Assembly: GCA_013388645.1 (NCBI GenBank) | Contig: JACAEV010000080.1 | Coordinates: forward strand, 1 to 41,980 | Reading direction: 5' to 3' | DNA: 41,980 nucleotides | Source: Syntrophaceae bacterium | GTDB taxonomy: Bacteria; Desulfobacterota; BSN033; UBA1163 | In this document: one piece after another, positions 1 to 41,980 of the stretch | Numbering within the stretch: position 1 is the stretch's first letter | Layout: each line of letters begins with the position of its first letter | Translations under genes and position numbers: made by a program | Notes under the pieces: model-generated | Seen by the model: the letters and a program-made list of their open reading frames with translations, nothing else | What the model was told of the DNA's origin: nothing | Databases searched by the model: none

Positions 1-825
1 AATTTTTTTAAGGTGTCGAAGTGGATGCATACCATTGAGCCGATGATCCATTACCAGTACAGCCCTCGGGTGAATCAGAAGGATATCCCTATCTTTGATG
101 AAGTAGACCGAATTCCCTATACCAATCAGATGACCTATGGAATCACTCAGCGTCTAATAGGAAAACCAGAGAAAGGGGGAGCGAGTGCTGCGCCTTATGA
201 ATATGCTAAGTTCACCCTGTCTCAAAGTTACAGTTTTGGAGATCCTTATGAGGATGACCTCTACCAAAGCATCGGGAATCCTTACATTTTTATACTAAAG
301 AAGAGACAGTATTTCTCAAATATTCGGGGTGAGCTCTGGTTGAATTTTATTCCCTATGTGACCGCTCATTGGGATGCAGAACTCAATCCTCATCGATGGG
401 GTTTCGATCGATTCAATTTCACCATCAGGGCGGAGGACAAAAGGGGGGATGTGCTTCAGGTCCAATATCGAAACACGAAAAGCAAAAGCATCCAAGAGAT
501 CATCTTCGATCCTCGTGCAACGACTCCACCCTATTTCTACCCGTATCTTGGCACCAGTGGGGGTGTACAGCAGATCAACCTGGATGCCCGGGTGAAAACG
601 ATCAACCCATTATATGTATTCAGCGGGATTCGTTATAATATATCTGACCGCTATAATGTGGTCAATCTTTATGGAATAGAATATCAAGCCCAATGCTGGA
701 GTTCGACTCTCATATTAGAATACTGGGGTGAGTCTCCCGATAAGACTCGCAAAAAGGAATTCAAGGTCAATTTCAGTATTAATCTTCTGAATATTGGTTC
801 GGTGGGCCGTAAACTGACTTTATGA
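1..825 (+). CDS. lptD: LPS-assembly protein LptD, C-terminal part (5' end outside window)
   Basis: LptD is the outer-membrane beta-barrel that, with LptE, inserts LPS into the outer leaflet. The reading frame is open from base 1 to the TGA at 825, so the gene starts upstream and only about the last 274 residues are present. The visible part is rich in alternating aromatic and polar strands typical of a barrel. It carries LptD-like elements: HTIEPMIHYQYSP near the start, the IPIFDEVDRIPYTNQMTYGI stretch, and a last strand ending in VGRKLTL. It lies 31 bp upstream of the nucleotide-sugar genes, so LPS export and LPS sugar synthesis are adjacent here. The family call rests on recognisable motifs; subfamily is not resolvable from a fragment. 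Confidence 0.85.
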   Translation, partial: NFFKVSKWMHTIEPMIHYQYSPRVNQKDIPIFDEVDRIPYTNQMTYGITQRLIGKPEKGGASAAPYEYAKFTLSQSYSFGDPYEDDLYQSIGNPYIFILKKRQYFSNIRGELWLNFIPYVTAHWDAELNPHRWGFDRFNFTIRAEDKRGDVLQVQYRNTKSKSIQEIIFDPRATTPPYFYPYLGTSGGVQQINLDARVKTINPLYVFSGIRYNISDRYNVVNLYGIEYQAQCWSSTLILEYWGESPDKTRKKEFKVNFSINLLNIGSVGRKLTL

Positions 826-856
826 GTTTATCCTTGATGGCGAAGGAGGAGTTCAT

Positions 857-1612
857 ATGAAAGGAGTGATTTTGGCGGGAGGTTTAGGGACTCGACTTTA
901 CCCCTTGACCAAGGTGACCAATAAACACCTTCTTCCCGTTTATGATAAACCGATGATCTATTATCCGATCCAGACACTCATCAATGCAGGGATCGACGAT
1001 ATCCTGGTGGTGACAGGGGGAAACAACGCTGGCGATTTTTTAAAGCTCTTAGGAAATGGAAAAGAGTTTGGCCTCAAGCACATGAACTACACTTATCAAG
1101 AAGGGGAGGGAGGCATTGCCGAGGCCCTTCGGTTGGCAGAATTCTTTGCAGCGGGAGAAAAGATCTGTGTGGTGTTGGGAGATAACATTATTGAGAAGAA
1201 TATTCGAAGAGCGGTTAAAAATTTTCAAAAGCAGAAAAAGGGGGCTAAGATCCTGCTCAAAGAGGTACCCGACCCTCAGCGGTTTGGAGTTCCCGAATTA
1301 AGAGAGGATCGGATCGTTCGAGTGGAAGAGAAGCCGAAAAGACCTAAATCCCAATATGCGGTCATCGGGATCTATCTTTATGATCAGGAGGTTTTTAACA
1401 TCATCAAGACCCTCAAGCCCTCCAATCGAGGGGAGTTAGAGATTACTGATGTAAACAATCGGTATATTGAAAAGGGGTTGATGACATGGGATATCTTAGA
1501 GGGGTGGTGGACAGATGCGGGGACGTTTGAATCCTTGCTTCGGGCGAACCAGTTGGTCGCCCAAACGGGTGCCAATAAACTGGAAGGATTAAAATTCGAA
1601 ACAAGAAATTGA
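857..1612 (+). CDS. rfbA: Glucose-1-phosphate thymidylyltransferase (short form), RmlA/RfbA family
   Basis: This enzyme makes dTDP-glucose from dTTP and glucose-1-phosphate, the first step of dTDP-rhamnose synthesis. The N-terminus has the nucleotidyltransferase signature LAGGLGTRLYPLT with the K-x-L-L-P-V-Y-D-K-P element, and VLGDNI and W-T-D-A-G-T follow. At 251 residues it is shorter than the roughly 290-residue classical RmlA and lacks the C-terminal allosteric extension, as in the known short sugar-1-phosphate thymidylyltransferases. The ATG at 857 follows GAAGGAGG at good spacing. It is the first of four clustered dTDP-rhamnose genes, which supports the substrate. A closely related nucleotide-sugar specificity cannot be excluded. 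Confidence 0.88.
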   Translation: MKGVILAGGLGTRLYPLTKVTNKHLLPVYDKPMIYYPIQTLINAGIDDILVVTGGNNAGDFLKLLGNGKEFGLKHMNYTYQEGEGGIAEALRLAEFFAAGEKICVVLGDNIIEKNIRRAVKNFQKQKKGAKILLKEVPDPQRFGVPELREDRIVRVEEKPKRPKSQYAVIGIYLYDQEVFNIIKTLKPSNRGELEITDVNNRYIEKGLMTWDILEGWWTDAGTFESLLRANQLVAQTGANKLEGLKFETRN

Positions 1613-1623
1613 AGAGGGACAAG

Positions 1624-2079
1624 ATGATAAATGGGGTGAAGACCAAGGCATTAAAGGTGATTCCAGATGAGCGGGGGAGACTGATGGAGATCCTCAGGGC
1701 AGATGATGATCTGTTTCTGAAGTTCGGCCAAGTGTATGTCACCACCACCTATCCTCAAGTGGTGAAGGCTTGGCATTATCATCAGATCCAGACCGATACC
1801 CTCTGTGCCATACAGGGGATGATCAAATTGGTCCTTTATGACCCTCGAGAAGGTTCTCCAACCAAAGGGGAAATTAATGAATTCTTTATTGGAGTCCATC
1901 ATCCCATGCTGGTGCAAATTCCCAAGGGAGTTTATCATGGATGGAAATGCGTCAGTGAGGAGGAAGCGATTATCCTCAACATCCCCAATGAGGTTTATGT
2001 TTACAAAGAACCTGACGAATACCGCCTGCCCCCCCATGGGGGAGATATCCCTTACGATTGGTCGAGGAAAGATGGATAG
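1624..2079 (+). CDS. rfbC: dTDP-4-dehydrorhamnose 3,5-epimerase family protein (short cupin)
   Basis: Cupin-fold protein of about 151 residues in the RmlC slot of the rhamnose cluster, expected to epimerise dTDP-4-keto-6-deoxyglucose at C3 and C5. The central segment has the conserved histidine context A-W-H-Y-H-Q-I-Q-T-D, followed by G-M-I-K-L-V-L-Y-D and, later, P-K-G-V-Y-H-G-W-K. It is shorter than the usual 180-residue RmlC and has WHYHQ instead of the usual RGLHFQ, so it belongs to a divergent subgroup. I chose ATG 1624 because AGAGGG sits five bases upstream. The frame could also open at TTG 1609, overlapping the rfbA stop. Function follows mainly from context. Confidence 0.75.
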   Translation: MINGVKTKALKVIPDERGRLMEILRADDDLFLKFGQVYVTTTYPQVVKAWHYHQIQTDTLCAIQGMIKLVLYDPREGSPTKGEINEFFIGVHHPMLVQIPKGVYHGWKCVSEEEAIILNIPNEVYVYKEPDEYRLPPHGGDIPYDWSRKDG

Positions 2080-2181
2080 CACTTCACCGCATAAAGCAGA
2101 GAGCATTGTGCATCGCATTAAATCTTTTTACACCATACGCTTTACGCGATGCGTCTTGCGATTCAATGATTGGAACGATAG
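2080..2181. repeat. Intergenic degenerate repeat between rfbC-like and rfbB genes
   Basis: This 102-bp gap contains irregular ACGC/GCGT iterations and the complementary pair GCATCGC (about 2112) and GCGATGC (about 2148). It breaks the otherwise tight spacing of the cluster. No promoter or gene is convincing here. It looks like a degenerate dispersed repeat. Confidence 0.3.
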
Positions 2182-3198
2182 ATGAAAATTTTAGTGACCG
2201 GCGGGTGTGGTTTCATCGGAAGTAATTTTATCCGTTATTTTCTAAAATCCTATCCGGATTATTCTCTGATCAACATGGATAAGTTGACCTATGCTGGGAA
2301 TTTGGAAAATCTCTCAGATCTCTCTCATTCGCCCCGTTACCATTTCATCCGGGGAGACATCGCCGATGCCCCAAGGGTGGAGGAGTTAATCAATAAAGGT
2401 GTGGATGCCATTGTCAACTTCGCTGCAGAATCCCATGTGGACCGGTCCATTGAAGATCCCAGTGCCTTCATGAAGACCAATGTCTTTGGAACCTTCGTCC
2501 TGCTCGAAGCCATCCGAAAGGTTTTTCCCAAGCAGCGAATTCGTTTCCTTCACATCTCCACCGATGAAGTCTATGGTTCCTTAGGAGAAACAGGGGCCTT
2601 TACAGAGGAGACCCCTCTTGCCCCCAATAGCCCTTATTCTGCCAGTAAAACGGCAGCGGATATGTTGGTGAGGGCCTACCATCACACCTATGGGATTCCA
2701 GCCATCATCACTCGTTGTTCCAATAATTATGGCCCCTACCAGTTCCCAGAAAAACTGATTCCGCTCATGGTCTCAAATGCCTTGGAAGATAAAGAGCTGC
2801 CCATTTATGGAGATGGCATGTATGTGCGGGATTGGATCTATGTTGAGGATCATTGTCGGGCCTTAGATATCGTGCTGCATCATGGGAGAGAGGGAGAGGT
2901 TTATAATATAGGAGGACGAAGCGAGAGACCTAATTTGACCGTCGCCAAAACGATTTTGGATCAGGTGGGAAAACCTCATTCCTTGATCCGTTTTGTCGCC
3001 GATCGGCCCGGACATGATCGGCGCTATGCCATTAACTTTTCAAAGATTGAAAAAGAATTAGGATGGAACCCTTCCATCTCTTTTGAGGAGGGAATTCGTC
3101 TGACCGTGGAATGGTATCAGACTCATAGGGAATGGTGGAAAAAGATTAAGACAGGAGAGTATCTGGACTATTACAAACGAATGTATCAGGACCGATAA
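2182..3198 (+). CDS. rfbB: dTDP-glucose 4,6-dehydratase
   Basis: Extended short-chain dehydrogenase that converts dTDP-glucose to dTDP-4-keto-6-deoxyglucose, the second rhamnose step, using bound NAD. The N-terminal Rossmann motif is TGGCGFIGSNFIRY. The catalytic pieces are STDEVYG (residues about 130-136, with the dehydratase D-E pair) and YSASK (YxxxK about 20 residues later). RCSNNYGPYQFPEKLIPL and YVRDWIYVEDHC are diagnostic of RmlB. Its 338 residues match the family. The start ATG 2182 gives the canonical MKILVTGG N-terminus, though no strong Shine-Dalgarno is visible just upstream. It sits between the rfbC-like gene and rfbD. Confidence 0.95.
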   Translation: MKILVTGGCGFIGSNFIRYFLKSYPDYSLINMDKLTYAGNLENLSDLSHSPRYHFIRGDIADAPRVEELINKGVDAIVNFAAESHVDRSIEDPSAFMKTNVFGTFVLLEAIRKVFPKQRIRFLHISTDEVYGSLGETGAFTEETPLAPNSPYSASKTAADMLVRAYHHTYGIPAIITRCSNNYGPYQFPEKLIPLMVSNALEDKELPIYGDGMYVRDWIYVEDHCRALDIVLHHGREGEVYNIGGRSERPNLTVAKTILDQVGKPHSLIRFVADRPGHDRRYAINFSKIEKELGWNPSISFEEGIRLTVEWYQTHREWWKKIKTGEYLDYYKRMYQDR

Positions 3199-3299
3199 AA
3201 CGGTTGTCGTAAGCATCATTCTTGGTGTGTCTGTTTCGCTTTTGGAAACAAGTGACGATGCGTTATGAGACACCCGCTTCTCTAATGAAAGAGGCAAAG

Positions 3300-4178
3300 G
3301 TGAGCAGGATATTGGTGATCGGAGCCAAAGGAATGTTGGGAAGAGACCTGATGGGGATTCTTCCTTCTTCTTTTCCCCATGGCGAAATTTTCGGATGGGA
3401 CCTTGAGGAGATTGATATCCAAAAAGAAGAAAAGACGGTTTTAAAAATTGAAACACTTCGACCTCATATTATTGTCAATATTGCGGCATATACCGATGTG
3501 GATGGGTGTGAATCAAATCAGGAGAAAGCCTTCGCCGTCAACGCAGAAGGAGTAAAACACGTCGCCCTGGCCGCGCTGAAATGCCAGGCAAAGATGATCT
3601 ACCTGAGCACAGACTACGTCTTTGATGGAAAGAAGCGGGAACCCTATCTGGAAAGTGACCCCCCGAATCCGCTCAACGTCTATGGCCTTTCCAAATGGAA
3701 AGGGGAACAATACGTTCAGACGATGGTGAAAGATGCCCTGATCATTCGAACTCAATGGCTCTATGGGAGATACGGAAAAAATTTTGTGACATCGATTCTT
3801 CAACAAGCAAAGGAGAAAAAGGTTCTCTCGATCGTGAATGACCAGATGGGCTCCCCTACTTACACCGTCGATTTGGCCAAGGCCATTGCGACGCTGATTC
3901 AATTTGATGTTCGGGGAATTTTCCATGTGGCGAACAGCGATCTATGCACTTGGTATACGTTTGGCCAAGCCATCTTAAAGCTTTCAGGGATGGATAAAGT
4001 GAAGGTGATTCCTATCTCCTCAAAAGAGATTGCTCGTCCAGCAGTCCGGCCCTCTTATTCCGTTCTGAGCTGCCAGAAGTTAAAGAAGAGAACCAGTTTG
4101 ACGTTGCGACCATGGTCGGAGGCTCTGAAAGAATATCTTTCGGCTTACCGTATCGCGACGGCTCAACCGGGAAAGTAG
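3300..4178 (+). CDS. rfbD: dTDP-4-dehydrorhamnose reductase
   Basis: Last enzyme of dTDP-L-rhamnose synthesis, a NAD(P)H-dependent reductase of the SDR fold. The N-terminus reads RILVIGAKGMLGRDL (nucleotide-binding GxxGxxG). Later come INIAAYTDVDGCE-like family signature residues, LSTDYVFDG and the catalytic YGLSKWKGE (YxxxK), then IIRTQWLYG. From GTG 3300 the protein is 292 residues, matching the usual 280-300, with AGAGG five bases upstream. The same frame opens further upstream (ATG 3285, ATG 3258, GTG 3222), but those would add a non-homologous leader. It completes the rhamnose set. Confidence 0.9.
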   Translation: MSRILVIGAKGMLGRDLMGILPSSFPHGEIFGWDLEEIDIQKEEKTVLKIETLRPHIIVNIAAYTDVDGCESNQEKAFAVNAEGVKHVALAALKCQAKMIYLSTDYVFDGKKREPYLESDPPNPLNVYGLSKWKGEQYVQTMVKDALIIRTQWLYGRYGKNFVTSILQQAKEKKVLSIVNDQMGSPTYTVDLAKAIATLIQFDVRGIFHVANSDLCTWYTFGQAILKLSGMDKVKVIPISSKEIARPAVRPSYSVLSCQKLKKRTSLTLRPWSEALKEYLSAYRIATAQPGK

Positions 4179-4212
4179 GGAGAAGGGAGAGAAAAAGAGG
4201 AGGGAGTGGGCG

Positions 4213-5511
4213 ATGAATATTTGTATCATCGGTTCAGGTTATGTGGGATTGGTGACGGGCGCCTGTTTAGCCGAATTTGGGATGAATTTGATTTGTGTGG
4301 ATAACGATCAACCGAAGATCAAACTCCTCCAGCAAGGGAAGGTCACCATTCACGAGCCTGGCCTTGAGGATCTTGTGATTAAGAATATGAAGGAGGGGAG
4401 GCTTTCTTTTTCCACAAGCATCGAGGAAGGGGTCAAATCGAGCTTGGTGATCTTTATTGCCGTCGGAACGCCCTCTCATGACGATGGGTCGGCGGACCTT
4501 CAATATGTGGAAGAGGTGGCGAAGGAAATTGCTCGAACGATGGATGGTTACAAAGTGGTGGTGGTCAAATCGACTGTCCCCGTTGGGACCTGCCGTCGCT
4601 TGAAGCAACTGATCCAAGACCATCAGACCCAGTTGATTCCGTTTGACATCGTTTCCAATCCTGAATTCCAGAGGGAAGGATCGGCGATTGAGGATTTTAT
4701 GCGGCCGGACCGGGTCACCATCGGAGCAGAGAGTGAACAGGCCATTGCCATTATGAGGGACATTTATAGCGCACTCTATCTGATAGAAACCCCTTTTGTC
4801 ATCACCTCCTTAGAGACAGCAGAAATGATCAAATATGCGGCCAATACCTTTTTAGCGACCAAGGTAAGTTTCATCAATGAGATCGCCAATCTTTGTGAAG
4901 TGATGGGGGCGGACGTCCATCATGTGGCGAGGGCCATGGGTCTGGACGGGAGGATAGGAAAAAAATTCCTCCATCCTGGTCCAGGATTTGGGGGGTCCTG
5001 TTTTCCTAAAGATACCCGGGCCCTTTCAAGAATGGCACAGGAAAAAGGGTACTCGTTCAAAATTCTGGATGCGGTCATCCGAGTGAACGAAGAGCAAAAG
5101 AGAAGGATGGTCAAAAAAATTGCGGAGAAAGTAGGAGATCTGAAGGGAAAGACCATCGGGATCCTCGGTCTTTCCTTCAAGCCGAATACGAACGACATTC
5201 GGGAATCCTCTTCCATCGTCATCATCCAAGGACTTCTGGCGATGGGGGCAAAGGTGAAAGCGTTTGATCCAGCGGCGATGGAGGAAGCCAAAGCGGTTTC
5301 CCCCCAAATTGAATTTGGAAAGGATGCTTATGATGTCGCAAAAGGAGCAGATGCGCTGGTTTTGGCCACCGAGTGGAATCAATTTCGGCGTTTAGACCTT
5401 CAACGGATTAAAGAGGCGCTCAAAAGACCGATCTTCATCGATTTGAGAAATGTTTATGATCCGGATCAGATGAAACGATTCGGCTTTGATTATTGTGGCG
5501 TCGGAAGATGA
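4213..5511 (+). CDS. ugd: UDP-glucose 6-dehydrogenase
   Basis: Oxidises UDP-glucose to UDP-glucuronate with two NAD, giving precursors for capsule, LPS or arabinose-type sugars. The N-terminal Rossmann motif is MNICIIGSGYVGLVTGACLA. The catalytic cysteine lies in GPGFGGSCFPKDT (Cys at about residue 263), and the C-terminal UDP-binding domain contains LGLSFKPNTNDIRESS. The length of 432 residues is standard. ATG 4213 follows a purine-rich GAGGAGGGAG. It begins 34 bp after rfbD and ends 6 bp before the LpxH-like gene, so it is probably co-transcribed with both. The close paralogue GDP-mannose dehydrogenase is less likely given the sequence. Confidence 0.93.
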   Translation: MNICIIGSGYVGLVTGACLAEFGMNLICVDNDQPKIKLLQQGKVTIHEPGLEDLVIKNMKEGRLSFSTSIEEGVKSSLVIFIAVGTPSHDDGSADLQYVEEVAKEIARTMDGYKVVVVKSTVPVGTCRRLKQLIQDHQTQLIPFDIVSNPEFQREGSAIEDFMRPDRVTIGAESEQAIAIMRDIYSALYLIETPFVITSLETAEMIKYAANTFLATKVSFINEIANLCEVMGADVHHVARAMGLDGRIGKKFLHPGPGFGGSCFPKDTRALSRMAQEKGYSFKILDAVIRVNEEQKRRMVKKIAEKVGDLKGKTIGILGLSFKPNTNDIRESSSIVIIQGLLAMGAKVKAFDPAAMEEAKAVSPQIEFGKDAYDVAKGADALVLATEWNQFRRLDLQRIKEALKRPIFIDLRNVYDPDQMKRFGFDYCGVGR

Positions 5512-5517
5512 GGGAGG

Positions 5518-6288
5518 GTGTTGGCTCCATTCGAAAAGGATTGGATCTTTGTCGCCGATGCCCATTTCACAGGGCGAGAGCCCAAAGGGATGGAGGCGTT
5601 TCTCAGGTTCTTAGATTCCGAGATGAAACGGATGGGCCATTTGGTGATTTTAGGTGACCTTTTCGAATTCTTCTTTGGTTTCAAAAATTTTTCTTCAAAT
5701 GAAAATACCTCTCTTTTTACCGGATATCTCCCCGTGTTCCATAAGTTTGAAAGGCTTTTTCAGGAAGGGATCCGAATCAAATATTTCGAGGGAAATCATG
5801 ATTTCTCCCTTCAGTCCTTCTTCTCAGAACAATTCAAGATGGAGGTGGACGTCCATCCCAAGGGAGGAGAAGTGAGGTTAGGAGAAAAGAGAGCCTTCAT
5901 CGCCCATGGAGATTTAACGAACCCAAAGCAGCGAACCTACCGGATCTTCCGGAGCCTCCTAAAAAACCGATGGACCTATGGTTTAATGCATATGGCGGGC
6001 CCTCACCTCACTCTTCAGATCGCTCAGAAACTGAGTGAAATGAGTTACCAAAAATATCACTCTCCTGAACAGACCTCCCCCCCTCCGGCCTTTCGAGCCT
6101 TCGCCCATCAGAGATTTTTAGAAGGGTATGACATCGTCATCCTGGGCCATTCCCATTTTCCAGAGGAGGTGGCAGAAAGGGTCGATGGGAGGGAATGTCT
6201 TTATTTCAATGTTGGAGACTGGATGGTTCATCGATCTTTTTTACGTTTTACCCCTCCCGGTCATTTCAAATTAAGTCGATATGTGTGA
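5518..6288 (+). CDS. UDP-2,3-diacylglucosamine diphosphatase-type metallophosphoesterase (LpxH-like)
   Basis: Calcineurin-like phosphoesterase of 256 residues. All five metal-binding blocks are present: D14-A-H16, GD47LFE, GN93HD, AH130GD and GH211SH213. The GDLFE and HGD forms are those of LpxH-class enzymes, which hydrolyse UDP-2,3-diacylglucosamine to lipid X at the inner membrane face. The envelope context supports this, but the middle (residues 50-90 and 180-200) diverges from classic LpxH, so an LpxH2 or other UDP-sugar diphosphatase is possible. The start is GTG 5518 (or TTG 5521) directly after GAGGG, six bases past the ugd stop. Confidence 0.78.
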   Translation: MLAPFEKDWIFVADAHFTGREPKGMEAFLRFLDSEMKRMGHLVILGDLFEFFFGFKNFSSNENTSLFTGYLPVFHKFERLFQEGIRIKYFEGNHDFSLQSFFSEQFKMEVDVHPKGGEVRLGEKRAFIAHGDLTNPKQRTYRIFRSLLKNRWTYGLMHMAGPHLTLQIAQKLSEMSYQKYHSPEQTSPPPAFRAFAHQRFLEGYDIVILGHSHFPEEVAERVDGRECLYFNVGDWMVHRSFLRFTPPGHFKLSRYV

Positions 6289-6348
6289 AAATAAGGAGAG
6301 AGAAAGGCATTTCATCTGAGATTATTGATCCCTCGATTGGAAGGAGAC

Positions 6349-6945
6349 ATGGCGAATAGGGCTGTTTTTCTTGATCGGGATGGGACCATTAATGAGGAAG
6401 TTGGATACGTTAATCACATCGAGCGGTTTTTCCTACTTCCGAAGGTGGGCCAAGCGATTCGATTGTTGAATCAACACGGATGGAAAACCGTCGTGGTGAC
6501 CAATCAATCCGGTGTGGCCAGAGGTTATTTTCCAGAATCCCTGATTCATCAGGTACACCAGAAGATGAAGGAGCTTTTAGAAAGGGAGGAGGCTCATCTT
6601 GATCGAATCTATTATTGTCCTCATCATCCGGATATTGGAGCACCACCTTATCGTCAAAAGTGCCGATGTCGAAAACCCGATACGGGAATGATCGAAGAAG
6701 CGGTGAAGGCATTGGAGCTCGACCTTTCTCAAAGTTATATGATTGGAGATCGTGGCGTGGATATTGAATTTGCCCATCAAATTGGGACTAAGGCGATCTT
6801 AGTTCTCACGGGATATGGGAAAGGGGAGTGGGAATACTCAGCGGCCCAGTGGAGGGTCAAGCCGGATCATGTCGCTCAAGATCTCTTCGGGGCCGTTCAA
6901 TGGATCCTTCTTCAGGACGAGTTGATTTCATCGGGCCCAAAGTAA
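6349..6945 (+). CDS. gmhB: D-glycero-beta-D-manno-heptose-1,7-bisphosphate 7-phosphatase
   Basis: HAD-superfamily phosphatase acting in ADP-heptose synthesis for the LPS inner core. Motif I is FLD9RD11GTIN. Motif II is TNQSG at residues 51-55. The zinc-binding insert C90-P-H92 ... C105-R-C107-R-K-P is typical of GmhB, and motif IV is IGDRGVDIE. I chose ATG 6349 because GGAAGGAG precedes it directly and the protein then begins MANRAVFLDRDG. The frame also opens at TTG 6325. The length of 198 residues is normal. It sits between the LpxH-like gene and a Trm112-like gene in the envelope block. Confidence 0.93.
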   Translation: MANRAVFLDRDGTINEEVGYVNHIERFFLLPKVGQAIRLLNQHGWKTVVVTNQSGVARGYFPESLIHQVHQKMKELLEREEAHLDRIYYCPHHPDIGAPPYRQKCRCRKPDTGMIEEAVKALELDLSQSYMIGDRGVDIEFAHQIGTKAILVLTGYGKGEWEYSAAQWRVKPDHVAQDLFGAVQWILLQDELISSGPK

Positions 6946-7009
6946 TCGGCATGGTTACCCTCAACGGTAAGCCGAAATCTTTATCCTTGAAAGGCAAAGG
7001 AGAACGAAG

Positions 7010-7189
7010 ATGCCCATCAGTCAAGAGCTTTTAGAAATATTGGCTTGTCCTAAATGTAAGGGAGATATTTTCTTAAATCGAGGAGGGGATGGCTTGATCT
7101 GTAAGGCCTGCGGCCTGCTGTATCCCATTAAAGACGATATCCCGGTGATGCTGATCGATGAGGCCCTTCCTTATCAAGGAGAAGAGTAG
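7010..7189 (+). CDS. Trm112 / UPF0434 (YcaR-like) zinc-ribbon small protein
   Basis: A 59-residue protein too short for ordinary ORF cut-offs. It starts MPISQELLEILACPKCKGDI, has a second C-K-A-C pair, and continues with LLYPIKDDIPVMLIDEA. This is the standard pattern of the Trm112/YcaR family: a CPxC, a second CxxC, and the YPIxDxIPxML segment. Family members elsewhere activate methyltransferases or are found beside lipid A genes such as lpxK, and the role here is unknown. ATG 7010 has AAAGGAG about nine bases upstream. The neighbours gmhB and the LpxL-type gene fit the usual association with LPS loci. Confidence 0.85.
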   Translation: MPISQELLEILACPKCKGDIFLNRGGDGLICKACGLLYPIKDDIPVMLIDEALPYQGEE

Positions 7190-7286
7190 CAGAGAATTTT
7201 GAACTTTGGAATGCGGAGGGTGGAGTGAAGGCTCCCCAAGGAAATTCAACATCTGACATCTCAAATCCGAATGTTAAAATGGGACG

Positions 7287-8183
7287 ATGATCGCTTACCT
7301 CATCTATTTGCTTCTAAGAGGTTTCCATTTCTTCATCAATCTTCTTCCCGAAGGGTTCGCCCTTTGGCTGGGGAGACAATTGGGAAGATTGGTTTATCAT
7401 CTGGATCGAGGGCATCAAAGGGTAGCTCTTCAAAATCTTGAGATCGCCTTTGGTCAAGAGAAAACCAAAGAGGAGATGCGGTCGATTGCAAAGAAGACCT
7501 TTCAGAACTTAGGGATGATGACGGTTGAATTCTTTCGAATTCCCAAAATGAATGTGATCACATTTAAGGAGAGGGTTAACATTGAAGGGCTGGAAGGAGC
7601 CCTGAGCCTTCTTGAGAAAAAGAAAGGAGTCCTTCTCCTGATCGGCCATTTTGGAAATTGGGAATTGATGGGCATGATGTCACGGGTGATCGGAAATCCC
7701 ATCATGGTGATCGCCAAACCCATGAAAAATAATAGGTGGGTCGATCAATTCATCACAAAAATTCGAAACGCCGGAGGCCTCGAAGTCATCTCCAGTATCA
7801 AGGCCGGGCGGAAAGTGATTCAGGCACTTTCTCAAAATCGGATCGTTGGAATCCTGATCGATCAAAGGGCGAAACGGAGCGAGGGAGTATGGGCTGACTT
7901 TTTCAAGAGGAAGGCCCCGACGACTCCGGCTCTGGCCGTCTTGGCGATGAAGACCGGTGCTCCGGTGGTGCCCGTCTTCCTGATTCGGAATGGATTTCAA
8001 AAACATCGTCTCATTATCAAAGCGCCCCTTGAATTGATCCGGACGGGTGACATCAAAAGAGATGTCGAGGCGAATACCCAACTCTTTAACGATACCCTTG
8101 AATCGATGATCCGACAATATCCTGATCAATGGTTCTGGATCCATCGACGATGGGAGAGAAAAAGGGGGACTTCTCATCGATGA
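7287..8183 (+). CDS. Lysophospholipid acyltransferase of the LpxL/HtrB (lipid A late acyltransferase) family
   Basis: Expected to add a secondary acyl chain to Kdo-lipid A at the inner membrane. An N-terminal hydrophobic segment (AYLIYLLLRGFHFFINLLP) provides a membrane anchor. The HxxxxE catalytic motif is in IGHFGNWELMG at about residue 117. DQRAKRSEGVWADFFKRKAP and VVPVFLIRNG are conserved downstream blocks, and FWIHRRWE near the C-terminus is typical of LpxL/LpxM. Its 298 residues match. The donor chain cannot be read from sequence. The start has only a weak GGGACG site. The stop overlaps the ATG of the next small gene (ATGA), which indicates translational coupling. Confidence 0.88.
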   Translation: MIAYLIYLLLRGFHFFINLLPEGFALWLGRQLGRLVYHLDRGHQRVALQNLEIAFGQEKTKEEMRSIAKKTFQNLGMMTVEFFRIPKMNVITFKERVNIEGLEGALSLLEKKKGVLLLIGHFGNWELMGMMSRVIGNPIMVIAKPMKNNRWVDQFITKIRNAGGLEVISSIKAGRKVIQALSQNRIVGILIDQRAKRSEGVWADFFKRKAPTTPALAVLAMKTGAPVVPVFLIRNGFQKHRLIIKAPLELIRTGDIKRDVEANTQLFNDTLESMIRQYPDQWFWIHRRWERKRGTSHR

Positions 8184-8464
8184 AAAACCTTCCTCAGAAA
8201 AGAAGCGAACCTTCTTCTGCAATACCGCTCAAGCGTGAAAAACACACTTACCTACAGGTTGGGGATAGGGTATTTCATAAGAAGTTTAAGTCATGGGGAG
8301 GTGGCATTGTGATTGAGACGAAATCCTCTGAGTTGCCCGGAGGGATGTGTTTTGTCCGAATCCTCTTTCAAGATGGGAAACAGAGGACCTTTGATAATTG
8401 TTTTGATAGCGCCTGCTGCTGTTATTATGCGGGGATCACTCTTCTCAACCGCATCGAATTGTGA
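8180..8464 (+). CDS. Small unknown protein with SH3/tudor-like domain (DUF3553-like)
   Basis: 94 residues starting at the ATG that overlaps the LpxL-type stop as ATGA, so it is likely translated by coupling. After a basic leader of about 25 residues comes YLQVGDRVFHKKFKSWGGG, then VRILFQDGKQRTFDN. This GD-x-V-x-H-x-x-F...G-x-V...V-x-F-x-D-G-x-x-R pattern resembles the tudor-like repeat found at the C-terminus of UvrD/PcrA and in DUF3553 or CarD-type proteins that contact RNA polymerase. The resemblance is by eye only. A SACCC cysteine run near residue 78 is unusual. Function unknown. Confidence 0.6.
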   Translation: MKNLPQKRSEPSSAIPLKREKHTYLQVGDRVFHKKFKSWGGGIVIETKSSELPGGMCFVRILFQDGKQRTFDNCFDSACCCYYAGITLLNRIEL

Positions 8465-8482
8465 ACATTTCTTTATAGCGAC

Positions 8483-8821
8483 TTACGCCTCTTCTTCGGT
8501 TAAATACTTTCCTAAAATTTCTCGGCTGTGTTCATCGTCATGGCAGTAAACACATAGGTTTTCCCAATTCGAACCGTCAGGTGGGTTATTCAGGTGGTTT
8601 CCATCCTTGTGGTGGACCGTCAAAAGATGCTTTGTTTTCTCCTCAAATTCTCTTCCACATTTGGCACAGATCAGACCGTGTATTTTTAGGGAACGTTCCC
8701 GGTAATCGCTTCCCTTAGGACCGGGTTTTTGTAATTTTTTAAGAACCTCTTCGATGGAGGCAAAGTCTCCGGTCTTTTGAGATGATGGTTTGTGATGAAT
8801 TCGGTAGGGTCTTTTTTTCAT
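8483..8821 (-). CDS. HNH endonuclease family protein (YajD-like)
   Basis: 112-residue protein with a compact HNH/zinc fold. C-A-K-C-G-R lies at about residues 52-57, then LLTVHHKDGNHLNNPPDGSN (the HH...N core), then W-E-N-L-C-V-Y-C-H-D-D-E-H. The two CxxC pairs and the H-H-x-D-G-N motif are typical of HNH nucleases such as YajD. The ATG at 8821 follows GAAGAGGTG at about eight bases. It is the last gene of a three-gene minus-strand group. The position next to an IS605-type relic suggests an accessory segment, but no partner nuclease subunit or methylase is present, so the biological role is open. Confidence 0.82.
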   Translation of the reverse strand: MKKRPYRIHHKPSSQKTGDFASIEEVLKKLQKPGPKGSDYRERSLKIHGLICAKCGREFEEKTKHLLTVHHKDGNHLNNPPDGSNWENLCVYCHDDEHSREILGKYLTEEEA

Positions 8822-8839
8822 TTAAAACACCTCTTCGTA

Positions 8840-9175
8840 TCAGGGGGAGAGAAAAACTTGGTCTCCAAAACGTTCTTTCAAAGAAATGGAAAGTGCCTCG
8901 GCCGCTTTTGGGTCAGGGAACTCCACCATGAGTTCTCCCTCTTCGCCCACAATCAGCCGCCCATGTTTTTTGACCACTTCAGCCACCTCCTTTGGTTCCA
9001 CCGTCCACCAGCCACGGGTGCGGAGAAGTAATTCTTCACCCTTCAACGATTGCGGAGTGACTAGATCGATGCGACGAAACCAGGCCTCCCATCCGATTTG
9101 GGCCGGAGCCCGAAGTACCGGACTCACTGGGTCGTGATAGATACGGCAGCGGCCGAACAAACGAAGTCGAATCAC
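8840..9175 (-). CDS. Hypothetical protein (111 aa)
   Basis: Not recognised. Starts with GTG at 9175, whose last two bases lie in the TGA stop of the preceding gene (GTGA), so translation is coupled. The N-terminal part is basic and aromatic (MIRLRLFGRCRIYHDP, W-E-A-W-F-R-R). The C-terminal half, with EVAEVVKKHGRLIVGEEGEL and EALSISLKERFGDQVFL, looks like an alpha/beta domain. No catalytic motif, membrane segment or signal peptide is visible. Neighbours are the HNH gene downstream and another unknown upstream. Confidence 0.6.
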   Translation of the reverse strand: MIRLRLFGRCRIYHDPVSPVLRAPAQIGWEAWFRRIDLVTPQSLKGEELLLRTRGWWTVEPKEVAEVVKKHGRLIVGEEGELMVEFPDPKAAEALSISLKERFGDQVFLSP

Positions 9176-9516
9176 GGCAAATTCTCCTTTAAAAAACGAA
9201 CGATCTTCTCATCCTTAGAGAGCAGATCTTGGGGAACCTCGATCCCGATTGGACTTAACCCTCTTGTAAAACAATGGAGGTAAAGGGAAGCCGCTTCTTG
9301 CTCATTCTCAAAGATTCCTTTTCTGATAGCAAGAGACCAGATTGTCTCAAAAAGTTCCAGAGCCTGTTCACGGGCCATTCGAAGCCTTGGGTCGGTAAGA
9401 GAGATATTCAAACGCCTCAGCAATTCATATTGAGCTTTTTCCATCATTGAAAAAACCCGGCGCATACTCTGTACAGATGGATCATGACCCCATTCATCTT
9501 TTAAAGGCCTTTTCAT
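9172..9516 (-). CDS. Hypothetical helical protein (114 aa)
   Basis: Not recognised. The protein from ATG 9516 is mostly helical and charged (SVQSMRRVFSMMEKAQYELL, MAREQALELFETIWSLAIRK) and ends in KDEKIVRFLKENLP. It contains no membrane segment or known motif. The reading frame stays open upstream to 9660, but that extension runs through the IS605-type stem-loop region and has atypical composition, so it is more likely read-through of non-coding DNA. Overlaps the downstream gene by the GTGA junction. Confidence 0.6.
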   Translation of the reverse strand: MKRPLKDEWGHDPSVQSMRRVFSMMEKAQYELLRRLNISLTDPRLRMAREQALELFETIWSLAIRKGIFENEQEAASLYLHCFTRGLSPIGIEVPQDLLSKDEKIVRFLKENLP

Positions 9517-9540
9517 TTTTAAATCACTTTTACCCGCCTT

Positions 9541-9690
9541 CGCAAAATGCCCCGTCCGAAAGGGCGGGGATGGATGCGAAAAGGGTACCCTTCGAAACTC
9601 CGAGGGAGCGCAGTAGGGTTTACTTCGGTGGGTTTCGCCGAAGCTGTGTAGACGCCCCATGTAGAAGCACGGGGAGCTTCACTTTGTTAT
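9541..9690 (-). mobile_element. Relic of an IS200/IS605-type right end (possible omega-RNA/RE region), no transposase or tnpB left
   Basis: Dense structured non-coding DNA. It includes a perfect 8-bp stem with GAAA loop (9550-9569, CCCCGTCC/GGGCGGGG with one G-U), an inverted pair CTTCGG/CCGAAG around 9625-9645, and GAAGC/GCTTC at about 9664-9680. Read on the minus strand the order is GAAGCTCCCCGTGCTTC, then a GCTTCGGCGAAACCCACCG block, then the CCCCGCCC-loop-GGGCGGGG hairpin. That is the look of the 3' end of IS605/IS1341 tnpB elements, which carry the guide RNA and right-end hairpin. No TnpA or TnpB frame is present upstream on that strand (9700-10340). The call is by resemblance only. Confidence 0.42.
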
Positions 9691-10276
9691 GATTCCACCC
9701 TTCCTTTCGATTCGATTGTCGTGGCTATCTCTGGGATCGAGATTCAATCCTACCCACTCCCTCCGTTCATTTTAACAATTTGCTGAAAACGGTATATCTC
9801 TCCGCCCCATTCTAATATCAACTGATAACGTGGGCGATCCAGCCTTCTTTTGAGTTCGTCTTTTTTCATTCTGAGAGGTTCGACAGAGGTTGCTAATATC
9901 ATGGAAGCTCAAGCCACGAAAAAAATGATTTAAGAGAGGGGCGGTTTCCCATCAAATCAAGGACAACTCCTCGACCAATTTAACAGATGAATACTTACAA
10001 AATCAATAGAGAGGGAGTGACGCCTTGTTCTTTATTCAAACGGACAATGATCTGATAGGGATGCCGGAGAAAATTTTAGAGTGGGAACCTTGGCTTCGCT
10101 CTTTAACTTGATCGGATCACTCAGCCTATCTCACGACTCCATTCCATCAGTAAATCCAGCCTTACCATTAAAGATAATATTTCAATCTGTATTCTGAGAT
10201 TTTCGAAAGCATTCCTGTCAGGACGATGGAGTGCCTAACCTGTAACGGAGGGACTACAGAGGGAGACAAAAATCGC
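9691..10276. other. Gene-poor stretch with weak small ORFs
   Basis: About 590 bp without a firm gene. The minus strand has a 50-codon frame from ATG 9902 to TAG 9750 (inner ATG 9869) whose product is charged and helical with LILEWGGEIYRFQQIVK. The plus strand has a 28-codon frame from TTG 10025 (after AGAGGGAG) with LIGMPEKILEWEPWLRSL. Both look more protein-like than random but are short. A 12-bp sequence AAAACGGTATAT at 9786-9797 recurs inverted at 10305-10316. The region may be remains of genes lost around the IS-type relic. Confidence 0.35.
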
Positions 10277-10311
10277 TTGTTTAAGTACAGAAATTTTGGT
10301 ATTTATATACC
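10277..10311 (+). promoter_or_regulatory. Putative promoter with overlapping inverted repeat upstream of the DGQHR gene
   Basis: TTGTTT (10277-10282), a 17-bp spacer and TATTTA (10300-10305) form a weak sigma-70-type promoter about 40 bp upstream of the start. The -10 lies inside a perfect inverted repeat GGTAT-TTAT-ATACC (10298-10311), a plausible operator. Confidence 0.4.
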
Positions 10312-10347
10312 GTTTTACACTTTCCCATTTGAAGGAGGTGGTTGGCT

Positions 10348-11475
10348 GTGATCACTGTTCCAGCCCATCAGGTGAGACAATTTGGAGTGGAATTTTATCA
10401 AACCTCTCTTACCTCAGGGGATATTCAAAAACTGGTTAAGTTTGAAGTGTTAAATTATCCATCCGCGGGTGAGCAAGAAAAAAGACGGAAAATCGGGAAG
10501 GTTTCAACCATCAACTGGGAGCTATTAGAGAAACGGATTGGGAGAAGTGAAGCCGCCTTTCAAAGGCCAATGATTCGGAAGAAGATTCGGGAATTGGTTC
10601 AATACTATTCAGATTGTCAGGAGGCCAGAAACCTACCTGCCATTCCAGGTGCTGTGATCATGATTTCAGAGAAACGGCTCAAATTTGTACCCACTGGGAA
10701 GAATTCCAGTTTGGGGATGCTTCAGATTCCTGAAGAGATGGGAATTCTGCGCTGCCTCGATGGCCAACATCGCCTATTAGCCCTTGGTGCACAAACTGAG
10801 AGAGCGGTAGATATTGATGTGCCAGCCGTTCTCTTCGATACCCTGGATCCTCGCCAGACCGTTGAACTCTTTGTTACCATTAATGCTAAACATACTCGCC
10901 TCAATCCCTCCCATCTGATTTCTTTAGCCGGTCGTAGGCTTTATGCGGACCGATATCAAGCATTGGCTCATGACATCATCCGTGTCCTGAATGAGGAAGA
11001 GAGTTCTCCCTTGAGAGGAGAGGTGAAGATCTTGGGAGTCGGGAAAGGCAGGGTTTCTCAAGCCTCCTTGGCGGATGAGATGGTGGATCTTTTTAGTAAT
11101 ATCGAAAAACTGGGAGGGAAAGACCGTTTTAAGGATTTCGAGCAAAACGGCAAGCGGTTTTTTCTAAACTATTTTAAAGCCATTCTGGCCCTTTTTCCGA
11201 AGGCCTGGTCAGGAAGGAAATACAGCATTAAAACGGGGGCAGCACTAAGGGCCTTTGTCCGTGTTAGTCCTGATGTGATGGCGAAGTCGAAGCAATTAAG
11301 AAATGATGCGTTCGACTATTTTGGCATTCGAGAAGCCATCAAACCTTGGGGGGATCGGATTGGAGAAGGCCGGTTTGAGACAGAAGGCGAGTGGCGAAAA
11401 AAGCAGGCGGGAGGAACTCGAGGGACAGTGGAACTCCTCACCCGGGAGCTTCGCGAAGGAATGGGATCACTTTGA
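10348..11475 (+). CDS. DGQHR-domain protein, DndB-like
   Basis: 375-residue protein with the sequence LRCLDGQHRLLALG (DGQHR at residues 138-142), the defining motif of the DGQHR/DndB superfamily. Members include DndB, the transcriptional repressor of DNA phosphorothioation operons, and phage or island-borne relatives. Conserved surroundings are visible: VPAVLFDTLDPRQTVELFVT and INAKHTRLNPSHL. GTG 10348 is the best start, nine bases after AAGGAGG; TTG 10342 is too close to it. No dndACDE, methylase or nuclease partner lies next to it, only the IS605-type relic and the HNH group upstream. It is therefore either an orphan regulator or part of a defence or mobile remnant. Confidence 0.8.
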   Translation: MITVPAHQVRQFGVEFYQTSLTSGDIQKLVKFEVLNYPSAGEQEKRRKIGKVSTINWELLEKRIGRSEAAFQRPMIRKKIRELVQYYSDCQEARNLPAIPGAVIMISEKRLKFVPTGKNSSLGMLQIPEEMGILRCLDGQHRLLALGAQTERAVDIDVPAVLFDTLDPRQTVELFVTINAKHTRLNPSHLISLAGRRLYADRYQALAHDIIRVLNEEESSPLRGEVKILGVGKGRVSQASLADEMVDLFSNIEKLGGKDRFKDFEQNGKRFFLNYFKAILALFPKAWSGRKYSIKTGAALRAFVRVSPDVMAKSKQLRNDAFDYFGIREAIKPWGDRIGEGRFETEGEWRKKQAGGTRGTVELLTRELREGMGSL

Positions 11476-11557
11476 AAAAAAAGAGGCTCTTCATGCCAGC
11501 GCTCTATAACGAATTGATTTGAACCCGTTCTATTTTATAGAAGAGAGGAGAATGTGG

Positions 11558-12769
11558 ATGAAACGATATCTCATTATCGGAAATGGAGTCGCAGGTGCAA
11601 GAGCAGCAGTCAAAATCAGGGAGGCGGACTCCAAGGGAGAAATCCATATCTTCAGCCAAGAGGCTTATCCTTTTTATTACCGAGTTCGATTTCCAGAGTA
11701 TGTCGCTGGAGAGGTCGACATTGAGAACCTCATCATCCATCATCAGGATTTTTATCAAAACAGGAACATTTCGATCCATTTAGAAGAACCGATCATCGAG
11801 GTGAATCCTCTGAAAAGGGAAGTTACCAGCGAAAAGGGGAAGACCTACCCTTATGATCTTTTGCTGTTGGCAACCGGTGGCAATGCCTTTATTCCGCCCA
11901 TCAAAGGCACAGAGAAGAAGGGCGTCTTTACCCTTCGGACGATGGATGACGCCATTCGTATGAGAGAATTTTCAGGAGGAATAAAACAGGCCATCCTTAT
12001 CGGGGGAGGGCTCGTAGGGCTTGAGACAGGGGGGGCTCTCTTAAGACGGGGTATTAAAGTGGCCGTCATCGAATACAATCCCCGAATTCTCCCCAGACAG
12101 ATGGATCCGGAAGGAGCTAAAATCCTTCAAGGAAAAATGGAGTCTATGGGATTTTCCTTTTTCCTCAATGGGCAATCCGAGGAAATTCTTGGACAGGAAA
12201 AGGTGGAGGGGTTGCGCCTCAAAGATGGAAGAACGGTGGAGGGCCAGATGGTCATCGTTTCAGCCGGTGTGAGGCCGAATATTAAACTCGCCCAAGCCAT
12301 GGGATTGGAAACGAAGAATGGAATTTTGGTGAATGACCGCTTAGAGACGAAGATAGAGGGCATTTTTGCGGCAGGAGATGTGGCTGAGCATCGGGGACGC
12401 GTTTATGGAATTTGGCCAGCCGCCCAGCGCCAAGGGGAGGCGGCAGGCGTCAATATGTCAGGTGGGCATTTGCTTTATGAAGGGACGGTGGTATCGAATA
12501 CCCTCAAGGTGGTGGGCATTGACCTCACTTCCGCCGGAGATATTGATGCAGAGGGTAAATTAGAGTGTGTTGTCAAAACCGACCTTGAAAAATGTGTCTA
12601 TTGTAAGGTTGCCTTTAAAGAAAATAAAGTCGTCGGCTGTATTCTCCTTGGAGAGGTGAAGGGGAAAACCGACCTCCTCAATGCCGTTGAGGAGAAGATC
12701 GATCTCAAACAAATTAAGGATTCTTTATCGAAACAGGGGTTTGATTTTAAAAAGTTGGGCGAAGGCTAA
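11558..12769 (+). CDS. FAD-dependent NAD(P)H oxidoreductase (pyridine nucleotide-disulfide oxidoreductase family)
   Basis: 403-residue flavoprotein with FAD motif IIGNGVAGARAA at the N-terminus, LLLATGGNAFIPP, the NAD(P) motif LIGGGLVGLETGGALL at about residues 148-163, and the second FAD motif GIFAAGDVAEHRG at about 270. The layout matches rubredoxin/ferredoxin reductases, NADH oxidases and the N-terminal half of assimilatory nitrite reductase (NirB type). No redox-active CxxxxC or coenzyme-A-disulfide cysteine is obvious near the N-terminus, which points to electron transfer to a protein partner. ATG 11558 is chosen because AGGAG lies seven bases upstream; ATG 11552 would be only one base away. 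A strong terminator follows the gene. Physiological partner unknown. Confidence 0.85.
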   Translation: MKRYLIIGNGVAGARAAVKIREADSKGEIHIFSQEAYPFYYRVRFPEYVAGEVDIENLIIHHQDFYQNRNISIHLEEPIIEVNPLKREVTSEKGKTYPYDLLLLATGGNAFIPPIKGTEKKGVFTLRTMDDAIRMREFSGGIKQAILIGGGLVGLETGGALLRRGIKVAVIEYNPRILPRQMDPEGAKILQGKMESMGFSFFLNGQSEEILGQEKVEGLRLKDGRTVEGQMVIVSAGVRPNIKLAQAMGLETKNGILVNDRLETKIEGIFAAGDVAEHRGRVYGIWPAAQRQGEAAGVNMSGGHLLYEGTVVSNTLKVVGIDLTSAGDIDAEGKLECVVKTDLEKCVYCKVAFKENKVVGCILLGEVKGKTDLLNAVEEKIDLKQIKDSLSKQGFDFKKLGEG

Positions 12770-12797
12770 TCTGCTTAGGAGGAATTCAGGTCAATAA

Positions 12798-12832
12798 AAA
12801 ATCCACCGAGTTCATTGAGCTCGGTGGATTTT
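12798..12832 (+). terminator. Rho-independent-type terminator after the oxidoreductase gene
   Basis: Perfect 13-bp stem AAAATCCACCGAG / CTCGGTGGATTTT with a 9-base loop, closing with T residues. It lies 29 bp after the stop at 12769. Confidence 0.85.
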
Positions 12833-12897
12833 GGGATTAGAGGTGAATAAGGAGGAAAGAGTTTTTTTTAATGTTGAGATCACTATACACGATTAAC

Positions 12898-12926
12898 ATT
12901 AAAAGAAGATTAAAATAAGATTAAAA
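12898..12926 (+). promoter_or_regulatory. Three ATTAAAA boxes with 11-bp period (candidate operator)
   Basis: ATTAAAA occurs at 12898, 12909 and 12920, exactly one helical turn apart, about 75-100 bp upstream of the next gene start. Such 11-bp phased direct repeats are typical of OmpR/PhoB-family binding sites. A TACTTT at about 12947 could serve as -10. Confidence 0.4.
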
Positions 12927-12999
12927 CTTTTTAATCCTTCACACCTACTTTGCATCTCCTTCTCGGAAGGAAAAGTTGGATGGGGATGGAGGAGGACCG

Positions 13000-13557
13000 A
13001 TGGAAGAGGGAAAAAAATTGACAGAGGAGGAATTTGTTCTTCAGGCGATAAAAAATTTGAGAAAAGATCCATTTCGGGGGATCCACAGCGTTTACAGTGG
13101 GTTTAATGAGGCGTTTAGAAAATATTTTGGAACCAATCCAGTGGAAGCCACTTCGAGATTAGCCGCCGAGGGAAAAATAGAGACCAGACCCTTTAAAGGA
13201 GGAGTAATGCTTTTTCTCCCTGGGGAGGCTCCCAAGAGGCCTTCAGTCGATGAGGTCATCCAACGGATTCTGGAATCCAAGGGGCGTTCTCTCTCCGAGG
13301 AAGAATTTGTTGTCGAGGGGATTAAAAAATTAAGAGGGGAGCCTTATAAGGGAATCCATAGTGTCTTCAGTGGGTTTAATGATGCCTTCCGAAAACATTT
13401 TAACCAAGACCCAGTTGAATTCACAAGTAAAATGGCCTCAGCAGGAAAGATCGAAATCATTCCCTTAAAAAGTGGTAAGGGGGTGATGCTCTACCTCCCG
13501 GGAGAGGGACCGAGAGGTAGAAAAACAGAAGAGGCCTTGAAGAAGATCCTGGGGTGA
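13000..13557 (+). CDS. Unknown protein with two tandem copies of a ~75-residue domain
   Basis: 185 residues built from two homologous units. Both contain an EEEFV-x-x-x-I-K-x-L-R start, then GIHSV(Y/F)SGFN(E/D)AFRK(Y/H)F, then an (A/S)-x-x-G-K-I-E block and a GVML(F/Y)LPGE end. The unit looks like a small alpha/beta winged-helix: helices, then a wing-like strand pair around GVMLFLPGE. I do not recognise a named family. ATG 13000 follows GGAGGAGG at about four bases; TTG 12976 is an alternative. The gene stands alone between a terminator and a convergent neighbour 12 bp away, with phased AT boxes upstream, so it may be regulated separately. A DNA-binding role is inference only. Confidence 0.7.
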   Translation: MEEGKKLTEEEFVLQAIKNLRKDPFRGIHSVYSGFNEAFRKYFGTNPVEATSRLAAEGKIETRPFKGGVMLFLPGEAPKRPSVDEVIQRILESKGRSLSEEEFVVEGIKKLRGEPYKGIHSVFSGFNDAFRKHFNQDPVEFTSKMASAGKIEIIPLKSGKGVMLYLPGEGPRGRKTEEALKKILG

Positions 13558-13569
13558 AAGGAGCTCCTT

Positions 13570-15627
13570 CTATTTCGTTTTGTAGTAGGTATCGATAAAA
13601 GTGATCAGGTCGAAGAAATAGTCCTTGAATCTATCTCCTCGTTCTTGGTCAATTTGGTTGACGAAGAAGTGTCCCCTCTGATTCTTATAATTTAACCCAT
13701 CCGGGATAACAATGATCATCTTCTGCATCTCACCGGTTAGGATGAAACCATCGAGAACGGCTTGCATCCAAGAATTGGTCATTCCTTCCACAGACATATT
13801 GTAGCCCAAAAGAAGGTAGAGAACAGGGTAATAATTCGTACTGCTTCTCGAATATCCGGGTGGAAGGTAGATTCCAAATTTCATGGTTCTGTTATTTAAT
13901 GAAGGGCTTTTGAAGTAGGCGACTCCCATCTGGCTCGGATACTTATAAAGTTCATAGGGATCGGTTCCATAGTCTCCTCCAATAAAATGGTCTGAGATAA
14001 AACTGAAAAGGGTCGTGAAACGGTTAGCGACTACGATCGCCTCTTCAATTCCTTGTTTTGCTTGTTCGAAACTTAATCCGATATTTTCTTTGTCGAACCC
14101 GACATGCCCACCGGGGTAACGGACGTAAACCCTTTTTTCATCGAAGTGCGATATGCTTGGAAAGTCCTTGGGAAAGCCATTTTCAACTCTGACAGAGAGA
14201 CCACGGTTACCCAGAATGTCAACGAAATTTTCAGCGTGGATGTTAAACTGAAATTCATCTTCTGTGCCCGCATCGATGTAGATATTGAGTTTTGTAAGAT
14301 CTGCATCAGGAATGGTTTCTGCACGGATCAATGGGTCTTCAGCAAAATAATTGTTATGATTGGGATTATAAGTGAACACTCCATTACCCTCTCCAAGATC
14401 TCCCGTTCCTGAAACGCCATCCAGACCTGTATCGGAAAAGTACTCCCCTGGATCATATTTTCCATTTCCATTGATATCGATAAAAGGCTCATGGAATTGT
14501 TTTAAGACGGGTTCTCCCCAGTTTCTCTTTCCATTTCCATTGGAATCAAGAGCTAACAAAACTTCTACCCAGTCACCGGGGTCAGGGTCTTCATAGGTGA
14601 TGACAGGCAAATTACCATCTGGATTGAGTATATCTTTAAACCCGTAAAGGGTTGTGGGTATTCTTGCATTCTCAGGAGTAATTCCTGGAGGATAGTAGGT
14701 TGAGAGTGGATTATAATAGACGGGGTTGCCAAAACTGATGGTCAAGTCCTTAAGCATGTCCATGAGAGTATCCCGATTGGGATAAAGGTTCGGATTATCG
14801 TAATCTCCAAGCATATCTACTTCAATAAATTTAAGGAGGTAAGCCATATCGAGGGGACCTCCGAGGGAGGCAATCGTATTAAAAAAGTCTGGGCGACCTA
14901 AACCAATATTCATGGCTCCATAAGCGCCCATGGAGACGCCTCCAATCGCCCTGAATTGAGGGCTTCCTTTACCGATCGGGCCTCTCCACCACCCTGTATC
15001 GTAGGCGCTGAAATCACTCGTCCCATAATTGTTGGTTGCTTTGACATAGTAATAATAAACTTTTACAGCTAAGGCGGTTGTATCATCATAGGTGGTGTTG
15101 GAGGTTGTCCCTAAGGCTGTTTTGGTTCCCCATCGTTGAGTAGCACGATATACTGTATAAGAAGTCGCCCCTGAAGAGGCTGTCCAAGTGACCTGCACCT
15201 TGTTCAAGTAAGTCCCATCGCTGGCCTGGACATTGGTCGGGGGTGAAGGGGGTCCATCGGGGGGAGGGGTTCCCTCTGAACGAAAACCTGTGTCAGAGGC
15301 ACTGAATTTACTCGTTCCATTAGCATTGGTTGCTTTGAGACAGTAATAATAAACCTTTCCAGCCAAGCCAGTTGTGTCATCATAAGTGGTATTGGAGGTT
15401 GTCCCTAAGGCTGTTTTGGTTCCCCATCGTTGAGTAGCACGATATACTGTGTAGGAGGTTGCCCCTGAAGATGCTGTCCAGGTGACCTGCACCTTGTCTG
15501 AGTAAGTCCCATCACTGGCCTGGACATTCGTCGGCGCGGAAGGTTTTTCGGTAGATTGTGCCTCTGCCTCCATGGCAAGATAGAATGAACTGATGACGAT
15601 TAAAATGATAGCAGCTAATTTCTTCAT
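13570..15627 (-). CDS. Secreted FN3-containing esterase/alpha-beta hydrolase with apparently permuted catalytic halves
   Basis: 685 residues. Residues 1-23 are a signal peptide (basic start, hydrophobic core, AEA-Q cleavage). Two nearly identical fibronectin-III-like domains cover about 32-117 and 130-212. Residues 225-260 hold the nucleophile elbow of EstD/feruloyl-esterase-type hydrolases (GGVS232MGAYG, then F..ASLGGPLD). A likely acid is D457 in DAGTEDEF and a likely catalytic His is H508 in YPGGH. Residues 361-372 and 384-396 are DxNGNG calcium-binding-like loops. The part normally N-terminal to the nucleophile (GIYLPPGY, YPVLYLLLG, IIVIPDG, LITFIDTYYKT) comes last, at 583-685. The usual oxyanion HG is LG here. 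The ATG follows AAGGAG. Substrate unknown; probably periplasmic or extracellular. Confidence 0.82.
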   Translation of the reverse strand: MKKLAAIILIVISSFYLAMEAEAQSTEKPSAPTNVQASDGTYSDKVQVTWTASSGATSYTVYRATQRWGTKTALGTTSNTTYDDTTGLAGKVYYYCLKATNANGTSKFSASDTGFRSEGTPPPDGPPSPPTNVQASDGTYLNKVQVTWTASSGATSYTVYRATQRWGTKTALGTTSNTTYDDTTALAVKVYYYYVKATNNYGTSDFSAYDTGWWRGPIGKGSPQFRAIGGVSMGAYGAMNIGLGRPDFFNTIASLGGPLDMAYLLKFIEVDMLGDYDNPNLYPNRDTLMDMLKDLTISFGNPVYYNPLSTYYPPGITPENARIPTTLYGFKDILNPDGNLPVITYEDPDPGDWVEVLLALDSNGNGKRNWGEPVLKQFHEPFIDINGNGKYDPGEYFSDTGLDGVSGTGDLGEGNGVFTYNPNHNNYFAEDPLIRAETIPDADLTKLNIYIDAGTEDEFQFNIHAENFVDILGNRGLSVRVENGFPKDFPSISHFDEKRVYVRYPGGHVGFDKENIGLSFEQAKQGIEEAIVVANRFTTLFSFISDHFIGGDYGTDPYELYKYPSQMGVAYFKSPSLNNRTMKFGIYLPPGYSRSSTNYYPVLYLLLGYNMSVEGMTNSWMQAVLDGFILTGEMQKMIIVIPDGLNYKNQRGHFFVNQIDQERGDRFKDYFFDLITFIDTYYKTK
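14995..15534 (-). repeat. Near-identical tandem DNA copies encoding the two FN3 domains
   Basis: Segments 15289-15534 and 14995-15240 encode the two FN3-like domains and are almost identical at DNA level (for example the shared block around GGTTCCCCATCGTTGAGTAG, at about 15418 and 15121). This points to recent duplication or gene conversion inside the esterase gene. Confidence 0.8.
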
Positions 15628-15730
15628 TTTTAACTCCTTTCTTTACTTTCATCTATCGAAGGGGAAAGGGTTAGATTGGATTTCCTTAAAGGTCATAGAA
15701 TCACTTAGATCAATTATAAGCTATTTGACG

Positions 15731-15892
15731 TTAAATGATTAAAAAATATTCAAATGATAAAAGACCCAAAAGATTAAGATGGTCATCTTGCGATAATGGG
15801 TAATTCCATCGTTTTTTGGAATAGACTGTGCCATCGGTTCTAAAGAAATAATTCTCTGTATTAAAAAAATAGGTATAAAATCGACTCCCCAA
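15731..15892 (-). other. Possible small gene or gene remnant (53 codons)
   Basis: A minus-strand frame from TTG 15892 to TAA 15731 encodes a 53-residue, aromatic and charged peptide containing NYFFRTDGTVYSKKRWNYPL and DDHLNLLGLLSFEYF. This reads much more like protein than the longer overlapping frame in the same stretch (15739-15966), which is rich in I, F and W. It is open upstream to a TGA at about 15926. No Shine-Dalgarno is evident, so it may be the 3' remnant of a lost gene between the tRNA-Gly terminator and the esterase. The rest of 15628-15980 shows nothing firm. Confidence 0.3.
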
Positions 15893-15980
15893 TATTCTTT
15901 TGTGTTTTGGAGCAATTTGTTGCGATCATAATAAATTTGATTCAAACGTTGCCACAGAAAGAACATTGATTTTTCCTTTT

Positions 15981-16022
15981 ATCAATAAAAAAAAGGTTAT
16001 AGCGCCAGTGCCATAACCTTTT
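15981..16022 (-). terminator. Terminator for tRNA-Gly
   Basis: Stem AAAAGGTTAT/ATAACCTTTT (15991-16000 with 16013-16022) followed on the minus strand by a run of T residues, just downstream of the tRNA 3' end. Confidence 0.75.
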
Positions 16023-16030
16023 GATTTTCT

Positions 16031-16106
16031 TGGAGCGGGCAACGGGGTTCGAACCCGCGACCCTCGGCTTGGGAAGCCGATGCTCTACCAGCTGAGCTAT
16101 GCCCGC
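16031..16106 (-). tRNA. tRNA-Gly (anticodon CCC)
   Basis: 76-nt cloverleaf on the minus strand with acceptor GCGGGCA/TGCCCGC, encoded CCA, D arm AGCTCAGCTGGTAGAGC, anticodon stem TCGGC/GCCGA with loop TTCCCAA (anticodon CCC), and T arm GCGGGTTCGAACCCCGT. CCC reads GGG glycine codons. Confidence 0.95.
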
Positions 16107-16125
16107 CCTTATTATATTGTTTAAA

Positions 16126-16153
16126 AGTATAAAAAACTAACGATGGTTGTCAA
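16126..16153 (-). promoter_or_regulatory. Promoter of tRNA-Gly
   Basis: Minus-strand TTGACA (16148-16153), 16-bp spacer and TATACT (16126-16131), located about 20 bp upstream of the tRNA 5' end. A near-consensus sigma-70 promoter. Confidence 0.75.
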
Positions 16154-16241
16154 GGGGATTTTCAGTTTGCCAAGTTATGGGGTGTCTTTTGTTTCTTGTT
16201 TTAACCCGATTGACTTCATGAATTCAATAAACCCAATAAAC

Positions 16242-17360
16242 CTAAATTGCCTCTAATTCCCTTGGCAGATAGGTCAAAATCTCTGCTCCATCGGAAGTCA
16301 CCCGGACCATATCCTCAATGCGAACTCCTCCCAGGTCAGGCAGATAAATTCCAGGTTCAATGGTGAATATCATTCCTTCCTGAGCCAGGTCTTTATTTTC
16401 AAAATTGACCACGGGATCTTCGTGAACGGCGAGGCCAATTCCATGTCCCAATCCATGGCCGAAATATTCTCCAAAGCCCTGGTTTTGAATATGCTCTCTT
16501 GCCACGCGATCTATTTCGCAGATAGAAAGGCCAGGCCTGATCGCTTCGATCGCATGATCATGAGCTTCTTTGACAATCCGATAAATCTTTTCCTGTTCCG
16601 GGGAGGGCTTTCCGAAGACCAGGGTGCGTGTTTGATCGGAGTGATAGCCCTGGAACCCTGATCCAAAATCGATCAAAATAAAATCCCCTTTTTCAATTCG
16701 CTTGGCACTTGCCCTTCCGTGTGGCAAAGCGGATCGTTTGCCAGAGGCGATGATGATATCGAATCCAAGGGCATCGGCCCCATTTCGTTTCATGAAAAAC
16801 TCCATTTCAACAGCGACCTCTCTCTCCTGAATTCCTTCTTTAAGGATTTTCATGATATGGGAGAAGGCATTGGATGAGATATCGATGGCCTTCCGGATTC
16901 GGGTGAGCTCTTGGACGTCTTTGACCGCTCTCAGATTTTTTAATGCATTCTCCAATGGGATGAGCTTTACCTCATGGGCTAACCTCTCCAAAAGGAATTG
17001 ATGGGAGGAGAAGGCAAGTGAGATGGATTCAAACCCAATGTGAGTCAACTTTAATTCCAACAAAAGGGAAACGATCCCCTCCATTTTTTTTTTGTAACGG
17101 ATGATCCGGGCGTCATGAACTTCTTCCTCTGCCTGTGTCCAGTAACGGGAATCCGTGAGAAAGAAGGAATCCTTTCGGGTGAGAACGAGGGCACCATCAC
17201 TTCCGGTAAAACCACATAAATAGTGAATATTCTCAAGGGCGGTGAAGAGAATTCCATCCAGTTGATTGGAATCCATTACTTCTCGAACCATTTTTTTTCT
17301 CATCTCGTAGAAAAGATTTTCCACTAATTTGTTCTCCGCTTTCGAATGTTTTCGAGCCAT
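16242..17360 (-). CDS. Xaa-Pro aminopeptidase (M24 family)
   Basis: 372-residue metallopeptidase releasing N-terminal residues before proline, or a dipeptidase of the same fold, in the cytosol. The N-terminal creatinase-like domain (about 20-145) contains FTALENIHYLCGFTGSDGAL. The catalytic pita-bread domain has metal ligands in LIDFGSGFQGYHSDQTRT (two Asp), HGLGHGIGLAVHE (His), IFTIEPGIY (Glu) and GVRIEDMV (Glu), plus the catalytic His in ALPHGRAS. All five ligands are present. The ATG at 17360 overlaps the upstream TPR gene by 37 bp and has no clear Shine-Dalgarno; an internal ATG at 17303 is possible. Exact substrate preference (PepP, PepQ or YpdF type) is not decidable. Confidence 0.88.
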   Translation of the reverse strand: MARKHSKAENKLVENLFYEMRKKMVREVMDSNQLDGILFTALENIHYLCGFTGSDGALVLTRKDSFFLTDSRYWTQAEEEVHDARIIRYKKKMEGIVSLLLELKLTHIGFESISLAFSSHQFLLERLAHEVKLIPLENALKNLRAVKDVQELTRIRKAIDISSNAFSHIMKILKEGIQEREVAVEMEFFMKRNGADALGFDIIIASGKRSALPHGRASAKRIEKGDFILIDFGSGFQGYHSDQTRTLVFGKPSPEQEKIYRIVKEAHDHAIEAIRPGLSICEIDRVAREHIQNQGFGEYFGHGLGHGIGLAVHEDPVVNFENKDLAQEGMIFTIEPGIYLPDLGGVRIEDMVRVTSDGAEILTYLPRELEAI

Positions 17361-17578
17361 TTTTCAAGATGACGTATATTATCTTCTCTCGCATGAGAGG
17401 AGGTGTGACGAACAGGTTGGGGGTGTAGCTTTTCTCCCAATTCTTTCAATCTCTTCTGAATCTCCATATCCTGGGGATTTTTTTCTGCAAGCACTTTAAA
17501 AATTTCGAAGGCTTCTCGGATATGTCCTTGCCGCAGATAGATTTCAGCCAATGTTTTGGTTGCCATCCGATCCATCAA
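17324..17578 (-). CDS. Small TPR-repeat protein
   Basis: 84 residues with a TPR-like helical pair: LAEIYLRQGHIREAFEIFKVL followed by AEKNPQDMEIQKRLKELGEKL. The C-terminal 35 residues are basic (HLEKWLENIRKRR). Such short TPR proteins act in protein-protein contacts; the partner is unknown. The end overlaps the start of the aminopeptidase gene by 37 bp in another frame, which suggests co-translation. The start is uncertain: ATG 17578, 17575 or 17566 are all in frame and none has a strong ribosome site. Confidence 0.65.
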   Translation of the reverse strand: MMDRMATKTLAEIYLRQGHIREAFEIFKVLAEKNPQDMEIQKRLKELGEKLHPQPVRHTSSHAREDNIRHLEKWLENIRKRRTN

Positions 17579-17880
17579 CTATCCAAGATGAAAAGGTTCT
17601 CCTAAGATCTAAATTAAGCGATTCGGATGATCCCTAAGGGGGAGACCGCTGAATCACCCAGTTAAAATAAAAGTTAGGAAATTATTACCTAAAAGTCAAC
17701 CCCTTTAGCCTTTCTGGAGGAATCCTCTCTAAAACAGTAATGCGAGAATGGATTTAGAGGAAGGGCAGACTGATCATTCCTCCAAATATTTAAGATGGCC
17801 TGCCCGCCTTTCTGGATGTTTGATCCCGTTATTGGTTTTCGTCACAAAAAAGAGATACGGATTTTCCAGGGAAGGGAGTA
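17579..17880. other. Intergenic, divergent genes, nothing firm
   Basis: About 300 bp between the divergent TPR gene and the aminotransferase gene. No ORF, RNA or clear repeat is seen. Only the promoter at its right edge is convincing. Confidence 0.5.
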
Positions 17881-17909
17881 TTGACATAGGGATGAATATA
17901 CAATAATAT
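17881..17909 (+). promoter_or_regulatory. Promoter of the aminotransferase-serA unit
   Basis: TTGACA (17881-17886), 17-bp spacer, TAATAT (17904-17909), 33 bp before the aminotransferase ATG at 17943. Confidence 0.65.
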
Positions 17910-17942
17910 TATTTGGCATTTCTCATCGGAGAGGAGTTTGAT

Positions 17943-19082
17943 ATGGAGAAGAAATATTTATTTTCACCAGGGCCAACCATGCTACCGCCAGAGGTGCTTC
18001 TCAAGATGGCGGAGCCCGTAATGCACCACCGGGAACCCGAGTTTGAAAAAATCTTTGCCGAGATTCGAGAGGAACTGAAATATCTTTTTCAGACGAAGAA
18101 TGAGGTATTGATCTTCACTTCTTCAGGAACAGGGGCAATGGAAGGGGCGGTTTCTAATCTTCTCTCTAAGGGAGATAAAGTTTTGGTGGTGCGCGGGGGG
18201 AAGTTTGGGGAAAGATGGGGAGAAATTTGTAAAGCTTACGGAATCGATTTCATTTCAATTGATGTGGGTTGGGGGAAGGCGGTGGATCCGATCCAGATTC
18301 AAAAAGCGTTGGATTCCAATCCCACCCTTCGTGCCGTTTACACACAGGCGAGCGAAACCTCAACTGGTACAATGCATCCCATTCGTGAGATTGCAGAGAT
18401 CATAAAGAAATACGAAGAGACGGTCCTGGTGGTTGATGCCATTACTGGCATCGGGGTGTTCAATCTCCCGATGGATGAATGGGGGATCGATGTATTGATC
18501 AGTGGGTCCCAGAAGGCCTTGATGCTTCCTCCTGGACTTGCCTTTGTGGCTTTAAGTGATAAGGCTTGGAAGTTCGTGGAACGTTCCAACTTACCGAAGT
18601 ACTATTTTGACTTTAAAAAGGAATTGAAATCTGCCCAGAAGAATCAAAATTCCTTTACCCCCGCCATCTCTCTTTTTGTCGGCTTAAGGGAGTCCCTCCG
18701 CCTGATTCGGAAAGAAGGGCTGGAGAGAGTTTTTCAGCGTCACGAAAAATTGGCCAAAGCCACTCGCGCTGCGGTGAAGGCATTAGGTCTTGAACTGTAT
18801 TCTCCAGATTCTCCAAGCAATGCGGTGACCGCCGTCAACGTTCCCGAAGGTATCGCCGGAGGCAAATTAAAGAATCTGTTTTTTGAGAAATTCGGAATCA
18901 CGGTGGCCGGGGGCCAGGACCAAGCAAAAGGGAAAATTATTCGAATTGCTCATCTGGGATATTACGAACGACTGGATATGATCATGGTCATTTCAGCCCT
19001 GGAGATGCTTCTGAAGGAGATGGGCTATCGATTTGAATTAGGATCCGGGGTGAAAGCAGCAGAAGAAATCTTGATGAAATAG
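17943..19082 (+). CDS. Class V aminotransferase, probably serine-pathway (phosphoserine or serine-glyoxylate/pyruvate type)
   Basis: 379-residue PLP enzyme of the alanine-glyoxylate/serine-pyruvate aminotransferase family. The N-terminus is LFSPGPTMLPPEVL, then HHREPEFEKIF and FTSSGTGAMEGAV. The PLP-binding aspartate is in VVDAITGIG (D165) and the Schiff-base lysine in SGSQKALMLPPG (K191). RIAHLGYY near the C-terminus is conserved in the family. ATG 17943 follows GGAGAGGAG; an upstream TTG at 17913 is less likely. It lies directly before serA. This supports use as phosphoserine transaminase in serine synthesis, as known for some non-SerC lineages, but the glyoxylate reaction cannot be excluded. 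Confidence 0.87.
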   Translation: MEKKYLFSPGPTMLPPEVLLKMAEPVMHHREPEFEKIFAEIREELKYLFQTKNEVLIFTSSGTGAMEGAVSNLLSKGDKVLVVRGGKFGERWGEICKAYGIDFISIDVGWGKAVDPIQIQKALDSNPTLRAVYTQASETSTGTMHPIREIAEIIKKYEETVLVVDAITGIGVFNLPMDEWGIDVLISGSQKALMLPPGLAFVALSDKAWKFVERSNLPKYYFDFKKELKSAQKNQNSFTPAISLFVGLRESLRLIRKEGLERVFQRHEKLAKATRAAVKALGLELYSPDSPSNAVTAVNVPEGIAGGKLKNLFFEKFGITVAGGQDQAKGKIIRIAHLGYYERLDMIMVISALEMLLKEMGYRFELGSGVKAAEEILMK

Positions 19083-19119
19083 GAAGACCCATGAGGTCAT
19101 AGAGGTGAGGGACGAGGAG

Positions 19120-20712
19120 ATGGAGGAGATCAAAACTGTTTTAGTCGCTGATCCTTTATCGAATAAAGGATTGGAGATACTGGGGAGAGCCAAAAATCTG
19201 AGGTATGATCTGAAGCCTGGACTTTCCTCAGAGGAGTTGAAAAAAGTTTTACCAGAATATGATGGGATCATCATCCGAAGCGAAACAAAACTAAAGAGCG
19301 ATGTGATCGAAGCAGGAGCACGCCTGAAAGTCATCGGCAGGGCAGGAATTGGTTTAGACAATGTGGATCTTCCTGTTGCGACGAAAAGGGGCATCGTAGT
19401 GATGAATACCCCCCAGGAAAATGCCATTGCCGCTGCGGAGCATACGATTGCCATGATCCTCTCTATATCCAGGAAGATTCCCCAGGCGACTGCTTCCATG
19501 AAGGCGGGCAAATGGGAGAAGAAAAAATTTATGGGAGTGGAGCTTTATAATAAGACGCTTGGACTGGTCGGCATTGGAGTCATCGGAACAATCGTGGCTG
19601 ATCGGGCGAGAGGTCTGAAAATGAAAGTGATCGGTTATGATCCCTATCTTTCAAAAGAGGTTGCGGAAAAGAAAGGGGTGGATTTGGTCTCAATCGATGA
19701 GTTGCTGGGCCGATCTGATTTTATCACGGTCCACACCCCTCTCACGGAAGAGACACGAAATCTCATCGATAAAAATTGTTTCAATAAAATGAAAGAGGGG
19801 GTGATCATCATCAATTGCGCCCGCGGGGGGATTATTAATGAGAAAGATCTTTACGATGCCATTAAGGCTGGCAAAGTGGCTGGGGCAGCTTTAGATGTGT
19901 TTGAAAAAGAACCTGCCACAGGGAATCCTCTTTTGGAATTGGATGAAGTGATCAGCACCCCCCATCTGGGCGCCTCCACAGGAGAGGCTCAGGAAAATGT
20001 CTCCATTGCCATTGCACAGCAGATCGTTGATTATTTAACCATCGGAGAGGCTCGTAATGCCGTTAATATGCCAGCGGTCAGCCCGGATATCCTTCCTTTC
20101 TTGAGACCCTATCTCCGATTGGCAGAGAAGTTAGGGAGCTTCTTAGGCCAGATTTCTAATTACGCCATTGAAGAAGTATTGATTGAATATCATGGCGAGG
20201 TTATGGAATATGGGACAAAACCGATTACGATTTCGGTCATCAAGGGCCTGCTCACCCCTTTTGTCGGGGAGACGGTGAATTTTGTCAATGCTCCGGTCAT
20301 GGCAAAAGAGAGAGGGATCAAGATCACAGAATCTACCCGCGCTCGAGCGGAAGATTATGCGAGTTTAATCGCCCTGACGGTCCGATCAAAAATGGAACAG
20401 AATTATATCGCCGGTACTCTTTTCGGCAAGAAAGAATTGCGGATCGTCAAACTCAATGATTTTTTTATCGAGGCCCTTCCCGAGGGATATATTCTGTTGG
20501 TGAATAATTATGATAAACCGGGGGTGATCGGAAATCTTGGAAATGCCTTGGGAAGTCGCAATATTAATATTGCGACGATGCAGTTTGGTCGTGATCGAGT
20601 AGGAGGCAATGCCATTTCACTGCTTCACCTTGATGCTCCCTTGCCCCCCGGGGTATTAGGTGAAATTTTAAGGTTGCCCAATATCATCTCGGTTCGTCAA
20701 ATTCAACTTTAA
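19120..20712 (+). CDS. serA: D-3-phosphoglycerate dehydrogenase
   Basis: First enzyme of serine synthesis, oxidising 3-phosphoglycerate with NAD. About 530 residues, the long bacterial form: the catalytic domain opens VLVADPLSNKGLEIL, the NAD-binding loop is LGLVGIGVIGTIVADRA, the active-site arginine is in NCARGGI, the Glu in FEKEPA and the His in STPHLGAST. An intervening domain and a C-terminal ACT domain (LVNNYDKPGVIGNLGNALG) follow, the latter being the usual serine-binding regulatory module. ATG 19120 has GTGAGGG eight bases upstream; GTG 19105 is an alternative start. It follows the aminotransferase by 37 bp, so they form a serine operon. Confidence 0.95.
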   Translation: MEEIKTVLVADPLSNKGLEILGRAKNLRYDLKPGLSSEELKKVLPEYDGIIIRSETKLKSDVIEAGARLKVIGRAGIGLDNVDLPVATKRGIVVMNTPQENAIAAAEHTIAMILSISRKIPQATASMKAGKWEKKKFMGVELYNKTLGLVGIGVIGTIVADRARGLKMKVIGYDPYLSKEVAEKKGVDLVSIDELLGRSDFITVHTPLTEETRNLIDKNCFNKMKEGVIIINCARGGIINEKDLYDAIKAGKVAGAALDVFEKEPATGNPLLELDEVISTPHLGASTGEAQENVSIAIAQQIVDYLTIGEARNAVNMPAVSPDILPFLRPYLRLAEKLGSFLGQISNYAIEEVLIEYHGEVMEYGTKPITISVIKGLLTPFVGETVNFVNAPVMAKERGIKITESTRARAEDYASLIALTVRSKMEQNYIAGTLFGKKELRIVKLNDFFIEALPEGYILLVNNYDKPGVIGNLGNALGSRNINIATMQFGRDRVGGNAISLLHLDAPLPPGVLGEILRLPNIISVRQIQL

Positions 20713-20718
20713 TTTTGA

Positions 20719-22041
<1,323 letters not shown>

Positions 22042-22121
22042 TGCTCGATGGGAGCGATGAAAAACTGCTTTTGGCTCTCTGATTACATAGAGTTGAATGA
22101 AATGATTTCACAGATTTTCAC

Positions 22122-22151
22122 TTGACAATTCAATCTGTTTTCTCTTACTTT
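22122..22151 (+). promoter_or_regulatory. Promoter of tRNA-Lys
   Basis: TTGACA (22122-22127), 18-bp spacer, TACTTT (22146-22151), ending eight bases before the tRNA gene. Confidence 0.65.
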
Positions 22152-22159
22152 GAAATGGG

Positions 22160-22235
22160 GGGCCGTTAACTCAGGCGGTAGAGTATCTGCCTTTTAAGCA
22201 GAGAGTCGCTGGTTCGAGTCCAGTACGGCCCACCA
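22160..22235 (+). tRNA. tRNA-Lys (anticodon TTT)
   Basis: 76 nt with acceptor GGGCCGT/ACGGCCC, encoded CCA, D arm ACTCAGGCGGTAGAGT, anticodon stem CTGCC.../GCAG with loop CTTTTAA (TTT), and T arm CTGGTTCGAGTCCAG. Confidence 0.95.
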
Positions 22236-22245
22236 GACATCCAAC

Positions 22246-22326
22246 TGGAATATTGGAACAATGGAATGATGGTATCAAATCATTAAAGATTGGTTTTATT
22301 TATTTACTCCTTTTTCCAATATTCCA
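22246..22326. repeat. Inverted repeat of TGGAAT-rich degenerate units between two tRNA genes
   Basis: TGGAATATTGGA (22246-22257) is exactly complementary to TCCAATATTCCA (22315-22326). The flanks continue as irregular ATTGGAA/AATGGAA units on each side, complementary in part (AATGGAATGATGG against TTATTCCATTTG). It lies between tRNA-Lys and tRNA-Glu. Confidence 0.65.
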
Positions 22327-22344
22327 TTATTCCATTTGATTCCT

Positions 22345-22422
22345 GTCCCCATCGTCTAGCCAGGCCAAGGACACCGGCCTTTCACGTCGGCAACAGGGGT
22401 TCAAATCCCCTTGGGGACGCCA
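22345..22422 (+). tRNA. tRNA-Glu (anticodon TTC)
   Basis: 78 nt with acceptor GTCCCCA/TGGGGAC, encoded CCA, D arm TCTAGCCAGGCCAAGGA, anticodon loop CTTTCAC (TTC) and T arm AGGGGTTCAAATCCCCT. Confidence 0.94.
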
Positions 22423-22432
22423 AGGTGATTAT

Positions 22433-22474
22433 CGAAAAGCTCCGGCTTCTCTCGCCGGGGCTTTTCGCGTTTTT
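22433..22474 (+). terminator. Terminator after tRNA-Glu
   Basis: 14-bp hairpin CGAAAAGC-T-CCGGC / GCCGG-G-GCTTTTCG followed by a T run. Confidence 0.88.
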
Positions 22475-22503
22475 GAAAGGGTTTTCCCTTTGTCGTCGAG
22501 AAC

Positions 22504-22531
22504 TTGACAAATAAAAAAGGGTGATTATATT
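22504..22531 (+). promoter_or_regulatory. Promoter of the first Hsp20 unit (CTTGACA...GTGATTA type)
   Basis: TTGACA (22504-22509) with TATATT (22526-22531) at 16 bp. The wider block CTTGACAA-A-run-GG-GTGATTA is shared with the promoter before the third Hsp20 gene (28052-28081). Confidence 0.7.
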
Positions 22532-22616
22532 TGGGTTGATTTTAATTCAAATGGGTTTATGCAGTTGGTCGATGTGAATAAAAAAAGATCGTTAAAAGAA
22601 AAAGGAGGGATTGAAT

Positions 22617-23063
22617 ATGGCGGTCATTCGGTTGCAATCAAATGCCGAAGAGGGAACTGGGTTAAGTCGATTGCATCAGGAAGTTAATCAATTATTTAAT
22701 CTTTTTTCAGCAGGGGCGGACCCTTTTTTCAGCAGGGTTTATCCAGCGGTTAATCTCACAGAGGAAGGTGATAATATTTACGTTCGAGCGGAACTCCCCG
22801 GAGTGAGTCCCGAGAGTCTTGACATTTCTGTCGTTGAAGGTCGTCTTCAGATTAGAGGGGAGCGCAAAATCGTTTTAGAGGAGCAAAACGCAAGTTATCA
22901 TCGGAGAGAGCGCGAATCAGGGATTTTTAGAAGAACGATTGCTTTACCTACAAGAGTTGATCCAGGTAAGGTGTCAGCCAGCATGAAAAATGGAGTATTG
23001 ACAATCTTATTGCCAAAATCGGAAGAGGCGAAGCCAAAAAAAATTACCGTGAAAACGGCTTAA
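22617..23063 (+). CDS. Small heat shock protein (Hsp20/alpha-crystallin family)
   Basis: 148-residue holdase chaperone that binds unfolding proteins in the cytosol. The alpha-crystallin domain spans roughly 45-148: VYPAVNLTEEGDNIYVRAEL, then the PGVSPESLDISVVEGRLQIRG block, YHRRERESGIFRRTIALP, and the hallmark A-S-M-K-N-G-V-L-T-I-L-L-P-K. ATG 22617 sits eight bases past GGAGGG; TTG 22611 is in frame but closer. It is followed 24 bp later by a second Hsp20 gene, forming a chaperone operon with the DnaJ-like gene. Confidence 0.93.
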   Translation: MAVIRLQSNAEEGTGLSRLHQEVNQLFNLFSAGADPFFSRVYPAVNLTEEGDNIYVRAELPGVSPESLDISVVEGRLQIRGERKIVLEEQNASYHRRERESGIFRRTIALPTRVDPGKVSASMKNGVLTILLPKSEEAKPKKITVKTA

Positions 23064-23087
23064 ACATAGAAAAAGGGGGTGGATAAG

Positions 23088-23495
23088 ATGGCGACGAAGG
23101 AGATGGAATTGAAAGAGAAGCACGAGGTTAAAAAAACGGCTGGCGAAGGCACCCGACCCGGTCCGGTTTTCGTGCCTGCCGTCGATATCCTTGAAAATAT
23201 GAATGAAATTATTATTCTCGCCGATATGCCCGGTGTCGAAAGCAAGAACGTGGATGTTGATTTAAGGGACAATCAACTCACTATTATCGGGAGAATAGAA
23301 CCCATAGAGAAAGAGAAGGAGATTTCCCTTTATAAAGAATTTAATTGGGGGGATTATTTTAGACAATTTACCTTGTCCAATGTCATTGACCAATCGAAGA
23401 TCACAGCTAAGATGGATAATGGAGTCCTTAAATTGGTTTTACCTAAAGTTGAAAAGGCAAAACCTCAAAAGATTAAGGTCGTCTCGTCATCCTAA
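23088..23495 (+). CDS. Small heat shock protein (Hsp20), second copy
   Basis: 135 residues with the alpha-crystallin domain: VPAVDILENMNEIIILADMP, GVESKNVDVDLRDNQLTIIG, FRQFTLSNVIDQSKITAKMD and NGVLKLVLPK. The N-terminal arm is short and lysine-rich. It differs clearly from the upstream copy, so it is an old paralogue that may co-assemble with it. ATG 23088 follows GGGGGTGG; GTG 23079 is an in-frame alternative. Co-transcribed with the previous gene by position. Confidence 0.92.
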   Translation: MATKEMELKEKHEVKKTAGEGTRPGPVFVPAVDILENMNEIIILADMPGVESKNVDVDLRDNQLTIIGRIEPIEKEKEISLYKEFNWGDYFRQFTLSNVIDQSKITAKMDNGVLKLVLPKVEKAKPQKIKVVSSS

Positions 23496-23576
23496 TCAAT
23501 CGGGGGGGGATCCCGACAAGAGGGATTCCCCTCTGTCTCTGAGAGAGTTTGGTTTCTTGGTTAAGCAGGATCAGCA

Positions 23577-24170
23577 TTGAAAAAGAATTATTATAGGGTC
23601 CTCGGGATTAATCAAGAAGCAGACCCAGCCAGGATTAAAAAGGCTTATCGTTGCGCTGCCAAGCGTTATCATCCTGACCTCTCGCCTAATCATGAAGAGA
23701 GGTTCAAGGAAGTTCAAGTAGCCTATGAAACGCTTTCTGATCCTAAAAAGAAGGCTGTTTATGATGAACAGTTTTTAAGACCCCCTGTCGGGCATACCAG
23801 ACCTTCATCTTCTACGGATGACACGCCGTTTCCCTTTCACCTATTCGATGAGAGAGAAAAACTCTTTATAGATTTTGATGATGATTGGAACAACGGGTTG
23901 GCTTGCCTTTTTGGAATCAATAGGAGGGACCAAAGAGATTTTCATATTGAGGTGATCCTGACTCAGGAAGAGGCAGCCATCGGGGGTGAGATTCCAATAG
24001 AGATTCCTTATCTTAAAAAATGTCGTCGGTGCCACGGAACAGGAAGGGTTGGAGTGTTGATCTGTGGCTTTTGCCGGGGCAAAGGAAGAGAGGAATTCAA
24101 AAAAGCGATCGTGATAAAAATCCCTCCTGATGTGAAAAGTGGAATGGTGATAAAAGACTGGATCTATTGA
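23577..24170 (+). CDS. Short DnaJ-like co-chaperone (J domain plus half zinc-finger)
   Basis: 197 residues beginning with TTG. A complete J domain (1-65) contains YYRVLGINQEADPARIKKAY and the essential H-P-D in KRYHPDLS. A linker follows, then a partial DnaJ central region: IPIEIPYLKKCRRCHGTGRV and CGFCRGKGREEF. These two CxxCxGxG units are half of the usual four. The C-terminal substrate domain stops at IPPDVKSGMVIK, where full DnaJ would continue for about 150 residues. It could stimulate a DnaK ATPase but has no obvious dimerisation domain. It follows two Hsp20 genes and faces groEL across a shared terminator. Either a genuine short J protein or a truncated DnaJ. Confidence 0.82.
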   Translation: MKKNYYRVLGINQEADPARIKKAYRCAAKRYHPDLSPNHEERFKEVQVAYETLSDPKKKAVYDEQFLRPPVGHTRPSSSTDDTPFPFHLFDEREKLFIDFDDDWNNGLACLFGINRRDQRDFHIEVILTQEEAAIGGEIPIEIPYLKKCRRCHGTGRVGVLICGFCRGKGREEFKKAIVIKIPPDVKSGMVIKDWIY

Positions 24171-24256
24171 GATGGTAGAAAGAAAATTCTGTTTGTGAAC
24201 CTGAACGTACCATCCTTTTGATGTCTGTCAGGTTTTGAAAATCTGAAGCCGAATTT

Positions 24257-24290
24257 TGACAGGGGCGGGTTTAGAACCCCGCCCCTGTCA
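24257..24290. terminator. Bidirectional terminator between the DnaJ-like gene and groEL
   Basis: Perfect stem TGACAGGGGCGGG / CCCGCCCCTGTCA with an 8-base loop, centred between two convergent genes. It is T-rich on one side and A-rich in the reverse direction. Confidence 0.88.
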
Positions 24291-24296
24291 TGTTCT

Positions 24297-25925
<1,629 letters not shown>

Positions 25926-25940
25926 TTAATACCTTATCCT

Positions 25941-26228
25941 TTATTCAACCACGGCCAGGACATCATCCTCTTTCATAATGAGATGATCTTCCCCATCTAT
26001 TTTTACGTCCGAACCAGCATATTTCGCAAATAGGATCCGGTCTCCCTTTTTCACTTCCATTGGAATCTTTGTGCCATCTTCCATAATTTTACCATCTCCA
26101 ACAGCAATTACCCTTCCCTCATAAGGTTTTTCTTTGGCCGTATCGGGGATGATGATTCCTCCCTTAGTCTTTTCCTCCTCTTCCAACCTTTTGACGATGA
26201 TCCGATCGTGGAGTGGTCTGACCTTCAT
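25941..26228 (-). CDS. groES: Co-chaperonin GroES (10 kDa)
   Basis: 95-residue lid of the GroEL chamber. [40 protein letters not shown], the mobile loop and [20 protein letters not shown] are canonical. The ATG at 26228 follows AGGAGG. Expressed with groEL from a promoter about 225 bp upstream, leaving a long leader. Confidence 0.97.
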
Positions 26229-26450
26229 AAAATTATCCCTCCTTTCTCTGTTTTGAAGGTTTTAATGAATCTCCTGAAACAAATCGAAATTGTCCAAAAA
26301 GAATATTGAGCCCCTCACGTTAATTCACCAAACAGAAATTTTTCTTCGCAAAACCTAAAAGAGGTGGCCCTCTAAGGCGTCCTTGAGGAATTAAAAAACA
26401 CATTTTGATAAACCAGAACAAACAAGGTTTAAAGGGGAAAATTTTTTCAA
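26229..26450 (-). other. Long 5' leader upstream of groES, no CIRCE seen
   Basis: About 220 bp between the predicted groES promoter and its start. I find no CIRCE inverted repeat (TTAGCACTC-N9-GAGTGCTAA) and no classic CCCCATNT sigma-32 -10 here. No gene is evident. Confidence 0.45.
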
Positions 26451-26479
26451 AAAATAAGTACTCACATGCATTTTGTCAA
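26451..26479 (-). promoter_or_regulatory. Promoter of groES-groEL (CTTGACA type)
   Basis: Minus-strand TTGACA (26474-26479), 17-bp spacer and TATTTT (26451-26456). The extended sequence CTTGACAA...GTGAGTA resembles the two Hsp20 promoters. Confidence 0.6.
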
Positions 26480-26683
26480 GCAACCAGCGAAATCCAAGGG
26501 GGTTCGTTATAACCAGTTGATATATTTAAAGAAATTTATCTTCAGGCAAGAAAAATTTGTGACTTGTTATAGATTGATTTTTTTCAGGAGCATGGTTAAT
26601 TTAAAGCCGTTTGTTCTAACCCGTATCGATCATCTTATCTTAGAAGGGTCGAAAAAAGGAAAGGGAAAGAGGGGGGAGGCAGA

Positions 26684-27025
26684 ATGAAAAAGATGATAAG
26701 GCAGATAGCGAAAAAGGATGACGTGAAAAAATCAATGATAGAGATGGGAAAATTAAAAAAGGGTTCCAGTGCTAAGATGAAAAAGTGGGAATTGCAGATC
26801 AAAAGCAGAGAGAGGGAACTAGAGTCGATAAAGAAATATCTTGAACAGAAAGAAACAGAATTAAATCAATTGAGGGAGCAAATTAGATATAAGAACCAGA
26901 AATTAGCTTGGAAAGACCTGGAGATGGAGAATTATAAAAAAGTCGCTGAAGAACGAATTTTTAAACTCGAGGCCAAAATCAAGGAGTTAGAGGCTAAACT
27001 TGGGAGACGCCCTCCCACTTCTTGA
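26684..27025 (+). CDS. Small coiled-coil protein
   Basis: 113 residues, about 45% K and E, with continuous heptad-like helix from about 28 to 108 (ELQIKSRERELESIKKYLEQ, then IFKLEAKIKELEAKL). A single long coiled coil after a basic N-terminus. No family recognised. ATG 26684 follows GGGGGAGG at normal spacing. An upstream frame (ending at 26687, inner ATG 26592) overlaps the start as ATGA, but its coding status is doubtful. Located between the divergent groES operon and convergent MarC gene. It may be structural or nucleic-acid binding; unknown. Confidence 0.7.
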   Translation: MKKMIRQIAKKDDVKKSMIEMGKLKKGSSAKMKKWELQIKSRERELESIKKYLEQKETELNQLREQIRYKNQKLAWKDLEMENYKKVAEERIFKLEAKIKELEAKLGRRPPTS

Positions 27026-27057
27026 CATGAATTTCTGCAGTTTGGGGAAATCGGTCT

Positions 27058-27678
27058 TTATTGCTTTGAAATCTGATTGATCCAATCCATGATACCCGAT
27101 CGAATCATCATCACCCCAAAGGAAGCCAGCAACAGAGAAGAGACTTTTGCAATCCCCTTGGTCCCGCCATCTTTAATAAATCCCATAATCCATTTACTTT
27201 GGGTAAAAACGAGCCAGACAAATAAAAGATTGAGTATGAGGCAGATCAAGCTTGATAAATAACCATACGTATCCACAATGATCAGGAGAAGAGTGAGGAC
27301 GGCTGGCCCCACGACGAGAGGAATTCCAATAGGAACTACCCCTAATGTTTCTTTCGGAAACGTTCGGGTTCTCTCTGGGAAGATGAGGTCTACAACAGCC
27401 AGAATAAATAGAAGGATACCCCCGGCTACCTTGAAATCCGAAATGGATATCCCAAGTAAGGAGAAAATGGTTTTACCCACAATGAGAAATCCGAGGCTCA
27501 CCATAAGGGCGGTTAAAAGAGATTGGCGAACCACTCTTTTTCGTTCTGATGGGAGCATCTCCGAGGTGAGGGAAACGTAAATGGGCAGAATGCCCAAGGC
27601 ATCGATGGCGACAAAGAGAGGGATCAAAGGGATAAAAAATTCCAAGGAGGTTAAACTTCTTAAGATTTGATAGAACAT
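27058..27678 (-). CDS. MarC family integral membrane protein
   Basis: 206 residues with six predicted membrane segments. The first contains the signature FVAIDALGILPIYVSLTSEM, and the middle shows FKVAGGILLFILAVVDLIF, GIPLVVGPAVLTLLL and the C-terminal GVMMIRSGIMDWI. MarC proteins (UPF0056) are inner-membrane proteins once linked to antibiotic resistance; the transported substrate is unknown. The frame is open further upstream to 27873, but that part is basic, non-hydrophobic and not family-like. ATG 27678 with AGGG nine bases upstream gives the usual length. ATG 27696 is the nearest alternative. Confidence 0.85.
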   Translation of the reverse strand: MFYQILRSLTSLEFFIPLIPLFVAIDALGILPIYVSLTSEMLPSERKRVVRQSLLTALMVSLGFLIVGKTIFSLLGISISDFKVAGGILLFILAVVDLIFPERTRTFPKETLGVVPIGIPLVVGPAVLTLLLIIVDTYGYLSSLICLILNLLFVWLVFTQSKWIMGFIKDGGTKGIAKVSSLLLASFGVMMIRSGIMDWINQISKQ

Positions 27679-27868
27679 AAAAAATGCCCTGTTCATTAAG
27701 GGGAGATATTTGAAGTTTACAGCGGTATTATTAATCCATTCCACTTTTTTTTCAACCCAGCCATTGTCCTTTTTTGAAGAAAAGGGCGAGATACCCCACC
27801 TGCGAGAAGAGGGATTAAAGCCCTTGTGCCGACAGTACAAGAAGTTAGGCCAAAGCCTACCTGAAACG

Positions 27869-27923
27869 GTCATTCTGAATGTGGTTCAGGATCTCTTAAA
27901 GTCCGAAATAAGTTCAGGGTGAC
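27869..27923. repeat. Palindromic intergenic repeat (GTCATTCTGAA...TTCAGGGTGAC)
   Basis: GTCATTCTGAA (27869-27879) pairs with TTCAGGGTGAC (27913-27923), allowing G-U pairs, around an inner GGTTCAGGATCTC segment. It resembles dispersed GTCA...TGAC palindromes common between genes in deltaproteobacterial-type genomes. The rest of 27924-28050 shows nothing. Confidence 0.45.
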
Positions 27924-28052
27924 ATCGATTGGTTAAACTTTGTTGTTAGGGAATATCTCGGACATAGGGGTGAGGTAATTTACTGAAACATTCCTCTTTT
28001 GACCGGATACAGAAAGAGGAGGCGAAAAGGGAAAATTCAATCGAATCCATAC

Positions 28053-28081
28053 TTGACAATAAAAAAAGGAGTGATTAATTT
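28053..28081 (+). promoter_or_regulatory. Promoter of the third Hsp20 gene (CTTGACA...GTGATTA type)
   Basis: TTGACA (28053-28058), 17-bp spacer, TAATTT (28076-28081). The block CTTGACAATAAAAAAAGG plus GTGATTA nearly repeats the promoter at 22503-22531. Confidence 0.65.
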
Positions 28082-28220
28082 TTTTTTGATTTTGGAAATT
28101 CTTCTTTTAAGAAATCAATCTCCTGTTTTTTTTTGGTTTATTTGCAAAAACCATGACCTTTGTAAAAGGGAGGTTATTGTTTGTGCAAAATGAATTAAAC
28201 CAAGAAAGGAGGTAGAGACT

Positions 28221-28688
28221 ATGGCAAAAGAACTGACCGTTTGGAGACCCTTCAGGGAATTGGTTCCATTTGATTTTGACCAAATGAAAAGGGAAATGGA
28301 CCGGCTCTGGGATTCCTTCTTTGAGAGGGGCATGAGAAGAAGAACCGAAGAGGCAGGAGAGTGGTATCCTTCTCTCGATGTTGCAGAGACAAAGAATGAC
28401 ATCGTTATCAAAGCCGAGGTTCCGGGTATGGAACCAAAAGACATTGACATCTCCCTTTCCGATGGCATCCTCACGGTCAAAGGTGAAAAGAAAAGGGAAA
28501 GGGAAGAAAAAGAAGAAGATTACCATCTCATCGAGAGAAGTTATGGTTCTTTTGCACGATCGGTTCAACTGCCCAAAGGGATTCAGAGTGACAAAATCAA
28601 TGCGTCTTATAAGAATGGAGTGTTAAAGGTGGTCCTTCCGAAATCGGAAGAAGCCAAAAAGAAGGAAATCAAAATCAAGGTCGAATAA
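28221..28688 (+). CDS. Small heat shock protein (Hsp20), third copy
   Basis: 155 residues. An N-terminal arm with WRPFRELVPFDFDQMKREMD precedes the alpha-crystallin domain: WYPSLDVAETKNDIVIKAEV, PGMEPKDIDISLSDGILTVKG, RSYGSFARSVQLPKGI and NGVLKVVLPKSEEAKKKEIK. This is the most typical class A bacterial sHSP of the three. ATG 28221 follows AAAGGAGG. It has its own promoter about 140 bp upstream and stands as a single gene. Confidence 0.94.
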   Translation: MAKELTVWRPFRELVPFDFDQMKREMDRLWDSFFERGMRRRTEEAGEWYPSLDVAETKNDIVIKAEVPGMEPKDIDISLSDGILTVKGEKKREREEKEEDYHLIERSYGSFARSVQLPKGIQSDKINASYKNGVLKVVLPKSEEAKKKEIKIKVE

Positions 28689-28844
28689 TTTTATAATTTG
28701 AGTTTGCCTTAAATCATCCCCAATAACCTCCCTTTTAATTCCAATAATTGAATGGACGCAGGGATGGAAGTTGCCTGACATTTTTTTCATCCCATGATGT
28801 CTAAATAAGATTTACAAAAAAATGTTTGAGAAAAGGTGAGAAGG
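28689..28844. other. Intergenic stretch, nothing firm
   Basis: About 155 bp after the Hsp20 gene, AT-rich, with a weak inverted pair GACAT/ATGTC around 28778-28801. No clear terminator or promoter is seen. Confidence 0.35.
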
Positions 28845-28990
28845 GTGACAGACATAGATCCTTCACACTTTGTAATTCCTCGGTTACAAGATCAAACGCT
28901 TCAAAAATTGGGGTGCCCCTCTTGGAGGAAATCACAGCAGAGGTTCTAAAAGACATGGGTGTCAAACAAGAATCTCACGGAAGGAGGTGA
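28845..28990 (+). pseudogene. Probable small gene broken by a one-base frameshift
   Basis: From GTG 28845, five bases after AAAGGTGAG, the frame reads TDIDPSHFVIPRLQDQTLQK then LG at a GGGG run (28910-28913). The original frame then becomes poor and stops at 28949. In the next frame the sequence continues smoothly as VPLLEEITAEVLKDMGVKQE and ends at TGA 28990. Adding one G to the run would give one continuous protein of about 48 residues. The end lies inside the ribosome site (AAGGAGGTGA) of the next gene, so it probably belongs to the same operon. Could be a real pseudogene, a base-call error or a frameshift site. Function unknown. Confidence 0.45.
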
Positions 28991-28997
28991 AGAGGGT

Positions 28998-29294
28998 TTG
29001 CCAGCAATGAATGCCTTAAAAAATCTGAGACATTTCCACATCCCAGCAAAACGGCGATGGACCCATCTCACCCCAGGTACACGTCTTAAGCTCCGAGACG
29101 ATGTTTATCAACAAATTAAGGAACGCATCTGGATTTTTAACAAGATGGATTGTGACGGTGTACACCTGATTCATGAAAGTATGGCTTACGGTCTGATTGT
29201 AAGAATGGAAGATATTGATTGGAGTGAATTCAGAGAGAACGTCCTGGGAAGGCAACGGAGTTCGCTCCCTGTAAGAAAAGGAGCACCAAATTAA
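28998..29294 (+). CDS. Hypothetical protein (98 aa)
   Basis: Not recognised. TTG 28998 is chosen because AAGGAGG lies ten bases upstream; GTG 28959 or ATG 29007 are possible. The protein has a basic N-terminal third (LRHFHIPAKRRWTHLTPG), a helical centre (LRDDVYQQIKERIWIFNKMD) and a small acidic domain (VRMEDIDWSEFRENVLG). No membrane segment. It is followed 21 bp later by another unknown with its own strong ribosome site, and preceded by the apparently frameshifted small gene. The three look like a small operon. Confidence 0.65.
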   Translation: MPAMNALKNLRHFHIPAKRRWTHLTPGTRLKLRDDVYQQIKERIWIFNKMDCDGVHLIHESMAYGLIVRMEDIDWSEFRENVLGRQRSSLPVRKGAPN

Positions 29295-29315
29295 AGTACC
29301 CGAAGGAGGAAAAAG

Positions 29316-29618
29316 ATGAACGAACTTTCACTCAATATTTCCCCTGCAAAATGGCATACCTGTGTCAGTACCGTTAAGTGTGATGCGATCGATGATCATG
29401 TTTCGATCATGGTCAAGAGCGATTGGACATCTCATTGCACTTGGTACAGGCAATTGAAAGATCAACCGCCAGGTAGCGCAAAGAAGAAACCGGACAAGAA
29501 GACTCAAAAAAAGATGAAATTATGCCAGGGACCTCTCTGCTCTTACGTCATAGGGTATCGCGATCAACTGATCAAAGAAGAACAAAAGGCAACCTCTGCC
29601 CCTGAAATAAGGGGATGA
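29316..29618 (+). CDS. Hypothetical cysteine-containing protein (100 aa)
   Basis: Not recognised. Five cysteines (C16, C22, C41, C70, C75) and His14/His40 could bind a metal, notably the pair in KLCQGPLC. A lysine-rich linker KKKPDKKTQKKMK lies at 56-68. No signal peptide or membrane segment. ATG 29316 follows GAAGGAGG. A weak terminator lies about 50 bp downstream. Confidence 0.65.
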   Translation: MNELSLNISPAKWHTCVSTVKCDAIDDHVSIMVKSDWTSHCTWYRQLKDQPPGSAKKKPDKKTQKKMKLCQGPLCSYVIGYRDQLIKEEQKATSAPEIRG

Positions 29619-29668
29619 CATTTTTAATAGATCGGACCAATCGATCATGGGCGGGGTGCAATCCTTTG

Positions 29669-29693
29669 GAAGCCCTCTGCAGGAAGGCTTTTT
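29669..29693 (+). terminator. Weak terminator
   Basis: AAGCC/GGCTT 5-bp stem with an 11-base loop followed by a T run (29688-29693), about 50 bp downstream of the cysteine-containing gene. Confidence 0.5.
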
Positions 29694-29772
29694 TGTTTCG
29701 TTACACTTTACTCCATCTTTTTTTTATGTTATGGAAACATAAACATGACCTGCAGGTGGACCCCCCTGTTTT

Positions 29773-30498
29773 ATGGCAAACGTCCTCAAAGCTCGATGGA
29801 AATGGTTTTTGATTCTATGTTTTTTGGCTGGGGTTACTTTTTTCATCATTTATCAATACAACTCCCAATTATGGGTTCAATTCGTTAAACTTTATGATCT
29901 CTTCCATCATCGTCAACAACTCAAAGGATTTATTCGCTCCTTTGGAGTCTATTCTCCTCTCGCCTATATTTTCCTCCAAGTCATCCAAGTGGTGATTGCT
30001 CCCATCCCAGGAGGGGCCATTGAATTCTTGGGAGGTTACCTATTTGGAGCTCAGGTCGGTTTTATTTATTCCATGATCGGCCTGACCCTCGGCTCGTTGT
30101 TGGCATTCAGTCTGGCGAGGATTTTTGAAAAAATAGCTGTAGAGAAGTTTGTCTCGGTAGAGACGAGAAAGAAGTTTGATTATTTAGTTGAACACCAAGG
30201 GGCCATTCTCAGTTTCATCCTTTTCTTGATTCCCGGTTTCCCTAAGGATGCCCTGTGTTACATTTTGGGTTTGACCCCCATGCACTTCGGGATTTTTATG
30301 ATCATCTCCACGATTGGAAGAATTCCTGGAACATTGATGGCCTGTCTTCAGGGAGGGAAGGCTTTCGACCATCAGTATAAAACCTTTTTAATCCTTTTAG
30401 GAATTTCCGGGTTGATCATCTTAGTCTTTTATATCTACCACGAAGAAATTCATACTCTAATAAAAAAATTAAAGCCGGGGGGAAGGCGAGAGGGGTAG
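29773..30498 (+). CDS. TVP38/TMEM64 family (VTT domain) membrane protein
   Basis: 241 residues with about six hydrophobic segments. The VTT (SNARE-associated/DedA-like) core is visible as VVIAPIPGGAIEFLGGYLFG, then the Gly-rich membrane stretch IGLTLGSLLAFSLAR and LFLIPGFPKDALCYILGLT (the conserved F-x-x-R/P-x-x-P block, here with Pro-Lys-Asp). Relatives act as lipid scramblases or in membrane lipid transport. ATG 29773 has no strong Shine-Dalgarno. The gene is followed nine bases after its stop by a small membrane protein and then a GGDEF gene. Confidence 0.85.
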   Translation: MANVLKARWKWFLILCFLAGVTFFIIYQYNSQLWVQFVKLYDLFHHRQQLKGFIRSFGVYSPLAYIFLQVIQVVIAPIPGGAIEFLGGYLFGAQVGFIYSMIGLTLGSLLAFSLARIFEKIAVEKFVSVETRKKFDYLVEHQGAILSFILFLIPGFPKDALCYILGLTPMHFGIFMIISTIGRIPGTLMACLQGGKAFDHQYKTFLILLGISGLIILVFYIYHEEIHTLIKKLKPGGRREG

Positions 30499-30507
30499 GG
30501 AGCGAAA

Positions 30508-30906
30508 ATGGTACCGTCTGTAAGAGGGGACAAAAGAGGGAAATGGTCCTCTGACCTTGTGTTGGATCTCTATTCAAACCTTTTGGTAGAGATCTGGGAG
30601 GTGGTGTCAGCTTTAATCGGTGAAGCGATCTTAGCATTTCTTTTCACCTTGGCGATTCGAAAACTTGGGGAGAAGTATTCCTTTCTGAATTCCCTGAAAG
30701 TTTCTGAAGAAGGGGTTTTCATCGAGGGGGTGAGAGAAGATTGCCGAACCCTCGCTCCGGTGGAAATTCATCGAGGGTTCCAGGGTTTGATCAATCATCT
30801 GTCACATCTTTTTTCCGCTTTGGCGGAGGGGGTGATCAACAAGGAACTCTTTCCGAAAGTCTTTCCAAAATTTAAAGAAGCCGAACGAATCATTTCTCAA
30901 AAATAG
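30508..30906 (+). CDS. Hypothetical protein with one membrane segment
   Basis: 132 residues. One hydrophobic helix (ALIGEAILAFLFTLAIRKL, about 38-56) follows a basic N-terminus, then a soluble domain ending in a helical tail (VFPKFKEAERIISQK). Not recognised. It lies 10 bp upstream of the diguanylate cyclase gene, so it may act in the same signalling unit as a membrane anchor or sensor. ATG 30508 lies after a GGGGTAGGGAG purine stretch. Confidence 0.65.
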   Translation: MVPSVRGDKRGKWSSDLVLDLYSNLLVEIWEVVSALIGEAILAFLFTLAIRKLGEKYSFLNSLKVSEEGVFIEGVREDCRTLAPVEIHRGFQGLINHLSHLFSALAEGVINKELFPKVFPKFKEAERIISQK

Positions 30907-30916
30907 GGGGAAGAAC

Positions 30917-31957
30917 GTGAGGTTGATATTTAAAAATCTGAATGTGCTCCGATCGACCATCAATGCCATCAGCACGAGCATCGAAATAAAAGAGATCGTT
31001 GAATCTGCAGGGAATAATCTCCCAAATTTATTTGATTTTTCCTCCTTTGGCGTATTTTGGAAAGAGGATCTTCTTCTCTTCCTATTCCAAGAAGACTCCT
31101 GTCCTCCCCCCTTCACCGAGGAGGTCGTAAAAAATATGATGAGCGTCTTTTCCATCTTAGGGGAGGAGTCTCTGGAGAGGGATCGCATTACCCTCCAGAT
31201 CGAAAAGAGGAAGATGAGGCCCAGACAAATGATGATGGATCCCCAGGCGACCTTAAAATCCCACCTCACCCTTCCCTTAACCGTGGAAGGGGAGGTTTTA
31301 GGATGTATTTCACTCAACAGTGATCAACCCAATGCGTTTGACGCCCAAGATCTTCAATTCCTTTCTGTCATCGGATACCAGATGGCCGCCTCCTTAAAAC
31401 ATTTTCAAAGGTTAAGTTCGATCAAAAACATTGCCATCTATGATACCCTGACCGGTCTTTATAATCGAAGGCATTTTGAGGAGAGGCTTGGAGCAGAAGC
31501 CCAAAAATCGTTTTATGGAGGGACACCTCTTTCTCTGGTGATGATGGACATTGACTATTTTAAGAAGGTGAATGATACGTTTGGACATACAGAAGGAGAT
31601 CGGGTCCTTTGCAACATATCTTCCTTACTCAAAAATTCTATCCGAAAGAAAGATACGGTGGCTCGCTATGGTGGTGAAGAATTTATTCTGATATTACCAG
31701 AAACTGGTTTGGAAGAATCCTATATGATTGCAGAGCGGATTCGAAGGTTGGTGGAGGTTACCCCTTTTGATGTTGGGCAGGCTCAAGTTCACCTAACCAT
31801 CAGCATGGGGATTTCAAATTTTCCATCTCATCGGGCAAAGTCAAAAGAGGAATTAATTCGGATGGCGGACCAGGCACTCTATGATGCCAAGAGAGGAGGA
31901 CGCAATAAAGTTTGTATTTTTTCTGGCAAATCAGCACAATGGATTGTTCCGACTTAA
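30917..31957 (+). CDS. Diguanylate cyclase with N-terminal GAF-like domain (GGDEF)
   Basis: 346 residues. The N-terminal part (about 10-165) resembles a GAF sensor (SHLTLPLTVEGEVLGCISLN). The GGDEF domain follows from about 172: YDTLTGLYNRRHFEERL, MMDIDYFKKVNDTFGH, and the active site GGEEF at 252-256. An RxxD inhibitory site (RKKD, 243-246) lies five residues before GGEEF, so product inhibition by c-di-GMP is expected. No EAL domain. It should make c-di-GMP from two GTP. The start is GTG 30917, six bases past AGGGGG. Confidence 0.93.
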   Translation: MRLIFKNLNVLRSTINAISTSIEIKEIVESAGNNLPNLFDFSSFGVFWKEDLLLFLFQEDSCPPPFTEEVVKNMMSVFSILGEESLERDRITLQIEKRKMRPRQMMMDPQATLKSHLTLPLTVEGEVLGCISLNSDQPNAFDAQDLQFLSVIGYQMAASLKHFQRLSSIKNIAIYDTLTGLYNRRHFEERLGAEAQKSFYGGTPLSLVMMDIDYFKKVNDTFGHTEGDRVLCNISSLLKNSIRKKDTVARYGGEEFILILPETGLEESYMIAERIRRLVEVTPFDVGQAQVHLTISMGISNFPSHRAKSKEELIRMADQALYDAKRGGRNKVCIFSGKSAQWIVPT

Positions 31958-32064
31958 TACATTCCGTAAAAATAATGATTTGTGTCTTGAGGTGACGGTC
32001 ACCCTGTCTCCCCTGCCCAATGGCAGGTAGGACCAAGGAGGCATGCCCAGAAGGAGGGACGAAG

Positions 32065-32373
32065 ATGAGAATTTACCCCAAAAGGGTCATCTTACTCTTT
32101 ATTGTTGTTTTGCTTCTGATACAAACAAATCATCTGATTGCACAGGGCCCATACTCTGTTCTCACAGGCAAGGTCATCGGCATCCGTGCGAGGCTTTGGT
32201 TAGATATAGAAAGTGAGACGGATAAAGCCATTGTCAACTTTAGAATTGGTCATAAGACGGTCTACGTTCCTCATCGATACCCTAACCCCGGCGAGAGAGT
32301 GAAAGTGGAGTATTTGGTGCAACGAGGGGTTCCCGTGGCCTTTACCGTTAACATCTTGGAAGATAAAAAATAA
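32065..32373 (+). CDS. Small exported hypothetical protein
   Basis: 102 residues from ATG 32065, which has GGAGGGACG upstream. An N-terminal signal (RVILLFIVVLLLIQTNHLIAQ) precedes a beta-rich domain (LTGKVIGIRARLWLDIES, VNFRIGHKTVYVPHRYPNPG, VKVEYLVQRGVPVAFTVN) that looks like an OB or SH3-like barrel. Not recognised. The frame is open further upstream (to 32020), but that part crosses a hairpin (CTGCC-CAAT-GGCAG at about 32013). Convergent with tatC, whose stop is 6 bp away. Confidence 0.65.
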   Translation: MRIYPKRVILLFIVVLLLIQTNHLIAQGPYSVLTGKVIGIRARLWLDIESETDKAIVNFRIGHKTVYVPHRYPNPGERVKVEYLVQRGVPVAFTVNILEDKK

Positions 32374-32379
32374 ATCAAT

Positions 32380-33156
32380 CTATTTCTCCAGTTCTTTTTC
32401 GATAAGGGATGTCTCAACGGAAGCCCTTTTTCGTTCAATGACCTTGACCAAAATCACACCGATCTCAAATAAGATATAGAGAGGACCTCCCATTAAACTC
32501 ATATTAAAAACATCAGGGGTCGGTGTAATCACAGCGGCTGCAATAGCTATTAGAAGGATAGCATACCTCCTGTTTCGAGTCAAAAAGGCTGCTTTCACCA
32601 CACCGAGATAACTTAATAAAGCGAGGATCAACGGAAGTTCGAAGGTCAGTCCAAATCCATATATGAAGAAGGTGCAAAAGGAAACATATTTCCCTACCGA
32701 GATCATCGGTTGGATTTGAGCGGATTGATACCCCAGGAGGAACTGGACCCCAAAGGGTAAGGTAACAAAGAAACAAAAAAAAGCTCCTAAATAAAAAAGT
32801 AAGATGGAGGTGATCAGAAGGCCTCTCTCGGAGCGTAATCCCTTTGATCGAAAAAGAGGGGCAAAGGCTTTGCATATTTGATAAAAAATGACAGGGATGG
32901 AGACGAACAGGCTCGAATAAAAAGTCAGTTTGAGCAGGGAGAAGAAAGCCTCGGGGATCGAGAAAGCGACCAGATTGGTTTTGAGAGAGGTGTCACAAAG
33001 GAAACGCAACAGTGGCTTGGAGAACGGGAAAATGATCACTCCGAAAAGAACGATCGAGACAATGATCTGAAGAAGACCTTTCCGTAACAGGTTGAACGCT
33101 CCGAAAATTTCTTCCCTCTTCACCCCCATTCTCAATCCGTTGCCCTGACGAGTCAT
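32380..33156 (-). CDS. tatC: Sec-independent protein translocase TatC
   Basis: 258-residue inner-membrane component of the Tat system that recognises twin-arginine signals of folded substrates. Six membrane segments; conserved F-G-L-T-F-E-L-P-L-I in the fourth-segment region, ITPTPDVFNM and PLYILFEIGV near the C-terminus are TatC signatures. The N-terminal loop normally holding HLxELRxR is divergent here (EIFGAFNLLRKGLLQ), so this is an atypical TatC. ATG 33156 is used; ATG 33129 is possible. No tatA or tatB is adjacent, and the gene lies alone on this strand. Confidence 0.85.
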   Translation of the reverse strand: MTRQGNGLRMGVKREEIFGAFNLLRKGLLQIIVSIVLFGVIIFPFSKPLLRFLCDTSLKTNLVAFSIPEAFFSLLKLTFYSSLFVSIPVIFYQICKAFAPLFRSKGLRSERGLLITSILLFYLGAFFCFFVTLPFGVQFLLGYQSAQIQPMISVGKYVSFCTFFIYGFGLTFELPLILALLSYLGVVKAAFLTRNRRYAILLIAIAAAVITPTPDVFNMSLMGGPLYILFEIGVILVKVIERKRASVETSLIEKELEK

Positions 33157-33247
33157 GGGGATACTGTAACATAAAAGGGTATCTTCTGAAAGCAGGTGTT
33201 TCCGTCCCGAACCGAGACGAAAGGATGATTTTTATCTAACAACAGGG

Positions 33248-34324
33248 TTGACAAAGAATCAAAACAAAGATAAAAGAAAAAATGGGGATGGAAACGAACT
33301 TGCCCAAGATGGGTTTGTTTCGGAGAAAAAATTGCGAATAGGGATCACCTATAATCTTAAAAAAGAATTCACACAGCGAGAAAATCAGCCAATTGATTTT
33401 TTAGAGGAATTTGATGTGGAGGAGACCATCGATGCGATTCGGGAGGCCCTCGAAAGCGAAGGGCACAACGTGATCAAACTGGGAGGAGATCCTGGTTTGA
33501 TCGACCGACTGAAACAGGCATCGGTCGATATGGTCTTCAACATTGCCGAAGGCTTGGAGGGTCGAAATCGGGAAGCCCATATCCCCGCTCTCTTGGAATT
33601 TTTGAATATTCCGTATACCGGTTCCGATCCCCTCACGCTCTCCCTGACGTTGGATAAGGCCATGGCCAAGAGAGTCGTGATGAGCCAAGGGATTCCGACT
33701 CCTCCCTTCAAGAAGGTGGAAAGAATAGAAGACCTTGATGGTCTGAACCTTCATTATCCCCTGTTCGTCAAGCTATGCTATGAAGGATCGAGCAAGGGGG
33801 TTCGGCTGGATTCGAAAATTTTGGATCGTCCTTCTTTGATAAAAAAAACGAGATGGCTATTAGATCAATATGGTCCCCCTCTTCTCGTCGAAGAGTTCAT
33901 CTCCGGGCCAGAGTTCACGGTGGGCATTCTCGGGAATGAAGACCCTTTTGTCCTCGGCGTCATGCAGATCGAGATTAAGGGACAATCTCCGGAAGATTCC
34001 ATTTATTCACTGGAAATAAAGAGGGAGTGGGAGGAAAAGGTGATGTACCACTGCCCTCCCTCCATTGACCCGATCCTTTTAAAAAAGATAGAAGAGGTGG
34101 CCCTCCGGGCCTATCGGGCCCTGGAATGTCGAGATGTTTCACGCGTGGACCTTCGAGTGGGAAAAAATGGCACCCCTTATTTTTTAGAGGTTAATCCCCT
34201 CCCTGGTCTATCTCCAGTTTACGGCGATCTCGTAATTATGGCGAGGAGCATGGGGTGGGAATACCCCAAACTGGTAAAAACGATTTTCGATTATGCCCTG
34301 AAACGTTATCAAAAGACGGAATAA
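33248..34324 (+). CDS. ATP-grasp ligase of the D-Ala-D-Ala ligase-like family (copy 1)
   Basis: 358 residues. The N-terminal Ddl-like half has DMVFNIAEGLEGRNREAHIP, IPALLEFLNIPYTGSDPLTL and the ATP-grasp start TLDKAMAKRVVMSQGIPTP. The ATP-binding loop is in FVKLCYEGSSKGV, then LLVEEFISGPEFTVGIL, and the metal-binding end is FLEVNPLPGLSPVY. Family members join amino acids or peptides by amide bonds through an acyl phosphate. The SPVYGDLV end and long variable region show it is not classical Ddl, so the substrate is unknown. The annotated start is TTG 33248; TTG 33332 (after CGGAG, giving MRIGITYNLKKE) is a realistic alternative. A homologue lies at 39333, after kamA. The kinase gene follows 10 bp later. 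Confidence 0.82.
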   Translation: MTKNQNKDKRKNGDGNELAQDGFVSEKKLRIGITYNLKKEFTQRENQPIDFLEEFDVEETIDAIREALESEGHNVIKLGGDPGLIDRLKQASVDMVFNIAEGLEGRNREAHIPALLEFLNIPYTGSDPLTLSLTLDKAMAKRVVMSQGIPTPPFKKVERIEDLDGLNLHYPLFVKLCYEGSSKGVRLDSKILDRPSLIKKTRWLLDQYGPPLLVEEFISGPEFTVGILGNEDPFVLGVMQIEIKGQSPEDSIYSLEIKREWEEKVMYHCPPSIDPILLKKIEEVALRAYRALECRDVSRVDLRVGKNGTPYFLEVNPLPGLSPVYGDLVIMARSMGWEYPKLVKTIFDYALKRYQKTE

Positions 34325-34334
34325 TTAATTCAGA

Positions 34335-35426
34335 ATGAATCGAGCAGACCAGAATCTCCATGAAATTATCCTGAGAAATTTTAAGGAGGCAGTGGTCTTT
34401 GCTGATGCTCAAGGACGAATTCAAATTTTTAACCCGATCGCCGAGACGATTTTTCAAATCAACGGGAAGCAGGCGCTGGGGAAAAAACTGGAGAGGATCA
34501 TCCCGTATAAGAATATTAAGAAACATTTTGATTTCGTCTATGAAAAGAATGAAAGTAATCACGATGTCGAATTGGCGATCCATTTCCCCCCCTCCCCTTC
34601 CGAAGAGCAGGAAACCCGAATCCTCCACTGCAGTTTTTACCCCATTTTTGGCAAAAAGGGGATCCCATTTTTGGGTTGTTTGGCCACTTTCGCCGATATC
34701 ACTGAAAAGGGCTTACTCTTAAGGGAGATCAGCAAAAGTCGAGATCTTTCTACGATTGGAGTTCTGGCGAGATGGATGGCACATGAGATTCGAAATCCAT
34801 TGAGTTCTTTAAATATTAATATCGAATTATTAAGAGAGGAATTGGGAGAGGAAGCTCAGCTTTCTCAGAAAGAGGAGATTCACTCATTGATCAATTTTAT
34901 TAGTTATGAAACACTCCGACTGGAGAATAATTTGAAAGAATTTTTAGATTTTAATCGGCTGCCTCCTCCAAAATTTGAATGGTTTCAACTCAACGAGGTA
35001 TTGGACTCCATTGTTCGACTTTTAAGACCAGATGCCCAGATGAAAAATGCGAAGATCGAAACCCATTTTCAAAAAAAATTGCCGATGTTGAAGATTGACG
35101 TCAGTCAATTCAATTTGGCGATCTCGAATCTCCTCGTCAATAGCATCCAAGCGGTCTCCGAGAAAGGGGAGATCCATCTTTTCACCCGTAGTTCCAAGAA
35201 AAATGTTTTTGTCATCATTCAAGATAACGGCGTAGGAATCTCCAAAGAACATCTCTCCAAAATTTTTGATTTCATGTTCAGCACCAAACCCATGGGATCA
35301 GGATTGGGACTCTCTATCGCTAAAAAGATTATTTCAGATCATCATGGAGAGATTGATGTGAAAAGCGAGGTGAATAAAGGGTCCACGTTTAAAATAAGAA
35401 TTCCGATCAGCCCGAAAGGGAACTGA
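34335..35426 (+). CDS. PAS-domain sensor histidine kinase (NtrB-like)
   Basis: 363 residues without membrane segments, so cytosolic. A PAS domain (about 10-125) contains VVFADAQGRIQIFNPIAETI. The H-box is ARWMAH150EIRNPLSSLN. The ATPase domain has the N-box NLLVNSIQA, the G1 box VIIQDNGVGI, the F-box IFDFMFSTKPM and the G2 box GSGLGLSIAKKI. It is followed 60 bp later by an NtrC-type regulator, so the two form a cognate pair. The signal sensed by the PAS domain is unknown. ATG 34335 lies 11 bp after the ATP-grasp stop with no strong ribosome site, suggesting coupled translation. Confidence 0.92.
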   Translation: MNRADQNLHEIILRNFKEAVVFADAQGRIQIFNPIAETIFQINGKQALGKKLERIIPYKNIKKHFDFVYEKNESNHDVELAIHFPPSPSEEQETRILHCSFYPIFGKKGIPFLGCLATFADITEKGLLLREISKSRDLSTIGVLARWMAHEIRNPLSSLNINIELLREELGEEAQLSQKEEIHSLINFISYETLRLENNLKEFLDFNRLPPPKFEWFQLNEVLDSIVRLLRPDAQMKNAKIETHFQKKLPMLKIDVSQFNLAISNLLVNSIQAVSEKGEIHLFTRSSKKNVFVIIQDNGVGISKEHLSKIFDFMFSTKPMGSGLGLSIAKKIISDHHGEIDVKSEVNKGSTFKIRIPISPKGN

Positions 35427-35486
35427 ACCTACCTCAAACTTCTCAGGATTAGAAAGTTGGAATAGTGGTGTTGGGAAAGTGAGCCT

Positions 35487-36851
35487 ATGGAAAAAAAAGT
35501 GATTCTGATTGTAGAGGATGATCCAACGGTCGGAGAAAGTCTCCGCCTTTTATTGAAGAGGAAGGGACATGAGATCCTTCTGGCTTCCAATGGGAAAGAG
35601 GCTCTCCAACTATTCCGACATAAAATCGTCGATCTGCTGATCACGGATGTGGTGATGCCCCGAATGGATGGGATAGAACTTTTAGAAGCGGTAAAAGGTC
35701 TGAAGCCAGAGACGGAAGTGATCGTCATCTCCGCCCAAGGGACGATTGAAAAAGCCGTTCAGGCAATGAAATTAGGTGCCTTCGATTTTATTGAAAAACC
35801 CATCAACCCGAGGGTCATCTCCTTGTTGGTCGAAAGGGCCTTAGAAAAACAGACACTGATTCTCCAAAATCGAGACCTACGTTCCAGGCTGGAAGACAAG
35901 TTCCATTTCAAAAACATTATTGGGAGAAGTGAGAAGATGGTAAAAATCTTCGAACTCATCCACCACATTGCGCCTTACGACAGCTCCATCCTGATCATTG
36001 GTGAGAGCGGGACAGGGAAGGAGCTGATTGCCAATGCCATTCATTATCACAGCCCCCGAGCCTCAATGCCCTTTATCAAGGTGAGTTGTGCCTCTTTGAG
36101 TGAGGGGATCATCGAGAGTGAACTCTTCGGACATGAGAGAGGGGCGTTCACCGGGGCGATCGCTACCCGAAAAGGTCGGTTTGAATTGGCCCATCAGGGA
36201 ACCCTGTTTTTGGATGAAGTGGAAGATATCCCCCCAGCCACCCAGATCAAACTTTTACGGGTCCTCCAGGAAGGTGAATTTGAGAGGGTGGGGGGAAATA
36301 AGACGATTAAAGTGAATATACGAGTCATTGCTGCAAGCAACCGGGATCTCCAGGAGGCTGTCAGGAAAGGTGCCTTTCGGGAGGATCTCTATTACCGCTT
36401 GAATGTGGTCAACATCAAGATCCCCGCATTAAGGGACCGAAAGGATGACATCCCCTTTCTTGTCAATTTTTTTATAGAGAAATATAATGAGAAATATCGA
36501 ATGAAAGTGAGGGGAATCTCTCAGAAGGCCATGAACTCCCTGATTGATTACGAATGGACCGGGAATGTGAGAGAATTGGAAAATACCATTGAGTCCATTT
36601 TAGTGATTAACAGTCCGGAGGTGATTGACATCCAACACCTTCCACAAGAAATCCGAGAGCTCAAAGAAAGACAGGAGGTCATCCCTATCAAGATAGGAAC
36701 CCCCCTCGAAGAGGTCGAGAGGGAAGTATTGATCCAGACCCTTCGAGCGACGAGAGGGAACAAGCGGAAAGCGGCCCGGTTACTGGGAATTAACGTTCGG
36801 ACGATTCATCGCAAGATAGAAGAAATTCAAGAGAGCACGTTAATATCCTGA
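35487..36851 (+). CDS. Sigma-54-dependent response regulator (NtrC/AtoC family)
   Basis: 454 residues. A receiver domain (1-120) has the acidic pocket VEDD and phospho-acceptor D54 in LLITDVVMP, with Lys in IEKP. The AAA+ domain (about 145-380) has Walker A GESGTGKE, the sigma-54 contact loop ERGAFTGA and Walker B TLFLDEVED. A C-terminal Fis-type helix-turn-helix (RGNKRKAARLLGINVRTIHR) binds enhancers. It should activate sigma-54 promoters when phosphorylated by the upstream kinase. ATG 35487 follows GGGAAAGTGAG. Targets are not given by the sequence; I see no clean GG-N10-GC sigma-54 promoter before the neighbouring genes. Confidence 0.95.
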   Translation: MEKKVILIVEDDPTVGESLRLLLKRKGHEILLASNGKEALQLFRHKIVDLLITDVVMPRMDGIELLEAVKGLKPETEVIVISAQGTIEKAVQAMKLGAFDFIEKPINPRVISLLVERALEKQTLILQNRDLRSRLEDKFHFKNIIGRSEKMVKIFELIHHIAPYDSSILIIGESGTGKELIANAIHYHSPRASMPFIKVSCASLSEGIIESELFGHERGAFTGAIATRKGRFELAHQGTLFLDEVEDIPPATQIKLLRVLQEGEFERVGGNKTIKVNIRVIAASNRDLQEAVRKGAFREDLYYRLNVVNIKIPALRDRKDDIPFLVNFFIEKYNEKYRMKVRGISQKAMNSLIDYEWTGNVRELENTIESILVINSPEVIDIQHLPQEIRELKERQEVIPIKIGTPLEEVEREVLIQTLRATRGNKRKAARLLGINVRTIHRKIEEIQESTLIS

Positions 36852-37113
36852 TAGTCAAATCGGAAAGGGAAAACATTAAACCGAGGCAAAAAGTCATCCT
36901 TTTGAAAATTGAATATTAGAAAGATGGCAATTTATCCCATATTTATTAAAATGACAGTGGCATTTTTTTCTCCCTTTTTTAAATTGGATTTGTTTCAAAA
37001 AGATAAAGGGAAAAGATAAGGCATTTAACTTATTGATATAATTATAATGTTTTTGGTGATACCATAGTCGTGCTATCAAATATTTGGCATAAATTTTGAT
37101 ATAATTATTTTTT
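36852..37113. promoter_or_regulatory. AT-rich intergenic region with a 13-bp direct repeat
   Basis: TTGATATAATTAT occurs at 37033-37045 and again at 37096-37108, the second copy directly before the next ATG. The region is much more AT-rich than its flanks and may hold promoters for the receiver-lipoprotein-kamA genes. TTGGCATAAATTTTGA at about 37084 is only a weak sigma-54-like match (the -12 GC is missing). No terminator was found for the regulator gene. Confidence 0.4.
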
Positions 37114-37548
37114 ATGAAAGAAAAGATGAAATGGGCATTTATCATTGATAAAGATGAATTTGTAAGGCTTAGCCTGAACAAGATTTTAAAGAAGTATGGT
37201 TTTTATGTTGAGGAGATCGAAGATTTTTCTCAATTGGAGAAAAGAAAAAAGGAGATCGAAAGGGGGATGATTTTAGCTGATGTAGAAATCGACGTTTTAG
37301 AAAAAGGGTTTTCTCTTCTGAAAAAATGGAATAATCGTTTTATATTGATGACCCCATTGGTGACTGACGAAACCACGCTTCGATTGAAAAAAATGGGTAT
37401 CGATCGTATTATTAAAAAGCCGGTCGATCCGAGGCTATTAAAAAAGGTCATTCGAGAGATATCTTTTCCGGATGATGCGAAAGCCCCTTCGTTCAGAAAG
37501 GGGGGAGAGGGTTCCCATTTTATTCAGAAAGGAGGTGACGTGACATGA
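37114..37548 (+). CDS. Degenerate receiver-like protein
   Basis: 144 residues with the alternating pattern of a CheY-like receiver: AFIIDKDEFVRLSLNKILKK (one or two acids in the first pocket), ILADVEIDV at the position of the phospho-Asp strand, RFILMTPLV and RIIKKPVDPRLLKKVI (conserved KP). The phospho-acceptor is ambiguous and the domain may not be phosphorylated. The last 22 residues are encoded by CCCCTT/AAGGGG-type repeat DNA and are not receiver-like. The stop overlaps the ATG of the next gene (ATGA). Role unknown; possibly a non-canonical partner of the upstream kinase or regulator. Confidence 0.7.
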   Translation: MKEKMKWAFIIDKDEFVRLSLNKILKKYGFYVEEIEDFSQLEKRKKEIERGMILADVEIDVLEKGFSLLKKWNNRFILMTPLVTDETTLRLKKMGIDRIIKKPVDPRLLKKVIREISFPDDAKAPSFRKGGEGSHFIQKGGDVT

Positions 37549-37751
37549 AGAAGTGGATTTTTCTTTTCCTCGCATTGGTTTTGGTGATCAATATTGCCGC
37601 AATGGGAATTGGATGTAAAGCAAAGGAAGCGCCAAAACCAGCAGCCAAAGAGGAGGCGAAACCTGCTGAGGCTCCCGCTCCACCAGCCCCTGCAGCGACA
37701 CCGGCTCCAGCTCCAGCACCAGAGAAACCTGCTGAAGCCCCTAAGAAGTAA
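37545..37751 (+). CDS. Small Ala/Pro/Lys-rich exported protein, possible lipoprotein
   Basis: 68 residues. A signal-like N-terminus (MKKWIFLFLALVLVINIAA) leads to MGIGC24K, a possible but atypical lipobox. The remainder is low-complexity A, P, E and K (EAPKPAAKEEAKPAEAPAPP), typical of periplasmic spacer or cell-wall-reaching proteins. It overlaps the preceding receiver-like gene by ATGA and has AAAGGAGG upstream. Function unknown. Confidence 0.7.
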   Translation: MKKWIFLFLALVLVINIAAMGIGCKAKEAPKPAAKEEAKPAEAPAPPAPAATPAPAPAPEKPAEAPKK

Positions 37752-37925
37752 TATTTGTTTCATGGTGGAAGGGTTGGCGTCCCCTTTGGAAAAGGGGGGC
37801 GCCAACAAAAGTCAACGCAACAGATCTTGAATAGAGAGGGAGCGATTATTCGAACCCAACGAAAAAAGAAAAAAAGGTGCATATCTGCTATTCAGACAAG
37901 AGGGTCTTTCCTTTGTCTCGGAGGA

Positions 37926-37953
37926 GGAGGTATCGAATGATATCTCCTTTTTT
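37926..37953 (+). terminator. Terminator downstream of the lipoprotein-like gene
   Basis: 9-bp stem GGAGGTATC / GATATCTCC (one G-U) with GAAT loop, followed by six T. It should separate the receiver-lipoprotein transcript from kamA. Confidence 0.75.
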
Positions 37954-38021
37954 GTTTTCTAAAGGTGGCAATGAGATGACGAGCGAGGATGCTCTCGGCA
38001 GATTTGCAGGAAGGAGAGAAG

Positions 38022-39308
38022 ATGGAGCCTGCTTCAGACTCAAATTGGTCACCCCCCCCTAATAAGGGGATGAGGAGGGTTTCACAGCTTTTCTTATTTC
38101 CCCTGCCGATGGAAGGGGAGAGGCGTGAAGAGGCCAAAGAGGAAATTCCTCAAATTTGGAAGGGTATTTCAGAGAGGGAATGGAATGATTGGAGATGGCA
38201 ACTCCGCCATCGGATTACCTCCTTTGAACAGCTCAGAGAGATCATCGAATTGACCCCTGAGGAGATCGAGGGAATCAAACATTCAAAGGGAAGATTGGCT
38301 TTGGCCGTCACGCCCTATTTTGCCAGCCTCATGGATCCGGTCAATGCTAATTGCCCCATTCGGAGGCAGGCAGTCCCTCGGATCGAGGAGGTCCATTTAT
38401 CCAAAAGTGAAATGGTCGACCCTTTGGGGGAAGATAAGCATTCCCCAGTACCGGGGCTTGTTCATCGTTACCCAGATCGAGTTCTTTTACTTGTCACCGA
38501 TCAATGTGCTGTTTATTGCCGATATTGCACCAGAAGACGACTGGTGGGGAGCAATGAGCGGTCCATCACCGAAGGGAATTTTGAGGAGGTCCTGAAGTAT
38601 TTGAAGAGTCATCGAAAGGTTCGGGATGTCCTGATCTCAGGAGGTGACCCCCTTCTCTTGGAAAATGAGAGGTTGGAGGAGATATTGAGCCGATTGAGGG
38701 CACTTCCTCATATAGAAATTCTCCGAATCGGGACAAGGGTTCCGGTAACTCTCCCACAAAGGATTACGGGAGGATTGGTCAGAATGCTGAAGAAGTATCA
38801 TCCTCTGATGATCTCTATTCATTTCACCCATCCGAAAGAGATCACCGAATCGGTGAGGAGGGCGTGCAATGAACTGGCGGATGCAGGACTTCCTTTGGGG
38901 AGTCAAACCGTCCTTCTCAAAGGGATCAATGATAAACCTCATATTATGAAAAAGCTTGTTCAAGAACTCCTCAAGATTCGGGTCCGACCGTATTATATCT
39001 ATCAGTGCGATCTGGTCATGGGGACCGGGCACTTCCGGACCTCGATCGCCGCAGGGATTCAAATCATGGAAAAATTGCGGGGTCACACGACCGGTTATGC
39101 CGTTCCGACTTATGTCGTCGATACACCAGGAGGGGGTGGGAAAATCCCATTGCAGCCAGACTATGTGGTCTCAAAAGGCAATGGGAAAATTGTCTTAAGA
39201 AATTATGAGGGGAAAATCTTCGAGTACCCCGAGCCAAACATCATTGAATTCAAGAAAACCAGATCCAATGGGGAGGAAAAGGCAGTCCCTAAAAAGGTGA
39301 TGGCTTAA
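38022..39308 (+). CDS. kamA: Lysine 2,3-aminomutase family radical SAM enzyme (KamA-like)
   Basis: 428 residues from ATG 38022, which has AAGGAG six bases upstream. It should convert L-lysine to L-beta-lysine using SAM, a [4Fe-4S] cluster and PLP. The cluster cysteines are in C162AVYC166RYC169. Other KamA blocks are WNDWRWQLRHRI, MDPVNANCPIRRQAVP, LISGGDPLLL, RIGTRVPVTLPQRI and, near the C-terminus, VPTYVVDTPGGGGKIPL. The C-terminal tail (VLRNYEGKIFEYPEPN) argues for KamA rather than EpmB. The first about 45 residues are encoded by repeat hairpins and may not be translated (alternatives ATG 38070, 38109). It is followed 24 bp later by an ATP-grasp ligase gene; no ablB acetyltransferase is seen. 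Confidence 0.9.
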   Translation: MEPASDSNWSPPPNKGMRRVSQLFLFPLPMEGERREEAKEEIPQIWKGISEREWNDWRWQLRHRITSFEQLREIIELTPEEIEGIKHSKGRLALAVTPYFASLMDPVNANCPIRRQAVPRIEEVHLSKSEMVDPLGEDKHSPVPGLVHRYPDRVLLLVTDQCAVYCRYCTRRRLVGSNERSITEGNFEEVLKYLKSHRKVRDVLISGGDPLLLENERLEEILSRLRALPHIEILRIGTRVPVTLPQRITGGLVRMLKKYHPLMISIHFTHPKEITESVRRACNELADAGLPLGSQTVLLKGINDKPHIMKKLVQELLKIRVRPYYIYQCDLVMGTGHFRTSIAAGIQIMEKLRGHTTGYAVPTYVVDTPGGGGKIPLQPDYVVSKGNGKIVLRNYEGKIFEYPEPNIIEFKKTRSNGEEKAVPKKVMA

Positions 39309-39332
39309 GTAGGAACAGGGAGGAGAGGATCC

Positions 39333-40358
39333 GTGGTTAAAGTTGTGATTCTGTATAATCTTTTTGAAAGGCTCCAAAAAGGGGAGGAAAAGGATGTTCT
39401 CGCTGAGAAGGCTATCGTTGAGGAGATTGAAGCTGTAGAACAAGCGATTCGATCCTTAGGGTATCATAGTCTGGTGATGGCCGTCCGTGAAGAAATTTTC
39501 CCTATCGTCCACTGGCTGAAGGAATACCAACCTGATGTCGTTTTTAATTTATGCGAAAGCGTTTATGGAAATAGCTGTTGGGAGATGAACATCCCTGCTT
39601 TGCTGGATCTCTTGCGAATCCCCTATACCGGATCCTCTCCTCTGACGTTGGGGTTGTGTCAAGATAAAGGGAAAGTAAAAGACATTCTCCAATCTCAGGG
39701 TGTCCTGACCCCCCGATATAAAATTTTCGAAAAAACCATCGGTCCTGTTAAAGGGAATATCTTCCCGATCATCGTTAAACCCCTTCATGAAGATGGAAGC
39801 CTTGGGATTTCGAAAGAAAGCGTGGTGTATGATAATGAAACACTGAGCAAACAAATTCAATATGTGATCGAACAATATCAACAACCTGCCTTAGTAGAGG
39901 AATTCATCGATGGCAGGGAATTAAACGTGGGTCTGATAGAGACCAATGGAAATGTGGGAGTTCTGCCTATCTCGGAAATCGACTATACCGAATTTCCGGA
40001 AGGGGTTCCAAAAATATGCGGATACGAAGCCAAATGGGTGACCGAAAGCCCAGAATATCAAAAATCAAAGCCCGTTTGCCCTGCCCCCTTAGAATGGGTG
40101 ATGAAAAAAAGAGTGGAATATATTGCGATGAAGGTTTTTAAACTATTTCAATGTCGGGATTATGCAAGAGTGGATATCCGCATTGATCAGGATGGGAAAA
40201 TTTATGTATTAGAGGTGAACCCAAACCCCGATATCTCTCCCCAATCTGGAATGGCCAGAGCCCTCCACGTTCAGGGGACCACCTATACAGAGTTTGTGCG
40301 AAACTTGATCGAGAGAGCGCTCCAAAGAAAAAATGGGGCGATGAACAATACAAAATGA
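39333..40358 (+). CDS. ATP-grasp ligase of the D-Ala-D-Ala ligase-like family (copy 2)
   Basis: 341 residues, homologous to the protein at 33248. Matching blocks are DVVFNLCESVYGNSCWEMNI, IPALLDLLRIPYTGSSPLTL, LCQDKGKVKDILQSQGVLTP, a glycine-rich loop VKPLHEDGSLGIS, LVEEFIDGRELNVGLI and the metal site YVLEVNPNPDISPQSG. It is diverged enough from copy 1 to have another substrate. The position directly after kamA suggests that beta-lysine or a beta-lysine product could be one of its substrates; that is inference. It starts at GTG 39333 after GGAGGAGAGG. Confidence 0.83.
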   Translation: MVKVVILYNLFERLQKGEEKDVLAEKAIVEEIEAVEQAIRSLGYHSLVMAVREEIFPIVHWLKEYQPDVVFNLCESVYGNSCWEMNIPALLDLLRIPYTGSSPLTLGLCQDKGKVKDILQSQGVLTPRYKIFEKTIGPVKGNIFPIIVKPLHEDGSLGISKESVVYDNETLSKQIQYVIEQYQQPALVEEFIDGRELNVGLIETNGNVGVLPISEIDYTEFPEGVPKICGYEAKWVTESPEYQKSKPVCPAPLEWVMKKRVEYIAMKVFKLFQCRDYARVDIRIDQDGKIYVLEVNPNPDISPQSGMARALHVQGTTYTEFVRNLIERALQRKNGAMNNTK

Positions 40359-40440
40359 TCAATGAACAATTTGCAATGATCATTGACCATTGGTCTTTTT
40401 CTCCGCATCACCCCATCTCCCAATCCCCCTTGTGATTAAA

Positions 40441-41625
40441 ATGACGGACGTCCTTCCCAGAATCATCTTAAAGAGAGGCAAAGAAAAACCAGTCCTAAGG
40501 GGCCACCCATGGATTTTTTCTGGTGCCGTGGCAACCATAGAAGGAGAAGCATCTCCCGGTGATGTCGGAGAGGTTTATTCCAGGGATGGACATTTCTTAG
40601 GGATGGGGCATATCAATCCAGAGTCCCAGATTCTTGTACGTATGTTAACCTCCCGAAGAGAAAAAATAGAAAAAAGTTTTTTTGAAGAACGTATCTCGAG
40701 AGCGGTAGAGTTGAGGAGAGAGTGGTTTAAGGGAAAAATAAGTGCTTATCGTATCATCAATGGGGAGGGAGATTCCCTTCCAGGTTTAATTTTAGACCGT
40801 TATCAGGAGATCCTCGTTCTGCAATGTTTGACAGCCGGGATGGAACGGTTAAAGGGTCTCTTCGTCGATCTTCTGGTGAAACGATTCAAACCGAAGAGCA
40901 TCTATGAACGGAGTGATGTCCCCACGAGGAAGGAAGAAGGGTTGCCTGAGGCAAAGGGCATTCTCTACGGAGAAGAGATCGTCGATCCGATTGAAATAGA
41001 CGAGTATGGATGCCGGTTCTATGTCGACGTGAAGGAAGGACAGAAGACAGGGTTCTACTTGGATCAGAGGGAGAATCGATACTCTCTCCAGGGGCTTGCT
41101 CAGGGGAAAAAGGTACTGGACTGCTTCTGTTACTCCGGGGGTTTTTCCATCCATGCAGGGATGGGGGGAGCCAGAGAGATCACCCTGATCGATTCCTCAG
41201 AAGAGGCTCTGGCAAAAGCAAAGAATCATTTTGTCCTGAATCATCTGGAAGGGGTTTCCTCCTATCCGATCCGGGGAGACGCCTTTGAAGTGATGAGGGA
41301 TCTCGAACCCGAATACGATCTCATCATTCTCGATCCTCCTCCGTTTGCGAAGAAGAAGGGGCATCTTCACGGGGCTTCAAGAGGCTATAAGGATGTCAAT
41401 CTCCAAGCCTTTCGTCTCTTAAAAAAGAATGGTCTCCTTTTCACCTTCTCCTGTTCTTACCATATGAACTGGGATCTCTTTCAGAAGATCGTTTTCTCAG
41501 CAGCTGTGGATGCGAACCGAAGGGTTCAACTCCTGGCCAGAAGGGGGCACCCACTCGATCATCCCATCGATCTTTCCCACCCCGAAGGAGAATATCTGAA
41601 GGGATTGATGTGCAGGGCCATGTAA
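40441..41625 (+). CDS. Class I rRNA methyltransferase of the RlmI/YccW family
   Basis: 394 residues. An N-terminal PUA domain (about 1-75) has RGHPWIFSGAV and GDVGEVYSRDGHFLGMG; a linking RlmI domain follows. The SAM domain has VLDCFCYSGGFSIHA, the substrate/catalytic LDPPPFAKKKG and SCSYHMNW, where the cysteine fits a 5-methylcytosine enzyme. RlmI methylates C1962 of 23S rRNA in E. coli; the same target is likely but not certain. ATG 40441 is chosen as the first start giving the PUA domain; the frame is open to 40390 without a good ribosome site. Confidence 0.88.
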   Translation: MTDVLPRIILKRGKEKPVLRGHPWIFSGAVATIEGEASPGDVGEVYSRDGHFLGMGHINPESQILVRMLTSRREKIEKSFFEERISRAVELRREWFKGKISAYRIINGEGDSLPGLILDRYQEILVLQCLTAGMERLKGLFVDLLVKRFKPKSIYERSDVPTRKEEGLPEAKGILYGEEIVDPIEIDEYGCRFYVDVKEGQKTGFYLDQRENRYSLQGLAQGKKVLDCFCYSGGFSIHAGMGGAREITLIDSSEEALAKAKNHFVLNHLEGVSSYPIRGDAFEVMRDLEPEYDLIILDPPPFAKKKGHLHGASRGYKDVNLQAFRLLKKNGLLFTFSCSYHMNWDLFQKIVFSAAVDANRRVQLLARRGHPLDHPIDLSHPEGEYLKGLMCRAM

Positions 41626-41832
41626 TTTTTGATGATGGCCTATTTTCATGGACTAATCATGAAGGACAACCTCCGGGGTCACATCTTCATTTGTCATTAG
41701 GACCATGACCTATGACAGTCTCTCAAAGAAGAGAGCAATGACCGATCCTGATATGTGGTCTGAAGAAAGAGAAAGGGGACGTTGGTTCTAAAACAACTTG
41801 ACGTTTGGGGAAAAGGAGAGTAAGATTTCCGT
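41626..41832. repeat. Intergenic palindromes upstream of the Y1 transposase
   Basis: TGTCAT/ATGACA (41692-41717) and ACGTTGG...CAAC...ACGT (41779-41803) form small hairpins. Palindromes of this kind flanking a REP-type transposase are often its DNA substrates. No gene is seen in this 207-bp gap. Confidence 0.4.
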
Positions 41833-41980
41833 ATGCCGAGACAACCCAGACTCGATGCTCGTGGAGCCTTACATCACATCATGGGCCGAGGCATTGAAAG
41901 GACAAATATATTTCGGACGGATCAAGACCGAGAAGATTTTCTGAACAGGCTGGCAGCTCTTTCCTCGAGGGCAAGGAGAG
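41833..41980 (+). CDS. REP-associated tyrosine transposase (Y1_Tnp), N-terminal part; runs off the window
   Basis: The frame from ATG 41833 stays open to the last base. Its 49 residues include RLDARGALHHIMGRGIERTN and IFRTDQDREDFLNRL. That is the usual start of IS200-like REP-associated transposases: ...HHI-x-x-RG-x-x-R-x-x-I-F, with the metal-binding HH pair expected to pair with a downstream tyrosine. The tyrosine and the remaining about 200 residues lie outside the window, so integrity cannot be judged. AAAGGAGAG lies about 12 bases upstream. Confidence 0.8.
   Translation, partial: MPRQPRLDARGALHHIMGRGIERTNIFRTDQDREDFLNRLAALSSRARR

Follow-up and report, generated by a model that had tools for sequence, protein, structure and literature searches.

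The protein encoded by a 685-residue open reading frame in the 41,980-nucleotide stretch of DNA analysed here (the window) is, with high confidence, a secreted serine esterase of the α/β-hydrolase fold that is related by sequence to PF00756/CE1 enzymes and has a circularly permuted chain. As the swap is common to related genes in many bacterial genomes, it is real and not an assembly error, and these secreted enzymes form a hitherto undescribed permuted esterase family. Along the window protein, the motifs GGVSMGAYG, YIDAGTEDEF, and YPGGHVG are followed by GIYLPPGY, YPVLYLLLG, IIVIPDG, and the C-terminal DLITFIDTYYKTK, so that the half normally found at the C-terminus comes first, whereas the normally N-terminal half comes last. 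A first-pass annotation of the sequence had described both halves in this order, with Ser232, Asp457, and His508 as the triad, and the motifs and positions are as it claimed; to this we add that the gene lies on the minus strand, a point omitted there. The coordinates of the individual features are collected in the table below, and the protein starts with a signal peptide (MKKLAAIILIVISSFYLAMEAEAQ).

Table. Features of the permuted esterase gene, numbered along the window (β-strands and α-helices are named by our own assignment)
Feature	Position	Strand	Basis or remark
Whole ORF, permuted esterase with N-terminal FN3 domains	13570..15627	minus	685 aa, ATG start
Signal peptide, type I-like, about residues 1-24, MKKLAAIILIVISSFYLAMEAEA	15556..15627	minus	Read from sequence; other members of the family have signal peptides or lipoprotein-type N-termini
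FN3 domain 1, residues 30-110	15298..15540	minus	Pfam PF00041; DNA repeat with FN3 domain 2
FN3 domain 2, about residues 125-208	15004..15255	minus	Two Pfam stretches and DNA repeat
Normally C-terminal half, here first (β5, αC, β6, insertion, β7, αE, β8, αF; residues 217-545)	13993..14979	minus	PDB, Pfam, and profile alignments; model elements
Nucleophile Ser232, GVSMG elbow	14932..14934	minus	Invariant in 17-row alignment
Loop-rich insertion between β6 and β7, about residues 266-440	14308..14832	minus	Family alignment; model pLDDT mostly below 50
Ca-binding-like loop 1, DSNGNGKRNWGE	14512..14547	minus	Sequence; DNA repeat D4
Ca-binding-like loop 2, DINGNGKYDPGE	14443..14478	minus	Sequence; DNA repeat D4; conserved EPFxDxNGNG..GE
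Family signature DTGLDGVSGTGDLGEGNG	14380..14433	minus	D, GLDG, D, and E positions invariant in 17-row alignment
Catalytic acid Asp457, YIDAGTEDEF	14257..14259	minus	Invariant in 17-row alignment; aligned to 8z91 230-299 region
Catalytic His508, YPGGHVG	14104..14106	minus	Invariant in 17-row alignment
Normally N-terminal half, here last (β1, β2, β3, oxyanion loop LLLGY, αA, β4, αB; residues 566-685)	13573..13932	minus	PF00756 positions 3-69; 8z91 residues 3-127; model elements

In a Pfam search, it is the N-terminal part of PF00756 (positions 3-69 of 251) that matches residues 576-651 of the window protein, with a score of 53.1 bits against a gathering cut-off of 22, and all 17 members of the family alignment match this model at E≤0.1. 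Standard domain annotation hides such permutations, as Pfam's best stretch is this N-terminal piece placed at the protein's C-terminus. By sequence, the closest solved structure is the soil-metagenome esterase 8z91 (E 3.8e-31 in a profile search), for which we found no literature. Here, residues 26-127 of 8z91 align to residues 582-684 of the window protein, and residues 132-163 to residues 224-255, while positions 396-524, 7-39, and 241-308 of the 17-row family profile align to 8z91 residues 3-127, 132-164, and 230-299, respectively. Both halves are also similar in sequence to the other PF00756/CE1-type enzymes, namely the feruloyl esterases 7xrt, 5vol, and 1jjf and S-formylglutathione hydrolase/EstD, with which they share the GxSMG elbow, the positions of the aspartate and histidine, and the β1-β4 motifs YLPPxY, YPVLYLL, and DLIPxI. 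In contrast to these enzymes, the permuted family has its halves reversed, a large insertion between β6 and β7, and an oxyanion motif reading LG, GG, or PG instead of HG.

For a direct comparison of the two chain orders, a profile of ten canonical-order esterase domains was scored against 16 family members, both as native and as rotated sequences. In all 16 native proteins, the profile splits into two stretches in reversed order, with positions 131-169 matched near the N-terminus of the catalytic part (i-Evalues of 3e-4 to 6e-7) and positions 11-130 at the C-terminus (2e-7 to 6e-17 for this β1-β4 part); none has the canonical order, in which the β1-β4 half precedes the nucleophile half. The reversed order is thus well above chance. 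Swapping the halves, a check put forward with the first-pass annotation, gave one continuous profile match in 16/16 rotated sequences, with the joint falling between profile positions 126-130 and 131-137. From the position of this joint, the two chain ends, YKTK at the C-terminus and SPQFRAIGG at the opening of the catalytic part, flank one and the same canonical loop, that between αB and β5. The part with the acid and histidine aligns weakly to canonical profiles, and the columns of the GxSxG nucleophile, the Asp, and the His are all invariant in the 17-row alignment.

Structure prediction, which the first-pass annotation had likewise proposed, placed the core strands and helices of both halves in the permuted order, though with moderate overall model quality. 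The AlphaFold2 model of the window protein's catalytic part (474 residues, with an input of 17 sequences) has a mean pLDDT of 62.3 and a pTM of 0.66, with core elements mostly at 80-96, and its elements run β5, αC, β6, insertion, β7, αE, β8, αF, β1, β2, β3, αA, β4, and αB. The same order recurs in a second AlphaFold2 model, made for a member from another class, and the two models together have mean pLDDT values of 62-63 and pTM values of 0.62-0.66. Low-confidence residues lie mostly within the β6-β7 insertion, and the moderate overall quality is due to the insertion not being resolved and to the input of only 17 sequences. The predicted α/β-hydrolase core is therefore ordered β5-β6-β7-β8-β1-β2-β3-β4. 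Alternatively, the permuted halves could pair in trans, in the manner of a split-domain or domain-swapped enzyme, where the fold of one subunit is completed by the C-terminal half of its neighbour. This arrangement is compatible with the sequence, yet we consider it very improbable, as the single-chain models assemble a core from both halves with high local confidence.

The first-pass annotation had named mis-assembly as the main alternative to a natural permutation. Indeed, the assembly of the window genome is a draft in 250 contigs (contamination 4.94%), and the two FN3 domains form a direct repeat with 86% identity over 257 nt of DNA, such that a chimeric contig might be suspected as the source of the swapped order. 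However, the same order is present in 14 other MAGs, and in two more in fragmentary form; these span three classes of the phylum, and their proteins are 34-84% identical. Four of the genomes belong to the same family as the window genome, with 64-84% identity over the catalytic part and two copies in one of the four, and the independent assemblies include UBA2208, K_DeepCast, and RBG_16_49_23. In the two further classes, G296 and eleven genomes from the class of G367 (G367 included) share the swapped order at 34-39% identity, with G466 and G482 having it only as fragments, and the N-termini of these more distant homologues are mostly of the lipoprotein type. Moreover, the homologues L006, L007, and L026 lack FN3 domains and still keep the swapped order, and the window gene is a single open frame in which dN/dS, calculated against the closest relatives, is 0.07-0.13 in both halves. 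Both halves are thus under purifying selection, and with independent homologues sharing the order we rejected mis-assembly, whose probability we regard as negligible. That a PF00756-type esterase underwent a natural circular permutation, as had been proposed, is supported by the sequence, the two structure models, and the conservation of the order in many genomes, though the permutation is not confined to this one gene and instead defines an old family.

The occurrence of this family is patchy, with 5/17 genomes of the window's family carrying a permuted esterase. In a tree of the shared blocks, permuted and canonical proteins split on one branch with full support, which is consistent with a single permutation event, the canonical sample being small at nine sequences. 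A canonical-order esterase family, marked by LLHGYN and by a long insertion ahead of the nucleophile half (L016, L018, L028, L029, L076, and L077), is found in several of the same genomes, and its members were kept out of the tree sample. As a candidate for the unpermuted sister, these LLHGYNFH-type proteins were rejected; they have the canonical order but score below the permuted proteins against the canonical profile. Genome searches covered the window's phylum together with plasmids, phages, and viral contigs, while a wider genome collection was scanned with one protein, a kind of scan that recovers close relatives only. No relatives were found in the viral contigs, the phage records gave only two weak partial matches, both to the β1-β4 half, and the plasmid esterase matches whose ORFs were examined have the canonical order. 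In G469:C27, a second permuted-esterase copy is split over two reading frames (L057 and L059) and is likely frameshifted or mis-sequenced.

The replacement of the oxyanion HG by LG, already pointed out in the first-pass annotation, is confirmed in the window protein, and Leu, Gly, or Pro stands before this glycine throughout the permuted family. This loss of the histidine could mean an inactive pseudoenzyme or a binding protein that has kept the fold. The oxyanion hole in the α/β-hydrolase fold is made with main-chain NH groups, and so the loss of the histidine is tolerable. Given also the invariant Ser, Asp, and His and a dN/dS of about 0.1, we see the pseudoenzyme as a rather remote prospect. 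Esterase activity is predicted for the permuted family, and ester hydrolysis would proceed by the ordinary Ser-His-Asp mechanism (S232-H508-D457).

While the FN3 domains are optional, the loop-rich insertion is constant in the permuted family. Its length is about 175 residues in the window protein and about 175-240 residues across the family, and all members have the conserved EPFxDxNGNG...GE...DxGLDG...D.GEG. Because the spacing of the Asp, Asn, and Gly residues resembles that of Ca2+-binding loops, these loops may well bind Ca2+, and the insertion as a whole would likely shape the entrance to the active site. Among 394 genomes of the phylum, a search with a profile of the insertion region found no canonical-order protein with the same insertion in the ORFs that were read, and the non-family matches were short and weak, spanning some 40-60 positions within the loop region at E-values of 1e-6 to 1e-3.

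A natural permutation of this kind is already known in the superfamily, since in the type 2 extracellular PHA(SCL) depolymerases, the Penicillium funiculosum enzyme among them, the oxyanion region follows the triad on its C-terminal side (PMC2666664). The permuted esterase family is therefore a new instance of permutation, not the first. In the passages matched by a text search of a 2024 survey of α/β hydrolases, permutation is mentioned only for the edge strands β1/β2 (PMC11878206); like the present case, this is a natural rearrangement of strand order, but it affects the edge of the sheet, whereas here the break is mid-sheet, between β4 and β5. Natural circular permutations that cut through the middle of the α/β-hydrolase sheet are rare. 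Among the listed titles and abstracts of open-licence papers on circular permutation (esterase, feruloyl esterase, and hydrolase), we found no description of the permuted esterase family.

The main alternative to an independent permutation event is that the family diverged from within the type 2 depolymerases; it would then share one ancient permutation with them, and its members may hydrolyse polyester. The 2D80 structure is reportedly a circularly permuted variant, and the P. funiculosum PHB depolymerase (2D80/2D81) has the same order of lipase box, Asp, His, and oxyanion region as the window protein. In our Foldseek comparison, 2D81 was the first-ranked match of the second model (298 columns), with 2D80 fifth (240 columns), and 2D81 ranked fourth for the window model (224 columns), these being sequential matches, whereas alignments to canonical feruloyl esterases cover about one half, mostly 80-160 columns. 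However, this fold comparison is only suggestive, as no Foldseek match passed an E-value of 0.001, and the TM-scores were low. Extracellular PHA depolymerases also commonly carry FN3 modules, which we count in favour of a shared ancestry. On the other hand, a profile search in which type 2 depolymerases were represented by 2D80/2D81 alone gave no match to these at E-values up to 10, whereas CE1-type esterases were matched with E-values down to 1e-31. Moreover, the NCBIfam PHA depolymerase models that match weakly are those of type 1 and esterase_phb, and the Asp/Asn/Gly-loop insertion sets the permuted family apart from 2D80/2D81. Unlike type 2 PHA(SCL) depolymerases, the permuted protein ends at αB without a C-terminal linker and has no recognised substrate-binding domain, with Pfam finding FN3-type domains only, and these at the N-terminus. 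We thus consider descent from the type 2 depolymerases fairly unlikely. As its sequence is much closer to the CE1 type, we read the family as a new permuted lineage among the CE1-like esterases that probably arose by an independent event.

Taken further, it is an even call in our judgement whether these proteins constitute an undescribed, widely but patchily distributed group of Ca2+-dependent extracellular esterases with their own permutation from the CE1 type, made at roughly the position in the fold where type 2 PHB depolymerases have theirs. If true, this would be a case of convergent permutation in one fold at one site. In the mechanism that we propose, the chain would have been cut in the loop between helix αB and strand β5, so that the catalytic part runs from β5 and the nucleophile elbow through to αB, and the old C- and N-termini would be joined via a linker after αF. 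The C-terminal half would then supply β1-β4 and the oxyanion loop to one α/β-hydrolase domain, while the FN3 repeats, where present, would serve as a spacer attached to the new N-terminus. The protein would be exported, with members of the second clade probably being lipid-anchored. Since canonical relatives can be identified by sequence and set directly against the permuted enzymes, the cost and benefit of having chain ends near the nucleophile become testable.

Tandem duplication followed by trimming is a plausible origin, as tandem canonical esterase ORFs exist. In Spirosoma and Emticicia plasmids (Bacteroidota), L080 and L081 each carry two canonical esterase domains one after the other in a single ORF, an arrangement that could give rise to a circular permutation, though no intermediate of such a route was found in the phylum genomes, plasmids, phages, or viral contigs. 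In a further tandem esterase ORF, from a Hymenobacter plasmid (L060:1818-3194), the second domain ends soon after the oxyanion motif, possibly owing to a frameshift.

As to the substrate, the enzyme may act on an extracellular carbohydrate ester or a polyester. Carbohydrate esters are suggested by the CE1-like sequence, and a polyester is possible in view of the FN3 modules and of the topology that matches PHB depolymerase. Gene neighbourhoods, which we compared for a functional clue, differ between genomes, and the permuted esterase gene thus appears to stand alone, without conserved neighbours. In G296, 41 bp separate the permuted esterase (L079:11030-13384) from a gene for a fatty acid cis/trans isomerase that has the same orientation. 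Convergent to the window gene, at positions 12976-13557, is a gene for a 193-residue protein without a Pfam match, which consists of two similar repeats of about 90 residues (VYSGFNEAFRKYFGTNPVE and VFSGFNDAFRKHFNQDPVE). Elsewhere in the window genome, a papain-like (C1A-looking) protease (L027:9527-12415 in G000:C176) ends in two FN3 domains that share 70% identity with the esterase's own pair, which suggests that FN3 modules are shuffled between secreted proteins.
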